Shown: positions 1 through 64,000 of the stretch, one piece after another
Numbering within the stretch: position 1 is the first letter of the stretch
How the letters are laid out: every line of letters begins with the position of its first letter
Assembly (NCBI RefSeq): GCF_002688585.1
Contig: NZ_CP024034.1
Coordinates: 177,501 to 241,500, forward strand
Length of the DNA: 64,000 nt
Direction of reading: 5' to 3'
Source of the DNA: Candidatus Fonsibacter ubiquis
Lineage (GTDB): Bacteria; Pseudomonadota; Alphaproteobacteria; Pelagibacterales; Pelagibacteraceae
Notes under the pieces: model-generated
What the model saw: only the letters and a program-made list of their open reading frames with translations
What the model was told of the DNA's origin: nothing
Database searches by the model: none
Position numbers and translations under genes: made by a program

Positions 1-405
1 ACTAAAGAGGAAAAGTCATTTTTTATACAAAATAAAATAAACCAACTCAATGTTCGACATCTCGGTAATAATGAAGATTTTTTGGCATCAATATATGAAC
101 AGGCGGTTTGTCTAGTTTATCCGTCTCTATACGAAGGATTTGGACTGCCTATACTTGAGGCAATGAAATATAGATGCCCAGTTATTTGTAGCCAAGTAGC
201 ATCAATGCCAGAAGTAGGAGGAGATGCCGTAGAATATTTTAATCCGTTTGATTGTGAGTCTTTATTAGAATCAATAAAAAAAATTTTGTATAAAGAAAAT
301 TATAAAAATAAATTAATTAATTTAGGTTTTCAAAGACTGAAAATATTTTCTTGGGATAAGTGCGCAAAAGAAACACTAGAAGTTTATAATAAAATATTAA
401 TTTAG
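1..405 (+). CDS. Glycosyltransferase family 4, C-terminal part (5' end outside window)
   Basis: The frame is open from base 1, so this is the end of a longer gene. The visible part carries the donor-binding half of a GT-B enzyme: an acidic [11 protein letters not shown] block (the E-x7-E signature of GT4 transferases) followed by a region in which the family usually has conserved CPV and GG-like residues ([18 protein letters not shown]). It presumably transfers a sugar from a nucleotide donor onto a growing surface glycan at the cytoplasmic membrane face. It is followed after 6 bases by a GDP-mannose-dehydratase-like gene, so the two are probably co-transcribed. Donor and acceptor cannot be told from the fragment. 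Confidence 0.88.
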
Positions 406-411
406 GATACT

Positions 412-1356
412 ATGAAGAAAAAAACTGCTCTTATTTTTGGGGTAACTGGTCAAGATGGATCTTATATATCTAAGTTGTTAATTTCTAAGGGCTACAGGGT
501 GGAAGGGGTTAGCAGAGGAGCGAATGTTGGTAATTTAAAAAAACTAAAAATTTTTAATAAGATTAAAATTAATATTATTAAAAAAAATAATAAGAATGAA
601 TTAATAAAAGTTTTAAAAAAAAATTTTAATGAAATTTATTTTTTTGCGGGCAACTCAAGTATAACCGAATCCTATATTAATTTAGAGGATTCTATCGACA
701 GTCATTTTGAACCAATAAAAATAATATTAAATTTTATAAATAAACAAAAAACGAAAAAAACAAAACTTCTTTTTGCTGGATCTTCAGAGATATTTGGTCA
801 TTGCAAAGGAAAAATTAGAGAAAACAGTTTGCAAAATCCCAATAATCCTTATGGTCTTTCTAAGAGTCTTACTTTCTCTTTAATTAAATTTTATAGAGAG
901 AGATTTAATTTACCAGTCTGTACAGCTATTTTTTTTAATCATGAATCTTCATTGAGGAAAGAAAAATATGTTATAAAAAAAATTATTACTAATTTTAAAA
1001 AAATTCAGAATAATAAAATTAAATATTTTTATTTAGGTAATATAAATATTAAACGTGACTGGGGTTGGGCCCCAGAATATGTTTTTGGTTGCTATAAAAT
1101 GTTGCAAATAAAAAAACTTGAAGACCTAATTATTGCAACAGGTAAGACAACCTCATTAAAAGAAATAATTAATTATTTATTTAAAAAATATAAATTAAAT
1201 TGGAAAAAATATATTAAAATTTCATCAAAAAATTTTAGAAGAAATGAAATTATAGAGAGTTATGCGGATATATCTAGACTTAAAAAAATTTTGAAATGGA
1301 AACCAGTCTTTGATTATAAAAAAATTTTAGACCTAATGTATAAAAATCATTTATAA
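412..1356 (+). CDS. Diverged GDP-mannose 4,6-dehydratase paralogue (extended SDR)
   Basis: An extended short-chain dehydrogenase of 314 residues. The N-terminal nucleotide motif GVTGQDGSY (residues 10-18) is the one typical of GDP-mannose 4,6-dehydratase, and the gene is clearly homologous to the intact gmd at 48119-49165. The catalytic set is nearly kept: Ser124 in place of the usual Thr, Glu126, Tyr147 and Lys151. The Arg-Arg-Ser block that binds NADP in Gmd is replaced (SRGAN), and the stretch after NHES is changed from [10 protein letters not shown] to LRKEKYVIKK. It is shorter than the second copy (314 versus 348). It may use another nucleotide sugar or be losing function. Start: ATG six bases after the previous stop. 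Confidence 0.8.
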   Translation: MKKKTALIFGVTGQDGSYISKLLISKGYRVEGVSRGANVGNLKKLKIFNKIKINIIKKNNKNELIKVLKKNFNEIYFFAGNSSITESYINLEDSIDSHFEPIKIILNFINKQKTKKTKLLFAGSSEIFGHCKGKIRENSLQNPNNPYGLSKSLTFSLIKFYRERFNLPVCTAIFFNHESSLRKEKYVIKKIITNFKKIQNNKIKYFYLGNINIKRDWGWAPEYVFGCYKMLQIKKLEDLIIATGKTTSLKEIINYLFKKYKLNWKKYIKISSKNFRRNEIIESYADISRLKKILKWKPVFDYKKILDLMYKNHL

Positions 1357-1404
1357 ATTCAATAAATATAAAATTAAAAAATAATAAAAAAGTAAAAGAC
1401 GCTT

Positions 1405-1643
1405 ATGTTAAATTATAATAAAAATAGATTTTGCATCGAAGATTTAATGCCGTATAAAAAAAGTTCCATAGTTATGAATTTAAGGTGTAATAAATATTTT
1501 ATTTGGCAGTCAAATGTGGAAAAGAATATCTTCATAAAACTATTTCTTCCTACGTAGAAGTAGTGGACTATGACTTGATACTGGAGGTTCATAAGCGAAG
1601 TAAAATATTAAGTTTGCCGTTACTAATAGTTAAATTAGCTTGA
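1405..1643 (+). pseudogene. Probable decayed gene remnant (two short frames)
   Basis: The 377-base gap between the dehydratase paralogue and the next membrane protein holds no intact gene. One frame opens with ATG at 1405 and stops at 1557 (50 residues). A second frame, open from 1494 to a TGA at 1641-1643, overlaps it and reads like normal protein (EVHKRSKILSLPLLIVKL near its end). Together they look like one gene with a frameshift near 1500-1555. I do not recognise the family. Both could be chance reading frames in AT-rich DNA. Confidence 0.3.
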
Positions 1644-1733
1644 TTTATTCTTTAAAAAATTTTTTAATAGTACCAATAGTAAATAATCAATAACTATATT
1701 GTATTTTTTAAATACTTTATTCTCGGATTATTA

Positions 1734-3740
1734 ATGATTAGTAAAAATGTGATTAAGCCTAGCAAAAAGATTTTTTCTAATCTTTTAATTATAGGTTTAA
1801 TATTCGTTTTTGTTTATCCTCTAATTTATTTTGGGCCTCAAGACACAGAAGAATATGAAATCGGTCTTCGTTCGATAAAAATTATCTGGGAAGAAAAAAA
1901 TCCATTTCTTTTTTTTTATGATTTTTACGGACCGGGAATAAGGTTTCCAATTGGCCAGGGACCATTTTTTCACTTTGTAAATTTTTTTTATTTTGATCTT
2001 AGAACTTATTATATAATTTATATTTACTTTCAAACTGCAATACAAATTTGTTATTTAAAAAAAATTTTAAAAAAATTTAATATTATTTTTAATAATATTC
2101 TGCTGTTAATTTTAATTATATTTTCAATTCCTCACTTACATTATTTGTATTCTGATGATTTTATTTCACTTTTTTTTGGTTACACTTTTTTTCCATTAGT
2201 ATTTTATTATTTTATAAAGTTTCTCAACTGTTCTAACACTATAAACGTAGCTAAATTATCACTATTTTCCTTTATATGGCTTATAAATTCTCATCCAGGT
2301 CATCTAACAGCATTTATATTATTTCTAATAGGTTATTTCTTTTTAACAATAAGAACAAAAGAACAAATTTTTAACAAAAGTATTTTTTTATTTCTATTGT
2401 ATTTTGCTTTAATGTCTGCCGAATATATTTTTTTTTTAATTAGAGAAAAAATATTATTTGATATTCATTGGAAATCTTTTGGCAGACCATACGAGATAAA
2501 AGAATTTTTTGATATTTTTTTTATTAACATTTCAAACTGGCAAACTTCTGATAATCGAGGCCCAGGGAATCCAGTAATTTTATGGTATTGTTTAATAGTA
2601 ATTTTAGCAAAATTTTATAAGTCAATTAAATATTTTTTCAAAAATATAAAAAATAATTTATCATTTATTTCAAAAATAAATATTTTATTTTTTGTATTCA
2701 TAATTATAAGTTTAACAGAAGTTATTGTTTTAACAAGAGTAGGTTCTGGACCTAATATAGCTAGAGATGTTTTTTTTTATTTATCATTAATAATATTTTT
2801 TTATAATTTTAATATAATAAAAAAAAAAATTATAAAATATTTTCTCATACTTTGTATTTTATTTTATACTTTTAATCTTTTTATAATTAATATTAATTAT
2901 ATTAAAAATAATAATTTAAATAATTTTATTATAAATAAATATCATTCTACTGATTTAATCAAAACTTTAAAAAATTTAAACATAGATAAAAAAGATTATT
3001 CTCGAATATATTTGAGTCCGGAATTTTTCAAAAATAGATTTACATTTAAAAAAGATGGTTTGTTTTCATCCGTGGATTTAATTGATTATAATTTATCTCC
3101 CTTTCAGGGTTTATTTAAAAATATATCATTAAAAGGTTTTGGAGATCAAAATAGATTGATGTATGGAAAAATTGAATCTCATTTTAAATTTATTAATAAT
3201 AATTTTTTTTTAAATTTTTTTCATATTAAATATTTAATAATTTTTGAAGAGGAGTTAATTAATTTAAAAAATTCAGATTGGATCTATTTAAAGAAAGTAC
3301 AACTATCTAATGGACAATTTTTATATTTACTACGAAGAAATATTATTAATTTAGCAATTAAAAATCTTGATGAATTCAGAATTGATTTTGATAAGTGCAT
3401 GAAAGAATTAGATAAAGAAATTTTATGTCTAATTGAAAATCAAAAGCACTTTGTAAAAAGTAAACATGAAATATTAAGAATAAATAATGCTAAATTTAAA
3501 ATTTATAATTTACAAGATAAGCTAATTGTCCTTCCATTTGTTTATGATGAAAACTGGAAGCCCAAAAATAATATACTAAATGTAAGTAACTTTGTTATGT
3601 TGTATAAGAATACCAATTCTAATGAATTAATTTATTATTGGGACAATCTTAGATTTGTTTTAAAATTAATATCAATTATAACTATCAGCATATTAATTTT
3701 TTTTATTTTAATATATAAAAAAAATAAAATTAAATTTTAA
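1734..3740 (+). CDS. Large polytopic membrane protein, GT-C glycosyltransferase-like
   Basis: A 668-residue integral membrane protein. One membrane segment lies at about residues 15-35, followed by an acidic first loop (GPQDTEEYEIG), then many hydrophobic segments up to about residue 400, a soluble stretch of about 220 residues, and a last membrane segment at about 645-663. An acidic motif in the first outer loop followed by 8-12 membrane spans is the general plan of GT-C transferases that use polyprenyl-phosphate sugars, but no family signature is certain. The long soluble tail would face the periplasm. It could also be a glycan-modifying or polymerising enzyme. The next gene starts 21 bases downstream. 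Confidence 0.6.
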   Translation: MISKNVIKPSKKIFSNLLIIGLIFVFVYPLIYFGPQDTEEYEIGLRSIKIIWEEKNPFLFFYDFYGPGIRFPIGQGPFFHFVNFFYFDLRTYYIIYIYFQTAIQICYLKKILKKFNIIFNNILLLILIIFSIPHLHYLYSDDFISLFFGYTFFPLVFYYFIKFLNCSNTINVAKLSLFSFIWLINSHPGHLTAFILFLIGYFFLTIRTKEQIFNKSIFLFLLYFALMSAEYIFFLIREKILFDIHWKSFGRPYEIKEFFDIFFINISNWQTSDNRGPGNPVILWYCLIVILAKFYKSIKYFFKNIKNNLSFISKINILFFVFIIISLTEVIVLTRVGSGPNIARDVFFYLSLIIFFYNFNIIKKKIIKYFLILCILFYTFNLFIININYIKNNNLNNFIINKYHSTDLIKTLKNLNIDKKDYSRIYLSPEFFKNRFTFKKDGLFSSVDLIDYNLSPFQGLFKNISLKGFGDQNRLMYGKIESHFKFINNNFFLNFFHIKYLIIFEEELINLKNSDWIYLKKVQLSNGQFLYLLRRNIINLAIKNLDEFRIDFDKCMKELDKEILCLIENQKHFVKSKHEILRINNAKFKIYNLQDKLIVLPFVYDENWKPKNNILNVSNFVMLYKNTNSNELIYYWDNLRFVLKLISIITISILIFFILIYKKNKIKF

Positions 3741-3761
3741 AATAAATATAAAACAATAAAA

Positions 3762-5120
3762 TTGTTAAATTTTTTTTTAAAAAATTATTTAAAAATAACC
3801 AGATATATTTCATTAAGTATATTAATATATTTAATTTATAAATCAGAATATATTTATAATGGTTCTGTTAGAGAGTATTATTATAAATATATATTAATAT
3901 TTTTGTGCATTTTTATATTTTTTAAATTTGCAGAAAATTTTAGAAATAAAAATTTTTTTAAATATACATTTATTATAATTTATTCATTTTTTTTTTCTTT
4001 ATATCTTTTAGAAGCATTTTTAATTTTTCAAACAATTTCTTTTAAAAAAAAAAATGATACTAGAAATAGATATGAAATTTATACAGACTCAAAAAAATTA
4101 AATAATGATATTACAATTTCTTACCATGCGGGTGTCTCACTAGGAATTCCTGATAAAAGCATCTATCCGCTTGCAGGTATTTCAAATAAAAAAACAATTT
4201 TTTGCAATGAACTTGGTTATTACGCTGAATTTTATTCTGACAAATATGGGTTTAATAATTCTAAGAATAAATACGATATAAATGAAATTAATTATGTTTT
4301 GATAGGTGATTCCTTTATACAAGGAGCATGTGTTAAGAATTCTGAGAATATCTCTTCACAATTAGAAATTATAATTAACGAAAAAAATAATAAATCGATA
4401 ACTAATGACAAAGTGTTATTAAATTTAGGTATTACATCTAGTGGACCGTTAATTCAGTATGCAATTTTAAGAGAATATTTGCCTAAAAATGTAGAAAATA
4501 TTTTGTATTTTTACTATGAAGGAAATGACCTTTTAGATTTATCACAAGAGTTACAAGATCCAATTTTAAAAAAATATCTGGACACAAATTTTTCTCAAAA
4601 TTTAGTATTTAGGCAGAATGAAGTTGATATTTTCTTGGAGAATATAATACAATTAGAACTGCAAAAATGGGAAAAAAAAACTGTATACAAAAAAAATACA
4701 ATATATTCGGAAATATTGAAATTTATTAAGCTTAACTCACTGAGGTCAAAACTAACAAAACCTAAATTAGCTAACTATTATCAAAAAGATAACTTGCCAG
4801 ACAACATTTTTGAAGAATATAAAAATATTCTAAAATTAATTATTAAGGAGAGTGAAAAAAGAAATAGTAAATTTTATTTAATTTACCTTCCAGAATTGAA
4901 AAGATATAAAGAACCTAGATTTTACGATCTTTATAACTATGAAATGATTAAAGAAATAGCAAAAGAGTTAAATATATCATTAATAGATATGCATGTAGAA
5001 ATCTTTGATAAAAAAAAGGATCCCACTAGACTTTTTCCAGATCAACAGCAGCCTCATTATACACCCGAAGGGTACGCCCTTATTGCTAAAAAAATTGCTG
5101 AAAAAATTAATGAAAGATAA
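3762..5120 (+). CDS. Membrane-anchored SGNH/GDSL-type hydrolase or acyl-esterase
   Basis: A 452-residue protein with three hydrophobic segments (about 12-26, 41-57 and 67-92), then a soluble SGNH domain. The blocks are visible: GDSF with the nucleophile Ser184, a Gly at about 224 in LGITSSGP, GND with Asn255, and the C-terminal His432 in PHYTPEGY. Such proteins add or remove O-acyl groups on polysaccharides in the periplasm. The start is TTG at 3762; no ATG occurs before the catalytic domain, so a TTG start is required if the membrane segments belong to the protein. It follows the GT-C-like gene by 21 bases. The substrate is unknown. Confidence 0.82.
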   Translation: MLNFFLKNYLKITRYISLSILIYLIYKSEYIYNGSVREYYYKYILIFLCIFIFFKFAENFRNKNFFKYTFIIIYSFFFSLYLLEAFLIFQTISFKKKNDTRNRYEIYTDSKKLNNDITISYHAGVSLGIPDKSIYPLAGISNKKTIFCNELGYYAEFYSDKYGFNNSKNKYDINEINYVLIGDSFIQGACVKNSENISSQLEIIINEKNNKSITNDKVLLNLGITSSGPLIQYAILREYLPKNVENILYFYYEGNDLLDLSQELQDPILKKYLDTNFSQNLVFRQNEVDIFLENIIQLELQKWEKKTVYKKNTIYSEILKFIKLNSLRSKLTKPKLANYYQKDNLPDNIFEEYKNILKLIIKESEKRNSKFYLIYLPELKRYKEPRFYDLYNYEMIKEIAKELNISLIDMHVEIFDKKKDPTRLFPDQQQPHYTPEGYALIAKKIAEKINER

Positions 5121-5177
5121 TTTTCAGTAAATTAAAAAACTTATAACATTTTTAAATTTCTTTAAATGTAAAATATA

Positions 5178-6242
5178 ATGATTGAAGATAAGTTAACAGT
5201 ATTAGTTTTATTAAAAGAAAGACCTTATTTTACAAAAAGATTAATAAATTTTTTTATAAAAGAAAATTTAAAATATGATTTATTTTTTGCGGACGGAGGA
5301 AAAAAATCAATATTCAACGAAGATCTAAAAATATTAAAAAAAGAAAAAGTAAAATTTACCTATAAAAAATTTCGATATGACAAGAATTTAGAAACTTTTA
5401 TAAAAAAAATCTCAATATCTCTAAACTTAGTAACTACAAAGTATGTTATGCTTTTCGATAATGACGATATACCCATAAAATTTACAATAAATAGGTGTCT
5501 CTTAAAATTAGAAAAAAATAAATATTTAAGTGCTTGTGGAGGTTATTTAATCAATTTTCAATTAATGCAGCATTTAAAAAAAAATTATCAGCACAAAGGT
5601 CACATGATTAATTTTGCGAAAATGAAATATGGAAATTATTATAATTCTAATGATAAATATAAACGATTAAGAAACTATTTTATAAAAAATGATATTAATA
5701 CATATAATGACATTTTTCGAACTAAATATTTGAGAAAAACTTATTCAGTAATCCAAAAATTCAAATTTAATTATTTATATTTTTATTTTATTTTAGCTGA
5801 TGCAGTGAATTATTATAACGGAAAAATAATAAAACTTAATTTACCGTTTGCTTTTCATCAATCTCATCAGGATAGTTATGGTGTAAAAGAGAGTATTTAT
5901 GACGTTATTGATAATAAAATTTTTTGCATTGAGAAAAAAATTTTTTATAAAAATTTTAATAAAATATTTGGCAATGAAAAAATTTTTAGTTATTTAAAAA
6001 AATATTTTGAAATTTTGGAAAGAAAAAAATTATTAAATAAACCTCTAAAAACTAAAAATAATAATTTATTTTTTTATAATTTTGATCAGTGGAAGTATTT
6101 ACTAAAAAAATTATACAAACCGTTTGTCTATCTTTCTTTTAGTTTTAGGAATAATCATTTTGATAAATTTTCTTCATTATATAAAAATAATTCTCTTAAA
6201 AAAGAAATAGTAAATATTTTTTTATTTTTAAAAAAATTTTGA
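5178..6242 (+). CDS. Glycosyltransferase, GT-A fold (GT2-like)
   Basis: A 354-residue soluble protein. The N-terminus (LTVLVLLKERPYFTKR) is the first beta strand of a GT-A domain, and LFDNDDIPIKFT at about residues 94-105 supplies the DxD-type metal and nucleotide site. The C-terminal third is rich in Lys, Phe and Tyr and probably forms the acceptor domain. The stop overlaps the TTG start of the next gene by four bases (TTGA), so the pair is translationally coupled. Donor and acceptor are not identifiable. Confidence 0.78.
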   Translation: MIEDKLTVLVLLKERPYFTKRLINFFIKENLKYDLFFADGGKKSIFNEDLKILKKEKVKFTYKKFRYDKNLETFIKKISISLNLVTTKYVMLFDNDDIPIKFTINRCLLKLEKNKYLSACGGYLINFQLMQHLKKNYQHKGHMINFAKMKYGNYYNSNDKYKRLRNYFIKNDINTYNDIFRTKYLRKTYSVIQKFKFNYLYFYFILADAVNYYNGKIIKLNLPFAFHQSHQDSYGVKESIYDVIDNKIFCIEKKIFYKNFNKIFGNEKIFSYLKKYFEILERKKLLNKPLKTKNNNLFFYNFDQWKYLLKKLYKPFVYLSFSFRNNHFDKFSSLYKNNSLKKEIVNIFLFLKKF

Positions 6243-7066
6243 TAAAAAACAAAATTGATATGAATTTTTTAAAAAAATTATTAAAAAAGCTTTTAAATCA
6301 TAACACTCAAAAAAAACTAAAAAATATACTTTTTTTTTATAAAAAAAATAAAGAAAAAATTTTTAATTTTTTTTACCTTTCAAAAAATGATTATAACTTT
6401 AATGAAAATTTTTTTTATCAAAATAATTTCAGCATACCAGAAATTAAAAAAAAATTAAATATTAACGGTTTGGATTATTATGATTATAATTTATCTTGGC
6501 ATTATCATTTATTTGCAGGGTTATCTCAAAAATTTCATAAAATAAAAATTTTAGAAATAGGAACCTATGACGGAAGTTTTGCAAATTTTTTATCTAAGAT
6601 TTTTCCAGGCTCAAAAATATTCACCCTGGATTTGCCAGATAATAATAAAAAATATTTAAACACCTATAATAGGCAAAATAAATTTGTGTTTGATAAAATT
6701 AAAAAAAAAAGAGCAAACAATATTGATAATGATAATATAAATTTTTTTCAAATTAATAGCAATAATGTTGCTAAACAATTTTGCAATGAAAAGTTTGATT
6801 TAGTATGGATAGATGGCGATCATTTGAACCCGCAAGTTTCGAATGATATACTAAATTGTATTAAATTAATAAATCCAAATTCCATTATTTGTTGTGATGA
6901 TATTGTTATGAAAAAATACAAATCAAAGTATATTTCAGATGATTCTTACAAATTACTTAATAATTTGGAAAAACAACATAAAGTAAAGAATTGGTATATA
7001 GTTAAAAGAATAAGATTTTCTAATATATTTCTAAAAAAATTTATTTCATACTCCATAAAACTATGA
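6239..7066 (+). CDS. Class I SAM-dependent methyltransferase (Methyltransf_24-like)
   Basis: Motif I is clear as ILEIGTYDGSFANFL at about residue 100, followed by the ribose-binding acidic residue in FTLDLPDN and, further on, DLVWIDGDHLNPQVSND and a CCDDI motif, the usual order in methyltransferases that modify sugars in surface-glycan clusters. The start is uncertain: TTG at 6239 overlaps the previous stop by four bases, while ATG at 6260 would leave a 17-base gap. The first 90 residues are very lysine-rich. The end overlaps the next ATG by four bases. It probably O-methylates a sugar of the local glycan. Confidence 0.8.
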   Translation: MIKNKIDMNFLKKLLKKLLNHNTQKKLKNILFFYKKNKEKIFNFFYLSKNDYNFNENFFYQNNFSIPEIKKKLNINGLDYYDYNLSWHYHLFAGLSQKFHKIKILEIGTYDGSFANFLSKIFPGSKIFTLDLPDNNKKYLNTYNRQNKFVFDKIKKKRANNIDNDNINFFQINSNNVAKQFCNEKFDLVWIDGDHLNPQVSNDILNCIKLINPNSIICCDDIVMKKYKSKYISDDSYKLLNNLEKQHKVKNWYIVKRIRFSNIFLKKFISYSIKL

Positions 7067-7824
7067 ATTATTTTTTTACAATTACAAGTAACTTTTTAAG
7101 TTGCAAATTGACTGTTCCTAAATTCCAAAATAGAGGCCAGTACAATAAAAAGCAAAAAATTTTTTCTATCAAAATTTCAAATAGTAAATTTTTAGCAAAA
7201 CAAGAGGATTGCCATCAGGATGAAAATTTTTTTTATATTAATAAAAGTATAAACCAAGAAAATTTAATTTATTTTTTATCAAATGAAGATTTAAATAATA
7301 AATATTTAGAAACACTTAATCTTAAAAATGATTTTTTGTCTACTCTTCCTGCCTATAGATGCAATCTAAGAATACAAAATTTATCAGGCGCCTTTTCCTC
7401 ATATCAATCAGAATACCCAGGAAGAATGGTGGATAAAAAAGGTAGTATTTTATCACAAATCTCGTCCTTATTTAATAATGATAAGAGTTCCAAAAATATT
7501 TTAATATTCCAGAATATATATTTTGAACCTAAAAAAATTCCTTTTAAAGTTTATATTTTAGATATTTTAGAAAAAAAGATTTTATTAGAAAAGGAGTTTT
7601 ATACCAATACTTTAAATTTTTGGGATATTAATTCTGAATACATAAATGAAAATAATTTTTTTTATACATCTGATTATTTGGGTATTCCAATTTATTATAA
7701 CGAAAAAGATAAAATGATTTCTTTAGAACATACTCATCCTTTGCAAACATATATTTTAAGTGAAAATAAATATAAAATAATTAGAGAACTTAAAGAGAAT
7801 GTACAAAAAATTGTTAATAGATAA
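7063..7824 (+). CDS. Unrecognised protein of a polysaccharide cluster
   Basis: A 253-residue protein that I cannot assign. It has no signal peptide and no membrane segment. It is rich in alternating hydrophobic and polar residues, suggesting beta structure. Notable segments are YRCNLRIQNLSGAFSSYQ at about residues 97-114, a following SEYPGRM, and LEHTHPLQTY near the C-terminus. The start overlaps the methyltransferase by four bases, and its end overlaps the next unrecognised gene by 26 bases, so the three are probably expressed together. An enzymatic or carbohydrate-binding role is possible but unsupported. Confidence 0.7.
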   Translation: MNYFFTITSNFLSCKLTVPKFQNRGQYNKKQKIFSIKISNSKFLAKQEDCHQDENFFYINKSINQENLIYFLSNEDLNNKYLETLNLKNDFLSTLPAYRCNLRIQNLSGAFSSYQSEYPGRMVDKKGSILSQISSLFNNDKSSKNILIFQNIYFEPKKIPFKVYILDILEKKILLEKEFYTNTLNFWDINSEYINENNFFYTSDYLGIPIYYNEKDKMISLEHTHPLQTYILSENKYKIIRELKENVQKIVNR

Positions 7825-8578
7825 AATTAAAAATAATCGCTTTTCTAAGTATTTAAGGAATAAATTCAATTATAATCCAATTTTTATAGATACATCGAAG
7901 ATTAATGAAAGCTCAATTATTTCAGATTCATTTATATGGAGAACTGATGATGATTATGAAACAATATTTAAGTTTTCTGATATTCTGAGAGTATTTTTAT
8001 ACAAAAAAGAAACATCAGCTAGAATTTTATTTTATGATAAAAATAGTAATTTTATAATTGAAAAAAAAATAAATAATTTAAATTTATCAAATAAGATTTT
8101 AATTAATTGCAATTATTTAAATGGACTAAAAAGTTATGGTTATTTTAATATTTTTTTTGAAAATAAAGATTTTTTTTATAAAGAAAAAATAGTATTTAGC
8201 AATAGATGTTATTTAGGGTTTTCAAAAAAAAAAAATAATCCATCTTTTGTTCACGGCAATACATATTCAATATCTAAAAATTTTAATTTAAGAAATGAAC
8301 TTAATAACTTTGTAAATATTTCATTTTTTAAAAATCAAAGATATATAATACAAAATTCATTCGAAGATTTTGATTTTACTGAACTTTTTTTTGTTAATCC
8401 TACAAGTAAAAAAGTCATTTTTTCAATTGAAAATAAGAATTATTATTTGAATAAAAATGAGTCTCAAATAATAAAATTTGGCAAAAGCAAGATTATAGAA
8501 ATAAAAACAAATTGTTATTGGCTAAGACCAATTGTTTTTAATTACAAAAATAACTACCTGGATGTTTACCATTCGTAG
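7799..8578 (+). CDS. Unrecognised protein, probably beta-rich
   Basis: A 259-residue protein without membrane segments, starting at an ATG 26 bases inside the previous gene. Visible features are SDSFIWRTDDDYET at about residues 41-54, SFVHGNTYS near residue 150 and a C-terminal NPTSKKVIFSIENKNYY-like strand-rich region resembling a beta sandwich. I do not recognise the family. Position at the end of the plus-strand run, next to a convergent cyclase operon, suggests a role in the same glycan as its upstream neighbours. Confidence 0.68.
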   Translation: MYKKLLIDKIKNNRFSKYLRNKFNYNPIFIDTSKINESSIISDSFIWRTDDDYETIFKFSDILRVFLYKKETSARILFYDKNSNFIIEKKINNLNLSNKILINCNYLNGLKSYGYFNIFFENKDFFYKEKIVFSNRCYLGFSKKKNNPSFVHGNTYSISKNFNLRNELNNFVNISFFKNQRYIIQNSFEDFDFTELFFVNPTSKKVIFSIENKNYYLNKNESQIIKFGKSKIIEIKTNCYWLRPIVFNYKNNYLDVYHS

Positions 8579-8610
8579 GAAAAATACAAGAATTAATTAT
8601 TTTAAAAAAA

Positions 8611-9714
8611 TTAATTTATGTGATAATAAATGGTTTCATTTATAAGAGTATCATCTTTAAGATCATCAATAGCTACGTTTCCTAATTGGTTTAACTTTAT
8701 ATATCTTGGTATGGAATTTATTCTTTTTTTGTCCAAGAACAAATTTGTATAAATTTGGTTTTGTATATTAAGAAGTAATTTTTTTGAACATTGTATTTTT
8801 ACTGGAAGATTATAAATTTTTAATAATTTCTCAACAGCCTTGTAAATTTTAGATATACCTTTTTTTGCATAATATATTTCCGCCAATATTCCAATTCCAA
8901 CAGCTTCTCCATGTCTTAAAATTTCTTTTTTAAAAATTTTTTCTGTTGCCATTTCTATTGCATGAGCAAATGTATGTCCAAAATTGAGTGATAACCTTTT
9001 ATTATTTTCATGAATATCGTTTTTAACAAAAAAAATTTTTGTTTGAAGGGTAAGGGCTATAACAGACGAAATTGTTTTAAAATCTTTATTTTTAATTTTT
9101 TTTTCTTGCGTTTCTAATATTTTAATAATTTTATTATCTCTAATTAGACCACATTTTATTATTTCTGCTATTCCTGATTTATACTCTCTTTCAGGCATTT
9201 TATTAATTATTTCATATGATATGAAAATTGATTTTGGGTGATAATAATTGCCAACAGAATTAGTTATATTTTTGTAATTTATTGCAGTCTTTCCTCCAAT
9301 GCAACTATCAACGATTGATGTCATTGTTGAAGGTATATGAAAATATATTAGTCCCCTCAAATATAAACTTGCTGCCAATCCACTTAAGTCACCTATGACT
9401 CCTCCACAACATGAAATAAGTATTGATTTTTTTGTGAAATCATTTTTAATTAAAAAATCAATAATTTTAAAAAGATTTTTTTCATTTTTTTCTTTTTTTA
9501 AACCTTTTAGCGGCATCAAAAAAATTTTTGTGCCAAGAATCTTCAAATTATTTTTTATTTTTTCAATTAAAGAATGATCTATATTTGGATCATAGACTAG
9601 AAGCATTTTTCTATCAGAATCTAAATTCTTAATACTTTTATAAATAGAAGGTATGATATTCTGCTTAATATAAATTTTATTTATATTACCATTAATTTTA
9701 TAATTAATTTCCAT
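8611..9714 (-). CDS. Sugar-phosphate cyclase, 3-dehydroquinate-synthase-like (AroB superfamily)
   Basis: A 367-residue member of the AroB / sedoheptulose-7-phosphate cyclase superfamily: NAD-binding CGGVIGDLSG (about 103-112), IPSTMTSIVDSCIGGKTAIN (127-146), AEIIKCG and GHTFAHAIE. The zinc ligands Glu184, His247 and His268 are present. Aligned with classical dehydroquinate synthases, the usual K-N-x-I-G phosphate-site block reads TNSVG here, with Thr151 where Lys is expected. It is the last gene of a three-gene minus-strand operon and directly abuts a KdsB-like gene, so a cyclitol or related precursor for CMP activation is more likely than a shikimate-pathway role. A simple second AroB cannot be excluded. 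Confidence 0.85.
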   Translation of the reverse strand: MEINYKINGNINKIYIKQNIIPSIYKSIKNLDSDRKMLLVYDPNIDHSLIEKIKNNLKILGTKIFLMPLKGLKKEKNEKNLFKIIDFLIKNDFTKKSILISCCGGVIGDLSGLAASLYLRGLIYFHIPSTMTSIVDSCIGGKTAINYKNITNSVGNYYHPKSIFISYEIINKMPEREYKSGIAEIIKCGLIRDNKIIKILETQEKKIKNKDFKTISSVIALTLQTKIFFVKNDIHENNKRLSLNFGHTFAHAIEMATEKIFKKEILRHGEAVGIGILAEIYYAKKGISKIYKAVEKLLKIYNLPVKIQCSKKLLLNIQNQIYTNLFLDKKRINSIPRYIKLNQLGNVAIDDLKDDTLINETIYYHIN

Positions 9715-10470
9715 CTATATTTTATATAACTTGAGATATTTGTCGGATAAAATAAATTTTGATGCTTTAATATAATCTTCTTTAACATCAACAGAAAAAC
9801 TATCTCCTTTGAGATTTATAGTTTTTATTTTTAAACCAAGTTCTAAAGCTCTCAGCAACTCAATATCCTCAATAGACTCAAGTGTTGTTTTTTCAGATTT
9901 ACAAAATATTTCTAAAGCATTAGGCTTGAATGAAATTATTGATAAATGCTTTCTAAATTTTTTTTCGTTTTTTTTAAATTCAAAGGGTATGTTCGATCTT
10001 GATAAATAAAGTACGTAATTTTTTTTATCACATACCACTTTTACTATATTTGTATTATTTTTTTGGCTGCTTAATAATGTCGGCAAGATTATATCAGTTT
10101 GATCATAATTTTTAAGATGTTCTTTAATTACTTGATCAATGTGCATTGGGCTAATAAGTGGTTCGTCACCCTGTATGTCAACAATTAAATCGTATTTTTG
10201 ATTAAGAGATTTATAAGCTTCACCTATTCTTTCTGTCCCATTAGCATGATGTCTCGAAGTGATGATGCACTTTGCTTTATATTTTTTTGCTACATTATAA
10301 ATTTTTTCATCATCACAACAAATATAAACATCATCAATTTTCTTTGAAAGCCTAGCTCTTTTGTATGTATGGATTATTAAAGGAATGTTCTGAATCTCCA
10401 GAAGAGCTTTATTAGGTAATCTAGATGAGTTCAGTCTAGTTGGTATTAATCCTATAATTTTTTTTTTCAT
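9715..10470 (-). CDS. CMP-sugar synthetase, KdsB-like (3-deoxy-manno-octulosonate cytidylyltransferase family)
   Basis: The nucleotide-binding IPTRLNSSRLPNKAL block at the N-terminus, a TSRHHANGTERI block and DIQGDEPLI (about residues 90-98) are typical of KdsB, which activates Kdo with CTP. The chosen start is the ATG at 10470, which overlaps the TGA of the upstream SDR as ATGA; an ATG four codons earlier would overlap more. It sits between an SDR and an AroB-like cyclase, so the substrate may not be Kdo but the product of these neighbours. It is soluble and cytoplasmic. Standard Kdo activation remains the simplest alternative. Confidence 0.87.
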   Translation of the reverse strand: MKKKIIGLIPTRLNSSRLPNKALLEIQNIPLIIHTYKRARLSKKIDDVYICCDDEKIYNVAKKYKAKCIITSRHHANGTERIGEAYKSLNQKYDLIVDIQGDEPLISPMHIDQVIKEHLKNYDQTDIILPTLLSSQKNNTNIVKVVCDKKNYVLYLSRSNIPFEFKKNEKKFRKHLSIISFKPNALEIFCKSEKTTLESIEDIELLRALELGLKIKTINLKGDSFSVDVKEDYIKASKFILSDKYLKLYKI

Positions 10471-11210
10471 GAAGCCGTCCAACCACCATCAATATTTATT
10501 GATTGACCGTTAATATAAGTTGAATTATTAGATAACAGAAAAATTATCAATTTTGATATTTCTTTAGCTTCACCCCATCTTCCAATAGGGATTTTTTTTA
10601 AAGTCCAATTATATAAAGATTTTTTTTCATTTTTAAATTTACTATAAAATGAAGTTCGAGTAAAACCTGGATTTACATTATTGATCCTTAATTTTTTAAA
10701 TTTGGGGGTCAGTTCTACAGCTAAACATTTTGTTAATCCTTCAAGAGCAGACTTGCTGGAAGCGTAACCAGAAAGTTCTTCAAAGCCTTTGTTGCCCACA
10801 ATAGATCCTATATTTACAATAGAGCTCTCCTTGTTTTTATTTATAGTTTTTATAAATTTTTGTATTATAAAAAATATAGAAAAAAAATTAACGTTCATTA
10901 TATGATCTAGACGTTCACGATCTATTTTTTCAAACGGCAACCTTTGTCTTTGACCGGCATTATTTACTAATCCATCTAATTTTATTTTTTTTTTTAAAAA
11001 GTAATCAAATATTTTAGATACAAATTTATTATTCGTAACATCTCCAAAAAAAATTTTTATTTTTTTTTTATTAAATTTGAATTCTTGTAAATCTTTTTTA
11101 TTTTTACAAACGGCGTACACATTAGCTTCTAGTTTGATGCATTCAAAAAATAATTCCTTACCAATGCCTTTTCCTATTCCAGTGATTAAAATATTTTTAT
11201 TTTTTAACAT
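10467..11210 (-). CDS. Short-chain dehydrogenase/reductase (classical, FabG-like)
   Basis: A 247-residue classical SDR: TGIGKGIG cofactor motif near residue 10, NNAG at about 87-90, a catalytic Ser in NIGSIVG, the YASSK catalytic Tyr-Lys pair and the C-terminal INIDGGWTAS typical of FabG-like proteins. First gene of the operon SDR - KdsB-like - cyclase-like; its stop overlaps the KdsB-like start. Context suggests it oxidises or reduces a sugar or cyclitol intermediate rather than acting in fatty-acid synthesis. Upstream is a 152-base gap shared with a divergent gene, which must hold promoters for both sides. Confidence 0.87.
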   Translation of the reverse strand: MLKNKNILITGIGKGIGKELFFECIKLEANVYAVCKNKKDLQEFKFNKKKIKIFFGDVTNNKFVSKIFDYFLKKKIKLDGLVNNAGQRQRLPFEKIDRERLDHIMNVNFFSIFFIIQKFIKTINKNKESSIVNIGSIVGNKGFEELSGYASSKSALEGLTKCLAVELTPKFKKLRINNVNPGFTRTSFYSKFKNEKKSLYNWTLKKIPIGRWGEAKEISKLIIFLLSNNSTYINGQSINIDGGWTAS

Positions 11211-11362
11211 TATAAATTGTAGATTAATATTCGCTTTTATAAATTATTATTCATTGTCTATAAAGAATTATTGTTGTTTTTTGATGACAATAACATTTTA
11301 GTCTAGTTTTGGTTCAGAATATATTATTTAATACATAAATTATTTTATATTACGATAATTAT

Positions 11363-12313
11363 ATGCAAAATATTTCAAATATTATTAATTTTTTAATTGA
11401 TTTTTTTTTTAAAAAAAAAATCATTTGCCTTATTAATGCTCCTCAACAATATTTTTCATTAGTAGAATTAATTGAAAAAAAAAAAATTAATGAAAAGGAA
11501 TTATCAATTTACATAGGCTATTGTAGTAAAAGTAGTCAAGATCAAATTAAACACTTAATTAAAAATTATTATTACGTCGGTAATTTTTTTTTTCTCGCAA
11601 AAATTTTCAATGAAAATATTTTTTTAATAATATTAAATTTTTTTAAAATGTTTGGTAAACAAAAAAGCATAATAATTGTTGGTGATTATAAATATTATTT
11701 ATTTAAACCTATATACAGAAATTCTAAAAATATAATATTTTTAGATGAAGGAATAAGTTTGTTAACTTTTGATAATATGTACTCTGGGAATAAAAATTTT
11801 GAGCTTTTTTCAGTTTTTTCGCATTTGGTAAAAGATAACAATAATTTAAATGAATATGCATATCTTAAAAAAAAATTTAAAGATAAAGTTGTAAAAATTA
11901 AAACAATTTTTATTCTTGGTACTCATTTATCTAGTTTTGAAGATATATTAAATAAAGATTTCTATATAAAAAAAATAAATTCTTTTGCAGAAAAAAATAT
12001 TGAATTTGAAATTTTTTATATACCTCACCGTAATGAAAAAGATTTTAATAAAGATGTTCTTTTTAAAAACATTAAAGTCCAAACTATTGATAGGCCTGTG
12101 GAACTTTTTTTAGCAGACCTTCCTTTTTTGCCAGAAATAATAGCTGGTTTTTATAGCATGGCGTTGATAAATTTCAGTATCATTTTAAAAAATATTAAAA
12201 TTTTAAATTTGTCGTTGAGCGATGATGTATATAATACAACTTATCACAAAAAAAATTTTGAAGAGTTTAAAAAAATTTTTAATAGTAAAAATATTCAAAA
12301 TGTAAATTTATAA
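11363..12313 (+). CDS. Putative sialyltransferase-like glycosyltransferase (GT-B)
   Basis: A 316-residue soluble protein. It shows the motif order described for bacterial sialyltransferases: an acidic-acidic-Gly motif (DEG, residues 128-130, in IIFLDEGIS), a His motif (YIPHRNE, His222; the classical form is His-Pro) and a downstream Ser in GFYSMAL (about 265). PVELFLADLPFLPEIIAGF before it resembles the region seen in GT52-like enzymes. If right, it would use a CMP-activated donor, fitting the divergent operon with a CMP-transferase. The family call is by motif only. Its TAA overlaps the ATG of the ABC transporter by one base. Confidence 0.55.
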   Translation: MQNISNIINFLIDFFFKKKIICLINAPQQYFSLVELIEKKKINEKELSIYIGYCSKSSQDQIKHLIKNYYYVGNFFFLAKIFNENIFLIILNFFKMFGKQKSIIIVGDYKYYLFKPIYRNSKNIIFLDEGISLLTFDNMYSGNKNFELFSVFSHLVKDNNNLNEYAYLKKKFKDKVVKIKTIFILGTHLSSFEDILNKDFYIKKINSFAEKNIEFEIFYIPHRNEKDFNKDVLFKNIKVQTIDRPVELFLADLPFLPEIIAGFYSMALINFSIILKNIKILNLSLSDDVYNTTYHKKNFEEFKKIFNSKNIQNVNL

Positions 12314-14052
12314 TGAAATACTTAATTCTTAAAATTATTAAAACCTCTTTTAAACTTCAAAAAGCTAAGTTTCTATTTCTTTTTATATTAATTTTTATTT
12401 CTATGGCTTTCGAACTATTGGGAATATCACTTATTATGCCTGCAATATCTGTAGTTTTAAATCCAGATAAATATATAGAATATAAAAATTTTTTTGGTTT
12501 TAATTTTTTTTCAAAAAAAATTAATGTTCAGATAGGTGTATATTTCTTAATTATATTTTTAATAGTTATTTTTTTTCGTTACATTATTGGATTAATAGTT
12601 GAAATAAAAATTGTAAAATATACCAGAGCTATCGAGACTGATTTAATTAATAGAGTTTTAAAATTACAATTTAACACGCCATGGAAAGATTTATTATTAT
12701 TTGAAAATAAAAAAATTAATAAACTTTTACTTTCTGATATAGGTGTTTATGTAAGTTCTGGTATTTTATTAGTTTTAGATTTAACAAAAAGCCTGCTGAT
12801 ACTTGCTTTGCTATTTTGTTTTTTAATCTATAATAAAGGTGCAATAGTAGTGTATATTGTAATCATCACTGTTTTATTTTTTATTGCAATTAAAAATATT
12901 TCAAAAAATAAATTGCAAGAAATTTCTAAATATAATTCCGATATTACAGAGTTTAGATATGAGTTTATAGGACAGTTAATTAGCGGATTAAGAGAGTTAA
13001 AAATTCTTCAGTTACTTAATTTTTACATAAATAAATATTATCAAAATGAAGTTCGATTTACAAAAATTGAAATTCAACGAAAGTTAGCGGTAATTATACC
13101 CAAAATGTTAGTAGAATTCCTAATTCTTATATCAATTATTACATTAGTAATTTTAAATTTAAGCGACATTAAAAATAAAATACCTTTTGCAGGAGCCTTT
13201 GCTTTTATTTTGTTCAGAACCCAACCATTGATTTCTAATATATTAATTTCATTTTCATCATTACAACTACATCAATCACAAATTAATCAAACTCAGGTTA
13301 TTTTAGATAAAATAGTTTATGAAAGTAAATTTATCAGGGAAAAAACACAAAATACACATGATTCTTTATCTAATATTAGTTTCAAAAATATTAATACTAT
13401 TGAACTGAAAAATGTAAGCTTTGACTATAATAATACTAGAAAAGTTTTTAAAGATCTTAATGTTAAATTTCAAAATGGAAATATTTATGGAATTAAAGGT
13501 GCAAATGGAACCGGAAAAAGTACACTTGCTGACCTTCTTACTGGATTGTTGGAACCAGACAAAGGAATGGTTTGTGTGAATAATATAAATATTAAAACAG
13601 TTAAAAACTGGAAATCTAATATTGCTTATTTATCTCAATCATTCTTTTTGTTTAATGATACAATAAAAAATAATATTGTATTAAATTTTAGCAATAAAAC
13701 TAAGATTGATAATAAATTATATAATTTTGTAATTGAAGTGACAGGATTAAATATCTTTTTCGACTCTTTAATTACTGGCGACAATACCGTCTTATTAGAT
13801 TTGGGAAAGAATTTATCAGGAGGCCAAAAACAAAAAATTGCTATAGCTCGAGTACTTTACAAGAATGTAGATTTAATAATTTTTGACGAGGCTACATCAA
13901 ATTTAGATAAAAAAGGAGTTGATGATTTTTGTGAAATTCAAAAAAAAATTAAAAATAATAAAATTATAATTAATATTTCTCATTCAGACGCAGTTTTAAA
14001 TATAAGTGATAAAATTTTTGAAATAAAAGATAATAAAATAATACTTATTTAA
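12313..14052 (+). CDS. ABC transporter, fused permease-ATPase (MsbA/PglK-type flippase)
   Basis: A 579-residue half transporter: six membrane segments in residues 1-310, then a nucleotide-binding domain with Walker A GANGTGKST (about 396), signature LSGGQKQ (about 501), Walker B VDLIIFDEATS (about 519-528) and the switch His in ISHSD. Members of this type flip lipids or lipid-linked oligosaccharides across the inner membrane. Translational coupling (TAATG) to the sialyltransferase-like gene and its place in a glycan island favour a lipid-linked oligosaccharide as cargo, as with PglK. Its 3' end overlaps the convergent next gene by four bases. Confidence 0.88.
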   Translation: MKYLILKIIKTSFKLQKAKFLFLFILIFISMAFELLGISLIMPAISVVLNPDKYIEYKNFFGFNFFSKKINVQIGVYFLIIFLIVIFFRYIIGLIVEIKIVKYTRAIETDLINRVLKLQFNTPWKDLLLFENKKINKLLLSDIGVYVSSGILLVLDLTKSLLILALLFCFLIYNKGAIVVYIVIITVLFFIAIKNISKNKLQEISKYNSDITEFRYEFIGQLISGLRELKILQLLNFYINKYYQNEVRFTKIEIQRKLAVIIPKMLVEFLILISIITLVILNLSDIKNKIPFAGAFAFILFRTQPLISNILISFSSLQLHQSQINQTQVILDKIVYESKFIREKTQNTHDSLSNISFKNINTIELKNVSFDYNNTRKVFKDLNVKFQNGNIYGIKGANGTGKSTLADLLTGLLEPDKGMVCVNNINIKTVKNWKSNIAYLSQSFFLFNDTIKNNIVLNFSNKTKIDNKLYNFVIEVTGLNIFFDSLITGDNTVLLDLGKNLSGGQKQKIAIARVLYKNVDLIIFDEATSNLDKKGVDDFCEIQKKIKNNKIIINISHSDAVLNISDKIFEIKDNKIILI

Positions 14053-15710
14053 CGTTTTATAAAAATAAAGTCATATAAATGATATGTTTTATTATTTATA
14101 GACAAGTGAGTATATTCTTTTGCTGATTTTTTAATCTCTTTAATAACTGAATATTTATTTTTCCTAAATTTTTCAATAAAAATCTTATACGGTATAAATT
14201 GATTTGGCATTACTAAGGGTTCGTCGGCATAACCTAAGACAAAAAAATTTTTTTCTTCCAAAGTTAAAAATATGTCTGTCACTATTATGTACCTTATATT
14301 ACTAGTAAAAATAAATTTTAAAAGTTCCTCTAACTTACAAACATATTGTAGTGAACTTCCAAAATAAGCTATGTCAAAATTATTTATATTTATATTTTTG
14401 TAATTAAAAATATATTTAGTATCCTCAATGTATGAATTTGGAATTTTGTTTTGTATATATTTTACGAATCGTTCGATTTCAAGAATATAGGAAAAAAATT
14501 TTTTTTGACAAACTAATTTTAAGTATGAGATTATAGGGTTATTTCCACCTCCAATCTCAAATATTTTTATTTTATCTTTTTTAATTGTTTTAATAAAATC
14601 CGTTGTAAAGAGAAATCTGCCATAATTATTGACCTCGTTATGATCTCTAAATTTTTTTGTTCTTTTGGCATAATATTCATCTAAAAATTTAGAATAATTT
14701 AATTCATTCAATCTTTGATTTTGTATTGCTTCTTCATAACTATTAAATTTCCCTTTAAATGCATATCTGAACTTAATTTTAGATTTTGAAAAATAGAATA
14801 TTTTTTTTAATTTTAAAATAAACTTTAAGTATAATTCTTTCGTTAAATTTGTTTTCGATACAACCCTCCATATACAATTTGTAATAATTTTTTTAAAAAT
14901 TATTTTAAAATAATACAGATATATTGTTTCCAGTAAATTTGGATATTTTTTATATTTTATACCTCTCATGAAATCATAAGCAGGCATGCCTAAGATTTTA
15001 TCTTTTGGAAGATCTATAATTTTGTAGTTTAGTTTTATAAAACTATTTGCAAAACCCAATTCTCCATATCTAACTCCCATTGCATAATCATCACCATTAT
15101 AATGGGGTAGACAATTATTTTCTTTAACTATTTCATTTAAAATTTTAGTACTAGAAAGTCCGATACTTCCATGGCACCCATAGGCATTATTTTTGTTTAG
15201 ATTAAGAGATTTCCAATGTTTTTTATGAATCTTAGTAACACCAACATAGGATACCATCCCGCATCGTTCTACTTTGTTTAATAGATCAATTCCTATTTTT
15301 AAATAATTTTCTCCAAATATTAGCCAATCATCTTCGGTAAATAAAAAATATTCATAATTGTTTTTAAATTTCATAAATGCATCATTATAACTGCCAAAAC
15401 TTAATCCAATATTCTTGCGCGTAAATGCTATTATTTTACCACCGTTGATTTTAGTTCCTGAAATTTTTTCTATATATTTATTACCTTCTTCAGAATTAAC
15501 ATCTGCATTCACAATTATTAGATCTCTAGCAAAACCCGCATTTAAATTTTTTTCAGTAGCAATATTAAGCTCCAAAAGTTGAATAATATCGGAAACCGAA
15601 GTACAATTTTGACTATGATAAAAATAGCCCAACGGATTTCCTGTTAATCTCGTTTTTTCAATAACTTCTTTCGGTTTAAAACATGTGGCTATTACTTTTG
15701 CAGCTTTCAT
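14049..15710 (-). CDS. Two-domain protein: GT-A-like transferase fused to LIC12133-type methyltransferase
   Basis: A 553-residue protein with two modules. Residues 1 to about 270 look like a GT-A transferase: YEYFLFTEDDWLIFG carries the DxD-like acidic triplet, followed by YGCHGSIGLSS and PHYNGDDYAMG. Residues about 315-553 resemble the LIC12133 (TIGR04325) group of putative methyltransferases: a YAFKGKFNSYEEA lead, IFEIGGGNNPIISYL in the motif I position, and AYFGSSLQYVCKLEELL. A fused enzyme could add a sugar and methylate it. There is no stop or frameshift between modules. The 3' end overlaps the convergent ABC gene. Confidence 0.72.
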   Translation of the reverse strand: MKAAKVIATCFKPKEVIEKTRLTGNPLGYFYHSQNCTSVSDIIQLLELNIATEKNLNAGFARDLIIVNADVNSEEGNKYIEKISGTKINGGKIIAFTRKNIGLSFGSYNDAFMKFKNNYEYFLFTEDDWLIFGENYLKIGIDLLNKVERCGMVSYVGVTKIHKKHWKSLNLNKNNAYGCHGSIGLSSTKILNEIVKENNCLPHYNGDDYAMGVRYGELGFANSFIKLNYKIIDLPKDKILGMPAYDFMRGIKYKKYPNLLETIYLYYFKIIFKKIITNCIWRVVSKTNLTKELYLKFILKLKKIFYFSKSKIKFRYAFKGKFNSYEEAIQNQRLNELNYSKFLDEYYAKRTKKFRDHNEVNNYGRFLFTTDFIKTIKKDKIKIFEIGGGNNPIISYLKLVCQKKFFSYILEIERFVKYIQNKIPNSYIEDTKYIFNYKNININNFDIAYFGSSLQYVCKLEELLKFIFTSNIRYIIVTDIFLTLEEKNFFVLGYADEPLVMPNQFIPYKIFIEKFRKNKYSVIKEIKKSAKEYTHLSINNKTYHLYDFIFIKR

Positions 15711-15770
15711 ATTAATCTTTGTTTTTTTATTTTTATCAGTATGTATTATTAATTATATATTAAAATATAA

Positions 15771-16877
15771 ATGTTTAAAAATAAAATACCCTTATTAAAA
15801 GTATCATTACCTAAAAAAAAAATATTAATATCTAAATTATCAAAAACTTTATATTCTGGAAATATTGCAGAAGGAAAAATAGTTTACGAATTTGAAAAAA
15901 ATTTTCAAAAGAAATTTAATTATATCAATTATAATGTGTTAGCTGTAAATAGTGGTACAGCAGCTTTGCATATTGCATATATGTTATGCAAAATTAAAAA
16001 AGGTGATGAAATCATCTCCTCTCCAGTTACAGCAGAACCAACCAATATTGCAATCTTACATGCAGGCGGAAGAGTTAGATTTGCAGATGTGAATCCTTTA
16101 ACAGGAAATTTAGATCCAAAAAGCGTAGAAAAAAATATTAATAAAAATACAAGAGCAATTTGCATAGTCCATTATGGAGGATATCCAGCTGAAGTAGATA
16201 AAATAAAAAAAATTGCAAAAAAATATAAATTATACTTAATTGAAGATTGTGCTCACGCATTGGGTGCAAAAATTTCAAATAAGTTTGTAGGAAGTTTTGG
16301 AGACTTCTCAATATTTTCATTTCAAGCAGTAAAACAAATTACAACTATTGATGGCGGTATTTTATTAATAAAAAATAAAAAATTTTATAAAAAAGCAAAA
16401 AGAATCAGATGGTTTGGTTTAACGAAGAGCTTAGCTAGGTCAAAAAATAGAATTAAAGATCTAGGATATAAATATAATATGAACAATATAACTGCTGTTA
16501 TAGGAAAACTTCAATTGAAACAAATTAATAAGCTAAACTCTATAAGCATTAAAAATGCGAGATTATTTGAAAAAGCTATCAAAAGTAACCCGAATTTGCA
16601 AAATTCTCCAATTGCTAAAAATAATAAATCTGTTTATTGGCTTTTTAATGTATTAACTAAGAATAGTCTAAGATTAATTAAAAAACTTAATTATTTTGGA
16701 ATAGAAGCTTCCAAAGTTCACGTGCTGAATAACATTCATCCAATTTTCAATTCAAACAAATTAAATTTAAAGGGTTGTGAAGAGTTTTATAAAAAAATAT
16801 TACATATCCCATGTGGTTGGTGGTTGAAAAAAAGTAAAAGAAATATAATTATAAATATTCTGAAGAATTTTAAATGA
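15771..16877 (+). CDS. DegT/DnrJ/EryC1-family PLP aminotransferase (sugar aminotransferase)
   Basis: A 368-residue fold-type I aminotransferase. NSGTAALH binds the cofactor phosphate, IEDCAHALGA provides Asp159 for the pyridine nitrogen, and FQAVKQITTIDGG provides the Schiff-base Lys188. It would transfer an amino group onto a keto sugar nucleotide in the cytoplasm. It is the first of three overlapping plus-strand genes: aminotransferase, formyltransferase-like, and a second DegT-like protein without the lysine. This order suggests synthesis of an N-formyl amino sugar. Start: ATG at 15771, 60 bases from the divergent gene. Confidence 0.88.
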   Translation: MFKNKIPLLKVSLPKKKILISKLSKTLYSGNIAEGKIVYEFEKNFQKKFNYINYNVLAVNSGTAALHIAYMLCKIKKGDEIISSPVTAEPTNIAILHAGGRVRFADVNPLTGNLDPKSVEKNINKNTRAICIVHYGGYPAEVDKIKKIAKKYKLYLIEDCAHALGAKISNKFVGSFGDFSIFSFQAVKQITTIDGGILLIKNKKFYKKAKRIRWFGLTKSLARSKNRIKDLGYKYNMNNITAVIGKLQLKQINKLNSISIKNARLFEKAIKSNPNLQNSPIAKNNKSVYWLFNVLTKNSLRLIKKLNYFGIEASKVHVLNNIHPIFNSNKLNLKGCEEFYKKILHIPCGWWLKKSKRNIIINILKNFK

Positions 16878-17539
16878 AAATCATAATTTTAGCTTATAGA
16901 GATTGGGCGTTGAAAGTTGCAGAAAGACTAAAAATATATTTACACAAAAAAAATATTTTAATTATTGAAAAGAGTAATCAATTTTATAAATTGACTAAAT
17001 TAAGCAATAAAAAATCGCTAATTTTAGCTATTGGCTGGAGTAATATTTTAAGTAAAAAGATTGTAAATAAGTTTGAGTGCTATGGCGTTCACCCGTCTGA
17101 TTTACCTAACTATAGAGGTGGTAGTCCAATTCAAAATCAAATATTAAATAATATAATTAATACAAAAGTAAGTATTTATAAATTAACATCAAAAATTGAT
17201 GATGGAGATGTGTATTTGAAAAAAAAACTATCTCTCAAAGGAGATTCAATGAGTGTTATTTTTAATAATTTAGAAACTGCCAGCTTTGAGTTAATTAAAA
17301 ATTTTTTAAAAAAATACCCAAAAATCAAACCATTAAAAAAAAAAATTAAAGGGAGTTATTTTAAAAGAAGATGTCCTTATCAAAGCAAAATTTCAATAAA
17401 TGATTTCAAAAATAAAGGTCTAAAGTTTATTTACAATAAAATTAGATGCTTAACTTTTCCATACCCTAATGCATATATTCAGGACAAAAGTGGAAATAGA
17501 TTATATTTTGAAAAAGTGAGATTTAAAAAAATTGATTAA
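16874..17539 (+). CDS. Formyltransferase-like protein
   Basis: A 221-residue protein of the formyltransferase fold (PurN/Fmt/sugar N-formyltransferases). The signature region reads GVHPSDLPNYRGGSPIQ: the catalytic His73 and the following LPxxRG are present, and IDDGDVY carries the expected Asp (about 109). The Asn two positions before the His in classical enzymes is Gly71 here. It starts four bases before the end of the aminotransferase gene, so it probably formylates the amino group made by it, using N10-formyl-tetrahydrofolate. The Asn change leaves the exact chemistry open. Confidence 0.75.
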   Translation: MKIIILAYRDWALKVAERLKIYLHKKNILIIEKSNQFYKLTKLSNKKSLILAIGWSNILSKKIVNKFECYGVHPSDLPNYRGGSPIQNQILNNIINTKVSIYKLTSKIDDGDVYLKKKLSLKGDSMSVIFNNLETASFELIKNFLKKYPKIKPLKKKIKGSYFKRRCPYQSKISINDFKNKGLKFIYNKIRCLTFPYPNAYIQDKSGNRLYFEKVRFKKID

Positions 17540-18641
17540 ATTATTTAACACAAAATTAAACAATTCATCATTTATATCAACGAAAAAAATCTTTTTGTCA
17601 GGAAAATTTTATAGTGGAATTGAAGTCAAAAAGTTAGAAAATAATCTTTCACGTTATTTTAAAAAAAATAAAAAAGTCGTAGCTTTGTCTGATTTAAGTA
17701 ATGCAACTTTTTTACTATTAAAGGCCTGTAATATAAAAAAGGATGATGAAATATTAGTATTATCATTTAATTGTTTATCTTCTACTACCCCAATTATTAA
17801 TTTAGGCGCAAAACCAGTTTGGATAGATTTGAATAAGAATTACCCTGAAATGAATTTAAGTGATTGTGAAAAAAAAATTAATAGTAGAACAAAAGCTTTA
17901 ATTCTTTATCACGTAGCGGGATATCCTACCGAAACTAAAAAATTTAAAAATTTTTGCAAAAATAATAAAATAATATTTATTGAGGATATTAATAATAGTT
18001 TTGGTAGTGAGATAAATGGTATTCGAGTAGGTGATAATTCAGATTATTCAATTCTAAGTTTTTATCCGAACAGACAAATATCCTCAATAAATGGAGCAGC
18101 AATAATTTCATCAAATAATAAAATTACCAAAAAATTAATTAAGATGAGAAAGTATGGAATAGAAAAAAATAATTTTAGAAAAAAAAACGGTGAAATTAAT
18201 GAAAACTTTCAACTAAATGAAATTGGTTTTTTTTTCGAAATGTCAGATTTGTGTGCATCCATATTGAATCATGAGTTAAAGAATTTCAAAAGAAATTTTA
18301 ATTTGGTATCAAGGAATTTAAATTTGTATCAAGATAATTTACTAAGTAATAAACTTTATACTAAAATTAATTTTTATAAAAATTCGAAATCTAACTGTTG
18401 GGTATATTTCATAAAGTCAAAAAAATCTAATTACATTATTAATTATTTAAAAAAAAGAAATATCGAATGTACTAAACTTCATTTTCCAAATCACCTATAT
18501 AAGAAATTTTCTAGCTTAAATAATAAAAATGAATGTAAAAATACCCTATCTTTTTGGAAAGATTTAATAGCGTTACCTTGCAATTCGTCGATAAGTAAAA
18601 AAAAAATTTTAAAAATAATAAAGATTTTAAATACGATTTAA
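17532..18641 (+). CDS. DegT/DnrJ/EryC1-family protein lacking the PLP lysine
   Basis: A 369-residue homologue of the aminotransferase two genes upstream. The fold motifs are kept (FIEDINNSFGSE with Asp152; LSFYPNRQISSINGAA), but the residue that should be the Schiff-base lysine is Arg181. The usual His/Gln after the Asp pair is also changed. It is therefore unlikely to be a normal transaminase. ColD-type dehydratases of this superfamily use His at this site, so Arg is a further variant. It may be a partner subunit, a binding protein or have new chemistry. The start is TTG at 17532, overlapping the formyltransferase-like gene by eight bases. The end overlaps the convergent gene by 15. Confidence 0.82.
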   Translation: MIKLFNTKLNNSSFISTKKIFLSGKFYSGIEVKKLENNLSRYFKKNKKVVALSDLSNATFLLLKACNIKKDDEILVLSFNCLSSTTPIINLGAKPVWIDLNKNYPEMNLSDCEKKINSRTKALILYHVAGYPTETKKFKNFCKNNKIIFIEDINNSFGSEINGIRVGDNSDYSILSFYPNRQISSINGAAIISSNNKITKKLIKMRKYGIEKNNFRKKNGEINENFQLNEIGFFFEMSDLCASILNHELKNFKRNFNLVSRNLNLYQDNLLSNKLYTKINFYKNSKSNCWVYFIKSKKSNYIINYLKKRNIECTKLHFPNHLYKKFSSLNNKNECKNTLSFWKDLIALPCNSSISKKKILKIIKILNTI

Positions 18642-19334
18642 TTTAGAAATTAATTTTTTATTATAATTTTTGAAAGTTAAAGCTCTTATTATTCTTATTT
18701 TATTATCTTTATTATTATTTTTTTTTAAGTATTTTTCAATAAAAGGTCGAAATTTTTTTTTTTTAAAATATAAATATTTTTTTAATGGTAATTTAGGCTT
18801 TAAAATCATAAATTTATCAAAATTTTTTATAAAATTATTTTTTAAAAAATAAACTAACTCTTTTTCAATTTTAATATACAGCGTCTCGCTCGTATCTTTT
18901 TTATTAATTATTACTTTTTTAGTGTATAAAATTTTACCCGAATCAAAGTTTTGATCCATCCAATGTATTGTAAATCCAGCCATTTGAGTTGGATAGTTAA
19001 TTATCGACATAAACATTATATTTCTTCCTCTGTAATAATTTTTGTATGAGTAATGAATGTTTAAAAAACCAATTTTAGCAGTTTTAAGTATATTTTTTTT
19101 AATTTTTTTATTATAATTTACTGATAATCCTAAATCATAATTTAAATTTTTTAATTGGTTTAATTTTAAATATTTAATTTTCTTTGTATTATTTATATCA
19201 TTTTTCCACCACTTTCTTTTTTCTGTAGTTTTTACAACTCCAACAATTTGTTTTTTAAATAATTTATATATTTTTAATGATAGTGGTCGTGTACCAAGTA
19301 AAACTATAGATTTTTTATTATTAATAATGTTCAT
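18627..19334 (-). CDS. Formyltransferase-like protein (full catalytic triad)
   Basis: A 235-residue protein of the formyltransferase fold. Unlike the paralogue at 16874-17539, the complete Asn-His-Asp set is visible: Asn92 and His94 in FLNIHYSYKNYYRG and Asp131 in NFDSGKILY. It would transfer a formyl group from folate to an amino sugar or similar amine. It overlaps the upstream NodB-like gene by 14 bases in the same direction, so the two form an operon. It faces and overlaps the DegT-like gene. Methionyl-tRNA formyltransferase is unlikely because the C-terminal tRNA domain is missing. Confidence 0.75.
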   Translation of the reverse strand: MNIINNKKSIVLLGTRPLSLKIYKLFKKQIVGVVKTTEKRKWWKNDINNTKKIKYLKLNQLKNLNYDLGLSVNYNKKIKKNILKTAKIGFLNIHYSYKNYYRGRNIMFMSIINYPTQMAGFTIHWMDQNFDSGKILYTKKVIINKKDTSETLYIKIEKELVYFLKNNFIKNFDKFMILKPKLPLKKYLYFKKKKFRPFIEKYLKKNNNKDNKIRIIRALTFKNYNKKLISKLNRI

Positions 19335-20007
19335 AGGGATTTTTATTAAACCACCAATGGGGATGTATTAGCATATAAATATTTTTGTTCTTCTTCATAG
19401 CAGTTTCTGGTGTAATATTTCTCCAGCAAAGATGAGGATTTAAACCCTCATTTATGTATTCAAAATTCAAAAAGAATTTTTTTTCATAAGCATGAAATTT
19501 GAAATTATGTTTTTTTTTTATTTTTGACCAATTTTTTTCTATCCACGGTAGACTATTTTCAATATAATTAATGTCTCGATGTGGTGCCAAAGTAATAATA
19601 TTTCCAAAAAGTTTTTTTAAGACTGTTATTTCGTCATCAATACATTTTGTTATACTTTTTTTTATAAGCTTTGCTCTCTCAATAAAATTGGAATGCAGTC
19701 CAATAGTGTGACCCTGATCAATAGCATTTTTTATGATTGTATAATTTTCATACCAGAATATGTTATATGGGCCAGCTACCCTTATATAAATTGTGAGAGG
19801 AATTTTAAATTTTTTTGCAATTTCTAGGATACCAGAAAGACTTTTCGGATAAAAATCTAAATCTAGTCTTAAAAGAAATTTTTTTTTATTTTTATATTTA
19901 TTGTAATCTTTTAAAGATATAAATTTATATTTTTTATTTTTTGCTTTTTTAATTATTTTTATTAAATAGTTATATGTAAACTTTTCTTTTTTCATTTCAG
20001 ATATCAT
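19321..20007 (-). CDS. Polysaccharide-deacetylase-like protein (NodB fold)
   Basis: A 228-residue protein. LLRLDLDFYP supplies the acidic motif 1 position of carbohydrate esterase family 4, and QGHTIGLHSNF supplies the H-x3-H metal motif; APHRD and IHPHWW fit later motifs of the fold. No signal peptide is seen, so it would act in the cytoplasm, for example deacetylating an N-acetyl sugar before the coupled formyltransferase re-acylates it. This is inference from the 14-base overlap. The start could be the ATG at 20007 or the one four codons later. Confidence 0.7.
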   Translation of the reverse strand: MISEMKKEKFTYNYLIKIIKKAKNKKYKFISLKDYNKYKNKKKFLLRLDLDFYPKSLSGILEIAKKFKIPLTIYIRVAGPYNIFWYENYTIIKNAIDQGHTIGLHSNFIERAKLIKKSITKCIDDEITVLKKLFGNIITLAPHRDINYIENSLPWIEKNWSKIKKKHNFKFHAYEKKFFLNFEYINEGLNPHLCWRNITPETAMKKNKNIYMLIHPHWWFNKNPYEHY

Positions 20008-20047
20008 GTGTTATCCTATATAAGTTTATAGTAGAGTAAATTAAATT

Positions 20048-21067
20048 ATGAAAAGTTTTTTTAGAGATAAAAGTATTTTAATTACAGGAGGCACAGGTTC
20101 ATTTGGTTCAGCTGTCCTAAAAAAATTGTTAGCTACAGATATAAAAAAAATAATTATTTTTAGTAGAGATGAAAAAAAACAAGAAGATATTAGGTTAATA
20201 ACAAGAAATTCAAAGGTAAAATTTATTTTAGGCGACGTTAGGAATTATACTAGTGTGTACCATGCTATGAAGAATGTTGACTATGTTTTTCATGCAGCTG
20301 CCTTAAAACAAGTTCCATCTTGTGATTTTAATCCTTTTGAGGCCGTTCAAACAAATATTATTGGTACAGAAAATACAATTAATGCCGCAAAGGATAATAA
20401 AATTAAAAAATTAGTTTTGCTCAGCACAGATAAAGCCGTTTATCCAATTAATGCCATGGGCATATCAAAAGCTATGGCAGAAAAAATACTTTTAGCTAAA
20501 GCTAGAATATCTTCAAAATCTGAAACGAAACTTTGCATTACTAGATATGGAAATGTTATGGGATCAAGAGCATCTGTCATACCTAGATTTTTAGAATGTA
20601 TAAAAAAAAGTGAAAATTTAACGGTTACCCATCCTTTAATGACAAGATTTTTAATGTCACTTGATGAGTCAATTGATTTGGTTTTTTATGCTTTTAAGCA
20701 TGGAGAGCAAGGAGATATATTTGTTAAAAAATCACCCGCATGTAAAATTTTAGATTTAGCAAATTGTATTAAAAAAATTTTAAAATCAAAGTGTGATATA
20801 AAAATTAGTGGTATTAGACATGGAGAAAAATTACATGAAACGTTAGTATCAAGAGAAGAAATGTCCAAGGCAATAGATCTGGGAAAATATTACAGAATTT
20901 TAACTGATAATAGAGATTTAAATTATGACCTATACGAGTCTACCGGCGATATAAATGCAAATAAGTATGATGATTATAATTCTGAAAATACTAAAATGTT
21001 AAAGATAAAAGAGTTATTTAAATTATTGAAGCGAAATAAATATATAAAAAATTATCTGCAAAAATAA
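20048..21067 (+). CDS. UDP-GlcNAc 4,6-dehydratase/5-epimerase-like (FnlA/WbjB/CapE group)
   Basis: A 339-residue extended SDR of the polysaccharide-biosynthesis (CapD) group. TGGTGSFGS binds the cofactor, HAAALKQVPSCDFNPFEAV and LSTDKAVYPINAMGISKAMA match the FnlA/WbjB/CapE subgroup, which starts synthesis of UDP-N-acetyl-L-fucosamine and related sugars from UDP-GlcNAc. RHGEKLHETL near the C-terminus is also typical. It lacks membrane segments, unlike PglF/WbpM. Probable partners are the RmlD-like reductase at 21229-21978 and WecB at 52712-53812. The inverting dehydratase PseB is a less likely relative. Confidence 0.88.
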   Translation: MKSFFRDKSILITGGTGSFGSAVLKKLLATDIKKIIIFSRDEKKQEDIRLITRNSKVKFILGDVRNYTSVYHAMKNVDYVFHAAALKQVPSCDFNPFEAVQTNIIGTENTINAAKDNKIKKLVLLSTDKAVYPINAMGISKAMAEKILLAKARISSKSETKLCITRYGNVMGSRASVIPRFLECIKKSENLTVTHPLMTRFLMSLDESIDLVFYAFKHGEQGDIFVKKSPACKILDLANCIKKILKSKCDIKISGIRHGEKLHETLVSREEMSKAIDLGKYYRILTDNRDLNYDLYESTGDINANKYDDYNSENTKMLKIKELFKLLKRNKYIKNYLQK

Positions 21068-21228
21068 CTAATATTTTATTTTTTATTATGCTGCAGGCAT
21101 TTACTTTTAATTATAATTAAAAATTTTAATATTAAAATCTTAAATTAGTATTTATTTAAATATCTTAAATTTTTTTATTTTTAATTATAGTTTTTAAAAT
21201 TAAAAAAAGTAGTTTTTTATAATTCTTA

Positions 21229-21978
21229 TTAAATATTTTTAAAATTAAATGTTTTTTTTTTTAAAATATTTTTAAGTTTTTGGATATTTAGTGAACTATC
21301 TCTTGGAAAATTTTTAATTTTTTTATATTCAATAAATTTTATTTTTTTTTTAAATTTTTTTGCAAATTCATATATATCTCTTTTTTTTCCGCCAATATTT
21401 AAAATTCCAGATTCATCTAATAGAAATGGCATAATTTTAGAAACATCTTTATTAAAAATAAAACTTGTTTTTGCTCCTTTAATTGCTTTTTTATGCGTAA
21501 ATGGAAAGTCTGTCATACACAATCTTAAAATTAATGAGTTTTTGTAAAGATGGACAGATGTTTCTCCGCCAAGTTTTGACCAAGCATAATTATTAAACGG
21601 AAGTAGCTTGCTGGTTTCTTTGTAATTTCCAGTTTTTCCTGGATACACGTAGTTAGTTGAAAAATATACTAATTTAATTTTAAATAAATTACATAATTTT
21701 ACAATGTTGGCAGTTCCAATAACATTTAAATCTATACTTAAATTAATATCTTTTTCATGTAAATCCATAGGTCTTGATAGTCCAGCAACATGAATTAAGT
21801 GTGTAATTTTTTTATTTTTAATAAATTTTTTCATTTGGTTAAAATTAAGTAAATTAAAATTATTTTTGGAAGTAAAATAAGTTTTAAATTTTTTTAAATC
21901 TTTCTTTAAAAAAAAACAAAACCTACTATTCTTTCCCGTAACAAGAATTATTTTTTTTATATCTGAACTCTTTTCCAT
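21229..21978 (-). CDS. RmlD-like sugar-nucleotide reductase (extended SDR)
   Basis: A 249-residue SDR. The cofactor motif is weak (VTGKNSRF), but HVAGLSRP, the YFSTNYVYPG strand and YAWSKLGGE with the Tyr-Lys pair match the RmlD/substrate-binding group. It is shorter than a standard RmlD (about 290). It would reduce a 4-keto-sugar nucleotide. Its start overlaps the end of a GT2 gene by 22 bases in a long minus-strand run (26172 to 21229). The substrate could be the product of the neighbouring FnlA-like dehydratase; this is inference. Confidence 0.75.
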   Translation of the reverse strand: MEKSSDIKKIILVTGKNSRFCFFLKKDLKKFKTYFTSKNNFNLLNFNQMKKFIKNKKITHLIHVAGLSRPMDLHEKDINLSIDLNVIGTANIVKLCNLFKIKLVYFSTNYVYPGKTGNYKETSKLLPFNNYAWSKLGGETSVHLYKNSLILRLCMTDFPFTHKKAIKGAKTSFIFNKDVSKIMPFLLDESGILNIGGKKRDIYEFAKKFKKKIKFIEYKKIKNFPRDSSLNIQKLKNILKKKTFNFKNI

Positions 21979-22823
21979 GATTTTTTTCCAAGCATACTAT
22001 TAATTAAACCAGATAATCTATGTTGATGGATTTGGAATTTATTTCTACTTAATAAAAAAAAGATAATCATTTTTAAAAAGCTAGAAAATAAATCTTTGTA
22101 GGTTTGATAGAAGGCACTTATTAACCCATAGTGTTTTCTGTGAAAATAAAACTTACTCCACATTAAATGCCATTGTCGAAGGTTTTCAAATTTATTTTTA
22201 ATATTTTTATTGTATGATTTTCCTTCAAAATGTTTTACTTTTATATTTTTTATTAGATAAATGTAAAAATTCTTTTTTAAAGCTCTTAAGCAATAGTCAG
22301 TTTCATCATAGTAAAAAAAAATTTTTGTGTCATAAAGACCTATTTTTTTTACTGCATACATGTTAAAAAGAACAAAGTGAAAATGCGCTAATTTCATTTT
22401 GACGTAATTATTTCTCTTTTCTTTACTATTTAAATTATCCAGATAAAAGTTCTGTGGGTAAGTTGAATTATAAAGATTTGGCACTAAAAAAGAAAAATTT
22501 TTAATTTGATTTGCATGCATTATAAATTTTTCTATAGTTCCTCTTTTAAAATCTATGTCCATGTCTAGATAAATAGAAAATTTAGTTTTTATAATTTTAA
22601 ATGCTAGATTCATCGCGCCTGTAACACCCAAATTTTTCCTGCATAGAATAACATTAACGTTTTTATATTTTCTTTCAAAATATGTCTTAGTTTCACTTAA
22701 ATTAGAGTTTTCAATAATTATAATTTTTATTTTAGGATTAATTTTTTTTATTATACGCTCAAAACTATAATCTGAATGATAAGCAATCATAAAAATAGTT
22801 AGTTTATTGTAAAAAAAACTCAT
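21957..22823 (-). CDS. Glycosyltransferase family 2
   Basis: A 288-residue GT2. The N-terminus (TIFMIAYHS), the NLGVTGAMNLAF block and the YLDMDIDF acidic motif are those of rhamnosyltransferase-like GT2 enzymes. FFYYDETDYCLRALKK at about residues 168-183 is the usual acceptor-base (ED/ET-type) region. The C-terminus has a hydrophobic stretch near residue 245-265 that may anchor it to the membrane. The ATG overlaps the TAA of the upstream epimerase gene by one base. Confidence 0.85.
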   Translation of the reverse strand: MSFFYNKLTIFMIAYHSDYSFERIIKKINPKIKIIIIENSNLSETKTYFERKYKNVNVILCRKNLGVTGAMNLAFKIIKTKFSIYLDMDIDFKRGTIEKFIMHANQIKNFSFLVPNLYNSTYPQNFYLDNLNSKEKRNNYVKMKLAHFHFVLFNMYAVKKIGLYDTKIFFYYDETDYCLRALKKNFYIYLIKNIKVKHFEGKSYNKNIKNKFENLRQWHLMWSKFYFHRKHYGLISAFYQTYKDLFSSFLKMIIFFLLSRNKFQIHQHRLSGLINSMLGKKSWKRVQI

Positions 22824-23629
22824 TATAGATTATTAGAAAATTTTTTAACAAGATGATTTAAATCTTTAAGAAGAGAGGTTGATGGTTTAAAATTAAATTC
22901 TTTTTTGATTTTAGAAATATTAATTAATTTTTCATTTATTTTCTCACCTTGATTTGCAAAAATTATTTTGCAGTTAGTTATTTTTTTAATTTCATTTGCT
23001 ATAGAAATTAGAGAAATTCTTTTACCAGAAGCAACATTATAAATATTTTCTTTACCTGATTGAATGATTTTCAATATTATATTTATAGCGTCATCAATAC
23101 TTAAATAATCTTTTAAGGAATTTTTATTAATACTTATTAGAATCTCCCCTTTTTTAATGGCGCTTCTTATAAAAGTAGGAAGCACAATGGGTGCATAATA
23201 ATTTTCACCATAAAGATTTGTAAGTCTTATAATTTTTATTTTTTTTTTTGAGCTTAATAAATATGATTCCGCGCATATTTTTTTTATATTATAATAATCG
23301 TTATGGTAATTTGGATTGATATATAAATTGCTCTCTTCTTTAGATGATTTAGAATTATTATAAATTCTAATACTGGACAAAAAAGTGAATGTTGAAAATT
23401 TATTTTTTTTGATAATATCTGGTATAAGACCTAAGTTAGCATAGTATGAATTGTAAATATCTTTTTTCCACAGGTCGCTTCCTATACAATAAATAATATT
23501 TCCAAGGTTTTTTTTAAAATTTAATTCTTTTTTTTCTGGAAGAATTAAATTTTGGGTTTTAAGTTTGTTCTTAAGCGCCGAACCTATAAAACCAGTATGG
23601 CCAAAGATTGTATAAGTTTTTTTTAACAT
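22823..23629 (-). CDS. NAD-dependent sugar epimerase/dehydratase
   Basis: A 268-residue extended SDR with GHTGFIGS at the N-terminus (residues 9-16), FLSSIRIYN, a catalytic YYNIKK (Tyr-x3-Lys) and RLTNLYGENYYAPI in the place of the usual R-x-x-N-x-Y-G motif. It is short for the family. Probably converts a sugar nucleotide (4-keto reductase or epimerase), exact reaction unknown. It lies between the C-methyltransferase gene and a GT2 in one direction, with 21 and -1 base gaps. Confidence 0.8.
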   Translation of the reverse strand: MLKKTYTIFGHTGFIGSALKNKLKTQNLILPEKKELNFKKNLGNIIYCIGSDLWKKDIYNSYYANLGLIPDIIKKNKFSTFTFLSSIRIYNNSKSSKEESNLYINPNYHNDYYNIKKICAESYLLSSKKKIKIIRLTNLYGENYYAPIVLPTFIRSAIKKGEILISINKNSLKDYLSIDDAINIILKIIQSGKENIYNVASGKRISLISIANEIKKITNCKIIFANQGEKINEKLINISKIKKEFNFKPSTSLLKDLNHLVKKFSNNL

Positions 23630-23650
23630 TAGTTTTTTTTACAACTTGTG

Positions 23651-24841
23651 CTAAATTAAATGGGTAATCCAATTAATATTTTTTAACTTTTTTTCTTTTA
23701 GTTGAATTTCTTTCTTATGATTCCATGCAAATAAAAAAACATTATTATAATTAGATTTTCTAAATAATTTGTAATTATATATAGGTATGTGCATACCAGG
23801 TGAAAATTTTCCTATCTTTTCTTTTGTGGTGTCAAAAATACAATCAATTAATTCTGGACCAATATTACAATAATTTAATATTGTTGTGCTTTTGGAGGTC
23901 GCTCCATAACCACATATTTTTTGATTAGATTTTTTTATTTTGTATAGCGTCTCATTTAATTTATTTTTAGACATTTCACAATTTTTTTTGAATTGTAAAC
24001 ATCCTTCAAGACTGTCAATCTTTAATTTTTTTTCTTTTTCAATAAATCTTTTTACTTTTCCAAGGTCATTTCTATTCTTTTTTCTTTTCAAAATATATCG
24101 CATAGATCCTCCGTGTGTTATTTGAGGAATGACGTCGACAAGGTCGAAATCAAAACTTCTAAAAATTTTAGAAATAGAAGTTATAGAGAATAAAAAAATA
24201 TGCTCATCATAAATTTGATCGTAAGAAACTTTTTCATACATTGAGCCTAGATATGGTTCCTCAAAGACTAGAGTTCCATTAGAACTTAACAACAAATCTA
24301 CTGTTTTTATAAAATCGACAAGATCAGGTATATGACAAACTACATTTGAACCAACAATTACATCGGTTTTCTTTTTAAAATTTTCTAAATTATATATGTG
24401 TTGAGTAGAAAAAAATTTGTTTATGGTATTAATTTTTTTTTGACGTGCTATTTTAAACACATTATATGATGGCTCAAATCCTATATATTCAATATCAAGT
24501 TTTTTGAAATTTTCTAGAAATGTTCCATCATTAGATCCTATTTCTATTAATCTAGAATTATTACTCAGAAATTTTTTTACCCATTCCGAATATTTTTTAA
24601 AATGTTTAATCATAAATTTTGAACTTGATGTAAAAAAAGGATAATGCTTATTAAACATTTGTTTTGGTTTTGGATGATCATTAATTTGAAACAAAGAGAT
24701 TTCCTCGCTAAATGAAGTTTCTAAATTATAAAAAAATTCTTTATTAAAATCTTTCTTTAATAAAAATCCATTAGCTAAAGGCATTTGGCCGAAACTCATG
24801 AAAGGTTTTAATTTTTTTTTAGTGATTTTGCAAAAACTCAT
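23651..24841 (-). CDS. Sugar C-methyltransferase (TylC3/NovU-type three-domain family)
   Basis: A 396-residue protein with the three-part plan of nucleotide-sugar C-methyltransferases: an N-terminal small domain (MSFCKITKKKLKPF, FGQMPLANGF), a SAM domain with LIEIGSNDGTFLENF at about residues 95-109, and a C-terminal domain with CGYGATSKSTTILNY and FDTTKEKIGKFSPG. The zinc-binding cysteines usual in the N-terminal domain are mostly replaced (only Cys4 of the first pair remains; the second pair reads SEEIS). It would add a branch methyl to a keto-deoxy sugar. The neighbours are an epimerase on each side. Confidence 0.85.
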   Translation of the reverse strand: MSFCKITKKKLKPFMSFGQMPLANGFLLKKDFNKEFFYNLETSFSEEISLFQINDHPKPKQMFNKHYPFFTSSSKFMIKHFKKYSEWVKKFLSNNSRLIEIGSNDGTFLENFKKLDIEYIGFEPSYNVFKIARQKKINTINKFFSTQHIYNLENFKKKTDVIVGSNVVCHIPDLVDFIKTVDLLLSSNGTLVFEEPYLGSMYEKVSYDQIYDEHIFLFSITSISKIFRSFDFDLVDVIPQITHGGSMRYILKRKKNRNDLGKVKRFIEKEKKLKIDSLEGCLQFKKNCEMSKNKLNETLYKIKKSNQKICGYGATSKSTTILNYCNIGPELIDCIFDTTKEKIGKFSPGMHIPIYNYKLFRKSNYNNVFLFAWNHKKEIQLKEKKLKNINWITHLI

Positions 24842-24844
24842 TTT

Positions 24845-25771
24845 TTAATAGTTTTTTATGGATTTAAATATTTTAAAAGTATCTTCAATGTCTTTATCAA
24901 TACTTTTTCCTAAATTTAATCCTTTGTTTTTTATTTTGTTTGAAAGAACATGGTAAGACAGTTGGTTCATTATTTCTGAATTAGTATATTTAATTTTAAT
25001 ATCTTTTTTAATTTTTTTAATTTTTTTTAGTATTTGGCCTACAGTAAGATTAGTAGTTACTATATTATAAATTGACTTATCAAATAAATTTTTTTTTAAA
25101 ATAAAAAGAATAGCTTTATAGGCGTCATTTAGAGATAAATATGGTCTATATTGATTCATAGCTGTTTTCCAAACGGTAATTGGTTTATTCATGATTGCAT
25201 TATGACAAAATTTATTAACAGCCGTGTGAAATCTCATTCCATTAGAAACACCTGCAATAGTCGCAAATCTTAATGTAATAAATTTTAGTTTGTTTTTTAA
25301 TTTTTTTAAATATTTCTCTTCTTTTAATTTAATTTCAGCGTAAGGACTTTGGGGTTTAAGTTGCTTACAGTTCTCATCGACAATAGCATCTTGAGATCCA
25401 TATACGCTTGTTGAAGAAATATGAATTAAATTAGATTTATTATTTATACAAAAATTTACAATGTTCAAAAAAGATAAAAAATTATTTGAGGAAATTTCTT
25501 TTTTAAATTTTACACTTTCCTCCGCATTAGTTAGAGAGGCAAAATGAATAACAGTTTTAATATTTTTAATATTATTTAATGTTTTTTTAATTGTCAGATC
25601 TCCAAGTCTAAAAAAAATTTTATTTTTTGATTTTAAATTGAATAAAATATTTATTTTCTCAGATTTATTATTATCAATAATATAAATTTTTTTAATTTTA
25701 CGATTACGAGTAATTTTTTTTAAGAAAAAGGAACCTATATGGCCTAAAGATCCAGTAATAAGTATGTTCAT
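24845..25771 (-). CDS. NAD-dependent epimerase/dehydratase (GalE-like extended SDR)
   Basis: A 308-residue extended SDR: TGSLGHIGSFF cofactor motif, HFASLTNAEESV, HISSTSVYG, the catalytic SPYAEIKLKEE (Tyr-x3-Lys) and a RFATIAG block. It probably changes the configuration of a sugar nucleotide; the substrate is not clear. The start overlaps the FdtA-like gene by four bases, and three bases separate it from the C-methyltransferase, so the three are co-transcribed and likely act in the same deoxy-sugar route. Confidence 0.84.
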   Translation of the reverse strand: MNILITGSLGHIGSFFLKKITRNRKIKKIYIIDNNKSEKINILFNLKSKNKIFFRLGDLTIKKTLNNIKNIKTVIHFASLTNAEESVKFKKEISSNNFLSFLNIVNFCINNKSNLIHISSTSVYGSQDAIVDENCKQLKPQSPYAEIKLKEEKYLKKLKNKLKFITLRFATIAGVSNGMRFHTAVNKFCHNAIMNKPITVWKTAMNQYRPYLSLNDAYKAILFILKKNLFDKSIYNIVTTNLTVGQILKKIKKIKKDIKIKYTNSEIMNQLSYHVLSNKIKNKGLNLGKSIDKDIEDTFKIFKSIKNY

Positions 25772-26172
25772 TTTTTTTTAAACATAGAATGAAACTTTTC
25801 TATATTTGTTATATATTCAGTTTTTTTATATTTATAATCGCACAAAACTAACAAAGCAGTAATATTTGATTTAAATGTTATTTCGCACCAATGCAGTTTT
25901 GGAACAAAAAGTCCCAGATTTTTATTTGAATCTAAATAAATAATTTTTTTTTTTGGAGATAAGATGCTTAATTTTACCTTACCGGCAACAGGAACAAAAA
26001 GCTGATTGCAAATTTTATGAGCATGCTTACCTCTGGTTTGGCCTTTCTTACCCTTAATTAAAAAAAAACGTTTTATTTTTATGGGAAAATTTCTATTAAT
26101 ATAAAATGGTGTTAAAGATCCATTTGTCTCTTTATAGTTTTTGTATAAAATATATTTTATTTTTTTATTCAC
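25768..26172 (-). CDS. Sugar 3,4-ketoisomerase, FdtA/QdtA-like (WxcM cupin)
   Basis: A 134-residue cupin. RGKHAHKICNQLF carries the His pair and strand order of FdtA/QdtA, which isomerise dTDP-4-keto-6-deoxyglucose to the 3-keto sugar before transamination. VPKLHWCEITF near the C-terminus also matches the family. First gene of the minus-strand run that includes an epimerase and a C-methyltransferase. The matching aminotransferase could be the DegT gene at 28903-29997. No dTDP-glucose synthase or 4,6-dehydratase is in the window, so the nucleotide of its substrate is unsettled. Confidence 0.85.
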   Translation of the reverse strand: MNKKIKYILYKNYKETNGSLTPFYINRNFPIKIKRFFLIKGKKGQTRGKHAHKICNQLFVPVAGKVKLSILSPKKKIIYLDSNKNLGLFVPKLHWCEITFKSNITALLVLCDYKYKKTEYITNIEKFHSMFKKK

Positions 26173-26297
26173 AGTTGTAATTTATATCCGATTTTTAAAT
26201 AATTTATGATTTAATATTAAAAATAAAAAGAATATAAATATAGCAAATTTATTGATTAGTTTAATAATTAGAGCTAAATAATTTTAAAAGTAATTTT

Positions 26298-27227
26298 TTA
26301 ATAACAAAAATATTTAATAATATTTTTCTGATATTTTTTAATAATCATATAAATTTTATATAAAAGAGATCTTTGTTTTAAAATTAAATTTTTTATTGCT
26401 TCTAAAAATAATTTATTCTCTTTTAGTTTTATTGGTAACATAATGTTCTTTTTTTTGTAATCAATAGTGTTATCAAAAAAAAACTGTTTTACTTTTGTAT
26501 TTGTGGCAAATTCGTCAAAACCTATATTTTTTACCAAGGATTTTTTTGGATAAATACATAACCCTCTATTTACAAAAACTGTTGCGTACCAAAAAATTCC
26601 CCAGGTATCTGAAATTCTTAAATAATTTTTTTTTATTTGCAAAAAAAAATCATAAACATTATCCAAATTAAACTTTGCAATATTATTTGATTTCCATGTT
26701 TTAACTATTTTTTCAGGATCTTTTGAAAAATATTTCCATCTATCTTTCCAAGTTGCCCATCCCCAGCTATTTGTATTTCTAATTATAAAAGCGTCATATT
26801 TATTATTTTTAATATTGATGTCATAATTCCATCCAGAAATATGCCAAATCTTTTTTTTTTTATAATAAAAATTTAGACATTTATTCATAAATTTAAGAAA
26901 TTGATCAGAAACTATAAGATCATCCTCTAAAAAAATTGCTTTATTGTATTTAGAAAAAACTAATTTTATTCCTTCGATAATATTTTTGCTTAATCCAAAA
27001 TTTATCGATCTATAATAAATTTTTTTTTTTTTGAAACCATTTATATTTCGGATATAGCTCTTAACATCCTCTACTCTATTTTTATCATAAATATTTTTGT
27101 GATTATCTTGAAATATATATAAATTACTATTTTTGCTTTCTTTATTTTTTAGTAAAGAAATTATTAATTTCTCTATCGTTTCTCTTCTCTTGTATGAAAA
27201 AATTACTATTGGTGCTAAACTTTTCAT
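26298..27227 (-). CDS. Glycosyltransferase, GT-A fold (GT2-like)
   Basis: A 309-residue transferase. PIVIFSYKRRETIEKL is the first strand and helix, NFGLSKNI a donor-site segment and AIFLEDDLIVSDQFL the acidic motif. The segment NTNSWGWATWKDRWKYF at about residues 151-167 is characteristic of a group of GT-A sugar transferases in surface-polysaccharide clusters. Flanked by a 125-base gap without genes downstream (26173-26297) and by a 175-base gap with a small reading frame upstream. The donor is unknown. Confidence 0.82.
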   Translation of the reverse strand: MKSLAPIVIFSYKRRETIEKLIISLLKNKESKNSNLYIFQDNHKNIYDKNRVEDVKSYIRNINGFKKKKIYYRSINFGLSKNIIEGIKLVFSKYNKAIFLEDDLIVSDQFLKFMNKCLNFYYKKKKIWHISGWNYDINIKNNKYDAFIIRNTNSWGWATWKDRWKYFSKDPEKIVKTWKSNNIAKFNLDNVYDFFLQIKKNYLRISDTWGIFWYATVFVNRGLCIYPKKSLVKNIGFDEFATNTKVKQFFFDNTIDYKKKNIMLPIKLKENKLFLEAIKNLILKQRSLLYKIYMIIKKYQKNIIKYFCY

Positions 27228-27231
27228 TTTT

Positions 27232-27387
27232 TTATGAAACGTTTATGATTTTATTAAAGAATGCACTCTTCTTAATTTCATAGACCAATTTACTTTTACA
27301 GAAAATCCAAGACGAAGCTAAATATAAATTAACATATTTGACAATATGCTTATCTAAAAATGATTTATATAAACGTATTGTTAACAT
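27232..27387 (-). CDS. Small hypothetical ORF or gene remnant
   Basis: A 51-residue frame from ATG at 27387 to TAA at 27232, filling most of the gap between two glycan genes on the same strand. The composition is protein-like (FLDKHIVKYVNLYLASSW, one Cys, several Trp/Tyr), unlike the A/T-run noise of other gaps. It may be the tail of a former gene or a true small protein. No family is recognised. Confidence 0.35.
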   Translation of the reverse strand: MLTIRLYKSFLDKHIVKYVNLYLASSWIFCKSKLVYEIKKSAFFNKIINVS

Positions 27388-27402
27388 AGTCTTTTTTAGA
27401 AT

Positions 27403-28179
27403 TTATTTGCTAAATTTTAAGTTTATTTCTGGTTTTTTAAAATCATTTGGATAATCGAGACCTTTAATAGGGTAGAATTGATTTGATTTTTTTTTCCCAA
27501 CTTTACACAATCGATTATTTAAAAATGTAATTTCTAAATGTATTGGATTTTGATTTTCATCAGGCCAATCAAAATTATTCCCATGTAAGTGAATAATAGA
27601 CATTTTTTTATTTTTTTTTATAAAATTTATAACCTTGTCTAAATGCAGATCGATATGAGAAAACTCTATTATTATAATTAGAAAATTAAATTTAATTAAA
27701 TCATCTAATATTCTATATTCATCAAGGTCTATATCAATCTTTATTATGCAATTTTCACTAACAATATTATAATTTTTGATAATTTCATTGATTGATATTG
27801 AGTTTGGCTCCCTTCTTTTTGAGGAAACAATTTTTTTTTTAATATGAATAATTTTTTTCTTATTAAAAAAAATATAATACTTAAGGCATCTAAATATTCT
27901 TGAAAAATTTTTTCCATTTATTAAAAAATGAAAAAGCCACCTAAAGGTATTTTTAATCCAAAAATTTATATTTACAGTGTGATCAAAAACAAAAATCTCC
28001 AGTTTTGGTATTTTTTTTTTTAAATCTTGTTCGAAGGAAAATTCGTCAAATAAACCAAAAGTTACTAATTGTTTTATTTTTTTAAAAATTGATTTAGTAA
28101 TTACATACCCGCCATCAAATTTATTTCCTATTCTAATTAAATCGTTAACTTTAATTGGTCGTAATATTTTAGGAAGCAT
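27403..28179 (-). CDS. FkbM-like putative methyltransferase
   Basis: A 258-residue protein. The N-terminal RIGNKFDGGYVITKS and TFGLFDEFSFEQDL are typical of a family of FkbM-related proteins in polysaccharide loci; CIIKIDIDLDEYRILDDLI resembles the LKIDIEGxE strand of FkbM, and HLHGNNFDWPDENQNP is a conserved late segment. A classical glycine-rich SAM motif is not obvious, so the methyltransferase call rests on overall resemblance. It stands alone between two gaps without overlaps. Confidence 0.6.
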   Translation of the reverse strand: MLPKILRPIKVNDLIRIGNKFDGGYVITKSIFKKIKQLVTFGLFDEFSFEQDLKKKIPKLEIFVFDHTVNINFWIKNTFRWLFHFLINGKNFSRIFRCLKYYIFFNKKKIIHIKKKIVSSKRREPNSISINEIIKNYNIVSENCIIKIDIDLDEYRILDDLIKFNFLIIIIEFSHIDLHLDKVINFIKKNKKMSIIHLHGNNFDWPDENQNPIHLEITFLNNRLCKVGKKKSNQFYPIKGLDYPNDFKKPEINLKFSK

Positions 28180-28305
28180 AAAATTATAATTTAATGATTA
28201 AATTTATAAAAAGATTTTTTTATAATTATATTAATTTATAAGCAGTTTCTATTAACTTTTTTATTATACATTGTTTTAACAATTTAGAATAAAATTTTTG
28301 AAACT

Positions 28306-28815
28306 TCAAAGCGATCCAATTGTATTTTCAAAATCTTTTAGTGAAATTAAATTTTTATCTCTATCAGATAAAATAGGATTTCTTGTTTTCCATTTAATTT
28401 TTAATTCTTTGTCATTATATAAAATGCCGCTTTCATTTTTTTTGTCTCGGTATTTATCTATATGATAAAATACATAGGCTTCTCTACTTAAGCATTCAAA
28501 GCCATGCGCATAATAGTTGGGTATAATTAAAATTTTACCTGGTGTTAATAAAAACTTATACACATTTTTAAAATATCTCGAATTACTTTTTAAATTCACA
28601 CATACGTCTAATATCTTTCCTTTGATTACTGTTATTATTTTTAGTTGGGCATTTTGCTTTTGAAAATGCAAGCCCCTAATAACATTTTGAGTAGAATAAG
28701 ACATTGCGGTAAATTTTATTTGTGTATTAATTTGAATTTCGTTTTTTTTAAAAATTTCCTGAAAATATCCTCTATTGTCTTTATATTTTTTTTTATCTAT
28801 CAAAGTTGGTTTCAT
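28306..28815 (-). CDS. rmlC: dTDP-4-dehydrorhamnose 3,5-epimerase-like cupin
   Basis: A 169-residue RmlC-family protein. KKYKDNRGYFQEIF is the N-terminal motif, VIRGLHFQ carries the catalytic His (about residue 51), and PNYYAHGFECLS and YHIDKYRDKKNESGILYND match the family further on. RmlC inverts C3 and C5 of a 4-keto-6-deoxy sugar nucleotide. RmlA, RmlB and a clear RmlD partner are not next to it, so the substrate may be a CDP- or other nucleotide sugar. Divergent from the DegT aminotransferase at 28903, sharing an 87-base promoter gap. Confidence 0.88.
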   Translation of the reverse strand: MKPTLIDKKKYKDNRGYFQEIFKKNEIQINTQIKFTAMSYSTQNVIRGLHFQKQNAQLKIITVIKGKILDVCVNLKSNSRYFKNVYKFLLTPGKILIIPNYYAHGFECLSREAYVFYHIDKYRDKKNESGILYNDKELKIKWKTRNPILSDRDKNLISLKDFENTIGSL

Positions 28816-28902
28816 TTTTTAATTATAAATATTTTTATTTATTAATTTTATTAATTAAATTTTCTTATATTATTAAATCAAAATTATAATATAATTTACA
28901 TT

Positions 28903-29997
28903 ATGAATATTAATTTTACCAATTTATATAAATTAATACCTAATAAAAAATTACTTTTTTATAAAATAAATAATTTATTAAGGAATAATCAACTTGTCGG
29001 AGGTAAAGAAATAGATAATTTTCAGAAGGAATTTTCAAGATTTGTTAATTCTAAATTTACAATAGCCGTTGCAAACGGAACGGACGCTCTAGAGATTGCA
29101 ATAAAAAGTTTAAAACTTAAAAAAAATTCAGAAATTATAGTGCCGGCGAACACATGGATATCAACAGCTGCAGCAGTAGTAGCAAATGATTTAAAACTGA
29201 TTTTATGCGATGTTAATTTAGATGATTATACAATTTGTCTTTCAGATTTAAAAAAAAAGATTAATAAAAAAACTTCCTGTATTATACCAGTTCATCTATA
29301 TGGAAATCCTGCGCATATGCTTTCAATTAAAAAAATTATTGGAAAAAGAAATATAAAAATAATTGAAGATTGTGCGCAAGCACAAGGAAGTTTTATTAAT
29401 GGAAGGCATGTAGGAACATTTGGAGATATTGGAACATTTAGTTTTTTCCCAAGCAAAAATATTGGAGGCATAGGTGACGGAGGTGCAATTGTAACCAAAA
29501 ATAAAAAAATCTTTGATTTCTGCTCAAGATACAGAAATCATGGCGCAATACAAAAGTATGATCATAAATTTATAGGCAGAAACTCTAGATTGGATTGTAT
29601 AAATTCTTGTTTAATTAGAGAAAAAATGAAAAAATATTCTCAGGTATTAAAAAAACGAAAAACGCTAGCTAAAATATACCATAAAAATTTAAAATTAATA
29701 AAAAATTTAAAATTATATAATTATCAAAAGAATTTTAGTTATTCTTATCATCAATTTGTAATTAGATTAGACAGGGATAGAGATGAATTGCAGTCATTTC
29801 TAAAAAAAAAAAATGTAGAAACGATGATACACTATCCATATATGCTTAATGAGTTATCTTTTTTTAATTATAAAAAAAAATTAAGTAATTGCAATATGCT
29901 TGGAAAAAAAATACTAAGCTTACCAATTTCCGAAGAACATTCTGTAAAAGAAATAAATCACGTTTGTAAATTAATTAAATTATTTTTTAATAAATAA
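28903..29997 (+). CDS. DegT/DnrJ/EryC1-family PLP aminotransferase (FdtB/QdtB-like)
   Basis: A 364-residue sugar aminotransferase with intact active site: VANGTDAL cofactor-phosphate motif, IEDCAQAQGS (Asp156) and FFPSKNIGGIGDGGA with Schiff-base Lys185. It would aminate C3 or C4 of a keto sugar nucleotide. The FdtA-like ketoisomerase at 25768-26172 makes the 3-keto product that FdtB/QdtB-type members use, so a 3-amino-3,6-dideoxy sugar is a reasonable inference. The ATG is 87 bases from the divergent rmlC-like gene. Confidence 0.88.
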   Translation: MNINFTNLYKLIPNKKLLFYKINNLLRNNQLVGGKEIDNFQKEFSRFVNSKFTIAVANGTDALEIAIKSLKLKKNSEIIVPANTWISTAAAVVANDLKLILCDVNLDDYTICLSDLKKKINKKTSCIIPVHLYGNPAHMLSIKKIIGKRNIKIIEDCAQAQGSFINGRHVGTFGDIGTFSFFPSKNIGGIGDGGAIVTKNKKIFDFCSRYRNHGAIQKYDHKFIGRNSRLDCINSCLIREKMKKYSQVLKKRKTLAKIYHKNLKLIKNLKLYNYQKNFSYSYHQFVIRLDRDRDELQSFLKKKNVETMIHYPYMLNELSFFNYKKKLSNCNMLGKKILSLPISEEHSVKEINHVCKLIKLFFNK

Positions 29998-30045
29998 TTT
30001 AATAATTTATAGAATAGAAAAATAGAACTAATATACAATAAATTT

Positions 30046-30804
30046 ATGTTGATTAACTCATTTAAATTATTTATTAATAAAATAATTTCATTCACTGGTT
30101 ATAAGATTTCTAGATTAAAATATATCCATAGTAGTGAGATAAATTTAATAAATTCAATTAATTTTTTTAGAATAAAAAGCATAATTGATGTAGGAGCAAA
30201 TGAGGGGCAGTTTATATTAAGATTGCTTAAACAAAATTTTAAAGGAAATGTTATAAGTTTTGAGCCGATAGCTAAAGCTTATGAAAAATTATTAATAAAC
30301 GCAGAGAAAAATAAACAAAAAATTTCTTGGTACGTTGCTGAAAAATGTGGACTAGGAGCAAAAGATTTTTCTAATGATATATTTATTTCACAACATTCAG
30401 AAAGCAGTAGTCTATTAAGGATTCTTCCAAAACATACAAATTTAAAACCTTTATCCAAAACAATATCCGCCGAAAGAATAAATATAAAAAAATTAGATAA
30501 TTTTTATGACTATATAAAAAAATTAGATAGAAATATTTTTCTAAAAATAGATACGCAGGGTTATGAATTGGAAGTTTTAAAAGGTGCAGAAAGAACTTTG
30601 GAATTAATCGCAGCATTAGTTGTTGAGGTGTCATTAGTAAAGTTATATGAGAAACAACCAGATTGGTTAGATATTATTAATTTTTTGAAAGAGAGAAATT
30701 TTGTAATTTGGTCCGTTGAAAGAGTTATGGGCGATGTAAACACAGGGGAGACTTATCAGTTAGATATAATTTTTGTAAAAGACAATTATTTAGTTAATAG
30801 CTAA
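30046..30804 (+). CDS. FkbM-family methyltransferase
   Basis: A 252-residue class I methyltransferase. SIIDVGANEGQFI is motif I, VISFEPI the acidic post-I residue, and IFLKIDTQGYELEVLKGAE the characteristic FkbM strand. The preceding ESSSL block is also a hallmark of the family. It would O-methylate a sugar of the surface glycan. It is the last protein gene before the tRNA, whose 3' end faces it 33 bases away. Confidence 0.9.
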   Translation: MLINSFKLFINKIISFTGYKISRLKYIHSSEINLINSINFFRIKSIIDVGANEGQFILRLLKQNFKGNVISFEPIAKAYEKLLINAEKNKQKISWYVAEKCGLGAKDFSNDIFISQHSESSSLLRILPKHTNLKPLSKTISAERINIKKLDNFYDYIKKLDRNIFLKIDTQGYELEVLKGAERTLELIAALVVEVSLVKLYEKQPDWLDIINFLKERNFVIWSVERVMGDVNTGETYQLDIIFVKDNYLVNS

Positions 30805-30836
30805 TTAAGTTATTTTAAGAGTTAATCTAAATAAAT

Positions 30837-30913
<77 letters not shown>

Positions 30914-30970
30914 ATTTTTTTTATCTTAAGGTTAATTTTAATAAAATCAAATTTATAATAGTTTTTTAAT

Positions 30971-31951
30971 TTAGTTTATATTAATCTTTTGCTTTAGTGA
31001 ATTAAAGTGTTGTTTATACCAGTCAATAGTATTTTTAAGACCTTCATCCATATTTATTTTTTGTTTCCATTTCAATTCTTTAGTTATTTTATTAAAGTTT
31101 AATTTTTGAAATTTAATTTCATTTTTTGAAAAGTTTTTAATTATAATTTTAGTTTTTTGGTTATTAATTATATTTAGTATCTTTTTAACAAGTTCTAGAA
31201 CTGATAAATTATATTTTGATCCAACATTATATATTTGTAAATTTTGTTTTGCATTTAATAGTTTTTTCATAAGTAAAAAATAAGCATTAGCAGCATCACT
31301 AACGTGCAGATAATCTCTGACAAGTTTTCCATTAGATCTAATAATAATATTTTTATTCATCAAAGCAGAAATTATAGTTTCAGGCACAATTCTCCTCATG
31401 TTTAGATCACCGGGTCCGTACAAATTTCCACATCTAAGAATGCCAACTTTAAGATTGTAAACTTTAGAGTAAGACTGGCATATCAAATCTGCACATGTTT
31501 TTGATAAATCGTAAGGAAAAATTGCGTTTAGACTGGTATTTTCTTTATATGATTTAGATTTAACTTCACCATAAGCTTTGTCTGAAGAAGAAAAAATAAA
31601 AATTATTTTTTTGTCAATATCTTTTATTGCTTCTAATAATTTGATTGTTCCAAAAATATTATTGGTATAGGTTTTTTTAGGATTATCTAGAGCTTCTAAA
31701 ACTTGTGTCGTAGCACCTGTATGGAAAATAGTATTAATTTTTTTTTTTTTAATAACATCAGTAATTAATTTTTTATTTAAGTAATTTCCAATAATGATAT
31801 TTTTTTTTCTAATATTTAATTCTAATTTTTTAAAAAAATTTTTTTTTTTATCTAGTATAAATACATTATACTTATTTGAGTTTAAAAGTTTAAAAAGATT
31901 TCTTCCAAGAAGTCCAAACCCACCAGTAATGAGGATATTTTTTTTTGACAT
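30971..31951 (-). CDS. CDP-glucose 4,6-dehydratase-like extended SDR
   Basis: A 326-residue extended SDR. TGGFGLLGRNL is the cofactor motif; FSSSDKAYGEVK, FPYDLSKTCADLI (catalytic Tyr-x3-Lys) and RCGNLYGPGDLNMRRIVP follow the pattern of RfbG (CDP-glucose 4,6-dehydratase). It ends with TIDWYKQHF, also normal for such enzymes. It directly abuts a nucleotidyltransferase gene (one base apart), the usual RfbF-RfbG pairing, giving CDP-4-keto-6-deoxyglucose. It is somewhat shorter than typical RfbG. Confidence 0.8.
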   Translation of the reverse strand: MSKKNILITGGFGLLGRNLFKLLNSNKYNVFILDKKKNFFKKLELNIRKKNIIIGNYLNKKLITDVIKKKKINTIFHTGATTQVLEALDNPKKTYTNNIFGTIKLLEAIKDIDKKIIFIFSSSDKAYGEVKSKSYKENTSLNAIFPYDLSKTCADLICQSYSKVYNLKVGILRCGNLYGPGDLNMRRIVPETIISALMNKNIIIRSNGKLVRDYLHVSDAANAYFLLMKKLLNAKQNLQIYNVGSKYNLSVLELVKKILNIINNQKTKIIIKNFSKNEIKFQKLNFNKITKELKWKQKINMDEGLKNTIDWYKQHFNSLKQKININ

Positions 31952-32704
31952 TTAAAATATTTTTCTATTTTTAACTTGATTTTTTAAAAAAATTAAATCT
32001 TTTTGGTTATTAACAGTATAATGTTTTTTCTTATGGAGAAACGAAATTAAATTTTTATTTTTGGCTAATTTGGGCAATAAAAAAGTCTCTAAATCTTTAG
32101 TAGTATTAAATTTTTTTTTAAAAATCTCTTTTTTAAAAAAATAAAAACCAATATTAATTGGATCTTTCATTATAGGTTTTTCTATAAATTTTTTCACATA
32201 TTTATCTTTTATTTTAATAATTCCATAAGGAGATCTAGTTTTATAACAAACCAAGCTTGCTTGATTTTGCTTTTTTTTTAAAAGAGCTAAATTTTTTTTA
32301 AAGTTAATATCAGCTATTGTATCTCCGTAACATGCACCAATAATTGGATTATTTTTAATATATTTAAGCGTTTTTAATATTCTTTGTAGTTTATTAGAAT
32401 TTTTTTTAGCATTAAATAAAAATATATTTTTTTTATTTGGATTAAAATTAGATAATTTCTTATTTAAAATATTAAGATTATAATTTTTTAAATTTTTAGC
32501 ATTTTTAAAAAATTTTAAATATTGATTCATTTTATACCCTAATGGTAATAGAAATATTTTGAAATTATTAGAAAAATAATAATCTAAAAGTATTATTAAG
32601 AATGGTTTATTATTAATTTTAACTAGATGCTTTGGAATATTTTCTTTATAATCAAACCTTTCACCTTTTCCGCCAACAAGTAAAATAATTGGTATATTAT
32701 TCAT
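31952..32704 (-). CDS. Sugar-1-phosphate nucleotidyltransferase (RfbF-like)
   Basis: A 250-residue GT-A-fold nucleotidyltransferase: ILLVGGKGERFDYKENIPKH at the N-terminus has the glycine-rich and Lys features of the family, NNKPFLIILLDYY follows, GACYGDTIADIN carries the metal-binding Asp and FIEKPIMKDPINIGFYFF the late conserved block. Together with the abutting CDP-glucose dehydratase-like gene it is most likely a glucose-1-phosphate cytidylyltransferase. The nucleotide specificity is inferred from the neighbour. Confidence 0.8.
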   Translation of the reverse strand: MNNIPIILLVGGKGERFDYKENIPKHLVKINNKPFLIILLDYYFSNNFKIFLLPLGYKMNQYLKFFKNAKNLKNYNLNILNKKLSNFNPNKKNIFLFNAKKNSNKLQRILKTLKYIKNNPIIGACYGDTIADINFKKNLALLKKKQNQASLVCYKTRSPYGIIKIKDKYVKKFIEKPIMKDPINIGFYFFKKEIFKKKFNTTKDLETFLLPKLAKNKNLISFLHKKKHYTVNNQKDLIFLKNQVKNRKIF

Positions 32705-32756
32705 TTTTATAATTTAATTATGTAAAATATCTATAGATACTTAATTATTTAATTTG

Positions 32757-33557
32757 ATGCAATTTTCAATTCTCATTAATACTCATAATCAAGAAAAATA
32801 TATTTTTAGATGTATAGATTCATGTTTAAAACAGACATATTCAAGAAGTTTTGAAATTTTAATATTTGATACCTCAAACAAAAAAAATATAAAAATTAAT
32901 AGTTATTTAAAACATAAAAATATTAAATATTTTTATGCAAAAAGTTTTTCAAAAATTCCTGAGTTAAATCAAATTATTAAAATTAAAAAACTTTTATTGG
33001 CTTCCAAGGGTGAAATTATTTGCTTATTGGATGGTGATGATTTTTTCAGTAAAGATAAACTAAAAAATATTATAAATATTAAAAGTGGTATTAAAAATAA
33101 TTTATATCAAAATTTTTCTTATAATTATTTTGAATCCAATAAAAAAAAAAAAATAATATCATTTCCATTTTATAAAAAATATTTTTTTTATAAATACTTA
33201 ATTAATGATTGGCCTTTTATTTCTGGGACTAGCAGTTTATTTTTTCATAGGAACATTTTGAAAGAATTTTTTAAAAGAATTGATATATTAAAATATTGTA
33301 CACTTGCTATTGATATAAAATTAATGCTATTTGCGATGAGCTTTTATCAAATAAAAATTTTTCCTTATTATCTCACTTATAAAAGTATTAATAATGATAA
33401 CCTAAGTAAAAACTACAAAAGTTTTTTTTCTTTAAATTTTTGGAATAGAAGAGTTGAGCAAACTGTTTTTCAAGAACATTTTTTCACTTATAAACTAAAT
33501 TTAAACTATTTAATTAACAAACTTTTTTCTTTTATTATAAAGTTTAAATCCAAATAA
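32757..33557 (+). CDS. Glycosyltransferase family 2
   Basis: A GT2 domain of about 266 residues: FSILINTHNQEKYIFRCIDS at the N-terminus, FEILIFDTS, then GEIICLLDGDDFFSKDKL with the DGDD acidic motif at about residues 94-97. ISGTSSLFFHR is the usual mid-domain strand. The ATG at 32757 is preferred over a TTG directly before it. Its TAA is followed immediately by the ATG of the epimerase gene. Donor and acceptor unknown. Confidence 0.87.
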   Translation: MQFSILINTHNQEKYIFRCIDSCLKQTYSRSFEILIFDTSNKKNIKINSYLKHKNIKYFYAKSFSKIPELNQIIKIKKLLLASKGEIICLLDGDDFFSKDKLKNIINIKSGIKNNLYQNFSYNYFESNKKKKIISFPFYKKYFFYKYLINDWPFISGTSSLFFHRNILKEFFKRIDILKYCTLAIDIKLMLFAMSFYQIKIFPYYLTYKSINNDNLSKNYKSFFSLNFWNRRVEQTVFQEHFFTYKLNLNYLINKLFSFIIKFKSK

Positions 33558-34496
33558 ATGATATATTTATTAACAGGCTCCAGTGGATTTATAGGTTTTC
33601 ATCTTGCTAATGAGTTATTGAGGAATCCAAAAAATAAGGTTTATGGTCTCGATTCTTTAAATAAATATTATTCAATTAGTCTTAAAAAAAAAAGAACAAA
33701 TATACTAAAAAAAAAAAAAAATTTTAAATTTTTAAATATTAATTTATGTAATTATAATTTATCTAAAAAAATTATTTTGGAAATAAAACCAAATTTTATA
33801 TTTCATTTAGCAGGACAACCTGGAGTAATATATTCATTCAAGGACCCCGTCAGTTATAAGAATAACAATATTCTAGCTACTAAAAATTTATTAAAAATTA
33901 TAAGACTTATTAAAGTTAAAAAATTTATATTTTCTTCATCAAGTTCAGTTTATGGTGAGCAAAAAAAATTTCCGATTAAAGAAAATTTTAAATTAAATCC
34001 TATTAATTATTATGCAGTTACAAAATTAAAGTGTGAGAACTTAATTAGAAAAAAACTTAAAGAATTAAAAATTCCTTACATTATTTTTAGATTATTTACA
34101 GTGTATGGACCTATGGGGAGACCTGATATGTTTATTTATTCTGCCGTAAAAAAAATAAATAAAAGTAAACTGATTACTTTATATAACCATGGAAAAAGTT
34201 TAAGAGATTTTACTTATATAGATGATGTGGTTAAAGCATTTATTAAATCAATTTCAAAAAAAATTAGTAACAACCCTATCATTAATATTTGCTCTTCTAA
34301 TCCAATAAATATTTTAAAAATTACTAATACTATCGGAAAACTTTTAAAAAAAAAAATTAGAATACAGTTTAGAAATAGTAGAAAAGGAGAGATAGATAAA
34401 ACTCATGGCTCAAATGCACTTTTAAAAAGAATTTTTAAAGTAAAAAAATTTACTGATATCACCAAAGGTTTAAGAAATATTATATATTCACAATAG
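33558..34496 (+). CDS. NAD-dependent epimerase/dehydratase (UDP-glucuronate-epimerase-like)
   Basis: A 312-residue extended SDR: TGSSGFIGFHLA, HLAGQPGVIYSFKDP, SSSSVYGEQKKFP, the catalytic NYYAVTKLKCE (Tyr-x3-Lys) and FTVYGPMGRPDM. The segment around LAGQPGVRYS and GPxGRPDM is typical of UDP-glucuronate 4-epimerases and related enzymes. SLRDFTYIDDVV is the usual substrate-site motif. It probably makes a UDP-galacturonate-like sugar; the substrate assignment is inference. Directly downstream lies the broken TylF-like gene. Confidence 0.84.
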   Translation: MIYLLTGSSGFIGFHLANELLRNPKNKVYGLDSLNKYYSISLKKKRTNILKKKKNFKFLNINLCNYNLSKKIILEIKPNFIFHLAGQPGVIYSFKDPVSYKNNNILATKNLLKIIRLIKVKKFIFSSSSSVYGEQKKFPIKENFKLNPINYYAVTKLKCENLIRKKLKELKIPYIIFRLFTVYGPMGRPDMFIYSAVKKINKSKLITLYNHGKSLRDFTYIDDVVKAFIKSISKKISNNPIINICSSNPINILKITNTIGKLLKKKIRIQFRNSRKGEIDKTHGSNALLKRIFKVKKFTDITKGLRNIIYSQ

Positions 34497-34504
34497 AATA
34501 CTTT

Positions 34505-35272
34505 ATGAAAAATTTTATAAAAAAAATAATTAAATTATTTGGGTATGAAATTATTTCCAAAAATGATTGGTTAAGAAAAAACGAAAATTATGTTGCGGAA
34601 ATATCAGCAAATGAATCTGCAATATTGAATGATATTAAAGAATATACAATGACAAGTATTCCAAGTCAGTGGTCTTTACTGCAGTCTATTAAGCATGTTA
34701 TTAGAAATAATGTTGAAGGAAGTTTTGTTGAATAAGGAATATTTCGTGGAGGAAATATTATTCTTATGTCTAAATTGCTAGAGGAGCATAAAGTAGAAAA
34801 AAATATTTTTGCCTATGATACCTTTGAGGGTATGCCATTGCCTGGAAAAGATGATTTAGATTTACGCGGAAATAGCAGCATTGATAAGTTTCTAGAACTC
34901 AAAAATTCTGAGAAGGAAGGTAGTCAGTGGTGTTATTGTAATATACAAGATGTAAAAAATAATATTAAAAAATTTAATATAAACTATTTAAAAAATATTA
35001 ATTTTATTAAAGGAAAAGTTGAAGAAACATTATTAGATATTAACAATTTACCAAAAAAGATCTCATTATTAAGATTAGACACAGATTTTTACAGTTCCAC
35101 AAAAATTGAACTAAATATTTTATTCCCGTTATTAGAAAAAAATGGAATTTTGATAGTCGATGACTACGGACATTTTATGGGAGCAAAAAAAGCAGTTGAT
35201 GAATTCTTTTCTGAAAAAAAAGCTTGGTTTCATAGAGTAGATTACTCTACAAGATTATTAATTAAAAATTAA
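34505..35272 (+). pseudogene. TylF-family (macrocin O-methyltransferase-like) gene with in-frame TAA
   Basis: The reading frame runs from ATG at 34505 to TAA at 35270-35272, but a TAA at codon 77 (34733-34735) interrupts it in the same frame. Before the stop is VEGSFVE and after it GIFRGGN; in TylF-family enzymes this SAM-site block reads FVECG-x-x-RGG, so the stop replaces the conserved Cys. After it the frame is intact: YDTFEGMPLPG, LRLDTDFYSST and VDDYGHF are typical TylF motifs. A downstream ATG at 34766 would give a 168-residue protein without motif I. Probably a recent nonsense mutation or a sequencing error. Confidence 0.85.
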
Positions 35273-35277
35273 TTTAT

Positions 35278-36258
35278 TTAATATTTTTTAAAAAACTCCA
35301 ATGTTCCTTCGCAAAAACCATAATATCTTTCTTTGTTATTTTTTTTAAAAATGCTTAACATTAAATAATAAGGTACCCGTAAAAAAAAATAAGAATATCC
35401 TATAAATTTATCAGATAGATTGCCAATTTTTTTAATTAGTAACAGCCATCCAATAGCCTCAAAGTATGCTCGTTGTCTAATTCCAGATACGTTAATGCTG
35501 CTAGCTACTTTGTGATAAGTTTTGTAATTTAGATTAGCTATTAGTTTACCAAATTTTTTCAATCTAAAAGATAGCTCTATATCCTCGGGACCAAAGAAGA
35601 AGTCTTCATCACCTAAGCCATTTTTTTTTAAAACACTAGCTCTATAAACTGAACAGCAGCCGCAAATGGCATCAACTTCTTTTTGTCCACTTAAATTTTT
35701 ATTGTCAATTAATCTATATTTTTTTAAATTCATTGTTTTTTGAAATTTTAAAAAGTTCCATTTAAATTTAAAGTTATGCCACAAAACATTCCATCGGTGA
35801 GCTTCATGAAGAATTTTAGGAGATATTGCGACAATACTTTCATCGGTTGTTAATGATTTTATCATTCCCGATAGGTAGTTTTTAGTTATGATAAAATCAC
35901 AATCTATTCTGGCAATAAAATCATAATTTTGATTTAGACAAAATTTATATCCCAAATTTAAACCTGCGGTACAACCCAGATTAAAAGCCCATTTTTGATT
36001 TTTAATTTTATTACTATTTAATAAATATAATTTTTTTTGACCTGTATTAGTAATCTTATAGTTCTTAGTTATTTCTAATATTCTTTTAGATCCCCATTTT
36101 TTGATTTGTAAAATATGATTTTTTGAAGAATTATTATTAACCAAAATTATATCGTATTTATTATAATCACTTTTTAGTATGCTTTTTAAACATTCAATTG
36201 TGTTTTTTGAATCGTTCCAAGTTAAAACAACAATCCCGACTTTTTTAGTAATTTGCAT
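35278..36258 (-). CDS. Glycosyltransferase family 2 (rhamnosyltransferase-like)
   Basis: A GT2 of about 326 residues: VGIVVLTWNDSKNTIECL, DIILVNNNSS, FNLGCTAGLNLGY and DFIARIDCDFIITKNYL follow the rhamnosyltransferase subgroup. FFFGPEDIELSFRLKKFG carries the ED acceptor-base motif. The ATG at 36258 is chosen because the conserved domain begins right after it; a longer frame from 36324 would run 56 bases into the previous gene. A C-terminal hydrophobic stretch may bind the membrane. Confidence 0.86.
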   Translation of the reverse strand: MQITKKVGIVVLTWNDSKNTIECLKSILKSDYNKYDIILVNNNSSKNHILQIKKWGSKRILEITKNYKITNTGQKKLYLLNSNKIKNQKWAFNLGCTAGLNLGYKFCLNQNYDFIARIDCDFIITKNYLSGMIKSLTTDESIVAISPKILHEAHRWNVLWHNFKFKWNFLKFQKTMNLKKYRLIDNKNLSGQKEVDAICGCCSVYRASVLKKNGLGDEDFFFGPEDIELSFRLKKFGKLIANLNYKTYHKVASSINVSGIRQRAYFEAIGWLLLIKKIGNLSDKFIGYSYFFLRVPYYLMLSIFKKNNKERYYGFCEGTLEFFKKY

Positions 36259-36268
36259 ATAATTTTTA

Positions 36269-37048
36269 TTAAAATATTTTTTTAAAATTTTTAATAATTT
36301 TATATAAAAACAATAAATAAACAAAAATTTTATTTTGATTATTATTAATTCTTATTTTATTTAAATCCTTTAAATGATCGATATATTTTATCTTTGATGA
36401 AAAACCACCTGGTCTAAATTTACCAAATACCTCCTCTTTTTTTGAGGCAGTGCCAATTAATTTATGATTAACAATCATTTTATAGAAAAAATCTAAATCA
36501 GCACTTAAAAATTTAGGGTCGTATAATCCAACTTTTTTTTGAGCTTTAGTTTTTATAAAGAAACCGACGGAATGAGAAGTATAAAATCCAAAACTAAATT
36601 TTATTTTCCATGGGTTATATCCATATAATAGCTTATATTTTTGGACACTTCCAAATACAAAATCAAAATTTTTTTTTAAATATTTTACAGCAATTTTAAC
36701 AGCATTTTTATTATAGGTATCATCTGAATTAATAATTCCAATTATTGATCCTTTAGCCAATTTTATACCTTTATTCATAGCCTCCCATAGTCCATTGTCT
36801 TTTTGACTTACCCAATAGTCTATTTTATTATTATATTTTTTAATTATTTTTAAAGTTTTGTCTTTTGAATCACCATCTATTATTAAATATTCAATATTTT
36901 TATAAGATTGATTTAGTACGCTTTTAATAGTTTGCTCTAGATACTTTTCTCCATTACGAACTACTGTAATAATCGAAACGAGTGGGAAAAATTTATCATT
37001 TTTTTTAATTTTATTTTTAAGGCGAAGGCCTCCTTTTCTAATTATCAT
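36269..37048 (-). CDS. Glycosyltransferase family 2
   Basis: A 259-residue GT2 with classic motifs: VSIITVVRNGEKYLEQTIKS, YLIIDGDSKDKTL (about 53-65), DNGLWEAMNKGIKLAKG and IGIINSDDTYNKNAV with the DD acidic pair. FFIKTKAQKKVGLYD and SADLDFFYKM complete the domain. This subgroup often adds Glc/GlcNAc/Gal-type residues in O-antigen loci. It lies 12 bases after a GT4 gene in the same direction. Confidence 0.9.
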   Translation of the reverse strand: MIIRKGGLRLKNKIKKNDKFFPLVSIITVVRNGEKYLEQTIKSVLNQSYKNIEYLIIDGDSKDKTLKIIKKYNNKIDYWVSQKDNGLWEAMNKGIKLAKGSIIGIINSDDTYNKNAVKIAVKYLKKNFDFVFGSVQKYKLLYGYNPWKIKFSFGFYTSHSVGFFIKTKAQKKVGLYDPKFLSADLDFFYKMIVNHKLIGTASKKEEVFGKFRPGGFSSKIKYIDHLKDLNKIRINNNQNKIFVYLLFLYKIIKNFKKIF

Positions 37049-37060
37049 AAGAAATTTTAC

Positions 37061-38191
37061 TTATATTTTATCAAAAACTTTATTATAGATTTTAGAACTA
37101 TGTATTTTGTCAAATCTATAAAGTGATTTTTTTGCTAGAGTTGTTTTAGATTTTAATATTTTTGGGTTATTAAAAAAATTATTAATTTTTTTTATTAAAT
37201 CAATAATAGAATTTGGTTTATATAAGTCACCACCTTTGCCATTTAGAAGTATCTCGCTAGGGCCAGAATTGCAATTTGCTGAAATTACAGGAGTATTTAA
37301 AACAACAGATTCAACAATAACATTAGCGAAACCCTCATATTTAGATGTTAATACAAATAAATCTGAATTCTTTATGTATGGATAGGGATTTAAACATTTA
37401 CTTATAATTATAATATCATTTTCAAGTTGTTTTAAGGCTATATATTTTTTTATTTTAGTTAGTTCATCCCCGTAACCAATCAAAATTAATTTTATATTAT
37501 CAAATTTTTTTATAACCTGTTCAAACGCCCTTATTAAAAAAATTTGATTTTTTCTTTTTGTGAATCTTCCTACATTTATTATAAATTTACTATTTTTATT
37601 AAAAAAACTTGGATAAAAAAAATTGGATCTTTTAATAATATTTTTATCAAATGCAGGATTGTAAATTAATTTTATTTTAGCATTAGTATATAGTTTTAAA
37701 TCAAAACATAATTTTTTGGAAATGCCAATTACAAGATCTACTTTTTTATAAATAAACTTAATCAGGTAATAGATAATTTTTTTTTTAATGAAGTCTTTAA
37801 AATTATTAAAGAATTTTAGTTCATCTAAATGATTACGCTCGATAAATATAATTTTAATTTTTTCAATTTTATATAATGCAAAATAAATAATTATATTTGC
37901 AAAATTTTGATTAGATATAATGATATTTTTGGCATTATAATTTTTTTTTAAGATATTATTAATAATATTTCTTAATTTAAAAATTGAAAATAAAGTTCTT
38001 GTTGAATTTAATTTGATAAATTTTATCTTAACCTTTTTTTTTATAATTTTTGGCAGTATACTTTTGTTTAATGAGATAAAAGTAAATTTATATTTTTTAT
38101 AATCAAGACTTGAAATCAATCTTGCTAATGAATTATCAGCTCCTCCAATATTAGAATATGGATGAAAGAATATGAGATGTTTTTTGATCAA
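37061..38191 (-). CDS. Glycosyltransferase family 4
   Basis: A 376-residue GT-B transferase: HPYSNIGGADNSLARL at the N-terminus is the acceptor-side glycine loop, IINVGRFTKRKNQIFLIRAF opens the donor domain (about 210-230), and LTSKYEGFANVIVESV is the E-x7-E donor signature, followed by SANCNSGPSEILLNGKGG. The SGPSEIL block is shared with the next two GT4 genes, suggesting related donors. Divergent from the GT4 at 38266 with a 74-base gap. Confidence 0.9.
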   Translation of the reverse strand: MIKKHLIFFHPYSNIGGADNSLARLISSLDYKKYKFTFISLNKSILPKIIKKKVKIKFIKLNSTRTLFSIFKLRNIINNILKKNYNAKNIIISNQNFANIIIYFALYKIEKIKIIFIERNHLDELKFFNNFKDFIKKKIIYYLIKFIYKKVDLVIGISKKLCFDLKLYTNAKIKLIYNPAFDKNIIKRSNFFYPSFFNKNSKFIINVGRFTKRKNQIFLIRAFEQVIKKFDNIKLILIGYGDELTKIKKYIALKQLENDIIIISKCLNPYPYIKNSDLFVLTSKYEGFANVIVESVVLNTPVISANCNSGPSEILLNGKGGDLYKPNSIIDLIKKINNFFNNPKILKSKTTLAKKSLYRFDKIHSSKIYNKVFDKI

Positions 38192-38265
38192 AAAATTTTT
38201 TTTTTAAAATGATTGATATATATAAAATATTAGTCGATTATTTTTAATAATCAATTTTTAAATTT

Positions 38266-39378
38266 ATGAATAGGGCAAAATTAGTAATATTTATTCCTTC
38301 TATAGAAGGTGGTGGTGTTGAAAAAAATCTTTATGTAATTTCTAATTATTTATCAAGCAAACTTAAGAACGAAGTTTATGTAATTACAGCCGATAAAAAG
38401 AATACAGATTTTTTTAGCAAAAATGTCAAAGTAGTCAGCTCCAAGTTTAAGATACCAGAAATTAATTCGCGATTAATAAAATATTTTATATCATTAATTT
38501 TATTATTACTTTTTTTTCTTAAAAATAAAAAAATAGTAGTGTTATCTTTTCAAGCAAATATTTATGCTATTATTTTATGTAAAATTTTAGGCGTTAAAAT
38601 TGTAGTTAGATCAAATAGCTCAACCAAAGGTTGGTCTAGTAATATCCTTAAAAATTTTATTTTTAAATTTTTTTTAAAAAAATCAGAAAAGGTGATTGTT
38701 AATAGTTACGCCTTAAAAAATGAATTTATTAAAAAATTTAATTTAAAAAGTACTTGCATCTATAATCCATTAAATAAATATGAGGTAAGAAAACTTGCTA
38801 GAGATAAAATTTCATCAAATTTTTTTAATGTTAGAGATAAAATATTAAAAATTATAAATGTCGCTAGATTAACAGATCAAAAAGATCATTTAACTTTGCT
38901 TAAGGCGTTAAATACAATTAAAGAAAAATTAAATTTTAGATTAATAATTTTAGGAAGCGGCTCAAATAAAAATAAATTACAAAATTATATAAATAAAAAT
39001 AATTTACAAAAAAAAATTAAGTTAATAAATTACAATAGAAATCCTTTCAAATTTATTAAAAGATCAGAATTATTCATTCTTACATCTTTATATGAGGGTT
39101 TGCCTAATGTTTTACTAGAGGCAATTAGTTTAAAAAAATTTATTATTTCATCTGATTGTCCTACAGGTCCTAGGGAGATACTTCTAAATGGCAAAGGTGG
39201 TTTTCTATTTAGAGTTGGAGACTATAAAAATTTGGCAAAGAGAATTATTTTTTATTCTTCGCATAAAAAAAAATTGAAGAAAAAAATTTTTTTTGCTTAT
39301 AAAAACTTAAAGAGATTTGATTATAATAACAACCTTAAAAAATATTTGTTTATAATTAATAAATATTTATTAAATTAG
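38266..39378 (+). CDS. Glycosyltransferase family 4
   Basis: A 370-residue GT-B transferase. IPSIEGGGVEKNLYVISNYL is the N-terminal loop; NVARLTDQKDHLTLLKAL opens the donor domain, and LTSLYEGLPNVLLEAI is the E-x7-E block, followed by SDCPTGPREILLNGKGG. It resembles the divergent gene at 37061-38191 in its donor half. It probably acts at the inner membrane face on the lipid-linked glycan. The next GT4 starts 13 bases downstream. Confidence 0.9.
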   Translation: MNRAKLVIFIPSIEGGGVEKNLYVISNYLSSKLKNEVYVITADKKNTDFFSKNVKVVSSKFKIPEINSRLIKYFISLILLLLFFLKNKKIVVLSFQANIYAIILCKILGVKIVVRSNSSTKGWSSNILKNFIFKFFLKKSEKVIVNSYALKNEFIKKFNLKSTCIYNPLNKYEVRKLARDKISSNFFNVRDKILKIINVARLTDQKDHLTLLKALNTIKEKLNFRLIILGSGSNKNKLQNYINKNNLQKKIKLINYNRNPFKFIKRSELFILTSLYEGLPNVLLEAISLKKFIISSDCPTGPREILLNGKGGFLFRVGDYKNLAKRIIFYSSHKKKLKKKIFFAYKNLKRFDYNNNLKKYLFIINKYLLN

Positions 39379-39391
39379 TTAAAATATAAAT

Positions 39392-40537
39392 ATGAAAGTA
39401 TTTTATTGGTCACCATTTACTTCAAAAGTTGCCACAATTACAGCAGTAATAAATTCTGCAGAGTCTTTACAAAAATTTTCTAATAATAAAATCAAATCGC
39501 ATATTATAAATGTTTTTGGAGAATGGAATGATTATGTTGAGAATATTAAAAATAAAAATATTAAATTAATATATCTTTCGAAGTTTGATTTTAGAAAATT
39601 TTTATTTTGCACCGGTTTTATACGTAGTAGACTAAGCTATATTTTTATTTATTTTTATTATTTTTTTTTACTATTAAAAATTCTAAAAAAAGATGAACCA
39701 AATTTTTTAGTAATACATCTAATTACCTCTCTACCGCTTACATTGTTAGCTTTGTTTAATTTTAAAACTAAGTTTATTTTAAGAATTTCTGGTTATCCGA
39801 AACTTAATTTTATTAGAAAAATTTTTTGGAAATTATTATCAAAAAAAATTTATAAAATAACTTTTCCAACAAAAGAAACTTATAAATTATTTGTTAAACT
39901 AAAAATTTTTGATATCAATAAAATGTTGGTTGTTTATGATCCGGTATTAGATATTAATATTATAAATAAAAAAAAATCTTTGCAAATTAAAGATATAATA
40001 AATAAAAACTCTCAATATATCTTATCTGTAGGAAGGTTTACAAAACAAAAGAATTTTGAATTTTTAATTAAATCTTTTTCTGAAATTTCGAAAAAGTATC
40101 CTAGTGTTAAACTGGTAATAATTGGCAAAGGAGAGTTAAAAGAAAAATATCAAAAATTACTAAAAGATTTAAATTTGAATGAGCAAGCCACTTTACTTGA
40201 ATACCAAGAAAATATTTATCAGTTTATAAGCAAATCAATTTGTGTTGTCATAGTTTCCTTATGGGAAGACCCTGGTTTTGTTATGATAGAGTCTGCAGCT
40301 ACAAATACGGTAATTATTTCTAGTGATTGCCCAAGTGGTCCAAAAGAGTTTATTGATAATAATAGCGCTGGCTATTTATTTAAAACAAATGATCAACAAA
40401 ATTTTCTAGACACATTTGATAATTTTATGACAGATAGTAAAGATAAAATAATAAAAAAAAAAATTTCTGCAAAAAGAAACGCAAATGCATTTACAAGATT
40501 TAGACATTATAAGGCATTTTCACAATTATTAAATTAA
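39392..40537 (+). CDS. Glycosyltransferase family 4
   Basis: A 381-residue GT-B transferase. The N-terminal domain is less conserved (FYWSPFTSKVATITAV), while the donor domain is clear: LSVGRFTKQKNFEFLIKSF at about residues 210-228, VVSLWEDPGFVMIESA as the E-x7-E block and SSDCPSGPKEFIDNNSAG. A hydrophobic helix at about 80-105 may sit on the membrane. Member of a plus-strand run GT4 - GT4 - WecA-like. Confidence 0.9.
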   Translation: MKVFYWSPFTSKVATITAVINSAESLQKFSNNKIKSHIINVFGEWNDYVENIKNKNIKLIYLSKFDFRKFLFCTGFIRSRLSYIFIYFYYFFLLLKILKKDEPNFLVIHLITSLPLTLLALFNFKTKFILRISGYPKLNFIRKIFWKLLSKKIYKITFPTKETYKLFVKLKIFDINKMLVVYDPVLDINIINKKKSLQIKDIINKNSQYILSVGRFTKQKNFEFLIKSFSEISKKYPSVKLVIIGKGELKEKYQKLLKDLNLNEQATLLEYQENIYQFISKSICVVIVSLWEDPGFVMIESAATNTVIISSDCPSGPKEFIDNNSAGYLFKTNDQQNFLDTFDNFMTDSKDKIIKKKISAKRNANAFTRFRHYKAFSQLLN

Positions 40538-40578
40538 TTGTTTAAATATTATTTAATTAAGTTTATTGAAAATCGTAA

Positions 40579-41589
40579 ATGGTCTTTTATTTCTCTTATA
40601 TAATTTTTAGTTTAATTTTAATTTTTTTATCAAGAAGACTTAATTTTCTAATTCACAAAAAAAATCTACCACACAAAAGTTTAACTTCTCATTCTAAAGT
40701 TTCAATATTAGGAGGGACTTTATTTTTAATTTTTTTGTTACTTAAATTTAATCTTAATAACTATTTTTGGTTTATTCCATTTTTTTTGTTAGGATTGTTC
40801 TCGGATATTAATTATTTGTCAAATCCAATAAAGAGAATTTTAATCCAGATAATTTTAATAATCTTATTTGTTTTTTTCTTAAAAATAAAAATATTTAAAA
40901 CTAATTTTTTTATTTTAGATTTTGCACTTAATAATAATTTGTTTAATATTATTTTTACATCTTTTTGTTTATTAGTTTTGATAAATGGATGTAATTTTAT
41001 TGATGGGTTAAATACTTTATTAATTGGCTATATTCTAATTATTTTTTTAATTATCTATTTTATTTTACCTAGTTTAAATTTTAATAAAGATCTAATTAAA
41101 GATTTTTTATTTATAATAATGATTTTATATTTATTAAATTTATTTAATGTTTTGTACTTAGGAGATTCAGGGTCTTATATATTAGCTCTGTTTTCAGGAT
41201 ATTTATTGATAGATTTAGCAAACAATAATCCTTATTTGTCTCCTTTTTATATAGTATTACTATTATGGTATCCATGTTTTGAAAATTTATTTTCAATTTT
41301 TAGAAGAAAAAATAAATTTGCCCCAACGTTAAATGCGGACAATAAACATTTACATCATTTAATTTTTATTTTTATTAAAAATATTTTTAATACCAAAAAT
41401 ATTTGGGCAAATATAATTTCTGCTTTTATTATTAATTTTTATAATTTTTTATCTATTATGTTTTCAATTAAATTTATTTATAAAACAAAATTTATCATTT
41501 TATTAATTATAACAAATATTATTTTTTATTTTTTTATTTATCATTATTTAAATAAAAAGATAAAAAATTTGGCTCTAAAAGATTTTTAA
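40579..41589 (+). CDS. Undecaprenyl-phosphate sugar-1-phosphate transferase (WecA/MraY-like)
   Basis: A 336-residue polytopic protein with about ten membrane spans. Motifs of the polyprenyl-phosphate N-acetylhexosamine-1-phosphate transferases are present: GLFSDINYLS (Asp76; the usual second Asp of the DD pair is preceded by Ser75), NGCNFIDGLN (Asp142), LGDSGSY (Asp196) and the C-terminal HLHH (257-260) of the WecA type. It would start glycan assembly by linking a sugar-1-phosphate to undecaprenyl phosphate. Only clear initiating transferase in the window. It ends 11 bases before a convergent O-antigen ligase gene. Confidence 0.87.
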   Translation: MVFYFSYIIFSLILIFLSRRLNFLIHKKNLPHKSLTSHSKVSILGGTLFLIFLLLKFNLNNYFWFIPFFLLGLFSDINYLSNPIKRILIQIILIILFVFFLKIKIFKTNFFILDFALNNNLFNIIFTSFCLLVLINGCNFIDGLNTLLIGYILIIFLIIYFILPSLNFNKDLIKDFLFIIMILYLLNLFNVLYLGDSGSYILALFSGYLLIDLANNNPYLSPFYIVLLLWYPCFENLFSIFRRKNKFAPTLNADNKHLHHLIFIFIKNIFNTKNIWANIISAFIINFYNFLSIMFSIKFIYKTKFIILLIITNIIFYFFIYHYLNKKIKNLALKDF

Positions 41590-41600
41590 TTAATTAAATT

Positions 41601-42863
41601 TCAATTATTTTTTTTAAAATTCGTGCAGGAAAGAATTATTCCTATATTTAACCAAAAAATGGATGCGCCATAAGTCGTAAAAAAGCTACCAGAGGGTATG
41701 AATGGTATTAAACTAGAAGTTAGAAATGATAGTGATCCTAATAATATAAGATTTCTTTTTTTAAAATAAGTTACGAAACCTGTATAAAGTAGATAAAAAA
41801 ATGTTAAAACAAAAGTTATTAAACCAATAACTCCAGTCTCAGAAAGTATTTCGAAATAATATTGATGTGGATGGGTTGAGCACCTTGCTAAATTATAATT
41901 CAATTTTTCATCATTATATAAATCTTTAACACATTCAGTGTAGAAGTTTTTAACCCCCACTCCGACTAGGGGATAATTAAGAAATATTCTATAAGCAGTT
42001 ATATTGTGCGCATAATTTTGACTAATATTAAGATATTGGCTAAATCCATTTTTTTTAATGTAATTAAAAAATTGACCATAAAATCTACTGAATCTACTTT
42101 CAGAATTTAATATAATTATTGAGCAAATAACTAATATTAAAATAAAAGTAATGATTTTTTTAAGTTCAAATAATTTTTTATCAAAAAAAAATAAAAAAAT
42201 TAATAAGGAGATTATAACTTTAGCAAAGTTAGATCTTTCTCCGATTAATAAACTTATAGATACAAAAGTTATAAGAGATAAAAAAAAGAACACTGTTTTA
42301 TATTTTTCACAAACATATGCTGCAATAATAAAAAGAAAGCCAAAATAAAAATTTCCAATTTTGAGTTCTGCGTTTAAGAAGCTGGCCAGTCGACCAGGCA
42401 TATAAGAACTAAACCCGACTGTATTAAATCCAAATATAGACTCAAATATAAGATCAAAGCTTACAATAAAAAAAATTATTGTCCAAATACTTAAAATTTT
42501 TCCTTGATATTTATTATTTTCAAGACTGAAACAATATTGTATGGCAAGTGCTAAAATAATAAATCTAATAACGCCAATGCTTCTCAGTAATGAGTTATTT
42601 AAATCGATAGAAGAAAAAAGGTTCATTAAAATATAAACCCAAAAAAAGAGTAAAACTATAGATGATTTATTATTTATTAATTTATAATTTTTTTCTTTAA
42701 AAAATATAATTACGAAAAAAATATCAATGATAAGAATGAATATGTTATTAATAGCAGAGGTCGATATTAAAGAAATTGGAAATAAATATACAAAAAAAAG
42801 AATAATTTTATTTATTTTTTTTTCATTAATTGGAAAATATTTTAAAAAAATATTATTAATCAT
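41601..42863 (-). CDS. O-antigen ligase/polymerase (WaaL/Wzy_C family)
   Basis: A 420-residue protein with 11-12 predicted spans and a large periplasmic loop. The Wzy_C core is visible: LLIGERSNFAKVIISLLIF, NYPLVGVGVKNFYTECV and STHPHQYYFEILSETGVIG with the conserved His pair region, as in WaaL-type ligases. It would join or polymerise undecaprenyl-linked glycan in the periplasm. It is divergent from a GT-C-like gene at 42943 (79-base gap). Ligase and polymerase cannot be separated from sequence alone. Confidence 0.87.
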   Translation of the reverse strand: MINNIFLKYFPINEKKINKIILFFVYLFPISLISTSAINNIFILIIDIFFVIIFFKEKNYKLINNKSSIVLLFFWVYILMNLFSSIDLNNSLLRSIGVIRFIILALAIQYCFSLENNKYQGKILSIWTIIFFIVSFDLIFESIFGFNTVGFSSYMPGRLASFLNAELKIGNFYFGFLFIIAAYVCEKYKTVFFFLSLITFVSISLLIGERSNFAKVIISLLIFLFFFDKKLFELKKIITFILILVICSIIILNSESRFSRFYGQFFNYIKKNGFSQYLNISQNYAHNITAYRIFLNYPLVGVGVKNFYTECVKDLYNDEKLNYNLARCSTHPHQYYFEILSETGVIGLITFVLTFFYLLYTGFVTYFKKRNLILLGSLSFLTSSLIPFIPSGSFFTTYGASIFWLNIGIILSCTNFKKNN

Positions 42864-42942
42864 TACAATTTGCTTTTATATATTATGTTCTCTAATAAGA
42901 AAGTTTAATAATTAAATAATACAAAACAAAATTTTATCTGTA

Positions 42943-44631
42943 ATGGAATTTATATTAATTAACATTTTTTATTATTTAATTATTTTTTCAACATTGGGAT
43001 ATGGATATTTTTTTTTAACAAATTTTTTAAAATTAAATGGTGCATCACAAGTAGTAGAAATTAATATTGGCATTGTAGGATTATCAGGTTTATTTTTTTT
43101 AATTTTAATATCATATTTTACCAATTTTTTTTTTCCTCATAATAAAATATTTAATTCAATATTATTATTAATAGGTTTAATTTATTTTATTTTTATTAAA
43201 AAAAATTTTTTTAAAAAGGATTTTTTATATTTAATATTAATTTTTTTTATCTTATCTATTGCTATCTTTGTTTATAAAAATCATGATGATTTTTCATATT
43301 ATCATTTTCCTTTTGCGTATCATTTAACACAAAATAAAATTATTTTTGGAATGGGCAACCTAGGACACGGATGGAGAACACCTTCATCTTTATTTTATTT
43401 GCATTCTTTGTTTTATTTACCTTTTATTGAATATTATCTTTTTCATATTGGTCCAATTTTAGTATTAGGATTTTCAAATATTATTCTATTAAGAAAAATA
43501 TTTATCTTTGATAAGAAAAAACAATTTGATTTTATTTATTATTTAAATTTTTTAACATTCATTTTTATTAATATTTTTTTTTACAGGCTATCTGAGCATG
43601 GCGCTGATCTTTCTGGTCAAATATTGTCATTGATATTATTTATTAAAATTTTTGAAATTATTAACAATTTCGAAAGTAAAATAAAAAATAAATCAGAAAA
43701 TCTAAAGCAAATATTTTTACTCTTGCTTTTGATAATAACTATTAAAACTTATTTTATATTATATTCAATATTTATTATATTCTTAGTTTTGTTTTTTTTC
43801 AAAAAAAATTTTTTTTGGAATGTAGTATTTAATATAAAAATATTTACCATTTCTCTTTTAACAATAATATTTTTAATTATTTCCAATTTATCTTCCTCTG
43901 GCTGCTTCATATATCCAATTAATTTTTTATGTATTGAAAATTTTTCTTGGGCCCTAAATAAAAATGAAATTATTTCTGCAAATAACTGGTATGAATTGTG
44001 GTCTAAAGCAGGCGCTTCTCCAAATTACAGAATAGAAAATCCAGATGTTTATATTTCAGGAATCAATTGGATTTCTAATTGGATAAAAGAGTATTTTTTT
44101 AATAAAGTAAGTGACACTTTGTTAGGCATAATAACAATATGTATAATATTTTTTAGTGCATTTTATAATTTTAAAAAAAAATCTGTAAATAGACCTAATT
44201 ATAAGTCTGTATATTTAATAATAATAATTTTATTTCTTGTATGGTTTTTTAAACATCCTGCACTTAGATATGGAGGTTACCATTTAGTAGCTTTTATTAT
44301 TTTTATCCCTTTAAGTATTTATATGCAAAATTTCAAGAACAATTATTCCTCAAAACTTAAAACGATAATATTATTAATAATTATTACTTCTCTGATCTTT
44401 TATGGAAGAAATATAAAGAGAATTAATTCTGAAATAATCAAATATGGATACAGTCCATTAGTGAAGCCGTTTTTTCCTGTAGACGAAAATGTCTTTAGAT
44501 TTGATAAACAGATTAAAACTCTTATTATAAACTATAATAATTGTAATCAAAAAAACAATAATGATTGTTTAATAATGAATCCAAAAATTAAAAATTTTAG
44601 AGGTTATATGATTATTTATAAGGATAGATGA
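42943..44631 (+). CDS. Polytopic membrane protein, GT-C-like
   Basis: A 562-residue integral membrane protein with about 12 hydrophobic segments. The periplasmic loop KNHDDFSYYHFPFAYH at about residues 111-126 is acidic and aromatic, and GHGWRTPSSLFYLHS follows; this arrangement resembles membrane glycosyltransferases or related LPS-locus proteins. The C-terminal 60 residues are soluble with several Cys. Stop and the next ATG overlap as ATGA, coupling it to an FkbM methyltransferase. The family assignment is tentative. Confidence 0.6.
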   Translation: MEFILINIFYYLIIFSTLGYGYFFLTNFLKLNGASQVVEINIGIVGLSGLFFLILISYFTNFFFPHNKIFNSILLLIGLIYFIFIKKNFFKKDFLYLILIFFILSIAIFVYKNHDDFSYYHFPFAYHLTQNKIIFGMGNLGHGWRTPSSLFYLHSLFYLPFIEYYLFHIGPILVLGFSNIILLRKIFIFDKKKQFDFIYYLNFLTFIFINIFFYRLSEHGADLSGQILSLILFIKIFEIINNFESKIKNKSENLKQIFLLLLLIITIKTYFILYSIFIIFLVLFFFKKNFFWNVVFNIKIFTISLLTIIFLIISNLSSSGCFIYPINFLCIENFSWALNKNEIISANNWYELWSKAGASPNYRIENPDVYISGINWISNWIKEYFFNKVSDTLLGIITICIIFFSAFYNFKKKSVNRPNYKSVYLIIIILFLVWFFKHPALRYGGYHLVAFIIFIPLSIYMQNFKNNYSSKLKTIILLIIITSLIFYGRNIKRINSEIIKYGYSPLVKPFFPVDENVFRFDKQIKTLIINYNNCNQKNNNDCLIMNPKIKNFRGYMIIYKDR

Positions 44632-45362
44632 TATTGAATTTTACTACTTTTATTTTAAATATTTTTGACAACTATCAAAAAAAAAAGGTAACTTATATTT
44701 TAAAAAATATTTTTAATAATGATAAAATTAGAACTATTATAGATGTTGGTGCTCATAAAGGAGAAACTATTGATTATTTTTCTAATTTTTTTTCATATGA
44801 TAAAATTTATTGTTTTGAACCAAATCCAACTAGTTTTTTTTTTTTAAAAAAATATAAGTTATCACTTGAAGAAAATTTGCAATTTAAGATAGAGTTATTT
44901 AATTATGCTTTAGGAAAAAAAAAAAGTAAAATTAATTTTTATTCAGGAAATGAAAGTTCATCTTCAACAGTGCATAATATTAATTTCACTTCAAATTATT
45001 ATAAAAAAAAAAACAAGTATTTAAATCCTTTTACTCAAAAGAAAAAAGCATTTAAGAAAATCAATGTTAATGTAAATACATTGCAGAATTTCATTACGTC
45101 CAAAAATATTAAAACTATTGATTTGTTAAAAATTGATACCGAGGGTTCAGAGTTTAATATTATTAAAGGCGCAAAAGATAAAATAAAAAGAGTTAAAGTC
45201 TTATATTTTGAACATCATTACGATAATATGATTTTAAAAAAATATACATTTTCTGATATTAATACTTATTTACTAAAAAAAAATTTCTTTAAAGTATTCA
45301 AATATAAAATGAGCTTTAGAAAAGTTTTTGAATACATTTATGTTAATAAAGCACTAACTTAA
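44628..45362 (+). CDS. FkbM-family methyltransferase
   Basis: A 244-residue class I methyltransferase. TIIDVGAHKGETIDYF is motif I (about residues 36-51), IYCFEPNPTSF the post-I acid, GNESSSSTVH the polar loop and IDLLKIDTEGSEFNIIKGA the FkbM signature strand. ATGA overlap with the upstream GT-C-like gene. Its 3' end overlaps the convergent GT2 gene by 20 bases. It probably methylates a sugar transferred by a neighbour. Confidence 0.9.
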   Translation: MILNFTTFILNIFDNYQKKKVTYILKNIFNNDKIRTIIDVGAHKGETIDYFSNFFSYDKIYCFEPNPTSFFFLKKYKLSLEENLQFKIELFNYALGKKKSKINFYSGNESSSSTVHNINFTSNYYKKKNKYLNPFTQKKKAFKKINVNVNTLQNFITSKNIKTIDLLKIDTEGSEFNIIKGAKDKIKRVKVLYFEHHYDNMILKKYTFSDINTYLLKKNFFKVFKYKMSFRKVFEYIYVNKALT

Positions 45363-46101
45363 AATATTTTTTATTCAAATAATTTATAGAAAGTATCAAA
45401 ACTAGATATATCGATTTGAGAGTGTTAAATTTTTCATAAAATTTATACACTCTAAAGGCATCTAGTATTTTTTGGACAGTAGAATTAGATAAAGAATTAT
45501 CCGTACTTTGCCAAGAACTTAAAGTTTCTCTAAGTCCTTTAAGTATTTTTATTTGTTTTACAATTTTTAACCAAACTACTAAATCCTCTTTAGTTTTTAG
45601 TTTGGGGAAAAGATTATTTTCAATTAGTTTTTTTTTAACAATCACCGTTGAAAGACCTATATCACAAGATTTAATTAATTCATGATATGTAAGATCTTTT
45701 GCTATTTGCTTTTTACTACTTAAAATATTATTACTAACAATGTCATACGATGTATGACTAAAATTATATTTATTTTTTTTCATAAAATTTAATTGCTTTT
45801 TAAGTTTATTTTTTTTCCATAAATCATCGCTATCTAAAAATGCTATAAATTCACCTTTAGATTTTTTGACTCCAATATTTCTTGAAAATCCAGCTCCTAA
45901 GTTTTTTTTATTGATTATTAATTTAATTCTTTTATCCTTTTTTTTAATTTCATTGATTAAATGAAGATCATTTTTATTATTATCGTCATAAATTATTATT
46001 AATTCAAAATTTTTGTATGATTGTTTTAATACCGAGTTAACAGACTTAATTATGTAATTTTTTTTTCTGAAATAGGGCATTATGATGCTTACGTTCGTCA
46101 T
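45343..46101 (-). CDS. Glycosyltransferase family 2
   Basis: A 252-residue GT2: VSIIMPYFRKKNYIIKSVNS, FELIIIYDDNN, NLGAGFSRNIGVKKSKGEF and IAFLDSDDLWKKNKL with the DSDD metal motif (about residues 90-93), then SHTSYDIV and KTKEDLVVWLKI with the ED pair. This is the common WfgS/WbbD-like GT2 arrangement of O-antigen loci. Divergent from the gene at 46148 by 46 bases. Confidence 0.9.
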   Translation of the reverse strand: MTNVSIIMPYFRKKNYIIKSVNSVLKQSYKNFELIIIYDDNNKNDLHLINEIKKKDKRIKLIINKKNLGAGFSRNIGVKKSKGEFIAFLDSDDLWKKNKLKKQLNFMKKNKYNFSHTSYDIVSNNILSSKKQIAKDLTYHELIKSCDIGLSTVIVKKKLIENNLFPKLKTKEDLVVWLKIVKQIKILKGLRETLSSWQSTDNSLSNSTVQKILDAFRVYKFYEKFNTLKSIYLVLILSINYLNKKYFKLVLY

Positions 46102-46147
46102 GGTTTTTTTATTTATTAATCATAATATAAACATTATAAGATATTAA

Positions 46148-47419
46148 ATGTATTTCTCTCTTAAGAAAAATTTTTCCATTATATTATTATTTTTTTTGTA
46201 TTTATCGATAATTTTTGGTTTTGTTATTGGAGAAGATCTTAATGGCGGTGCGGCGCATGATTATAATTATGCCTATAAACCTATAATAGAAAGATTTTCA
46301 AATAATTTTCATGAAACTTTTTTAAAATATGATCAATATGGTCAGAGGCATTCGCCTATTTTAATAATATTTTTAGCGTTTCTTTTTCGAATTTTTGAAT
46401 ACGATTTTATTGTAAGACTAATTCACTTACACTTGTCATTATTTCTTATTTTATTTTTTTTTCATTCATTAAAAATTAGGTTTAAATTTCTAAATAATAA
46501 TATTGGAGCAATAATAGCCTCCATAATTTTTATTTCACCAACTTTTAGATCTTTAGCTATTTGGCCAGATAGCAGATTATTTGGTTTATTATTTTTTGTT
46601 TTATCATTGCTTTATTTTTTAAAATTTAAAGAGAGTAAAAAAAAAAATTTTTATTATTGTTTATTAAATATTTTATTTTTATCATTGTCATCATACATTA
46701 GTCCTAATTTTTCAGTTTTTTCTATATATTTTTTTTATCATTATTTTCAAAAATTTGACTACAAACGTATATTCATAATTATTTTTGTTAATTTGTGTTT
46801 AGCCTTTCCAGCATTTTATTATTTGTTTATTTTAAAAATATTTTTTTTAAGTTCCGGGAAGACACCTGGATTTGATGGAGCTGGAACTGCTTTTGATTTT
46901 AATTTTGCGAATAAAATTATACTGATTTCTACCATAATTTTTTTCCATTTAATTAACTTTATTTTAGAAAAAAGTATTTTTAATAAATTAAAATTTTTCT
47001 TAAATCAAAAAAAATATTTATTACTACTAATATTATTTCAGACTATACTGATTTATAATTTTAATTATACCCCAGATTTCACAGGTGGTGGTATTTTCTT
47101 TCATATGTCTTATTTTTTTTTTAAAAATAATTATTTATTATATTTTTTTTTATTTTTTTCATTGTTATTTATCTTTTCTTTTATTTTAAAAAGTTTTAAT
47201 AATTTTTTATTATTTGTAATTTTAATAATTTCTAATATTCAGCTTTCTGTATATCATAAGTACTATGAGCCTCTAATTTTAATAATATTTCTTTTATTAT
47301 TTGAGACTAAAGTCGATTTTAAAAAGTATTTTAATAGTAAAAAAAATATATTTTATTTATATTCCGTAGCCATAATTTTTTTTATTTTAAGTATCTCAAA
47401 AAGAAGTTTGATTTCTTAG
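46148..47419 (+). CDS. Polytopic membrane protein, GT-C glycosyltransferase-like
   Basis: A 423-residue integral membrane protein with about ten spans. The first outer loop, GEDLNGGAAHDYNY (about 26-39), is acidic, and YGQRHSPILIIFLAF follows, as in many polyprenyl-phosphate-mannose/glucose-dependent GT-C proteins. A downstream DPMS-like GT2 (47430-48107) that could make the polyprenyl-phosphate sugar donor supports this. Ten bases separate the two genes. Confidence 0.65.
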   Translation: MYFSLKKNFSIILLFFLYLSIIFGFVIGEDLNGGAAHDYNYAYKPIIERFSNNFHETFLKYDQYGQRHSPILIIFLAFLFRIFEYDFIVRLIHLHLSLFLILFFFHSLKIRFKFLNNNIGAIIASIIFISPTFRSLAIWPDSRLFGLLFFVLSLLYFLKFKESKKKNFYYCLLNILFLSLSSYISPNFSVFSIYFFYHYFQKFDYKRIFIIIFVNLCLAFPAFYYLFILKIFFLSSGKTPGFDGAGTAFDFNFANKIILISTIIFFHLINFILEKSIFNKLKFFLNQKKYLLLLILFQTILIYNFNYTPDFTGGGIFFHMSYFFFKNNYLLYFFLFFSLLFIFSFILKSFNNFLLFVILIISNIQLSVYHKYYEPLILIIFLLLFETKVDFKKYFNSKKNIFYLYSVAIIFFILSISKRSLIS

Positions 47420-47429
47420 TAAATTATTA

Positions 47430-48107
47430 ATGATGAATAATTTAACATTAATTATACCAGCAAAATATGAGAGTGAGTCACTCCCTTTTTTTTTAAAAGA
47501 AATACAAAAATACCCATGCGAAAAAATAGTGATATTAAAAAAAGAAGATATCGAAACAATAAATTCTATTCGAAATTTTAGATGTAGAATTTTATTTCAA
47601 AAGGGAACAGGATATGGAAACGCTATTATTGAGGGTATTAACTCTACCAAGAATGAGTTTTGTTGTATTATTAATGCTGATGGCTCGATGGATCCAAAGT
47701 ATTTAGAAATTATGCTAAAATTATGCTCTGACAAAGATATGGTTTTTGCATCTAGATATTTAGGTAAAGAAAGTGGAAGCGACGATGATAATTTTATTAC
47801 TTTATTTGGTAATAAAGTTTTTTCTTTTTTAGGTAATTTATTTTTTTCTTTAAAAATTTCTGATATTTTATTTACATATATTCTTGCTAAGACTAACTCT
47901 TTAAAAAAATTAAATCTTAAATCGCAAGATTTTAGATTATGTGTTGAAATTCCCATAAAAGCTAGACGAAATAATATGATTTTCTTATCTTTGCCTAGTT
48001 ATGAAAGACCTAGAATTGGTGGAAAAAAGAAGGTAAACGCATTACGGGACGGTTTTATTATTCTTGTTTATATGATTAAACTTTTTTTTAATCATAAAGA
48101 AAAATAA
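47430..48107 (+). CDS. Glycosyltransferase family 2, polyprenyl-phosphate sugar synthase-like
   Basis: A 225-residue GT2. [18 protein letters not shown] opens the domain, [19 protein letters not shown] is the donor-binding block typical of dolichyl-phosphate mannose synthase relatives, [12 protein letters not shown] supplies the DxD-like site and MVFASRYLG follows. The downstream [15 protein letters not shown] resembles the Q-x-x-R-like acceptor region. Two ATGs (47430, 47433) are equally possible starts. It probably makes a lipid-phosphate sugar used by a GT-C enzyme such as its upstream neighbour. Confidence 0.8.
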
Positions 48108-48118
48108 TTTTAATATTT

Positions 48119-49165
48119 ATGAAATCAAAGTCAGCGCTAATTTTTGGAGTTACAGGACAAGATGGCTCTTACCTTTCAGATTTTTTAATTAAAAAAGGTT
48201 ATGTGGTTCATGGCGTTAAAAGAAGATCTTCTTCTATTAATACAATGAGAGTAGATCATTTGTATCAAGACCCGCATGTAAAAAATAGAAATTTTATTTT
48301 ACATTATGGAGATATTACAGACTCTTCCTCAGTTTCAACAATTATAAAATTAGTACAACCAGATGAAATATATAATTTAGCGGCACAGTCCCATGTGTCC
48401 GTTTCCTTTGAAGTTCCGGAGTATACAGCTAATGCTGACGCTTTGGGTGCCTTGAGAATATTGGAAGCAATTAAATTTCACAAACTTATTAAAAAAACAA
48501 AGTTTTATCAGGCAGGCACATCAGAAATGTTTGGAAAAGTTCAACAGATACCTCAAAACGAAAAAACATCATTTTATCCTAGAAGTCCCTATGGCGTCGC
48601 TAAGCTATATGCTCACTGGGTTACCGTAAATTATCGAGAAGCATATAAGATTTTTGCCTGCAATGGTATATTATTTAATCACGAAAGTCCTGTGAGAGGT
48701 GAAACTTTTGTTACTAGAAAAATAGTAATAGCGCTTTGTAAGATTAAATTAAATTTACAAAAAAAACTATTTATAGGAAATCTTCATGCAAAAAGAGATT
48801 GGGGTCATGCTAAAGAATATGTAGTAGCCATGTGGAAAATGCTTCAGCAAAAAAAGCCAGACGATTATGTTATCGCTACGGGTCGCCAATATAGTGTTAA
48901 AGATTTTATATATTTTGTCGCAAATGAGCTAAAAATAAACATCACTTGGAAAGGCAAAGATATCAATGAAAAAGGGTACGATCAAAAAGGTAATTGTATA
49001 ATTGAATGTGACTCAAATTATTTTAGACCTCTAGAGGTAGATACCCTTTTAGGCGATGCAAAAAAAGCTAGAAAAATTTTAAAATGGAGACCTAAAATTG
49101 ATATTAAAAATCTAGCTAAAGAAATGGTTGAAAGAGAAATGGCTCTCTTAGTTAATAAATGTTAG
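48119..49165 (+). CDS. gmd: GDP-mannose 4,6-dehydratase
   Basis: A 348-residue enzyme that converts GDP-D-mannose to GDP-4-keto-6-deoxy-D-mannose. All family hallmarks are present: GVTGQDGSY (10-18), [11 protein letters not shown] with the NADP-binding Arg-Arg-Ser, the catalytic Thr134, Glu136 (GTSEMFG), Tyr158 and Lys162, [15 protein letters not shown] and [13 protein letters not shown]. Its length is normal. The ATG of the next gene lies seven bases inside its end, forming the standard gmd-fcl pair. A diverged paralogue lies at 412-1356. Confidence 0.96.
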
Positions 49166-50091
49166 ATAAGCATACAAAGATATTCTTAGCTGGACACAAT
49201 GGTCTTGTAGGATCCTCGATTTTGAGAAGACTAATATTTAAAGGTTATAAAAATATTCTAATTGCATCAAGATACAAACTAGATTTATTTGATCAAAAAA
49301 AAGTTTTTAATTTTTTAAAAAAAAATAAACCTAAAGCCATCATTATGGCTGCAGCTAGAGTAGGCGGCATTTTAGCAAATAACGATTACAAAGCAGAATT
49401 TATTTACGAAAATTTATGTATCCAAAATAATATAATTCATTCTGCATATTTAAATAATATAAAAAATATAATTTTTTTAGGATCTAGTTGTGTCTATCCA
49501 AAAAATTCTAAGCAACCAATAAAAGAATCTTATCTTTTGTCTGGTGAATTAGAAAAAACAAATGAACCTTATGCAGTTGCTAAAATTGCGGGTATAAAGA
49601 TGTGTGAAAGTTATAATTACCAATATAAAACTAATTACAAATGTTTAATGCCAACTAATACTTACGGTCCTAATGATAATTATAATTTAAATACATCTCA
49701 TTTTTTGCCAGCATTAATTAAAAAAGTTCATGATTATAAAAATAAAAAAGTAAAAAAAATTATAATATGGGGAACAGGAAATTCGAAACGGGAGTTAATT
49801 TATGTAGATGATATTGCTGATGCTTGTATTTTTTTTTTAAAGAAAAAAACCAAAGAAACTCTAATTAATATAGGGTCTGGGCAAGATTATAAAATTAAGT
49901 ATTACTTAAACTTCATTCAAAAAAAATTGAAAGTAAAAGGAAAAATATATTTTGATAAAACAAAACCCGATGGAACAAAAAGAAAATTATTGGATATTAG
50001 CATAGCTCTATCTTATGGTTGGAAACCTAAGATTGGTCTCAGCAAAGGCTTTGATTTGACTTACAGTGCCTTTTTAAAAAATGCTAAATAG
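49159..50091 (+). CDS. fcl: GDP-L-fucose synthase
   Basis: A 310-residue bifunctional 3,5-epimerase/4-reductase giving GDP-L-fucose. [11 protein letters not shown] is the NADPH motif, [11 protein letters not shown] and [16 protein letters not shown] are family signatures, and [15 protein letters not shown] holds the catalytic Tyr-x3-Lys. [12 protein letters not shown] is also typical. It overlaps gmd by seven bases and the next membrane-protein gene by 11, so all three are coupled. Together with gmd it is the most confidently reconstructed sugar pathway in the window. Confidence 0.95.
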
Positions 50092-51295
50092 AAATTTACT
50101 AGCTATTTTCATCAGCATTATCCTATCTTTTTTTTTTATTGCTCTATCATTTTATCCTAATTATTGGATAAATTTTTTTGGGTTTTTGTCAGTACCACCA
50201 CAAATTCCAGCTTTTTCTGATTTTGAGGCACATATCAGATTTTTAAAATGTAAAGAATCAGGTTTGGCTTTATATGAGAGTTGTTTTGAAATAACAAAAG
50301 GGCACTCTACATATAATTCCCATCCAAGTTTGTGGATAAAAATATTTGAACTCTTAAATTTAAAAAATCTTTTTAATTTTAATTTATTAATTTTTTTTTT
50401 ATTAATATTCTATTTTAGTTGCTTATTTTATTTATCGAAATTTATTTTAAGTTTTAAGGATAAAATAATTTTTTTATTAGCCACCTTATCTACTTCAAAT
50501 TTATTATTAGTTGAAAGATTTGCAACCGATTGTATTATATTTTTACTTATATTTTCGCTTATATTTAACATTAGATTTTTCTATAAATATTTTTTGTTTT
50601 TGTTTGCGATATTATTAAAAGTTTACCCTTTGTTTGTGTTACCTTTTTTTTCTAATGATAAAAAATTTTTTTTTATAGCTATTTTGATTAGTATTTTAGG
50701 ATTTTTCTTTTTAAGAGACGACATAGCATATATAAATAAAAATATTGTAGAGTTCTCGAGAGTATTTGGATACGGCTCTAGGTCAATTTCAAAAGGTATA
50801 TTTCTTTATTTAAATCAAAATAATTACTTTGTTATTGAAGATTATAACTTTTTTAAGAATCTAATAATTCTTACATTTTTATTTTTTGTTTTTTTTATTT
50901 TTTGTTTATCTTTTTTTAATACAAAATTAAAAAAGAACGGTTATAAAGATCTACATTTGATAAAAAATCATCAATTATTTTTATTAGGATCTTCAGTTTT
51001 TATATTTACTTTTATATTTGGATCAAATGCTGATTATAGACTAATTTTTTTATTTTTAGTATTGCCTTATGTATTAAATTACTATCAAGGAAAAAATAAA
51101 GTAATTTTTTTATTTTGTCTATTTATTAGCTTAAATAGTTTATTTTTTGAAAAAGGATACAAGTATTCGCTAACTTATTATATAAATGTTTCATTTGTTT
51201 ATTTTTGCAAATTAATCTTATTAACATATCTAAGTTATACATATGGATATGTAATTAAAAATTATGTCTTTTTTAAAAATAAATTTGTTAAATAA
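50081..51295 (+). CDS. Polytopic membrane protein, GT87/GT-C-like mannosyltransferase family
   Basis: A 404-residue integral membrane protein with about ten spans. After the first span, PPQIPAFSDFEAHIRFLKC forms an acidic loop, and LLKVYPLFVLPFF at about residues 175-187 matches the K-x-x-P segment typical of GT87-like proteins. It begins 11 bases inside fcl, so it may add the fucose or another residue made nearby using a polyprenyl-phosphate donor. Function is tentative. Confidence 0.65.
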   Translation: MLNRNLLAIFISIILSFFFIALSFYPNYWINFFGFLSVPPQIPAFSDFEAHIRFLKCKESGLALYESCFEITKGHSTYNSHPSLWIKIFELLNLKNLFNFNLLIFFLLIFYFSCLFYLSKFILSFKDKIIFLLATLSTSNLLLVERFATDCIIFLLIFSLIFNIRFFYKYFLFLFAILLKVYPLFVLPFFSNDKKFFFIAILISILGFFFLRDDIAYINKNIVEFSRVFGYGSRSISKGIFLYLNQNNYFVIEDYNFFKNLIILTFLFFVFFIFCLSFFNTKLKKNGYKDLHLIKNHQLFLLGSSVFIFTFIFGSNADYRLIFLFLVLPYVLNYYQGKNKVIFLFCLFISLNSLFFEKGYKYSLTYYINVSFVYFCKLILLTYLSYTYGYVIKNYVFFKNKFVK

Positions 51296-51297
51296 CA

Positions 51298-51981
51298 ATG
51301 TATAGAAATAAGCTTTTTGAAAAAAATTTATCTAAAAACTATTCAAAATACCAAAATACAGGATTAGTCGGATATTTGATGGATAGCTGTCATAAAAGTC
51401 TTGAAAATAAATTTATAAAAAAGAATGGTTTTGTTTTAGAAATTGGTCCAGGAACTTCACCGCATATAAATTATTTGAACGGAAATTTTGATAAATATTA
51501 TATGTTAGACTCTTCTTTATTTACTATTAATTTTCTAAAAATGAAATTTAACAAAAATAAAAAAATAATAATAAAAAGATCAATTAACTCCAAGATTCCT
51601 TTTAAGAATGACTATTTCGATAGAATTATTATGTCCCATGTTTTGGAACATGTTATTGAACCTGAGATTTTTTTATTTAATGTATTAACCAAATTGAAAA
51701 AAGGAGGAAATTTATCAATATCACTTCCTACAGATCCTGGTTTTTTATGGAGGTTAGGTCGATTTTATCAAAAACTTTTTAATGTAAAAAATAAGTTAAA
51801 TTTAAATAATAGTGAATATGATTATATGATTGCCACAGAACATGTAAATTCAATATTTAATCTTATATCGATACTTAGGTATCATTTTAAAAATAATATT
51901 ATTTGTGAGGAGTTTTTGCCCTTTAAATTTTTAAAATCTCTAGATTTAAATTTATTTTATAATTTAACTTTAACAAAATAA
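51298..51981 (+). CDS. Class I SAM-dependent methyltransferase (Methyltransf_11-like)
   Basis: A 227-residue protein with VLEIGPGTSPHINYL as motif I (about 43-57), MLDSSLF as post-I, DRIIMSHVLEHVIEP as motif II and LTKLKKGGNLSISLP as motif III, the normal order for small-molecule methyltransferases. The segment ATEHVNSIFNLISIL near the end is common in polysaccharide-locus members. Starts two bases after the upstream stop; its 3' end overlaps the convergent GT2 by 25 bases. Confidence 0.86.
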   Translation: MYRNKLFEKNLSKNYSKYQNTGLVGYLMDSCHKSLENKFIKKNGFVLEIGPGTSPHINYLNGNFDKYYMLDSSLFTINFLKMKFNKNKKIIIKRSINSKIPFKNDYFDRIIMSHVLEHVIEPEIFLFNVLTKLKKGGNLSISLPTDPGFLWRLGRFYQKLFNVKNKLNLNNSEYDYMIATEHVNSIFNLISILRYHFKNNIICEEFLPFKFLKSLDLNLFYNLTLTK

Positions 51982-52715
51982 AAAAATCTTCTTAATACCA
52001 TTAATTTTATAGTTTGAATTATTGTTTTTGTAATTTTCATTTTGCTTTCCCCCCTTTTTAAATCGTAACGAAGTTGCAGAGGAATTTCAGCAAAATAAAT
52101 TTTCATTTTAGATAATTTCAATTTTAATATTATGTCAGCAGATACAGAAAAGCCATTTTCACTAAAAAAATCTTTATTTAACATAATATTTCTTAATTTT
52201 TTAATCTTAAACGCTCTAAAACCACAGGTATAATCAGTGACATTTTTGATGGGAAAAAAAATTTTAAAAATAATACACGATATAAAACTTAAAATTTTTC
52301 TTAAATAACTTAGTCCATAAGTTTTCGATAATTTGCTATATCTTGATGCTATAACTACATCATATCCTTCATTTATTTTTTTGATAAGTAGGTAACTATT
52401 TTTCGGAGTGTGAGAATTGTCTGAGTCCATTGTAATTATAATATCGTCAGGTTTTGCTATTTTTAAAATGTGATTGAAGCCAGTTTTTAAAGTTAAACCT
52501 AGTCCCATATTTATTTTATGATTTATAACAGTTAATTTATGAAAAATTTTTTTTTTAGTTATTTTAATATTTTTATAAGTATCATCAGAGGATCCATCAT
52601 TTATAACTACAATATGTAATAAAATATTTTTTTTTTTATAAAAATTAGAAATGTCACTTAATAAAATTTTTATATTTTTTTCTTCATTGTAGGCTGGTAA
52701 TAAAAAAAAAATCAT
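51957..52715 (-). CDS. Glycosyltransferase family 2 (polyprenyl-phosphate sugar synthase-like)
   Basis: A 252-residue GT2: FFLLPAYNEEKNIKILL, VVINDGSSDDTY, NMGLGLTLKTGF and IITMDSDNSHTP are the standard block order of DPM1-like enzymes; TDYTCGFRAFKI and LRYDLKRGESKM are the late motifs of this group. It probably makes an undecaprenyl-phosphate sugar. The ATG overlaps the wecB stop (ATGA), so these two are coupled. Confidence 0.9.
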   Translation of the reverse strand: MIFFLLPAYNEEKNIKILLSDISNFYKKKNILLHIVVINDGSSDDTYKNIKITKKKIFHKLTVINHKINMGLGLTLKTGFNHILKIAKPDDIIITMDSDNSHTPKNSYLLIKKINEGYDVVIASRYSKLSKTYGLSYLRKILSFISCIIFKIFFPIKNVTDYTCGFRAFKIKKLRNIMLNKDFFSENGFSVSADIILKLKLSKMKIYFAEIPLQLRYDLKRGESKMKITKTIIQTIKLMVLRRFFYFVKVKL

Positions 52716-53812
52716 AGTGATTGATAAAATTTTTTTAGGCTGTTCATAATTCTTTTACTAACACCCTCTTTTCCAAAAGGATTTTTCCAATATCTTTTTT
52801 TTTTTAAAAAAAAATTTATTGAACTATTTATTTTTTTTGAGTTATAGCCTGTTAATATGTTTGCCCCAATAATAATAGTTTCAGGTCTTTCAGTATTTAA
52901 TCTTGTTGTAATACATGGTTTCATGAGTATGCATGCCTCCTCTTGTACGCCACCAGAGTCTGTAATAATTAATTTACAATTTATTAATAAACTTAAAAAA
53001 CTAAAATAATCTAAGGGCTTCAGTATTATAAAATTTTTGGAAAAAATTTTTTTTTCTAATTTAGATTCAGTTCTGGGATGTATTGGAAAAACTATTTTAA
53101 AATTTTTTAAATTTATATTATTTTTAATAGTATTAATAATTAACTTAAGTCTTTTTTTTTGGTCAACAGTTTCTCTTCTATGAAGCGTTAAAATTATAAA
53201 TTTATTTTTTTGTAGATTAAATTTATTAAGAATATTGTTATCTAATTTTTTTCTGAATTTTTTAACAACATCAACTATTGTATTTCCGACATCTAAGACT
53301 TTTCCTAGACTAATTTTTTCCTCTTCAATGTTCTTTTTAGCAATTTTTGTTGGCGCTAATAATATTTGGCTTATATTATCAGTAATAATTCTATTAATTT
53401 CTTCTGGCATTTTTTTATCAAAAGATCTCAATCCAGCCTCAACATGAACTAAATTGTAATATTTTTTTTTTTTATTATTTTCTTTTTGATAAAGAATATT
53501 ACAAGCTACCGCACCAGCTAGAACTGTATCCGTATCACCCTGGACAATTACAAAAGTCGGTTTTTCCAAAATAAGAATTCTTTTAATAGATTTGACTGTT
53601 TTTTTAATAAAACTAGTATTTTTTTTATGAAGTAAGTAATATTTTGGCTTGGGTATTTTTAGTTGATTAATAAATATTCGATTCATATTATAGTCTTTAT
53701 GTTGCCCACTATGAATTATAAAAAATTTTATCCCTTTACTCTCAAACAATTTAATTATAGGGGATAGTTTTATTATTTCGGGACGCGTACCAAAAATAAA
53801 AGCAGTTTTCAT
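52712..53812 (-). CDS. wecB: UDP-N-acetylglucosamine 2-epimerase
   Basis: An enzyme of about 366 residues with the complete WecB signature: FGTRPEIIKLSPI, HSGQHKDYNM, VQGDTDTVLAGA, HVEAGLRSFDKKMPEEINR, LTLHRRE, and DSGGVQEEACILMKP followed by TERPETI. It interconverts UDP-GlcNAc and UDP-ManNAc; related FnlC enzymes act on the UDP-FucNAc route, so it could partner the FnlA-like dehydratase at 20048. The ATG at 53812 is chosen because the conserved fold starts there; an upstream ATG at 53842 would add ten residues. It is divergent from 5S rRNA. Confidence 0.93.
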   Translation of the reverse strand: MKTAFIFGTRPEIIKLSPIIKLFESKGIKFFIIHSGQHKDYNMNRIFINQLKIPKPKYYLLHKKNTSFIKKTVKSIKRILILEKPTFVIVQGDTDTVLAGAVACNILYQKENNKKKKYYNLVHVEAGLRSFDKKMPEEINRIITDNISQILLAPTKIAKKNIEEEKISLGKVLDVGNTIVDVVKKFRKKLDNNILNKFNLQKNKFIILTLHRRETVDQKKRLKLIINTIKNNINLKNFKIVFPIHPRTESKLEKKIFSKNFIILKPLDYFSFLSLLINCKLIITDSGGVQEEACILMKPCITTRLNTERPETIIIGANILTGYNSKKINSSINFFLKKKRYWKNPFGKEGVSKRIMNSLKKFYQSL

Positions 53813-53823
53813 AATAAAAAATG

Positions 53824-53877
53824 ACATTAATTGTTTTTTCAATTAATGTTTACTTTAAAATATATATGTAATATTAG
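53824..53877 (+). promoter_or_regulatory. Inverted repeat and candidate promoter for the isolated 5S rRNA gene
   Basis: A perfect 10-base inverted repeat (ACATTAATTG, six T, CAATTAATGT; 53824-53849) lies in the 70-base gap between wecB and the 5S gene. Immediately after it, TTTACT (53849-53854) and TATTAG (53872-53877), 17 bases apart, could form a sigma70-type promoter placing the start near the 5S 5' end. AT-rich DNA makes chance promoter-like hits frequent, so this is only a candidate. Confidence 0.35.
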
Positions 53878-53882
53878 TTATT

Positions 53883-54000
53883 TGCCTGGTGATTATTGCA
53901 AAGGAGTAACACCCGATCCCATTCCGAACTCGGCAGTTAAGCCCTTTAGCGCCAATGGTACTTTGTCTTAAGGCACGGAAGAGTAGGTCGTTGCCAGGCT
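53883..54000 (+). rRNA. rrf: 5S ribosomal RNA, separated from 16S-23S
   Basis: About 118 bases with the 5S fold: helix I from GCCTGGTG at the start and TGCCAGGC at the end, the conserved CACCCGATCCCATTCCGAACTCGG loop region (in two parts, about 53911-53934) and GAGAGTAGGTCG-like 3' part (AGAGTAGGTCG). No 23S or 16S lies upstream in the window; instead a minus-strand sugar gene begins 70 bases away. Such separation of 5S by a polysaccharide island is known from SAR11 genomes. The ends are accurate to a few bases. Confidence 0.96.
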
Positions 54001-54025
54001 TTATTTAAATCCTTCTTAAATTTTA

Positions 54026-54910
54026 ATGAGAAATATATTAGTGGTTACTGGGGGAGCTGGGTTTATAGGCTCCAACTTAATTTCTGAGTTATTAAAATTT
54101 AAAAAATTTTATATTTTAAGTATCGATGATTACTCTTCTGGTCTAATTAAAAATCATATCAATAACAAACGAGTTAAGTATTTAAAGGGTAGTACTAAAA
54201 ATATTGAAATTTTATTAAAGAAATATATTACTAAAATTAACACTATTTTTCATTTTGGAGAATTTGCGAGAATTTATCAAAGTTTTAATAAGATAAATGA
54301 ATGTTTTAGTTCTAATATTGAAGGAAGTTCAAATGTATTTAATTTTTCATTAAAGAATAAAATTAGACTAATTTATTCCGCGACCTCTGCAAGCTTAGGA
54401 AACAAAGGAGAAGATATGAACTTATCACCTTATGCTTTTTCAAAGGCTAAGAATTTAGAGTTATTGGAAAATTTAAGGAAGTGGTTTAGATTTCGGTACG
54501 AAGTTATTTATTTTTATAATGTTTATGGAGAAAAACAAATTTGTGAAGGAGACATGGCAACAGTTGTTGGAATATTTGAAAATCATTTTTTAAGAGGCAA
54601 AAAATTACCTATAGTAAAACCAGGTACACAAGTAAGAAGATTTACTCACGTTTTTGATACGATCAAAGCTTGTATTTTTGCTTGGAAAAAAAATAAATGC
54701 AAACATTATTCGATTGCAAGTAAAGAATCTTATAGCATTATTCAACTTGCAAAGATGTTTAAAAGTAAAATTAGGTATTTACCAAGAAGAGAAGGGGAAC
54801 GCTATGCCTCTGCTTTAACAAGAATGAACTTGAATAATAAGATTATAAGATTATCAGCTAAAATAAGATTAAAAGATTACATTAATAATTTTTTAAAGAA
54901 TAAACGTTAA
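54026..54910 (+). CDS. NAD-dependent epimerase/dehydratase (extended SDR)
   Basis: A 294-residue extended SDR: TGGAGFIGSNLI cofactor motif, FHFGEFARIYQSF, IYSATSASLG, the catalytic SPYAFSKAKNLE (Tyr-x3-Lys) and FYNVYGEKQI. It probably interconverts a sugar nucleotide such as UDP-glucose/UDP-galactose types, substrate unknown. It lies between 5S rRNA (26 bases) and rpmJ, and is the only sugar gene on the right side of 5S. Its codon use and base composition look closer to the island than to the genes that follow. Confidence 0.86.
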   Translation: MRNILVVTGGAGFIGSNLISELLKFKKFYILSIDDYSSGLIKNHINNKRVKYLKGSTKNIEILLKKYITKINTIFHFGEFARIYQSFNKINECFSSNIEGSSNVFNFSLKNKIRLIYSATSASLGNKGEDMNLSPYAFSKAKNLELLENLRKWFRFRYEVIYFYNVYGEKQICEGDMATVVGIFENHFLRGKKLPIVKPGTQVRRFTHVFDTIKACIFAWKKNKCKHYSIASKESYSIIQLAKMFKSKIRYLPRREGERYASALTRMNLNNKIIRLSAKIRLKDYINNFLKNKR

Positions 54911-54953
54911 CTTATCTTTACAAATCTTAAATTAATATATATTTAAACCCCTT

Positions 54954-55079
54954 ATGAAAGTTGTGAGTTCCTTAAAATCTCTAAAAAAAAGAGATATTAA
55001 TTGCAAAGTGGTTCGAAGACGAGGGAAACTTTACGTAATTAACAAAAAAAACCCAAAATTTAAAGCACGACAGGGTTAG
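54954..55079 (+). CDS. rpmJ: 50S ribosomal protein L36
   Basis: A 41-residue basic protein starting [14 protein letters not shown], with [25 protein letters not shown]-type L36 sequence (the middle RRRGKLYVI and final NPKFKARQG are diagnostic). As in other alphaproteobacterial L36 forms, it keeps one Cys (Cys17) rather than the full zinc-binding set. It is a component of the large ribosomal subunit. Only three bases separate its stop from the next small gene. Confidence 0.95.
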
Positions 55080-55082
55080 TTT

Positions 55083-55193
55083 ATGGATATTGATCCACAA
55101 AGAAAAACTTGGTCTAATTTTATAAAATTAACTACTTATACTTCTGTCGCAATAGTGGTGTTACTAGTGTTGATGGCTATTTTTCTACTTTAA
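55083..55193 (+). CDS. Small single-span protein, aa3-type cytochrome oxidase subunit IV-like
   Basis: A 36-residue protein: a polar N-terminus (MDIDPQRKTWSNFIK) and one membrane helix (about residues 18-36). The pattern of an acidic start, an aromatic TW-x-x-FIK segment and a single helix matches the short bacterial aa3-type CoxIV family. It would be a small accessory subunit of the terminal oxidase in the inner membrane. The cytochrome oxidase genes are not nearby, and the short length limits certainty. Confidence 0.65.
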   Translation: MDIDPQRKTWSNFIKLTTYTSVAIVVLLVLMAIFLL

Positions 55194-55212
55194 GATTTTA
55201 CTTTTTGGCTTC

Positions 55213-55240
55213 AAGCTCAATAACGAGCCTTCAATTTTTT
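55213..55240 (+). terminator. Candidate terminator after the rpmJ pair
   Basis: AAGCTC, a six-base loop and GAG-CC-TT can form a short hairpin (55213-55231, one bulge) followed by six T at 55235-55240. It would end plus-strand transcription from rpmJ and the CoxIV-like gene, but it overlaps the end of the convergent rpsU, and the stem is weak. Confidence 0.3.
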
Positions 55241-55411
55241 AAATTTTTTAACTCTTCTGGTATTTTCGTCTTTTTCTCTTTTTTTTCTTTCGGAGGGTTT
55301 TTCAAAGTGACTTTTGATTTTAAGTAAGCGAAATACTCCTTCTCTTTGTAATTTTTTTTTGAGAGCTCGAAGAGCTTGCTCTAGATTGTCATTTTTAACT
55401 TCAATTTTAAT
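55217..55411 (-). CDS. rpsU: 30S ribosomal protein S21, apparent AUU start
   Basis: A 64-residue S21: KNDNLEQALRALKKKLQREG and FRLLKIKSHFEKPSERKK (in the first 50 residues) are typical of the family. No ATG, GTG or TTG occurs between the in-frame TAA upstream and the conserved N-terminus. The only near-cognate codons are ATT; the one at 55411 lies nine bases after a perfect GGAGG (complement of 55421-55425), so translation most likely begins with AUU. S21 helps initiation on the small subunit. An AUU start could allow feedback control as in infC; that is inference. Confidence 0.92.
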   Translation of the reverse strand: MKIEVKNDNLEQALRALKKKLQREGVFRLLKIKSHFEKPSERKKREKDENTRRVKKFKKLKARY

Positions 55412-55473
55412 ATTTGCTTACCTCCAAAAAGTGTGCTGAATTAACATTTTGATGTTATATTGTCTATATTTTT

Positions 55474-57303
55474 ATGAAGCTTTTCAAACATAGACCAAAA
55501 GAGGGTTATCAAACAAAACCAAGTATAATAAATAGAAGAAAAGCAATTTTAACAACAGTTAAATATACTTTTTTTGGTTTAATAGGTCTTAGATTATTAT
55601 GGCTACAAGTATTTCAAAAAAATAAATATTCAGTTTTATCCGATCGCAATCGGTTTAAAGAATGGAAGATTGCAGCAGAGCGAGGATTAATTTTAGATCG
55701 ATTTAATAACAAGATTGCTGAAAATCGTCAGCTTTACAGAATTGCACTTATTAAAGGGGACATTACTGATCTTGACTTCGTTTTAAGCACACTTAATAAA
55801 TTTTTAAGATTAGATAATGAAATTATTGAAAAAACTAGAGCTGATTTTACTAAACTTAGAAAATTTCAGCCTTATGTCATAGGTAAAAATTTAACATGGT
55901 CAGAATTTTCAAAAATAAATAGTAATTTATTTATTTTAAATGGGGTGCAGCCTTTTATTTCAATGGAACGCCATTATAATTACCCTTACGAATTTGCCCA
56001 TGTTTTAGGTTACGTAGGGGCCCCAAATGAAAATGATTTACAAAATCAAAAGGATGATTTGTTTAGAACGCCTGGCATTAAAATTGGAAAACTTGGAATT
56101 GAGAAAATATTAAATAGAGAATTGATTGGGATCCCAGGTTATACACGTTTTGAAGTTAATGCAGCAGGAAGAGCTGTTAGAACGGTAGAATTTGTAGATG
56201 GAGTAAGTGGAAACCCTTTAAAAACTTCCCTTGATTTAGAACTACAAAAATTAACTTATAGCAAACTTAGGGGTATTGCAGGATCTGCTGTTGCAATGGA
56301 TATAAAAACAGGGCAAGTTTTAGCCTGCGTTTCAACACCATCCTTTGATACTAATAAATTTGCATTTGGAATCACCCAGCCAGAATTAAATGAGTTGTTA
56401 AAAAATGAAAGAAAGCCATTGGTAAATAAATTTTTATCAGGTCAGTATTCACCGGGTTCTGTAGTAAAACCTATCATAGCATTATCTGCTTTAGAGAATA
56501 AAATTGTTGATCAAGATTATACTCATTTTTGTGGTGGAAAAATCGAGTTATACGGACAAGAATTTTATTGCTGGAAAGATGGAGGGCATGGAAAAGTTAA
56601 TTTAAGAGATGCAATCAAAAAATCTTGCGATATTTATATTTATGAGATTGCAAGGTTGCTAGGAGTTGATCGTATAGCAGAGACAATTAGAAAATTTAAT
56701 TTTGGTCAGTTAACTTTTAAAGAATTTGATGAAGAAAAAAAAGGTTTAGTACCTGATACAAAATGGAAAAAAAACGTAGTAGGTAAACCTTGGCTACTAG
56801 GCGAGACATTAATTACAGGAATTGGACAAGGTTATATTTTAGCAACCCCTATGCAAATTTGTAAATCAATGGCACAATTTGCAAATGGAGGTTATGAGGT
56901 TAATCCAACTTTTTATTTAGATGAAAAATCAAAATTAACTCGAATGGATTTTGAAAATGAAAATATAAAAATAATTAACGACTCTTTAGTTGCGGCAACT
57001 AATGAACCTGGCGGAACTGCTTATGGGTCAAGATTAACTGGAAAACTGAAGTTTGCTGGTAAAACTGGTACTTCGCAAGTTACAAAATTAAATATTAAAG
57101 ATAGAGAAGACAATGCAAATCCTAATGTTAGAGAATATAAATATAGAGATCATTCTTTATTTGCAGGTTATGGTCCAGTAGAAGAACCCAAGTATGCAGT
57201 TGCTGTTGTAGCAGAACACTCTGGTCCAGGCTCAAGAGTTGCAGCGCCTATTGCAAGTAGTATGTTTGATTTTTTATTTAAAAAGAGAATATCCGATGCC
57301 TGA
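55474..57303 (+). CDS. mrdA: Penicillin-binding protein 2 (elongation transpeptidase)
   Basis: A 609-residue class B PBP: one N-terminal membrane segment (about 30-50), a dimerisation/pedestal domain with RGLILDRFNNKIAEN, and a transpeptidase domain with the three motifs SPGSVVK (nucleophile Ser329, Lys332), SCD (384-386) and KTG (530-532). It cross-links peptidoglycan in the rod (elongasome) machinery. Its TGA lies after the ATG of rodA (eight-base overlap), the usual mrdA-rodA operon. Length is normal. Confidence 0.96.
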   Translation: MKLFKHRPKEGYQTKPSIINRRKAILTTVKYTFFGLIGLRLLWLQVFQKNKYSVLSDRNRFKEWKIAAERGLILDRFNNKIAENRQLYRIALIKGDITDLDFVLSTLNKFLRLDNEIIEKTRADFTKLRKFQPYVIGKNLTWSEFSKINSNLFILNGVQPFISMERHYNYPYEFAHVLGYVGAPNENDLQNQKDDLFRTPGIKIGKLGIEKILNRELIGIPGYTRFEVNAAGRAVRTVEFVDGVSGNPLKTSLDLELQKLTYSKLRGIAGSAVAMDIKTGQVLACVSTPSFDTNKFAFGITQPELNELLKNERKPLVNKFLSGQYSPGSVVKPIIALSALENKIVDQDYTHFCGGKIELYGQEFYCWKDGGHGKVNLRDAIKKSCDIYIYEIARLLGVDRIAETIRKFNFGQLTFKEFDEEKKGLVPDTKWKKNVVGKPWLLGETLITGIGQGYILATPMQICKSMAQFANGGYEVNPTFYLDEKSKLTRMDFENENIKIINDSLVAATNEPGGTAYGSRLTGKLKFAGKTGTSQVTKLNIKDREDNANPNVREYKYRDHSLFAGYGPVEEPKYAVAVVAEHSGPGSRVAAPIASSMFDFLFKKRISDA

Positions 57304-58414
57304 GGTTATAAAAGTTTCAAAATTTTTTTTACTCATTGAAAAATTTCAAAAATTAGATCGGGGTCTAATTTATATGATTTTATTATTAGGATTTATTAGT
57401 ATTTTATCCCTCTATTCAATTGATAAAGGACAAGGGAGTATTTATGCAAAGCATGCAATAAGATTTACATTTGCGTTTTTAATTTTAATAATTGTTGCTT
57501 TCAAGCATATAAATTTTTGGCATCGTTATGCATATCACTTATATTTTTTCATATTATTCCTTTTAATCATCTTAAAATTTGTAGGGGTCACCGCTAAAGG
57601 AGCACAGCGTTGGTTAGATTTTGGTTTTTTTCATGTACAACCTTCAGAAATTGCTAAACTTGCAATTATATTAGTACTTGCAAAATTTTATAACGCTGTG
57701 AAGGTTGAAAATACTAATAAATTATTTTCACTTCTTGTAGCAGCTATTTTAATCTTAATTCCATTTTTACTAGTATTAAGACAGCCCGATCTTGGTACCG
57801 CTACATTAATATTAGGAGCAGCGTTGGGAATTTTATGGATTGTGGGCTTAGATAGAAAAATTTTTATCTCAGGTTTTATAATTGTATTGTTGTCTCTTCC
57901 TTTTATTTTCGCAAATTTAAAACCATATCAAAAACAAAGAGTAGTTAATTTTTTTAATACCGAAAGAGATCCGTTGGGGGCAAATTACCAAGTTATTCAA
58001 TCTAAAATTGGTATAGGATCGGGTGGAATATTTGGCAAAGGTTATATGAAGGGCTCACAAAGCTCTCTAGACTTTGTTCCAGAAAACCACACAGACTTTG
58101 TCTTTTCGCATTTTTCTGAAGAATTTGGTCTAATTGGTTCTTTATTATTATTGTGGTTATTTTTTTCAATTATTAAAAAAATAACGTTTATTGGTGATCA
58201 AAGTAAAAATAATTTTTCAAAAATATTTTGCTATGCTTTTGCCTTTAACTTTTTTCTTTACATTGCAATAAATCTTGGAATGGTAACAGGACTACTACCT
58301 GTCGTAGGAGTGCCTTTGCCCATTTTATCATACGGGGGTACTGCAATGCTGACAAATATGATTGGATTTGGAATAGTTTTAAGTGCAAAATTATATAACG
58401 AAGATTTTATTTAA
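57296..58414 (+). CDS. rodA: Rod-shape peptidoglycan glycosyltransferase RodA (SEDS family)
   Basis: A SEDS protein of about 372 residues with ten membrane spans: GAQRWLDFGFFHVQPSEIAK, RQPDLGTA, and FVPENHTDFVFSHFSEEFG are diagnostic, and VVGVPLPILSYGG is the C-terminal signature. The SEDS catalytic Asp in the large loop is in the ENHTDF region. It polymerises glycan strands with PBP2. The start ATG at 57296 overlaps mrdA by eight bases; a farther upstream ATG in frame (57239) is much less likely. Confidence 0.95.
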   Translation: MPEVIKVSKFFLLIEKFQKLDRGLIYMILLLGFISILSLYSIDKGQGSIYAKHAIRFTFAFLILIIVAFKHINFWHRYAYHLYFFILFLLIILKFVGVTAKGAQRWLDFGFFHVQPSEIAKLAIILVLAKFYNAVKVENTNKLFSLLVAAILILIPFLLVLRQPDLGTATLILGAALGILWIVGLDRKIFISGFIIVLLSLPFIFANLKPYQKQRVVNFFNTERDPLGANYQVIQSKIGIGSGGIFGKGYMKGSQSSLDFVPENHTDFVFSHFSEEFGLIGSLLLLWLFFSIIKKITFIGDQSKNNFSKIFCYAFAFNFFLYIAINLGMVTGLLPVVGVPLPILSYGGTAMLTNMIGFGIVLSAKLYNEDFI

Positions 58415-58420
58415 AATTTT

Positions 58421-59194
58421 ATGGAGTTTTATATAGCAAGGGTTGCTAACTATTTGTTAGAACCTATTTATATTTTATCATTTTTCTTAATAACTTTAAT
58501 TTTTTTTTTACTTTTTACAAATTATAAGAAACTAACTATTCTTTCTGCAAAATTTTTATTATTGTTATTTTTATTTTTTGGTTACACACCCTTAAGTAAT
58601 TTTTTACTTAATAAAATTGAAGATTTCATAAAACCATCTAAATATCCAGTTCAACAATTGAAAGGAGTTATAGTGCTTGGAGGAAGTTTCCATATTGGAC
58701 TTGAACCAAAAGAAAGAAATGAGGTATCTCTAAACTCTTCTGCAGAAAGATTAACAAAAGTGTTAGAAATTTATAATAAAAATCCAAAAGTTTTAATTTT
58801 ATTTACGGGATTTTCTAATGAATTAAAACCTAAAGGTTGGAGCGAATCTGATATGGCGAAAAAGTTTTTTTTAGAGCAGGGGGTGAGATTAGAAAATTTA
58901 ATATTTGAAAACAAATCTAGAAATACATTTGAAAATATAATTTATTCTAAAGATATTATTAGAACAAATAAAGGGACCTGGGGACTTGTTACTTCAGCTA
59001 GTCATATGCCAAGATCATATTTTGGTTTCAAAAGACAAGGATTAATTTTAGAGCCAATAAGTGTTGATTACAGAACAGGAACAAGCTCTATTTTTTGGAT
59101 AAATTTTGATATTAAAAAAGGCCTTGAAAATTGGAATATCATCTTACACGAAGTAGTTGGAATTTTTTATTATAAAATAACTGATAAAATTTAA
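58421..59194 (+). CDS. YdcF/ElyC/SanA-like protein (DUF218)
   Basis: A 257-residue protein with one or two N-terminal membrane segments (about 15-55) and a DUF218 domain: GVIVLGGSFHIGLEP, NSSAERL, LILFTGFSNE, ENKSRNTFENIIYSKDII and VTSASHMPRSYFGFKRQG follow the known order. ElyC/SanA proteins influence envelope integrity and peptidoglycan-lipid carrier use; that fits its place after rodA (six-base gap). The biochemical role is not known. Confidence 0.9.
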   Translation: MEFYIARVANYLLEPIYILSFFLITLIFFLLFTNYKKLTILSAKFLLLLFLFFGYTPLSNFLLNKIEDFIKPSKYPVQQLKGVIVLGGSFHIGLEPKERNEVSLNSSAERLTKVLEIYNKNPKVLILFTGFSNELKPKGWSESDMAKKFFLEQGVRLENLIFENKSRNTFENIIYSKDIIRTNKGTWGLVTSASHMPRSYFGFKRQGLILEPISVDYRTGTSSIFWINFDIKKGLENWNIILHEVVGIFYYKITDKI

Positions 59195-59200
59195 TATAAA

Positions 59201-60094
59201 ATGAATTCTAATTTTAAAGCATATTTAATGCTAACGCTTTGTGCTTTTTTTTGGTCAGGTAATTTTATTGTTGGAAAATTTGCAACTCTTTATCAAGTAC
59301 CTCCCTTAACACTTAATTTTTTTAGATGGTTAATTGTTTGGATTATCTTAATTCCATTTACCGCTAAGGATATTTTAATAAATATTAAAATTGTAAAAGA
59401 AAAATTTTATTCAATATTACTAATGTCGATTACCAGTATTAGTATTTTTAATTCTGTTGTTTATTATTCATTAAATTTTACTCAAGTTTTAAATGGAGCA
59501 TTGATGATCTCAACAATTCCAGTGTTAATAATATTTATTTCGTTTATTTTTAGAGTTGAGAAAATAAATCTTAATCAAGTATTGGGGCTTATTTTATCAA
59601 TAACTGGTGTGGTTATAATTATTACTCAATTGGAATTTTCAAGGCTAATTCATTTAGATCTTAATAAGGGTGATCTTTGGTTATTAGTTGCAATGTTATC
59701 ATGGGCTATTTATTCAACTATGCTTAAAACGCATAAAACTGGTTTAAATTATCTTACTTTTATTTCAGTAATTGTAACACTTGGACTAATTTTTTTATTT
59801 CCACAATTTTTATTTGAACTTAAAAATGAAGAGTTAATAAAATTTAATTTTGCATTTATTTTAATCATTAGTTATGTGGTTTTATTTGCAGGACTTGGTG
59901 CTTATATTTTTTGGAATAAAGCTGTTTTAATTGTAGGGCCTAGTAGAGCTGGAATATTTTTACACTTAATGCCTGTATTTAGTTCTTTTATGGCTATATT
60001 TTTATTAAATGAAAAGTTTATGAATTTTCATATTTTTGGAGCTATTGCAATTATTTTAGGAATTTATTTATCATCTAAAAAAACAACCCTTTAA
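59201..60094 (+). CDS. EamA/DMT-family transporter
   Basis: A 297-residue protein with ten membrane spans and two EamA repeats. The first repeat starts with LTLCAFFWSGNFIVGK and has NFFRWLIVW; the second starts with DLWLLVAMLSWAIYSTMLK. PVFSSFMAIFLLNEKF near the C-terminus is the typical EamA end. Exports or imports a small metabolite, substrate unknown. The TAA overlaps the next ATG by one base. Confidence 0.92.
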   Translation: MNSNFKAYLMLTLCAFFWSGNFIVGKFATLYQVPPLTLNFFRWLIVWIILIPFTAKDILINIKIVKEKFYSILLMSITSISIFNSVVYYSLNFTQVLNGALMISTIPVLIIFISFIFRVEKINLNQVLGLILSITGVVIIITQLEFSRLIHLDLNKGDLWLLVAMLSWAIYSTMLKTHKTGLNYLTFISVIVTLGLIFLFPQFLFELKNEELIKFNFAFILIISYVVLFAGLGAYIFWNKAVLIVGPSRAGIFLHLMPVFSSFMAIFLLNEKFMNFHIFGAIAIILGIYLSSKKTTL

Positions 60095-61050
60095 TGAAAG
60101 TAGCAATTTTAGATGATTACCAAAATGTTTCCATGATTTTAGGAAATTTTGAAAAACTAAAAAAAGATTTTAATTTTCAAGTATTTAATCAGCCATTTGA
60201 AAATGAAAATCATGCCATAGAACAATTAAAAGATTTTGAAGCTTTACTTGTAATGAGAGAGCGAACTCCAATCACTAAAAAAATAATTTCAAATTTAAAA
60301 AATTTAAAACTTATTATAACCAGTGGAATGAGAAATAAATCTATAGATTTTTTAGCAGCAAAAGATAGAAAAGTTTTAATTTGTGGAACTGAATCAAGTT
60401 CTAATTCTACTGCAGAATTAACATGGGCATTAATTTTGGGGCTTGTTAGAAATTTAAGGGAAGAATCAGAAAATATGTACCAAGGTTATTGGCAGACTAC
60501 CTTGGGATTTGAGTTGAAAGGAAAAACTTTAGGAATTATTGGACTTGGCAAAATTGGCATTCAAGTTTCTAGAGTTGCTTTAGCTTTTGGAATGAACGTC
60601 ATTGCATGGAGCGAAAACCTTAAAATTTCAATAGCAAATGAAAATAAAGTATTAGCAGTAACCAAAGAAGAATTATTAGAAAAATCAGATATTGTTACAA
60701 TTCATACCGTATTAAGTGAGAGAACAAAAAATTTAATTACTAAAAAAGATTTTAAATTAATGAAAGATTCAGCTTTTTTAATCAATACTTCAAGAGGTCC
60801 AATTGTAAATGAATTTGATCTTGTTGAGGCGCTTGAAAAAAATATAATAATGGGCGCAGGTTTGGATGTTTATGATATTGAGCCATTACCTGAAAATCAT
60901 AAACTAAGATTTTTACCTAACGCATTGTTATTACCTCACCTAGGGTACGTTACTAAAGAAAATTATGAAGTTTTTTACACTCAAATGGCTGAAAATTTAC
61001 TAGCATTTAAAGAAGGAAAACCTATTAGAGTGATCCAGATGCTAAATTAA
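60094..61050 (+). CDS. D-isomer 2-hydroxyacid dehydrogenase family protein
   Basis: A 318-residue dehydrogenase: the catalytic-domain ends surround an NAD domain with LGIIGLGKIGIQVSRVALAFGM (about 148-170, in which GLGKIG is the Rossmann motif), NTSRGPIVNEFDLVEAL with the catalytic Arg, GLDVYDIEPLP with the Glu, and LLLPHLGY with the His. It resembles phosphoglycerate dehydrogenase-type enzymes; the substrate is not determinable. It is coupled to the DMT transporter by a one-base overlap. Confidence 0.92.
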   Translation: MKVAILDDYQNVSMILGNFEKLKKDFNFQVFNQPFENENHAIEQLKDFEALLVMRERTPITKKIISNLKNLKLIITSGMRNKSIDFLAAKDRKVLICGTESSSNSTAELTWALILGLVRNLREESENMYQGYWQTTLGFELKGKTLGIIGLGKIGIQVSRVALAFGMNVIAWSENLKISIANENKVLAVTKEELLEKSDIVTIHTVLSERTKNLITKKDFKLMKDSAFLINTSRGPIVNEFDLVEALEKNIIMGAGLDVYDIEPLPENHKLRFLPNALLLPHLGYVTKENYEVFYTQMAENLLAFKEGKPIRVIQMLN

Positions 61051-61057
61051 TTTTAGC
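61041..61057. terminator. Weak bidirectional hairpin between convergent genes
   Basis: GCTAAA, five bases and TTTAGC form a six-base-pair stem across the junction of the convergent dehydrogenase (stop 61050) and ccdA (stop 61053). It might help end both transcripts, but no T run follows directly. Confidence 0.25.
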
Positions 61058-61769
61058 CTAGCTTTTGAAGAATTGGAAAATACTCAATTAAATAAAATCC
61101 TAAAATTTGTAATTTTCCAGTAACAATTAAAATTCCAGTTATAATTAAAATAATCCCTGAGATCTTTTTTATATTAATTAAATAATTTTTCGCACTTTTT
61201 GAAAAAATTAAGAACTTTTTGATCAATAGACTTGAAAGTACAAAGGGAACCGCAAGACCTAGGGAGTAAAGACTTAATAGTAAAATTCCTTTGTAAATCG
61301 AGTCTTCCATTGATGCGAAAGCTAGAATGGATCCTAGAATTGGTCCAATGCAGGGCGTCCAGCCAAAGCCAAAACCAATACCTACAATAAATGGAAATAA
61401 TAAATTATTTGAGTATTTAATATTAAAATTTCCAAAACTTTTATTTAAAAAATTTATTTTAATGAGCTCCAATAAATACATACCAAAAAAAATAATTATA
61501 ACTCCAGATCCAATAGATAAGATTTTTGAATTTTGTAATAAAAAACTTCCAATAAAAGTTGCAGTTGCTCCAAGAGAAATAAATACTAATGAAAATCCTA
61601 GTGAAAAGAATATAGATTTTTTTAAAATAAAATTTTTAGATTTATTATCTAGTTCATTAAGAGTAGTACCGCAAATAAAAGATACATAGCCTGGGATTAA
61701 AGGAAGTACACAAGGAGATATAAAGCTTATAAAGCCTGCAAAAAAAGCAATAGAAAGAGAGACGACCAT
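61053..61769 (-). CDS. ccdA: Cytochrome c biogenesis/thiol-reduction protein CcdA
   Basis: A 238-residue protein with six membrane spans. The two redox-active Cys are in SFISPCVLPLIPGYVSF (about residue 20) and FGWTPCIGPILGSI (about residue 139), the hallmark of CcdA/DsbD-beta proteins, which carry electrons from cytoplasmic thioredoxin to periplasmic thiols for cytochrome c maturation. The gene follows grxC by six bases in the same direction. Three spans per Cys fit the inverted-repeat fold. Confidence 0.93.
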   Translation of the reverse strand: MVVSLSIAFFAGFISFISPCVLPLIPGYVSFICGTTLNELDNKSKNFILKKSIFFSLGFSLVFISLGATATFIGSFLLQNSKILSIGSGVIIIFFGMYLLELIKINFLNKSFGNFNIKYSNNLLFPFIVGIGFGFGWTPCIGPILGSILAFASMEDSIYKGILLLSLYSLGLAVPFVLSSLLIKKFLIFSKSAKNYLINIKKISGIILIITGILIVTGKLQILGFYLIEYFPILQKLG

Positions 61770-61775
61770 TAAGAT

Positions 61776-62036
61776 TTATTCAAGTCCTAATAATTTATCT
61801 AATTTTTTTTCTTGGTCTAATTTATAAATCTTATCACAATCACCAATGTGAACATTATCAGCAAATATTTGTGGAACAGATCTTGCTCCATTTGCCATTG
61901 TTGTCATTTTTTCTCTTAATGCTTCATCATTAGACACATCAATTTCAGAAAATTTTATATTTTTTTTCTTTAATAATGATTTTGCTTTTACGCAAAATGG
62001 ACAAAAATTTGTAGTATAAATTTCAATTTTTTTCAT
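61776..62036 (-). CDS. grxC: Glutaredoxin 3
   Basis: An 86-residue glutaredoxin: the CPFC active site at residues 12-15, RSVPQIFADNVHIGDCD with the cis-Pro and the glutathione-binding GD motif. It reduces disulfides with glutathione in the cytoplasm. The ATG follows the tmRNA terminal hairpin by only a few bases, so ssrA, grxC and ccdA may share a transcript or the hairpin may be processed. Confidence 0.96.
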   Translation of the reverse strand: MKKIEIYTTNFCPFCVKAKSLLKKKNIKFSEIDVSNDEALREKMTTMANGARSVPQIFADNVHIGDCDKIYKLDQEKKLDKLLGLE

Positions 62037-62040
62037 AAAA

Positions 62041-62286
62041 AAGTGGGGCGTTCTGTTACCCGGTGCCCCAGACCGTGCTTATCTAATTAATAAATTAATT
62101 AGGCAGCGAGAGCAAATTTATCATTTGCGTTTATATTTTAGTCCTTTGCGGTGGTACTATACCGGACGAAAGAAAAGCCTTTAGACACTAGTCGATTCTA
62201 TTTCACCCCCGTAAGTTGAAATTGGTGGAGGTGCAGGGTACCGCCCCCTGGTCCTCAATGTTTATTCCGAATCTCGTTTATCGTCA
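62041..62286 (-). ncRNA. ssrA: tmRNA, permuted two-piece type, tag ANDKFALAA
   Basis: On the minus strand the 3' acceptor piece comes first: CACCTCCACCA ending at 62223, with a T-arm stem CAGGG/CCCTG closing a seven-base loop. Twelve bases later the coding piece starts with GGGGGTG (62204-62210), which pairs with CACCTCC to form the acceptor stem. The tag frame at 62099-62128 reads GCA AAT GAT AAA TTT GCT CTC GCT GCC TAA (ANDKFALAA). Gene order acceptor-then-coding is the circularly permuted form of Alphaproteobacteria; the linker is cut out to give two RNAs. It rescues stalled ribosomes. Outer ends are approximate. Confidence 0.93.
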
Positions 62287-62308
62287 TAGTTGGAAAACCA
62301 ACACTAAT

Positions 62309-62337
62309 AATATAAGACTTTGAATCGTTAAATTAAA
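62309..62337 (-). promoter_or_regulatory. Candidate ssrA promoter
   Basis: On the minus strand TTTAAT (complement of 62332-62337) and TATATT (complement of 62309-62314) are separated by 17 bases, about 20-30 bases before the likely 5' end of the tmRNA precursor. The -10 match is good, the -35 moderate. The plus-strand thyX promoter must lie in the same region. Confidence 0.4.
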
Positions 62338-62369
62338 GATATATTTAAAATTTCTGTATTTCTAAGACA

Positions 62370-63320
62370 ATGGAACTAACTTCTGAACAAAAAAAAGAAA
62401 TTCAAGAACAACAATCACAGAATAATTCTACTAAAAGGGTAACTTCACCTGAACTTGAAAAAGTTCTTTATGAAGCAATTCCAGTGTTGGACCATGGGTT
62501 TATAAGAGTCATAGATTATATGGGGGATGATAGTTCTATTGTTCAATCTGCTAGAGTTTCCTATGGAAAAGGAACAAAAAAAGTTTCAACAGATGAAGGT
62601 CTCATAAGATATTTAATGAGGCATTGGCATAGCACTCCATTTGAAATGTGCGAGATTAAGTATCATGTAAAACTTCCAATTTTTATAGCAAGACAATGGA
62701 TTAGACACAGAACAGCCAATGTAAACGAGTATTCAGCAAGATACTCTATATTAGATAAAGAGTTTTATATTCCAGCAAAAGAGCAATTATCAGCACAAGC
62801 AACTAACAATCGTCAAGGTAGAGGTGATTTGATTACGGGTGAACAAGCTGATGAAGTTTTAAAAATTTTAAAAGATGATGCGGTTAGAACTTATGACAAT
62901 TATGAAAAAATGTTGAATGAAAGATTTGATGGAACAGTCATTGATGAAAAAAAATCTGGTCTAGCAAGAGAACTTGCAAGAATGAATTTAACATTAAATT
63001 CTTATACTCAGTGGTACTGGAAAACTGATCTTTTAAATCTCATGAATTTTTTATTTTTAAGAGGAGATAGTCATGCTCAGTATGAAATTAGAGTTTATGC
63101 TGAAAAAATGTTGGATACAGTAAAGAAATGGGTTCCAATTACCCATGCAGCATTTTTAGACTATAGAGTTGGTGCTGCTCATTTATCATCTAAAGGATTA
63201 AAAATTGTAAAATCTATGATCAATGGAAATAAAGTTAGCTATGAAGACTCTGGACTTAGTAAAAGAGAGTGGAATGAATTAATGGAAGTAATAGATAAAA
63301 AAAATCTTATAGTTAGTTAA
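62370..63320 (+). CDS. thyX: Flavin-dependent thymidylate synthase
   Basis: A 316-residue ThyX. The signature RHR-x7-S is at residues 112-122 ([11 protein letters not shown]), with SVRVSYG-like SARVSYGKG earlier, and [17 protein letters not shown] before it. Later [19 protein letters not shown] holds the conserved Arg/His. It makes dTMP from dUMP using FAD and methylene-tetrahydrofolate, replacing ThyA. The protein carries an N-terminal extension of about 35 residues rich in Glu/Gln. Its end overlaps the convergent mrp by eight bases. Confidence 0.95.
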
Positions 63321-64000
63321 TTATTTTTGTAATTTTATTTGCAATTTCTAAGAACAGCTTTGAAACTTTATGATCTTTAAATTGATCTACAAAGGGTAAA
63401 CCCTCATCTGAGTTTTTTCTAAGATTAATATCAATTGGAATTTGTCCTAAAAGTTCTACATTAAATTTACTTGCTATATTTTTTCCTCCATCTTTTCCAA
63501 ATATAAAATGTTCAATTCCATCATCTGAGGTAAAGCTTGTCATATTTTCAACAATTCCAAGTATTTTAACATTAGTTCTTTTAAACATTTCAATCCCTTT
63601 TTTCACATCAATTATTGCAATGTCTTGAGGAGTTGTAATAATTACTGCCCCATCAATATCTATTTCTTGTGAAAAAGTTAACAGAGCATCTCCAGTTCCA
63701 GGAGGCATATCGATAATTAAAAAATCAATATTTTCCCACAAAACTTTTCCGGTAAAAGTTTTGATAGTACTTGCAACCATCGGGCCTCTCCAGATCATGG
63801 GAGTATCTTCTGAAACCATAAAGCCAATGGACATACATTGAATATTAAATTTACTAATTGGAATTAAATTTATTCCATCCTCACTTTTAGGTTTTTCAAA
63901 GATCCCCATCATTTTAGGAATAGATGGGCCATAAATATCAGCATCTAAAATACCAACATTATAATTTAAATTCTTAAGTGCGATTGCAAGATTTACAGCA
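63313..64000 (-). CDS. mrp: Mrp/ApbC/NBP35-family P-loop ATPase (Fe-S carrier), 5' end outside window
   Basis: The frame is open to the window edge, so the N-terminal P-loop (and any Fe-S domain before it) is missing. Visible motifs: [47 protein letters not shown] (Walker B-like with the diagnostic DMPPGTGD) and [14 protein letters not shown]. Mrp proteins are Fe-S cluster carriers or assembly factors in the cytoplasm. The usual CxxC region in this part reads [14 protein letters not shown], so the two cysteines expected after ENMS are not present. Confidence 0.93.

Follow-up and report, generated by a model that had tools for sequence, protein, structure and literature searches.

A conserved SDR, KdsB-like and AroB-like gene triplet in a SAR11 surface-polysaccharide island, probably for a CMP-activated, possibly carbocyclic, sugar acid

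Organization of the locus

The window, a stretch of 64,000 nucleotides from Candidatus Fonsibacter ubiquis (contig NZ_CP024034.1), carries a compact operon of three genes on the minus strand. The first gene encodes an SDR of 247 residues (positions 10467-11210; PF00106/PF13561), which is of the sugar-acid type and has the motif NNAGxRxR. It is followed by a KdsB-like CMP-acid synthetase (9715-10470; PF02348), whose start is taken as the ATG sharing an ATGA (10470-10467) with the stop codon of the SDR gene, the longest open reading frame (9715-10482) starting from a TTG at 10482, and then by an AroB-like sugar-phosphate cyclase of 367 residues (8611-9714; PF01761/PF24621), the ATG of which comes directly after the TAG of the KdsB-like gene, with a zero-base gap. 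A divergent intergenic region of 152 bp (11211-11362), delimited by coordinates and sequence, separates the operon from a plus-strand gene for a putative GT-B transferase (11363-12313), followed on the same strand by an ABC exporter of the PglK/MsbA type (12313-14052; PF00005), a possible flippase whose best NCBIfam match is PglK at 170.8 bits, below the cut-off; for both products membership of the pathway is uncertain. A minus-strand operon facing a gene with the DEG/H/S motif order is what the preliminary description had reported, open reading frames included. Enzymes of these three types, a ring-former of the shikimate kind, a dehydrogenase for sugar acids and an activator of the Kdo kind, usually occur in separate pathways.

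The triplet is located in the SAR11 surface-polysaccharide island, between the 16S/23S and the 5S rRNA genes, a position that corresponds to HVR2 (PMC2217521). In the flank, what looked like an interrupted 23S rRNA match was rejected, being merely masked sequence. The window also encodes DegT-type aminotransferases, at 6 kb from the triplet.

The transferase-like product does contain D-E-G, P-H-R-x-E and F-Y-S-x-A-L in the order described for sialyltransferases, and the motifs are kept in one homologue of 38% identity. No Pfam match was obtained for the product at E<=5 or for that homologue at E<=10, nor was there any meaningful PDB sequence match or any significant match of the product to GT52 or polysialyltransferases, and a single-sequence AlphaFold model was of low confidence (pLDDT 41.5) and useless for assigning the fold. 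Across 247 family genomes one homologue was found, in a genome devoid of the second cyclase. Since no other triplet locus has the gene and its product falls in no family, its proposed link to the triplet is weak, and the conserved unit does not include it. No transferase accompanies the triplet in all of the loci. A cassette protein of about 440 residues has a GT-B-like predicted structure, whose best matches are NeuC and UDP-GlcNAc 2-epimerases (Z about 12), GT4 enzymes and a polysialyltransferase (Z 10.3); matches to this model single out no donor.

Conservation of the triplet and housekeeping counterparts

This second cyclase is present in only 8 of 197 family genomes, and the triplet accompanies it in all 8, with identical gene order in the 7 other Pelagibacteraceae genomes. 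When contigs are included (L044, L045, L046, L048 and L055), the survey of gene neighbours suggested earlier recovers the triplet in 13 of 13 SAR11 loci with this cyclase; on one of the further contigs, the cyclase lies three genes downstream. The repetition of the gene order in 7 other genomes and in further contigs indicates that the arrangement is not due to chance. The three proteins also show correlated pairwise distances (Mantel r 0.69, 0.61 and 0.53; p<=0.0006). In one SAR11 subclade the triplet has a HisC-like aminotransferase gene next to it, 7 of the 13 loci having no such gene adjacent.

The preliminary description had considered that the cyclase might be an ordinary AroB, the only one in the genome, or the KdsB-like enzyme the only Kdo activator of the cell. 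Both possibilities fail, because the genome has its own AroB, KdsA, KdsB and WaaA and the cyclase forms a separate clade. In particular, the housekeeping AroB adjoins shikimate kinase (AroK) and scores 370.3 bits against TIGR01357, for which the cyclase of the triplet reaches 260.1 bits, below the curated cut-off of 305. In the tree, the cyclases of the triplet and an Ignavibacteria homologue form a monophyletic clade, which stands apart from the AroB of SAR11 (SH-aLRT 99 each). The triplet is a unit of its own, distinct from the AroB and KdsB of housekeeping metabolism.

The Ignavibacteria homologue comes from a possibly incomplete MAG (L049), where the orthologous cyclase and SDR stand beside each other with two PseF-like cytidylyltransferases. 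This cyclase passes the aroB cut-off and is the only AroB-family match found in the MAG, so that it could make DHQ there. At strict thresholds, no further clade members were found in 398 Pseudomonadota genomes or in 395 genomes of the phylum of L049; viral contigs yielded no members of the clade and TIGR04425-like cyclases instead; and, starting from the cytidylyltransferase side, relatives of the KdsB-like enzyme had no such cyclase or SDR in the 1.5-kb flanks read. The module is rare outside SAR11.

A parallel AroB-like and SDR module is represented by TIGR04425, an uncharacterised NCBI family named AroB-related putative sugar phosphate phospholyase, cyclizing. The SDR-cyclase pair occurs in 3 of 3 bacterial loci, one of which (L209) also has KdsB-like and HisC-like genes. 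The window cyclase scores 177.7 bits against this family, below the cut-off of 400, and belongs to a different clade; TIGR04425 cyclases also differ in keeping K161, and their SDR lacks NNAGxRxR.

Residue signatures of the cyclase and of the synthetase

As had been proposed, the cyclase is of the DHQS type (PF01761/PF24621) rather than an iron-ADH, with no iron-ADH Pfam match. It shares with AroB the fold family, the NAD/metal catalytic residues and the carboxylate-pocket residues, and keeps the metal ligands and the phosphate-pocket residues of DHQS. In fact, all the compared active-site positions are kept except K161, in AnDHQS numbering placed by motif. At that position T, I or V is found throughout the new clade, which, together with the sub-threshold score, the separate clade and the linkage to an SDR and a CMP synthetase, distinguishes the enzyme from AroB. 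K250, R264, N268, H275 and K356 are present in the cyclase, whereas two annotated SH7P cyclases have M, K/E, D, P and R/L. As judged from residues, a pocket of the DHQS type without the EEVS changes makes a DAHP-like substrate bearing a carboxylate more likely than sedoheptulose 7-phosphate; the EEVS-type substrate entertained in the preliminary description is therefore disfavoured. EEVS and other SH7P cyclases of validamycin-type, GDP-valienol and pseudoglycosyltransferase systems offer a functional analogy, as a sugar phosphate is cyclised, modified, nucleotide-activated and transferred, the proposed activation here being with CMP rather than GDP.

The KdsB-like enzyme passes the TIGR00466 cut-off (164.5 bits against 155.2), shares the fold and the CTP-site motifs with KdsB and with KpsU, the capsule-type second CMP-Kdo synthetase of E. 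coli, and retains the D of QGD and the catalytic Lys. It differs in forming its own clade, in not lying beside Kdo genes and in carrying G181S, Y183I/V and Q209L in 12 of 12 sequences, while G, Y and Q are invariant in 24 of 24 KdsBs. These residues, numbered in the 255-residue open reading frame, are those of GxY and LEQ in the substrate domain.

Proposed product and alternative readings

There is good support for the triplet being a module dedicated to CMP activation, and it probably makes a CMP-activated, possibly carbocyclic, sugar acid of a new kind. The idea of a CMP-activated cyclitol pathway thus holds for the dedicated unit, conserved and non-housekeeping, while a cyclitol as the CMP-activated product is what we infer; a CMP-cyclitol is plausible, a non-cyclised unusual ulosonate possible. 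With just under even credence, the three genes may be viewed as an exchangeable three-step module that supplies a CMP-activated hydroxy-carboxylic acid to the variable surface glycan of SAR11. The cyclase would take a 3-deoxy-2-ulosonate 7-phosphate, either DAHP or a closely related compound of the shikimate pathway, and through C5 oxidation, phosphate elimination, re-reduction and closure of the carbocycle would yield a DHQ-like keto acid. Reduction of the ring ketone by the SDR may then give a quinate-like alpha-hydroxy acid that mimics a 3-deoxy-ulosonic acid in carbocyclic form, and the KdsB-like enzyme would place CMP onto the hydroxyl next to the carboxylate, for use of the CMP donor by a local GT-B transferase. 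The resulting picture of a carbocyclic quinate-like acid, assembled by AroB-derived cyclase, SDR and KdsB-derived synthetase as a mimic of Kdo or sialic acid in SAR11 surface glycans, with the TIGR04425 lineage having perhaps evolved a similar module in parallel, is tentative, possible rather than probable. Unless it were allylically stabilised, a CMP ester formed at a tertiary alcohol that is not anomeric would make a poor glycosyl donor, and the kdsB-level score, the potential of the L049 cyclase for DHQ synthesis, the want of a universal transferase and the rarity of the module outside SAR11 also speak against the three-step scheme.

The donor chemistry would be normal if the AroB-like enzyme closed no ring. 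An ulosonate 7-phosphate with its anomeric carbon blocked, for instance by CMP, would undergo oxidation, phosphate elimination and re-reduction to an unusual deoxy or ene ulosonic acid; CMP would then be attached at a genuine anomeric carbon, while the SDR adjusts a hydroxyl. This unlikely scheme would account for the coupling of a KdsB-type synthetase to a DHQS and agrees with the findings that DHQS processes a 2-deoxy analogue of DAHP with no ring opening or aldol reaction, and that there is little evidence of its participation in these two steps (PMC7144000). The name putative phospholyase given by NCBI to TIGR04425 points the same way. However, CMP activation would have to precede the cyclase step. 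Moreover, the later steps are believed to run spontaneously when the anomeric centre is free, in which case the ring would close.

Rather less probable is that ordinary enzymes have been duplicated, namely a capsule-type second CMP-Kdo synthetase, a second DHQ synthase boosting DHQ and an SDR with an unrelated substrate, co-located only via the sugar island. The kdsB and L049 aroB cut-offs passed and the nearly complete set of DHQS residues fit this explanation, whereas the tight triplet with co-varying distances in 13 divergent loci of an otherwise fluid island, the changes at invariant KdsB residues, the loss of K161 and the recurrence of cyclase, SDR and CMP synthetase in another phylum do not. 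In the Kdo8N pathway (KdnA/KdnB/KdsB), KdnB belongs to the iron-ADH family, which is related to DHQS; there, too, a member of the wider superfamily works together with KdsB to process a sugar acid of the cell surface. An equivalent route, with the AroB-like enzyme as alcohol dehydrogenase on Kdo, an aminotransferase adding nitrogen and the KdsB-like enzyme activating the amino sugar acid, would find its aminotransferase in the HisC-like genes of the SAR11 subclade and of L209. It is nonetheless very improbable, as the cyclase falls in the DHQS subfamily with the corresponding metal and phosphate ligands, and no aminotransferase is universal in the triplet loci, more than half of them lacking the adjacent gene, although the window does encode the DegT-type enzymes mentioned above.

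A search of the literature returned nothing relevant on a polysaccharide pathway with an AroB-like enzyme and a cytidylyltransferase, on quinate in LPS or on the TIGR04425 name. We know of no earlier CMP-cyclitol donor, so the quinate-like product, if true, would be the first. Few organisms on Earth are as abundant as SAR11 cells, whose surface glycans are likely phage receptors of largely unknown structure. The conserved module, in which ring chemistry of the shikimate type meets activation as in CMP-ulosonates, predicts an undescribed building block and makes part of the output of the HVR2 island, known since 2007, accessible to an assay with three enzymes, while TIGR04425 gains a testable functional context.

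A conserved gene triplet in a surface-glycan island

As the preliminary description had stated for this tight operon and the five ORFs of the region, an SDR (10467-11210), a KdsB-like CMP-acid synthetase (9715-10470) and an AroB-like cyclase (8611-9714) are encoded on the minus strand; the SDR stop codon overlaps the start codon of the KdsB-like gene in an ATGA at 10470-10467, and the cyclase ATG immediately follows the KdsB-like TAG. On the plus strand, a putative GT-B transferase gene (GT-like gene, 11363-12313) starts 152 bp from the operon and overlaps an ABC exporter gene (12313-14052) by one base. A single contig of 1.16 Mb (C1) makes up the genome, and the related genomes in the sets searched belong to the Pelagibacteraceae (SAR11). 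A 5S rRNA lies at 53885 in the window; the 16S and 23S rRNA genes start upstream of the window, with masked sequence in between. In SAR11, the surface-glycan island HVR2 is bounded by 23S and 5S (PMC2217521). The G+C content rises from 20-23% in the initial 48 kb to 29% at the other end, and epimerases, aminotransferases, formyltransferases, methyltransferases and glycosyltransferases are encoded around the triplet. Two DegT-type aminotransferase and two formyltransferase-like genes lie in close proximity at 15771-19334, which suggests that formylated amino sugars are made from the same island.

A second cyclase, 50-55% identical to that of the window, occurs in 8 of 197 family genomes, the present one included, while housekeeping AroB proteins reach about 31-41%. 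The survey of co-occurrence proposed in the preliminary description bears out the association: all eight carry SDR, KdsB-like and cyclase genes on one strand in the window's order, and further triplets are found on genome contigs L044, L045, L046, L048 and L055 (L047, a repeat of a genome already included, was left out of the count). In L046, the cyclase is encoded three genes downstream, in unchanged orientation. This record is titled Euryarchaeota MAG NAT11; given its SAR11-type genes (51-54% to the triplet in the window), the contig probably comes from SAR11 and was mis-binned. The distances among the three proteins co-vary (Mantel r 0.69, 0.61 and 0.53; p<=0.0006). Beyond SAR11, an orthologous cyclase (34%) and SDR (35%) are encoded right after two PseF-like cytidylyltransferases in an Ignavibacteria MAG (L049); thus, the same functions come together again, with another kind of activating enzyme. 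It is nearly certain that the three genes work as a unit, and their patchy spread over the three genera of the eight genomes suits an exchangeable island.

Near the triplet, a radical SAM gene is present in 10 of 13 loci together with the gene for a GT-B-like-fold protein of about 440 aa with no Pfam match, and one subclade has an additional HisC-like aminotransferase; the window, L044 and L045 lack all three. This radical SAM/SPASM enzyme and GT-B-like protein are seen at L037:9256-12210 and equivalently in nine other SAR11 loci. In L055, a second KdsB-like gene (5639-6385, 45% identical) adjoins the triplet, with Q209 and Y183 also changed.

Sequence features of the three enzymes

By the preliminary description, the idea would fall if the cyclase were the sole AroB, or if Kdo activation in the cell depended on the KdsB-like enzyme alone. 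Neither is the case: a second AroB-family gene (C1:31214; 370 bits, above the aroB cut-off) adjoins shikimate kinase, and a second KdsB (C1:984344) exceeds the kdsB cut-off; KdsA and WaaA are encoded in the genome as well.

The phylogenetic comparison with AroB and EEVS called for earlier groups 12 SAR11 cyclases with that of L049 (SH-aLRT 99, stem 0.76) and separates this clade both from EEVS and from the clade of SAR11 AroB proteins (support 99); as the backbone among AroB lineages lacks resolution, the clade may still stem from within AroB. All compared DHQS catalytic and binding residues are kept save K161 (AnDHQS numbering, positioned by motif); T, I or V stands there instead, with a new Ser after it. 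Unlike two annotated sedoheptulose 7-phosphate cyclases, the clade keeps DHQS K250, R264, N268, H275 and K356. We read the pocket as one for a carboxylated, DAHP-like substrate with one contact altered.

In the SDR, the N-S-Y-K tetrad is accompanied by an NNAGxRxR motif that recurs in its L049 counterpart; KduD and gluconate-5-dehydrogenase-type enzymes are among the SDR's matches, each under its cut-off. The KdsB-like enzyme scores above the kdsB cut-off, and such enzymes form their own clade (support 100) in a tree with long branches. Compared with 24 KdsBs, it retains the catalytic QGD and Lys, whereas G181, Y183 and Q209, invariant in those 24, are changed in 12 of 12 triplet enzymes. The C-terminal domain of KdsB binds Kdo (PMC3149649), and the three positions lie in it, as placed by domain rather than by individual contacts. 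By these residues and motifs, all three enzymes look suited to a hydroxy-carboxylic acid other than Kdo.

A candidate route and its alternatives

The best reading, held tentatively at somewhat under even chances, is that the cyclase would turn a DAHP-like acid into a DHQ-like ring, which the SDR would reduce, CMP then being put on the hydroxyl adjoining the carboxylate and the activated product transferred. As DHQ is, in chemical terms, a 3-deoxy-ulosonate analogue with a carbocyclic ring, the recruitment of a KdsB would be accounted for. The weak step of this reading is the last one, in which the donor would be a non-anomeric CMP ester; in the main rival, the cyclase serves solely as a phospholyase and the anomeric centre is retained. 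Further rivals are duplicated ordinary enzymes and a Kdo8N-like route.

The sialyltransferase-type motif order noted earlier in the GT-like product is present and kept in one 38%-identical homologue, neither protein having a family match. Its proposed tie to the triplet is possible, though not conserved: no relatives occur at other triplet loci, and the homologue's genome lacks the second cyclase. As the genome has just two PF02348 genes, the window KdsB-like gene and the KdsB at C1:984344, a CMP-using transferase here could use CMP-Kdo or the window enzyme's product.

The literature searched contained no description of the combination of cyclase, SDR and CMP-synthetase. The pathway is a variant of nucleotide-activated sugar-acid pathways, new as a combination; it would be categorically new only if a CMP-cyclitol product were shown.

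Parallel cyclases in other bacteria and viruses

TIGR04425, an uncharacterised NCBI family, is another AroB-derived group; the window cyclase lies outside it (177.7 versus a cut-off of 400) in a separate clade. In three bacterial loci, a TIGR04425 gene is directly behind an SDR gene. In one of them (L209, 4046-10497), the operon encodes SDR, cyclase and KdsB-like proteins and, by sequence resemblance, one HisC-like, two Gfo/Idh-like and one GmhA-like protein; it is a possible context for this family. Its KdsB-like protein has other residues in place of the glutamine of LEQ and the tyrosine of GxY.

Among IMG/VR viral contigs (L125-L158), 34 of 34 encode an AroB-type cyclase whose start is overlapped or abutted by an SDR gene, with no clear cytidylyltransferase near the cyclase. 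The five viral cyclases sampled group with TIGR04425 or with one another in trees. Since epimerases, a TPP enzyme and an HpcH/HpaI aldolase are encoded in the flanks on the 358-kb contig L125, it seems that viruses carry genes for a sugar or cyclitol pathway.
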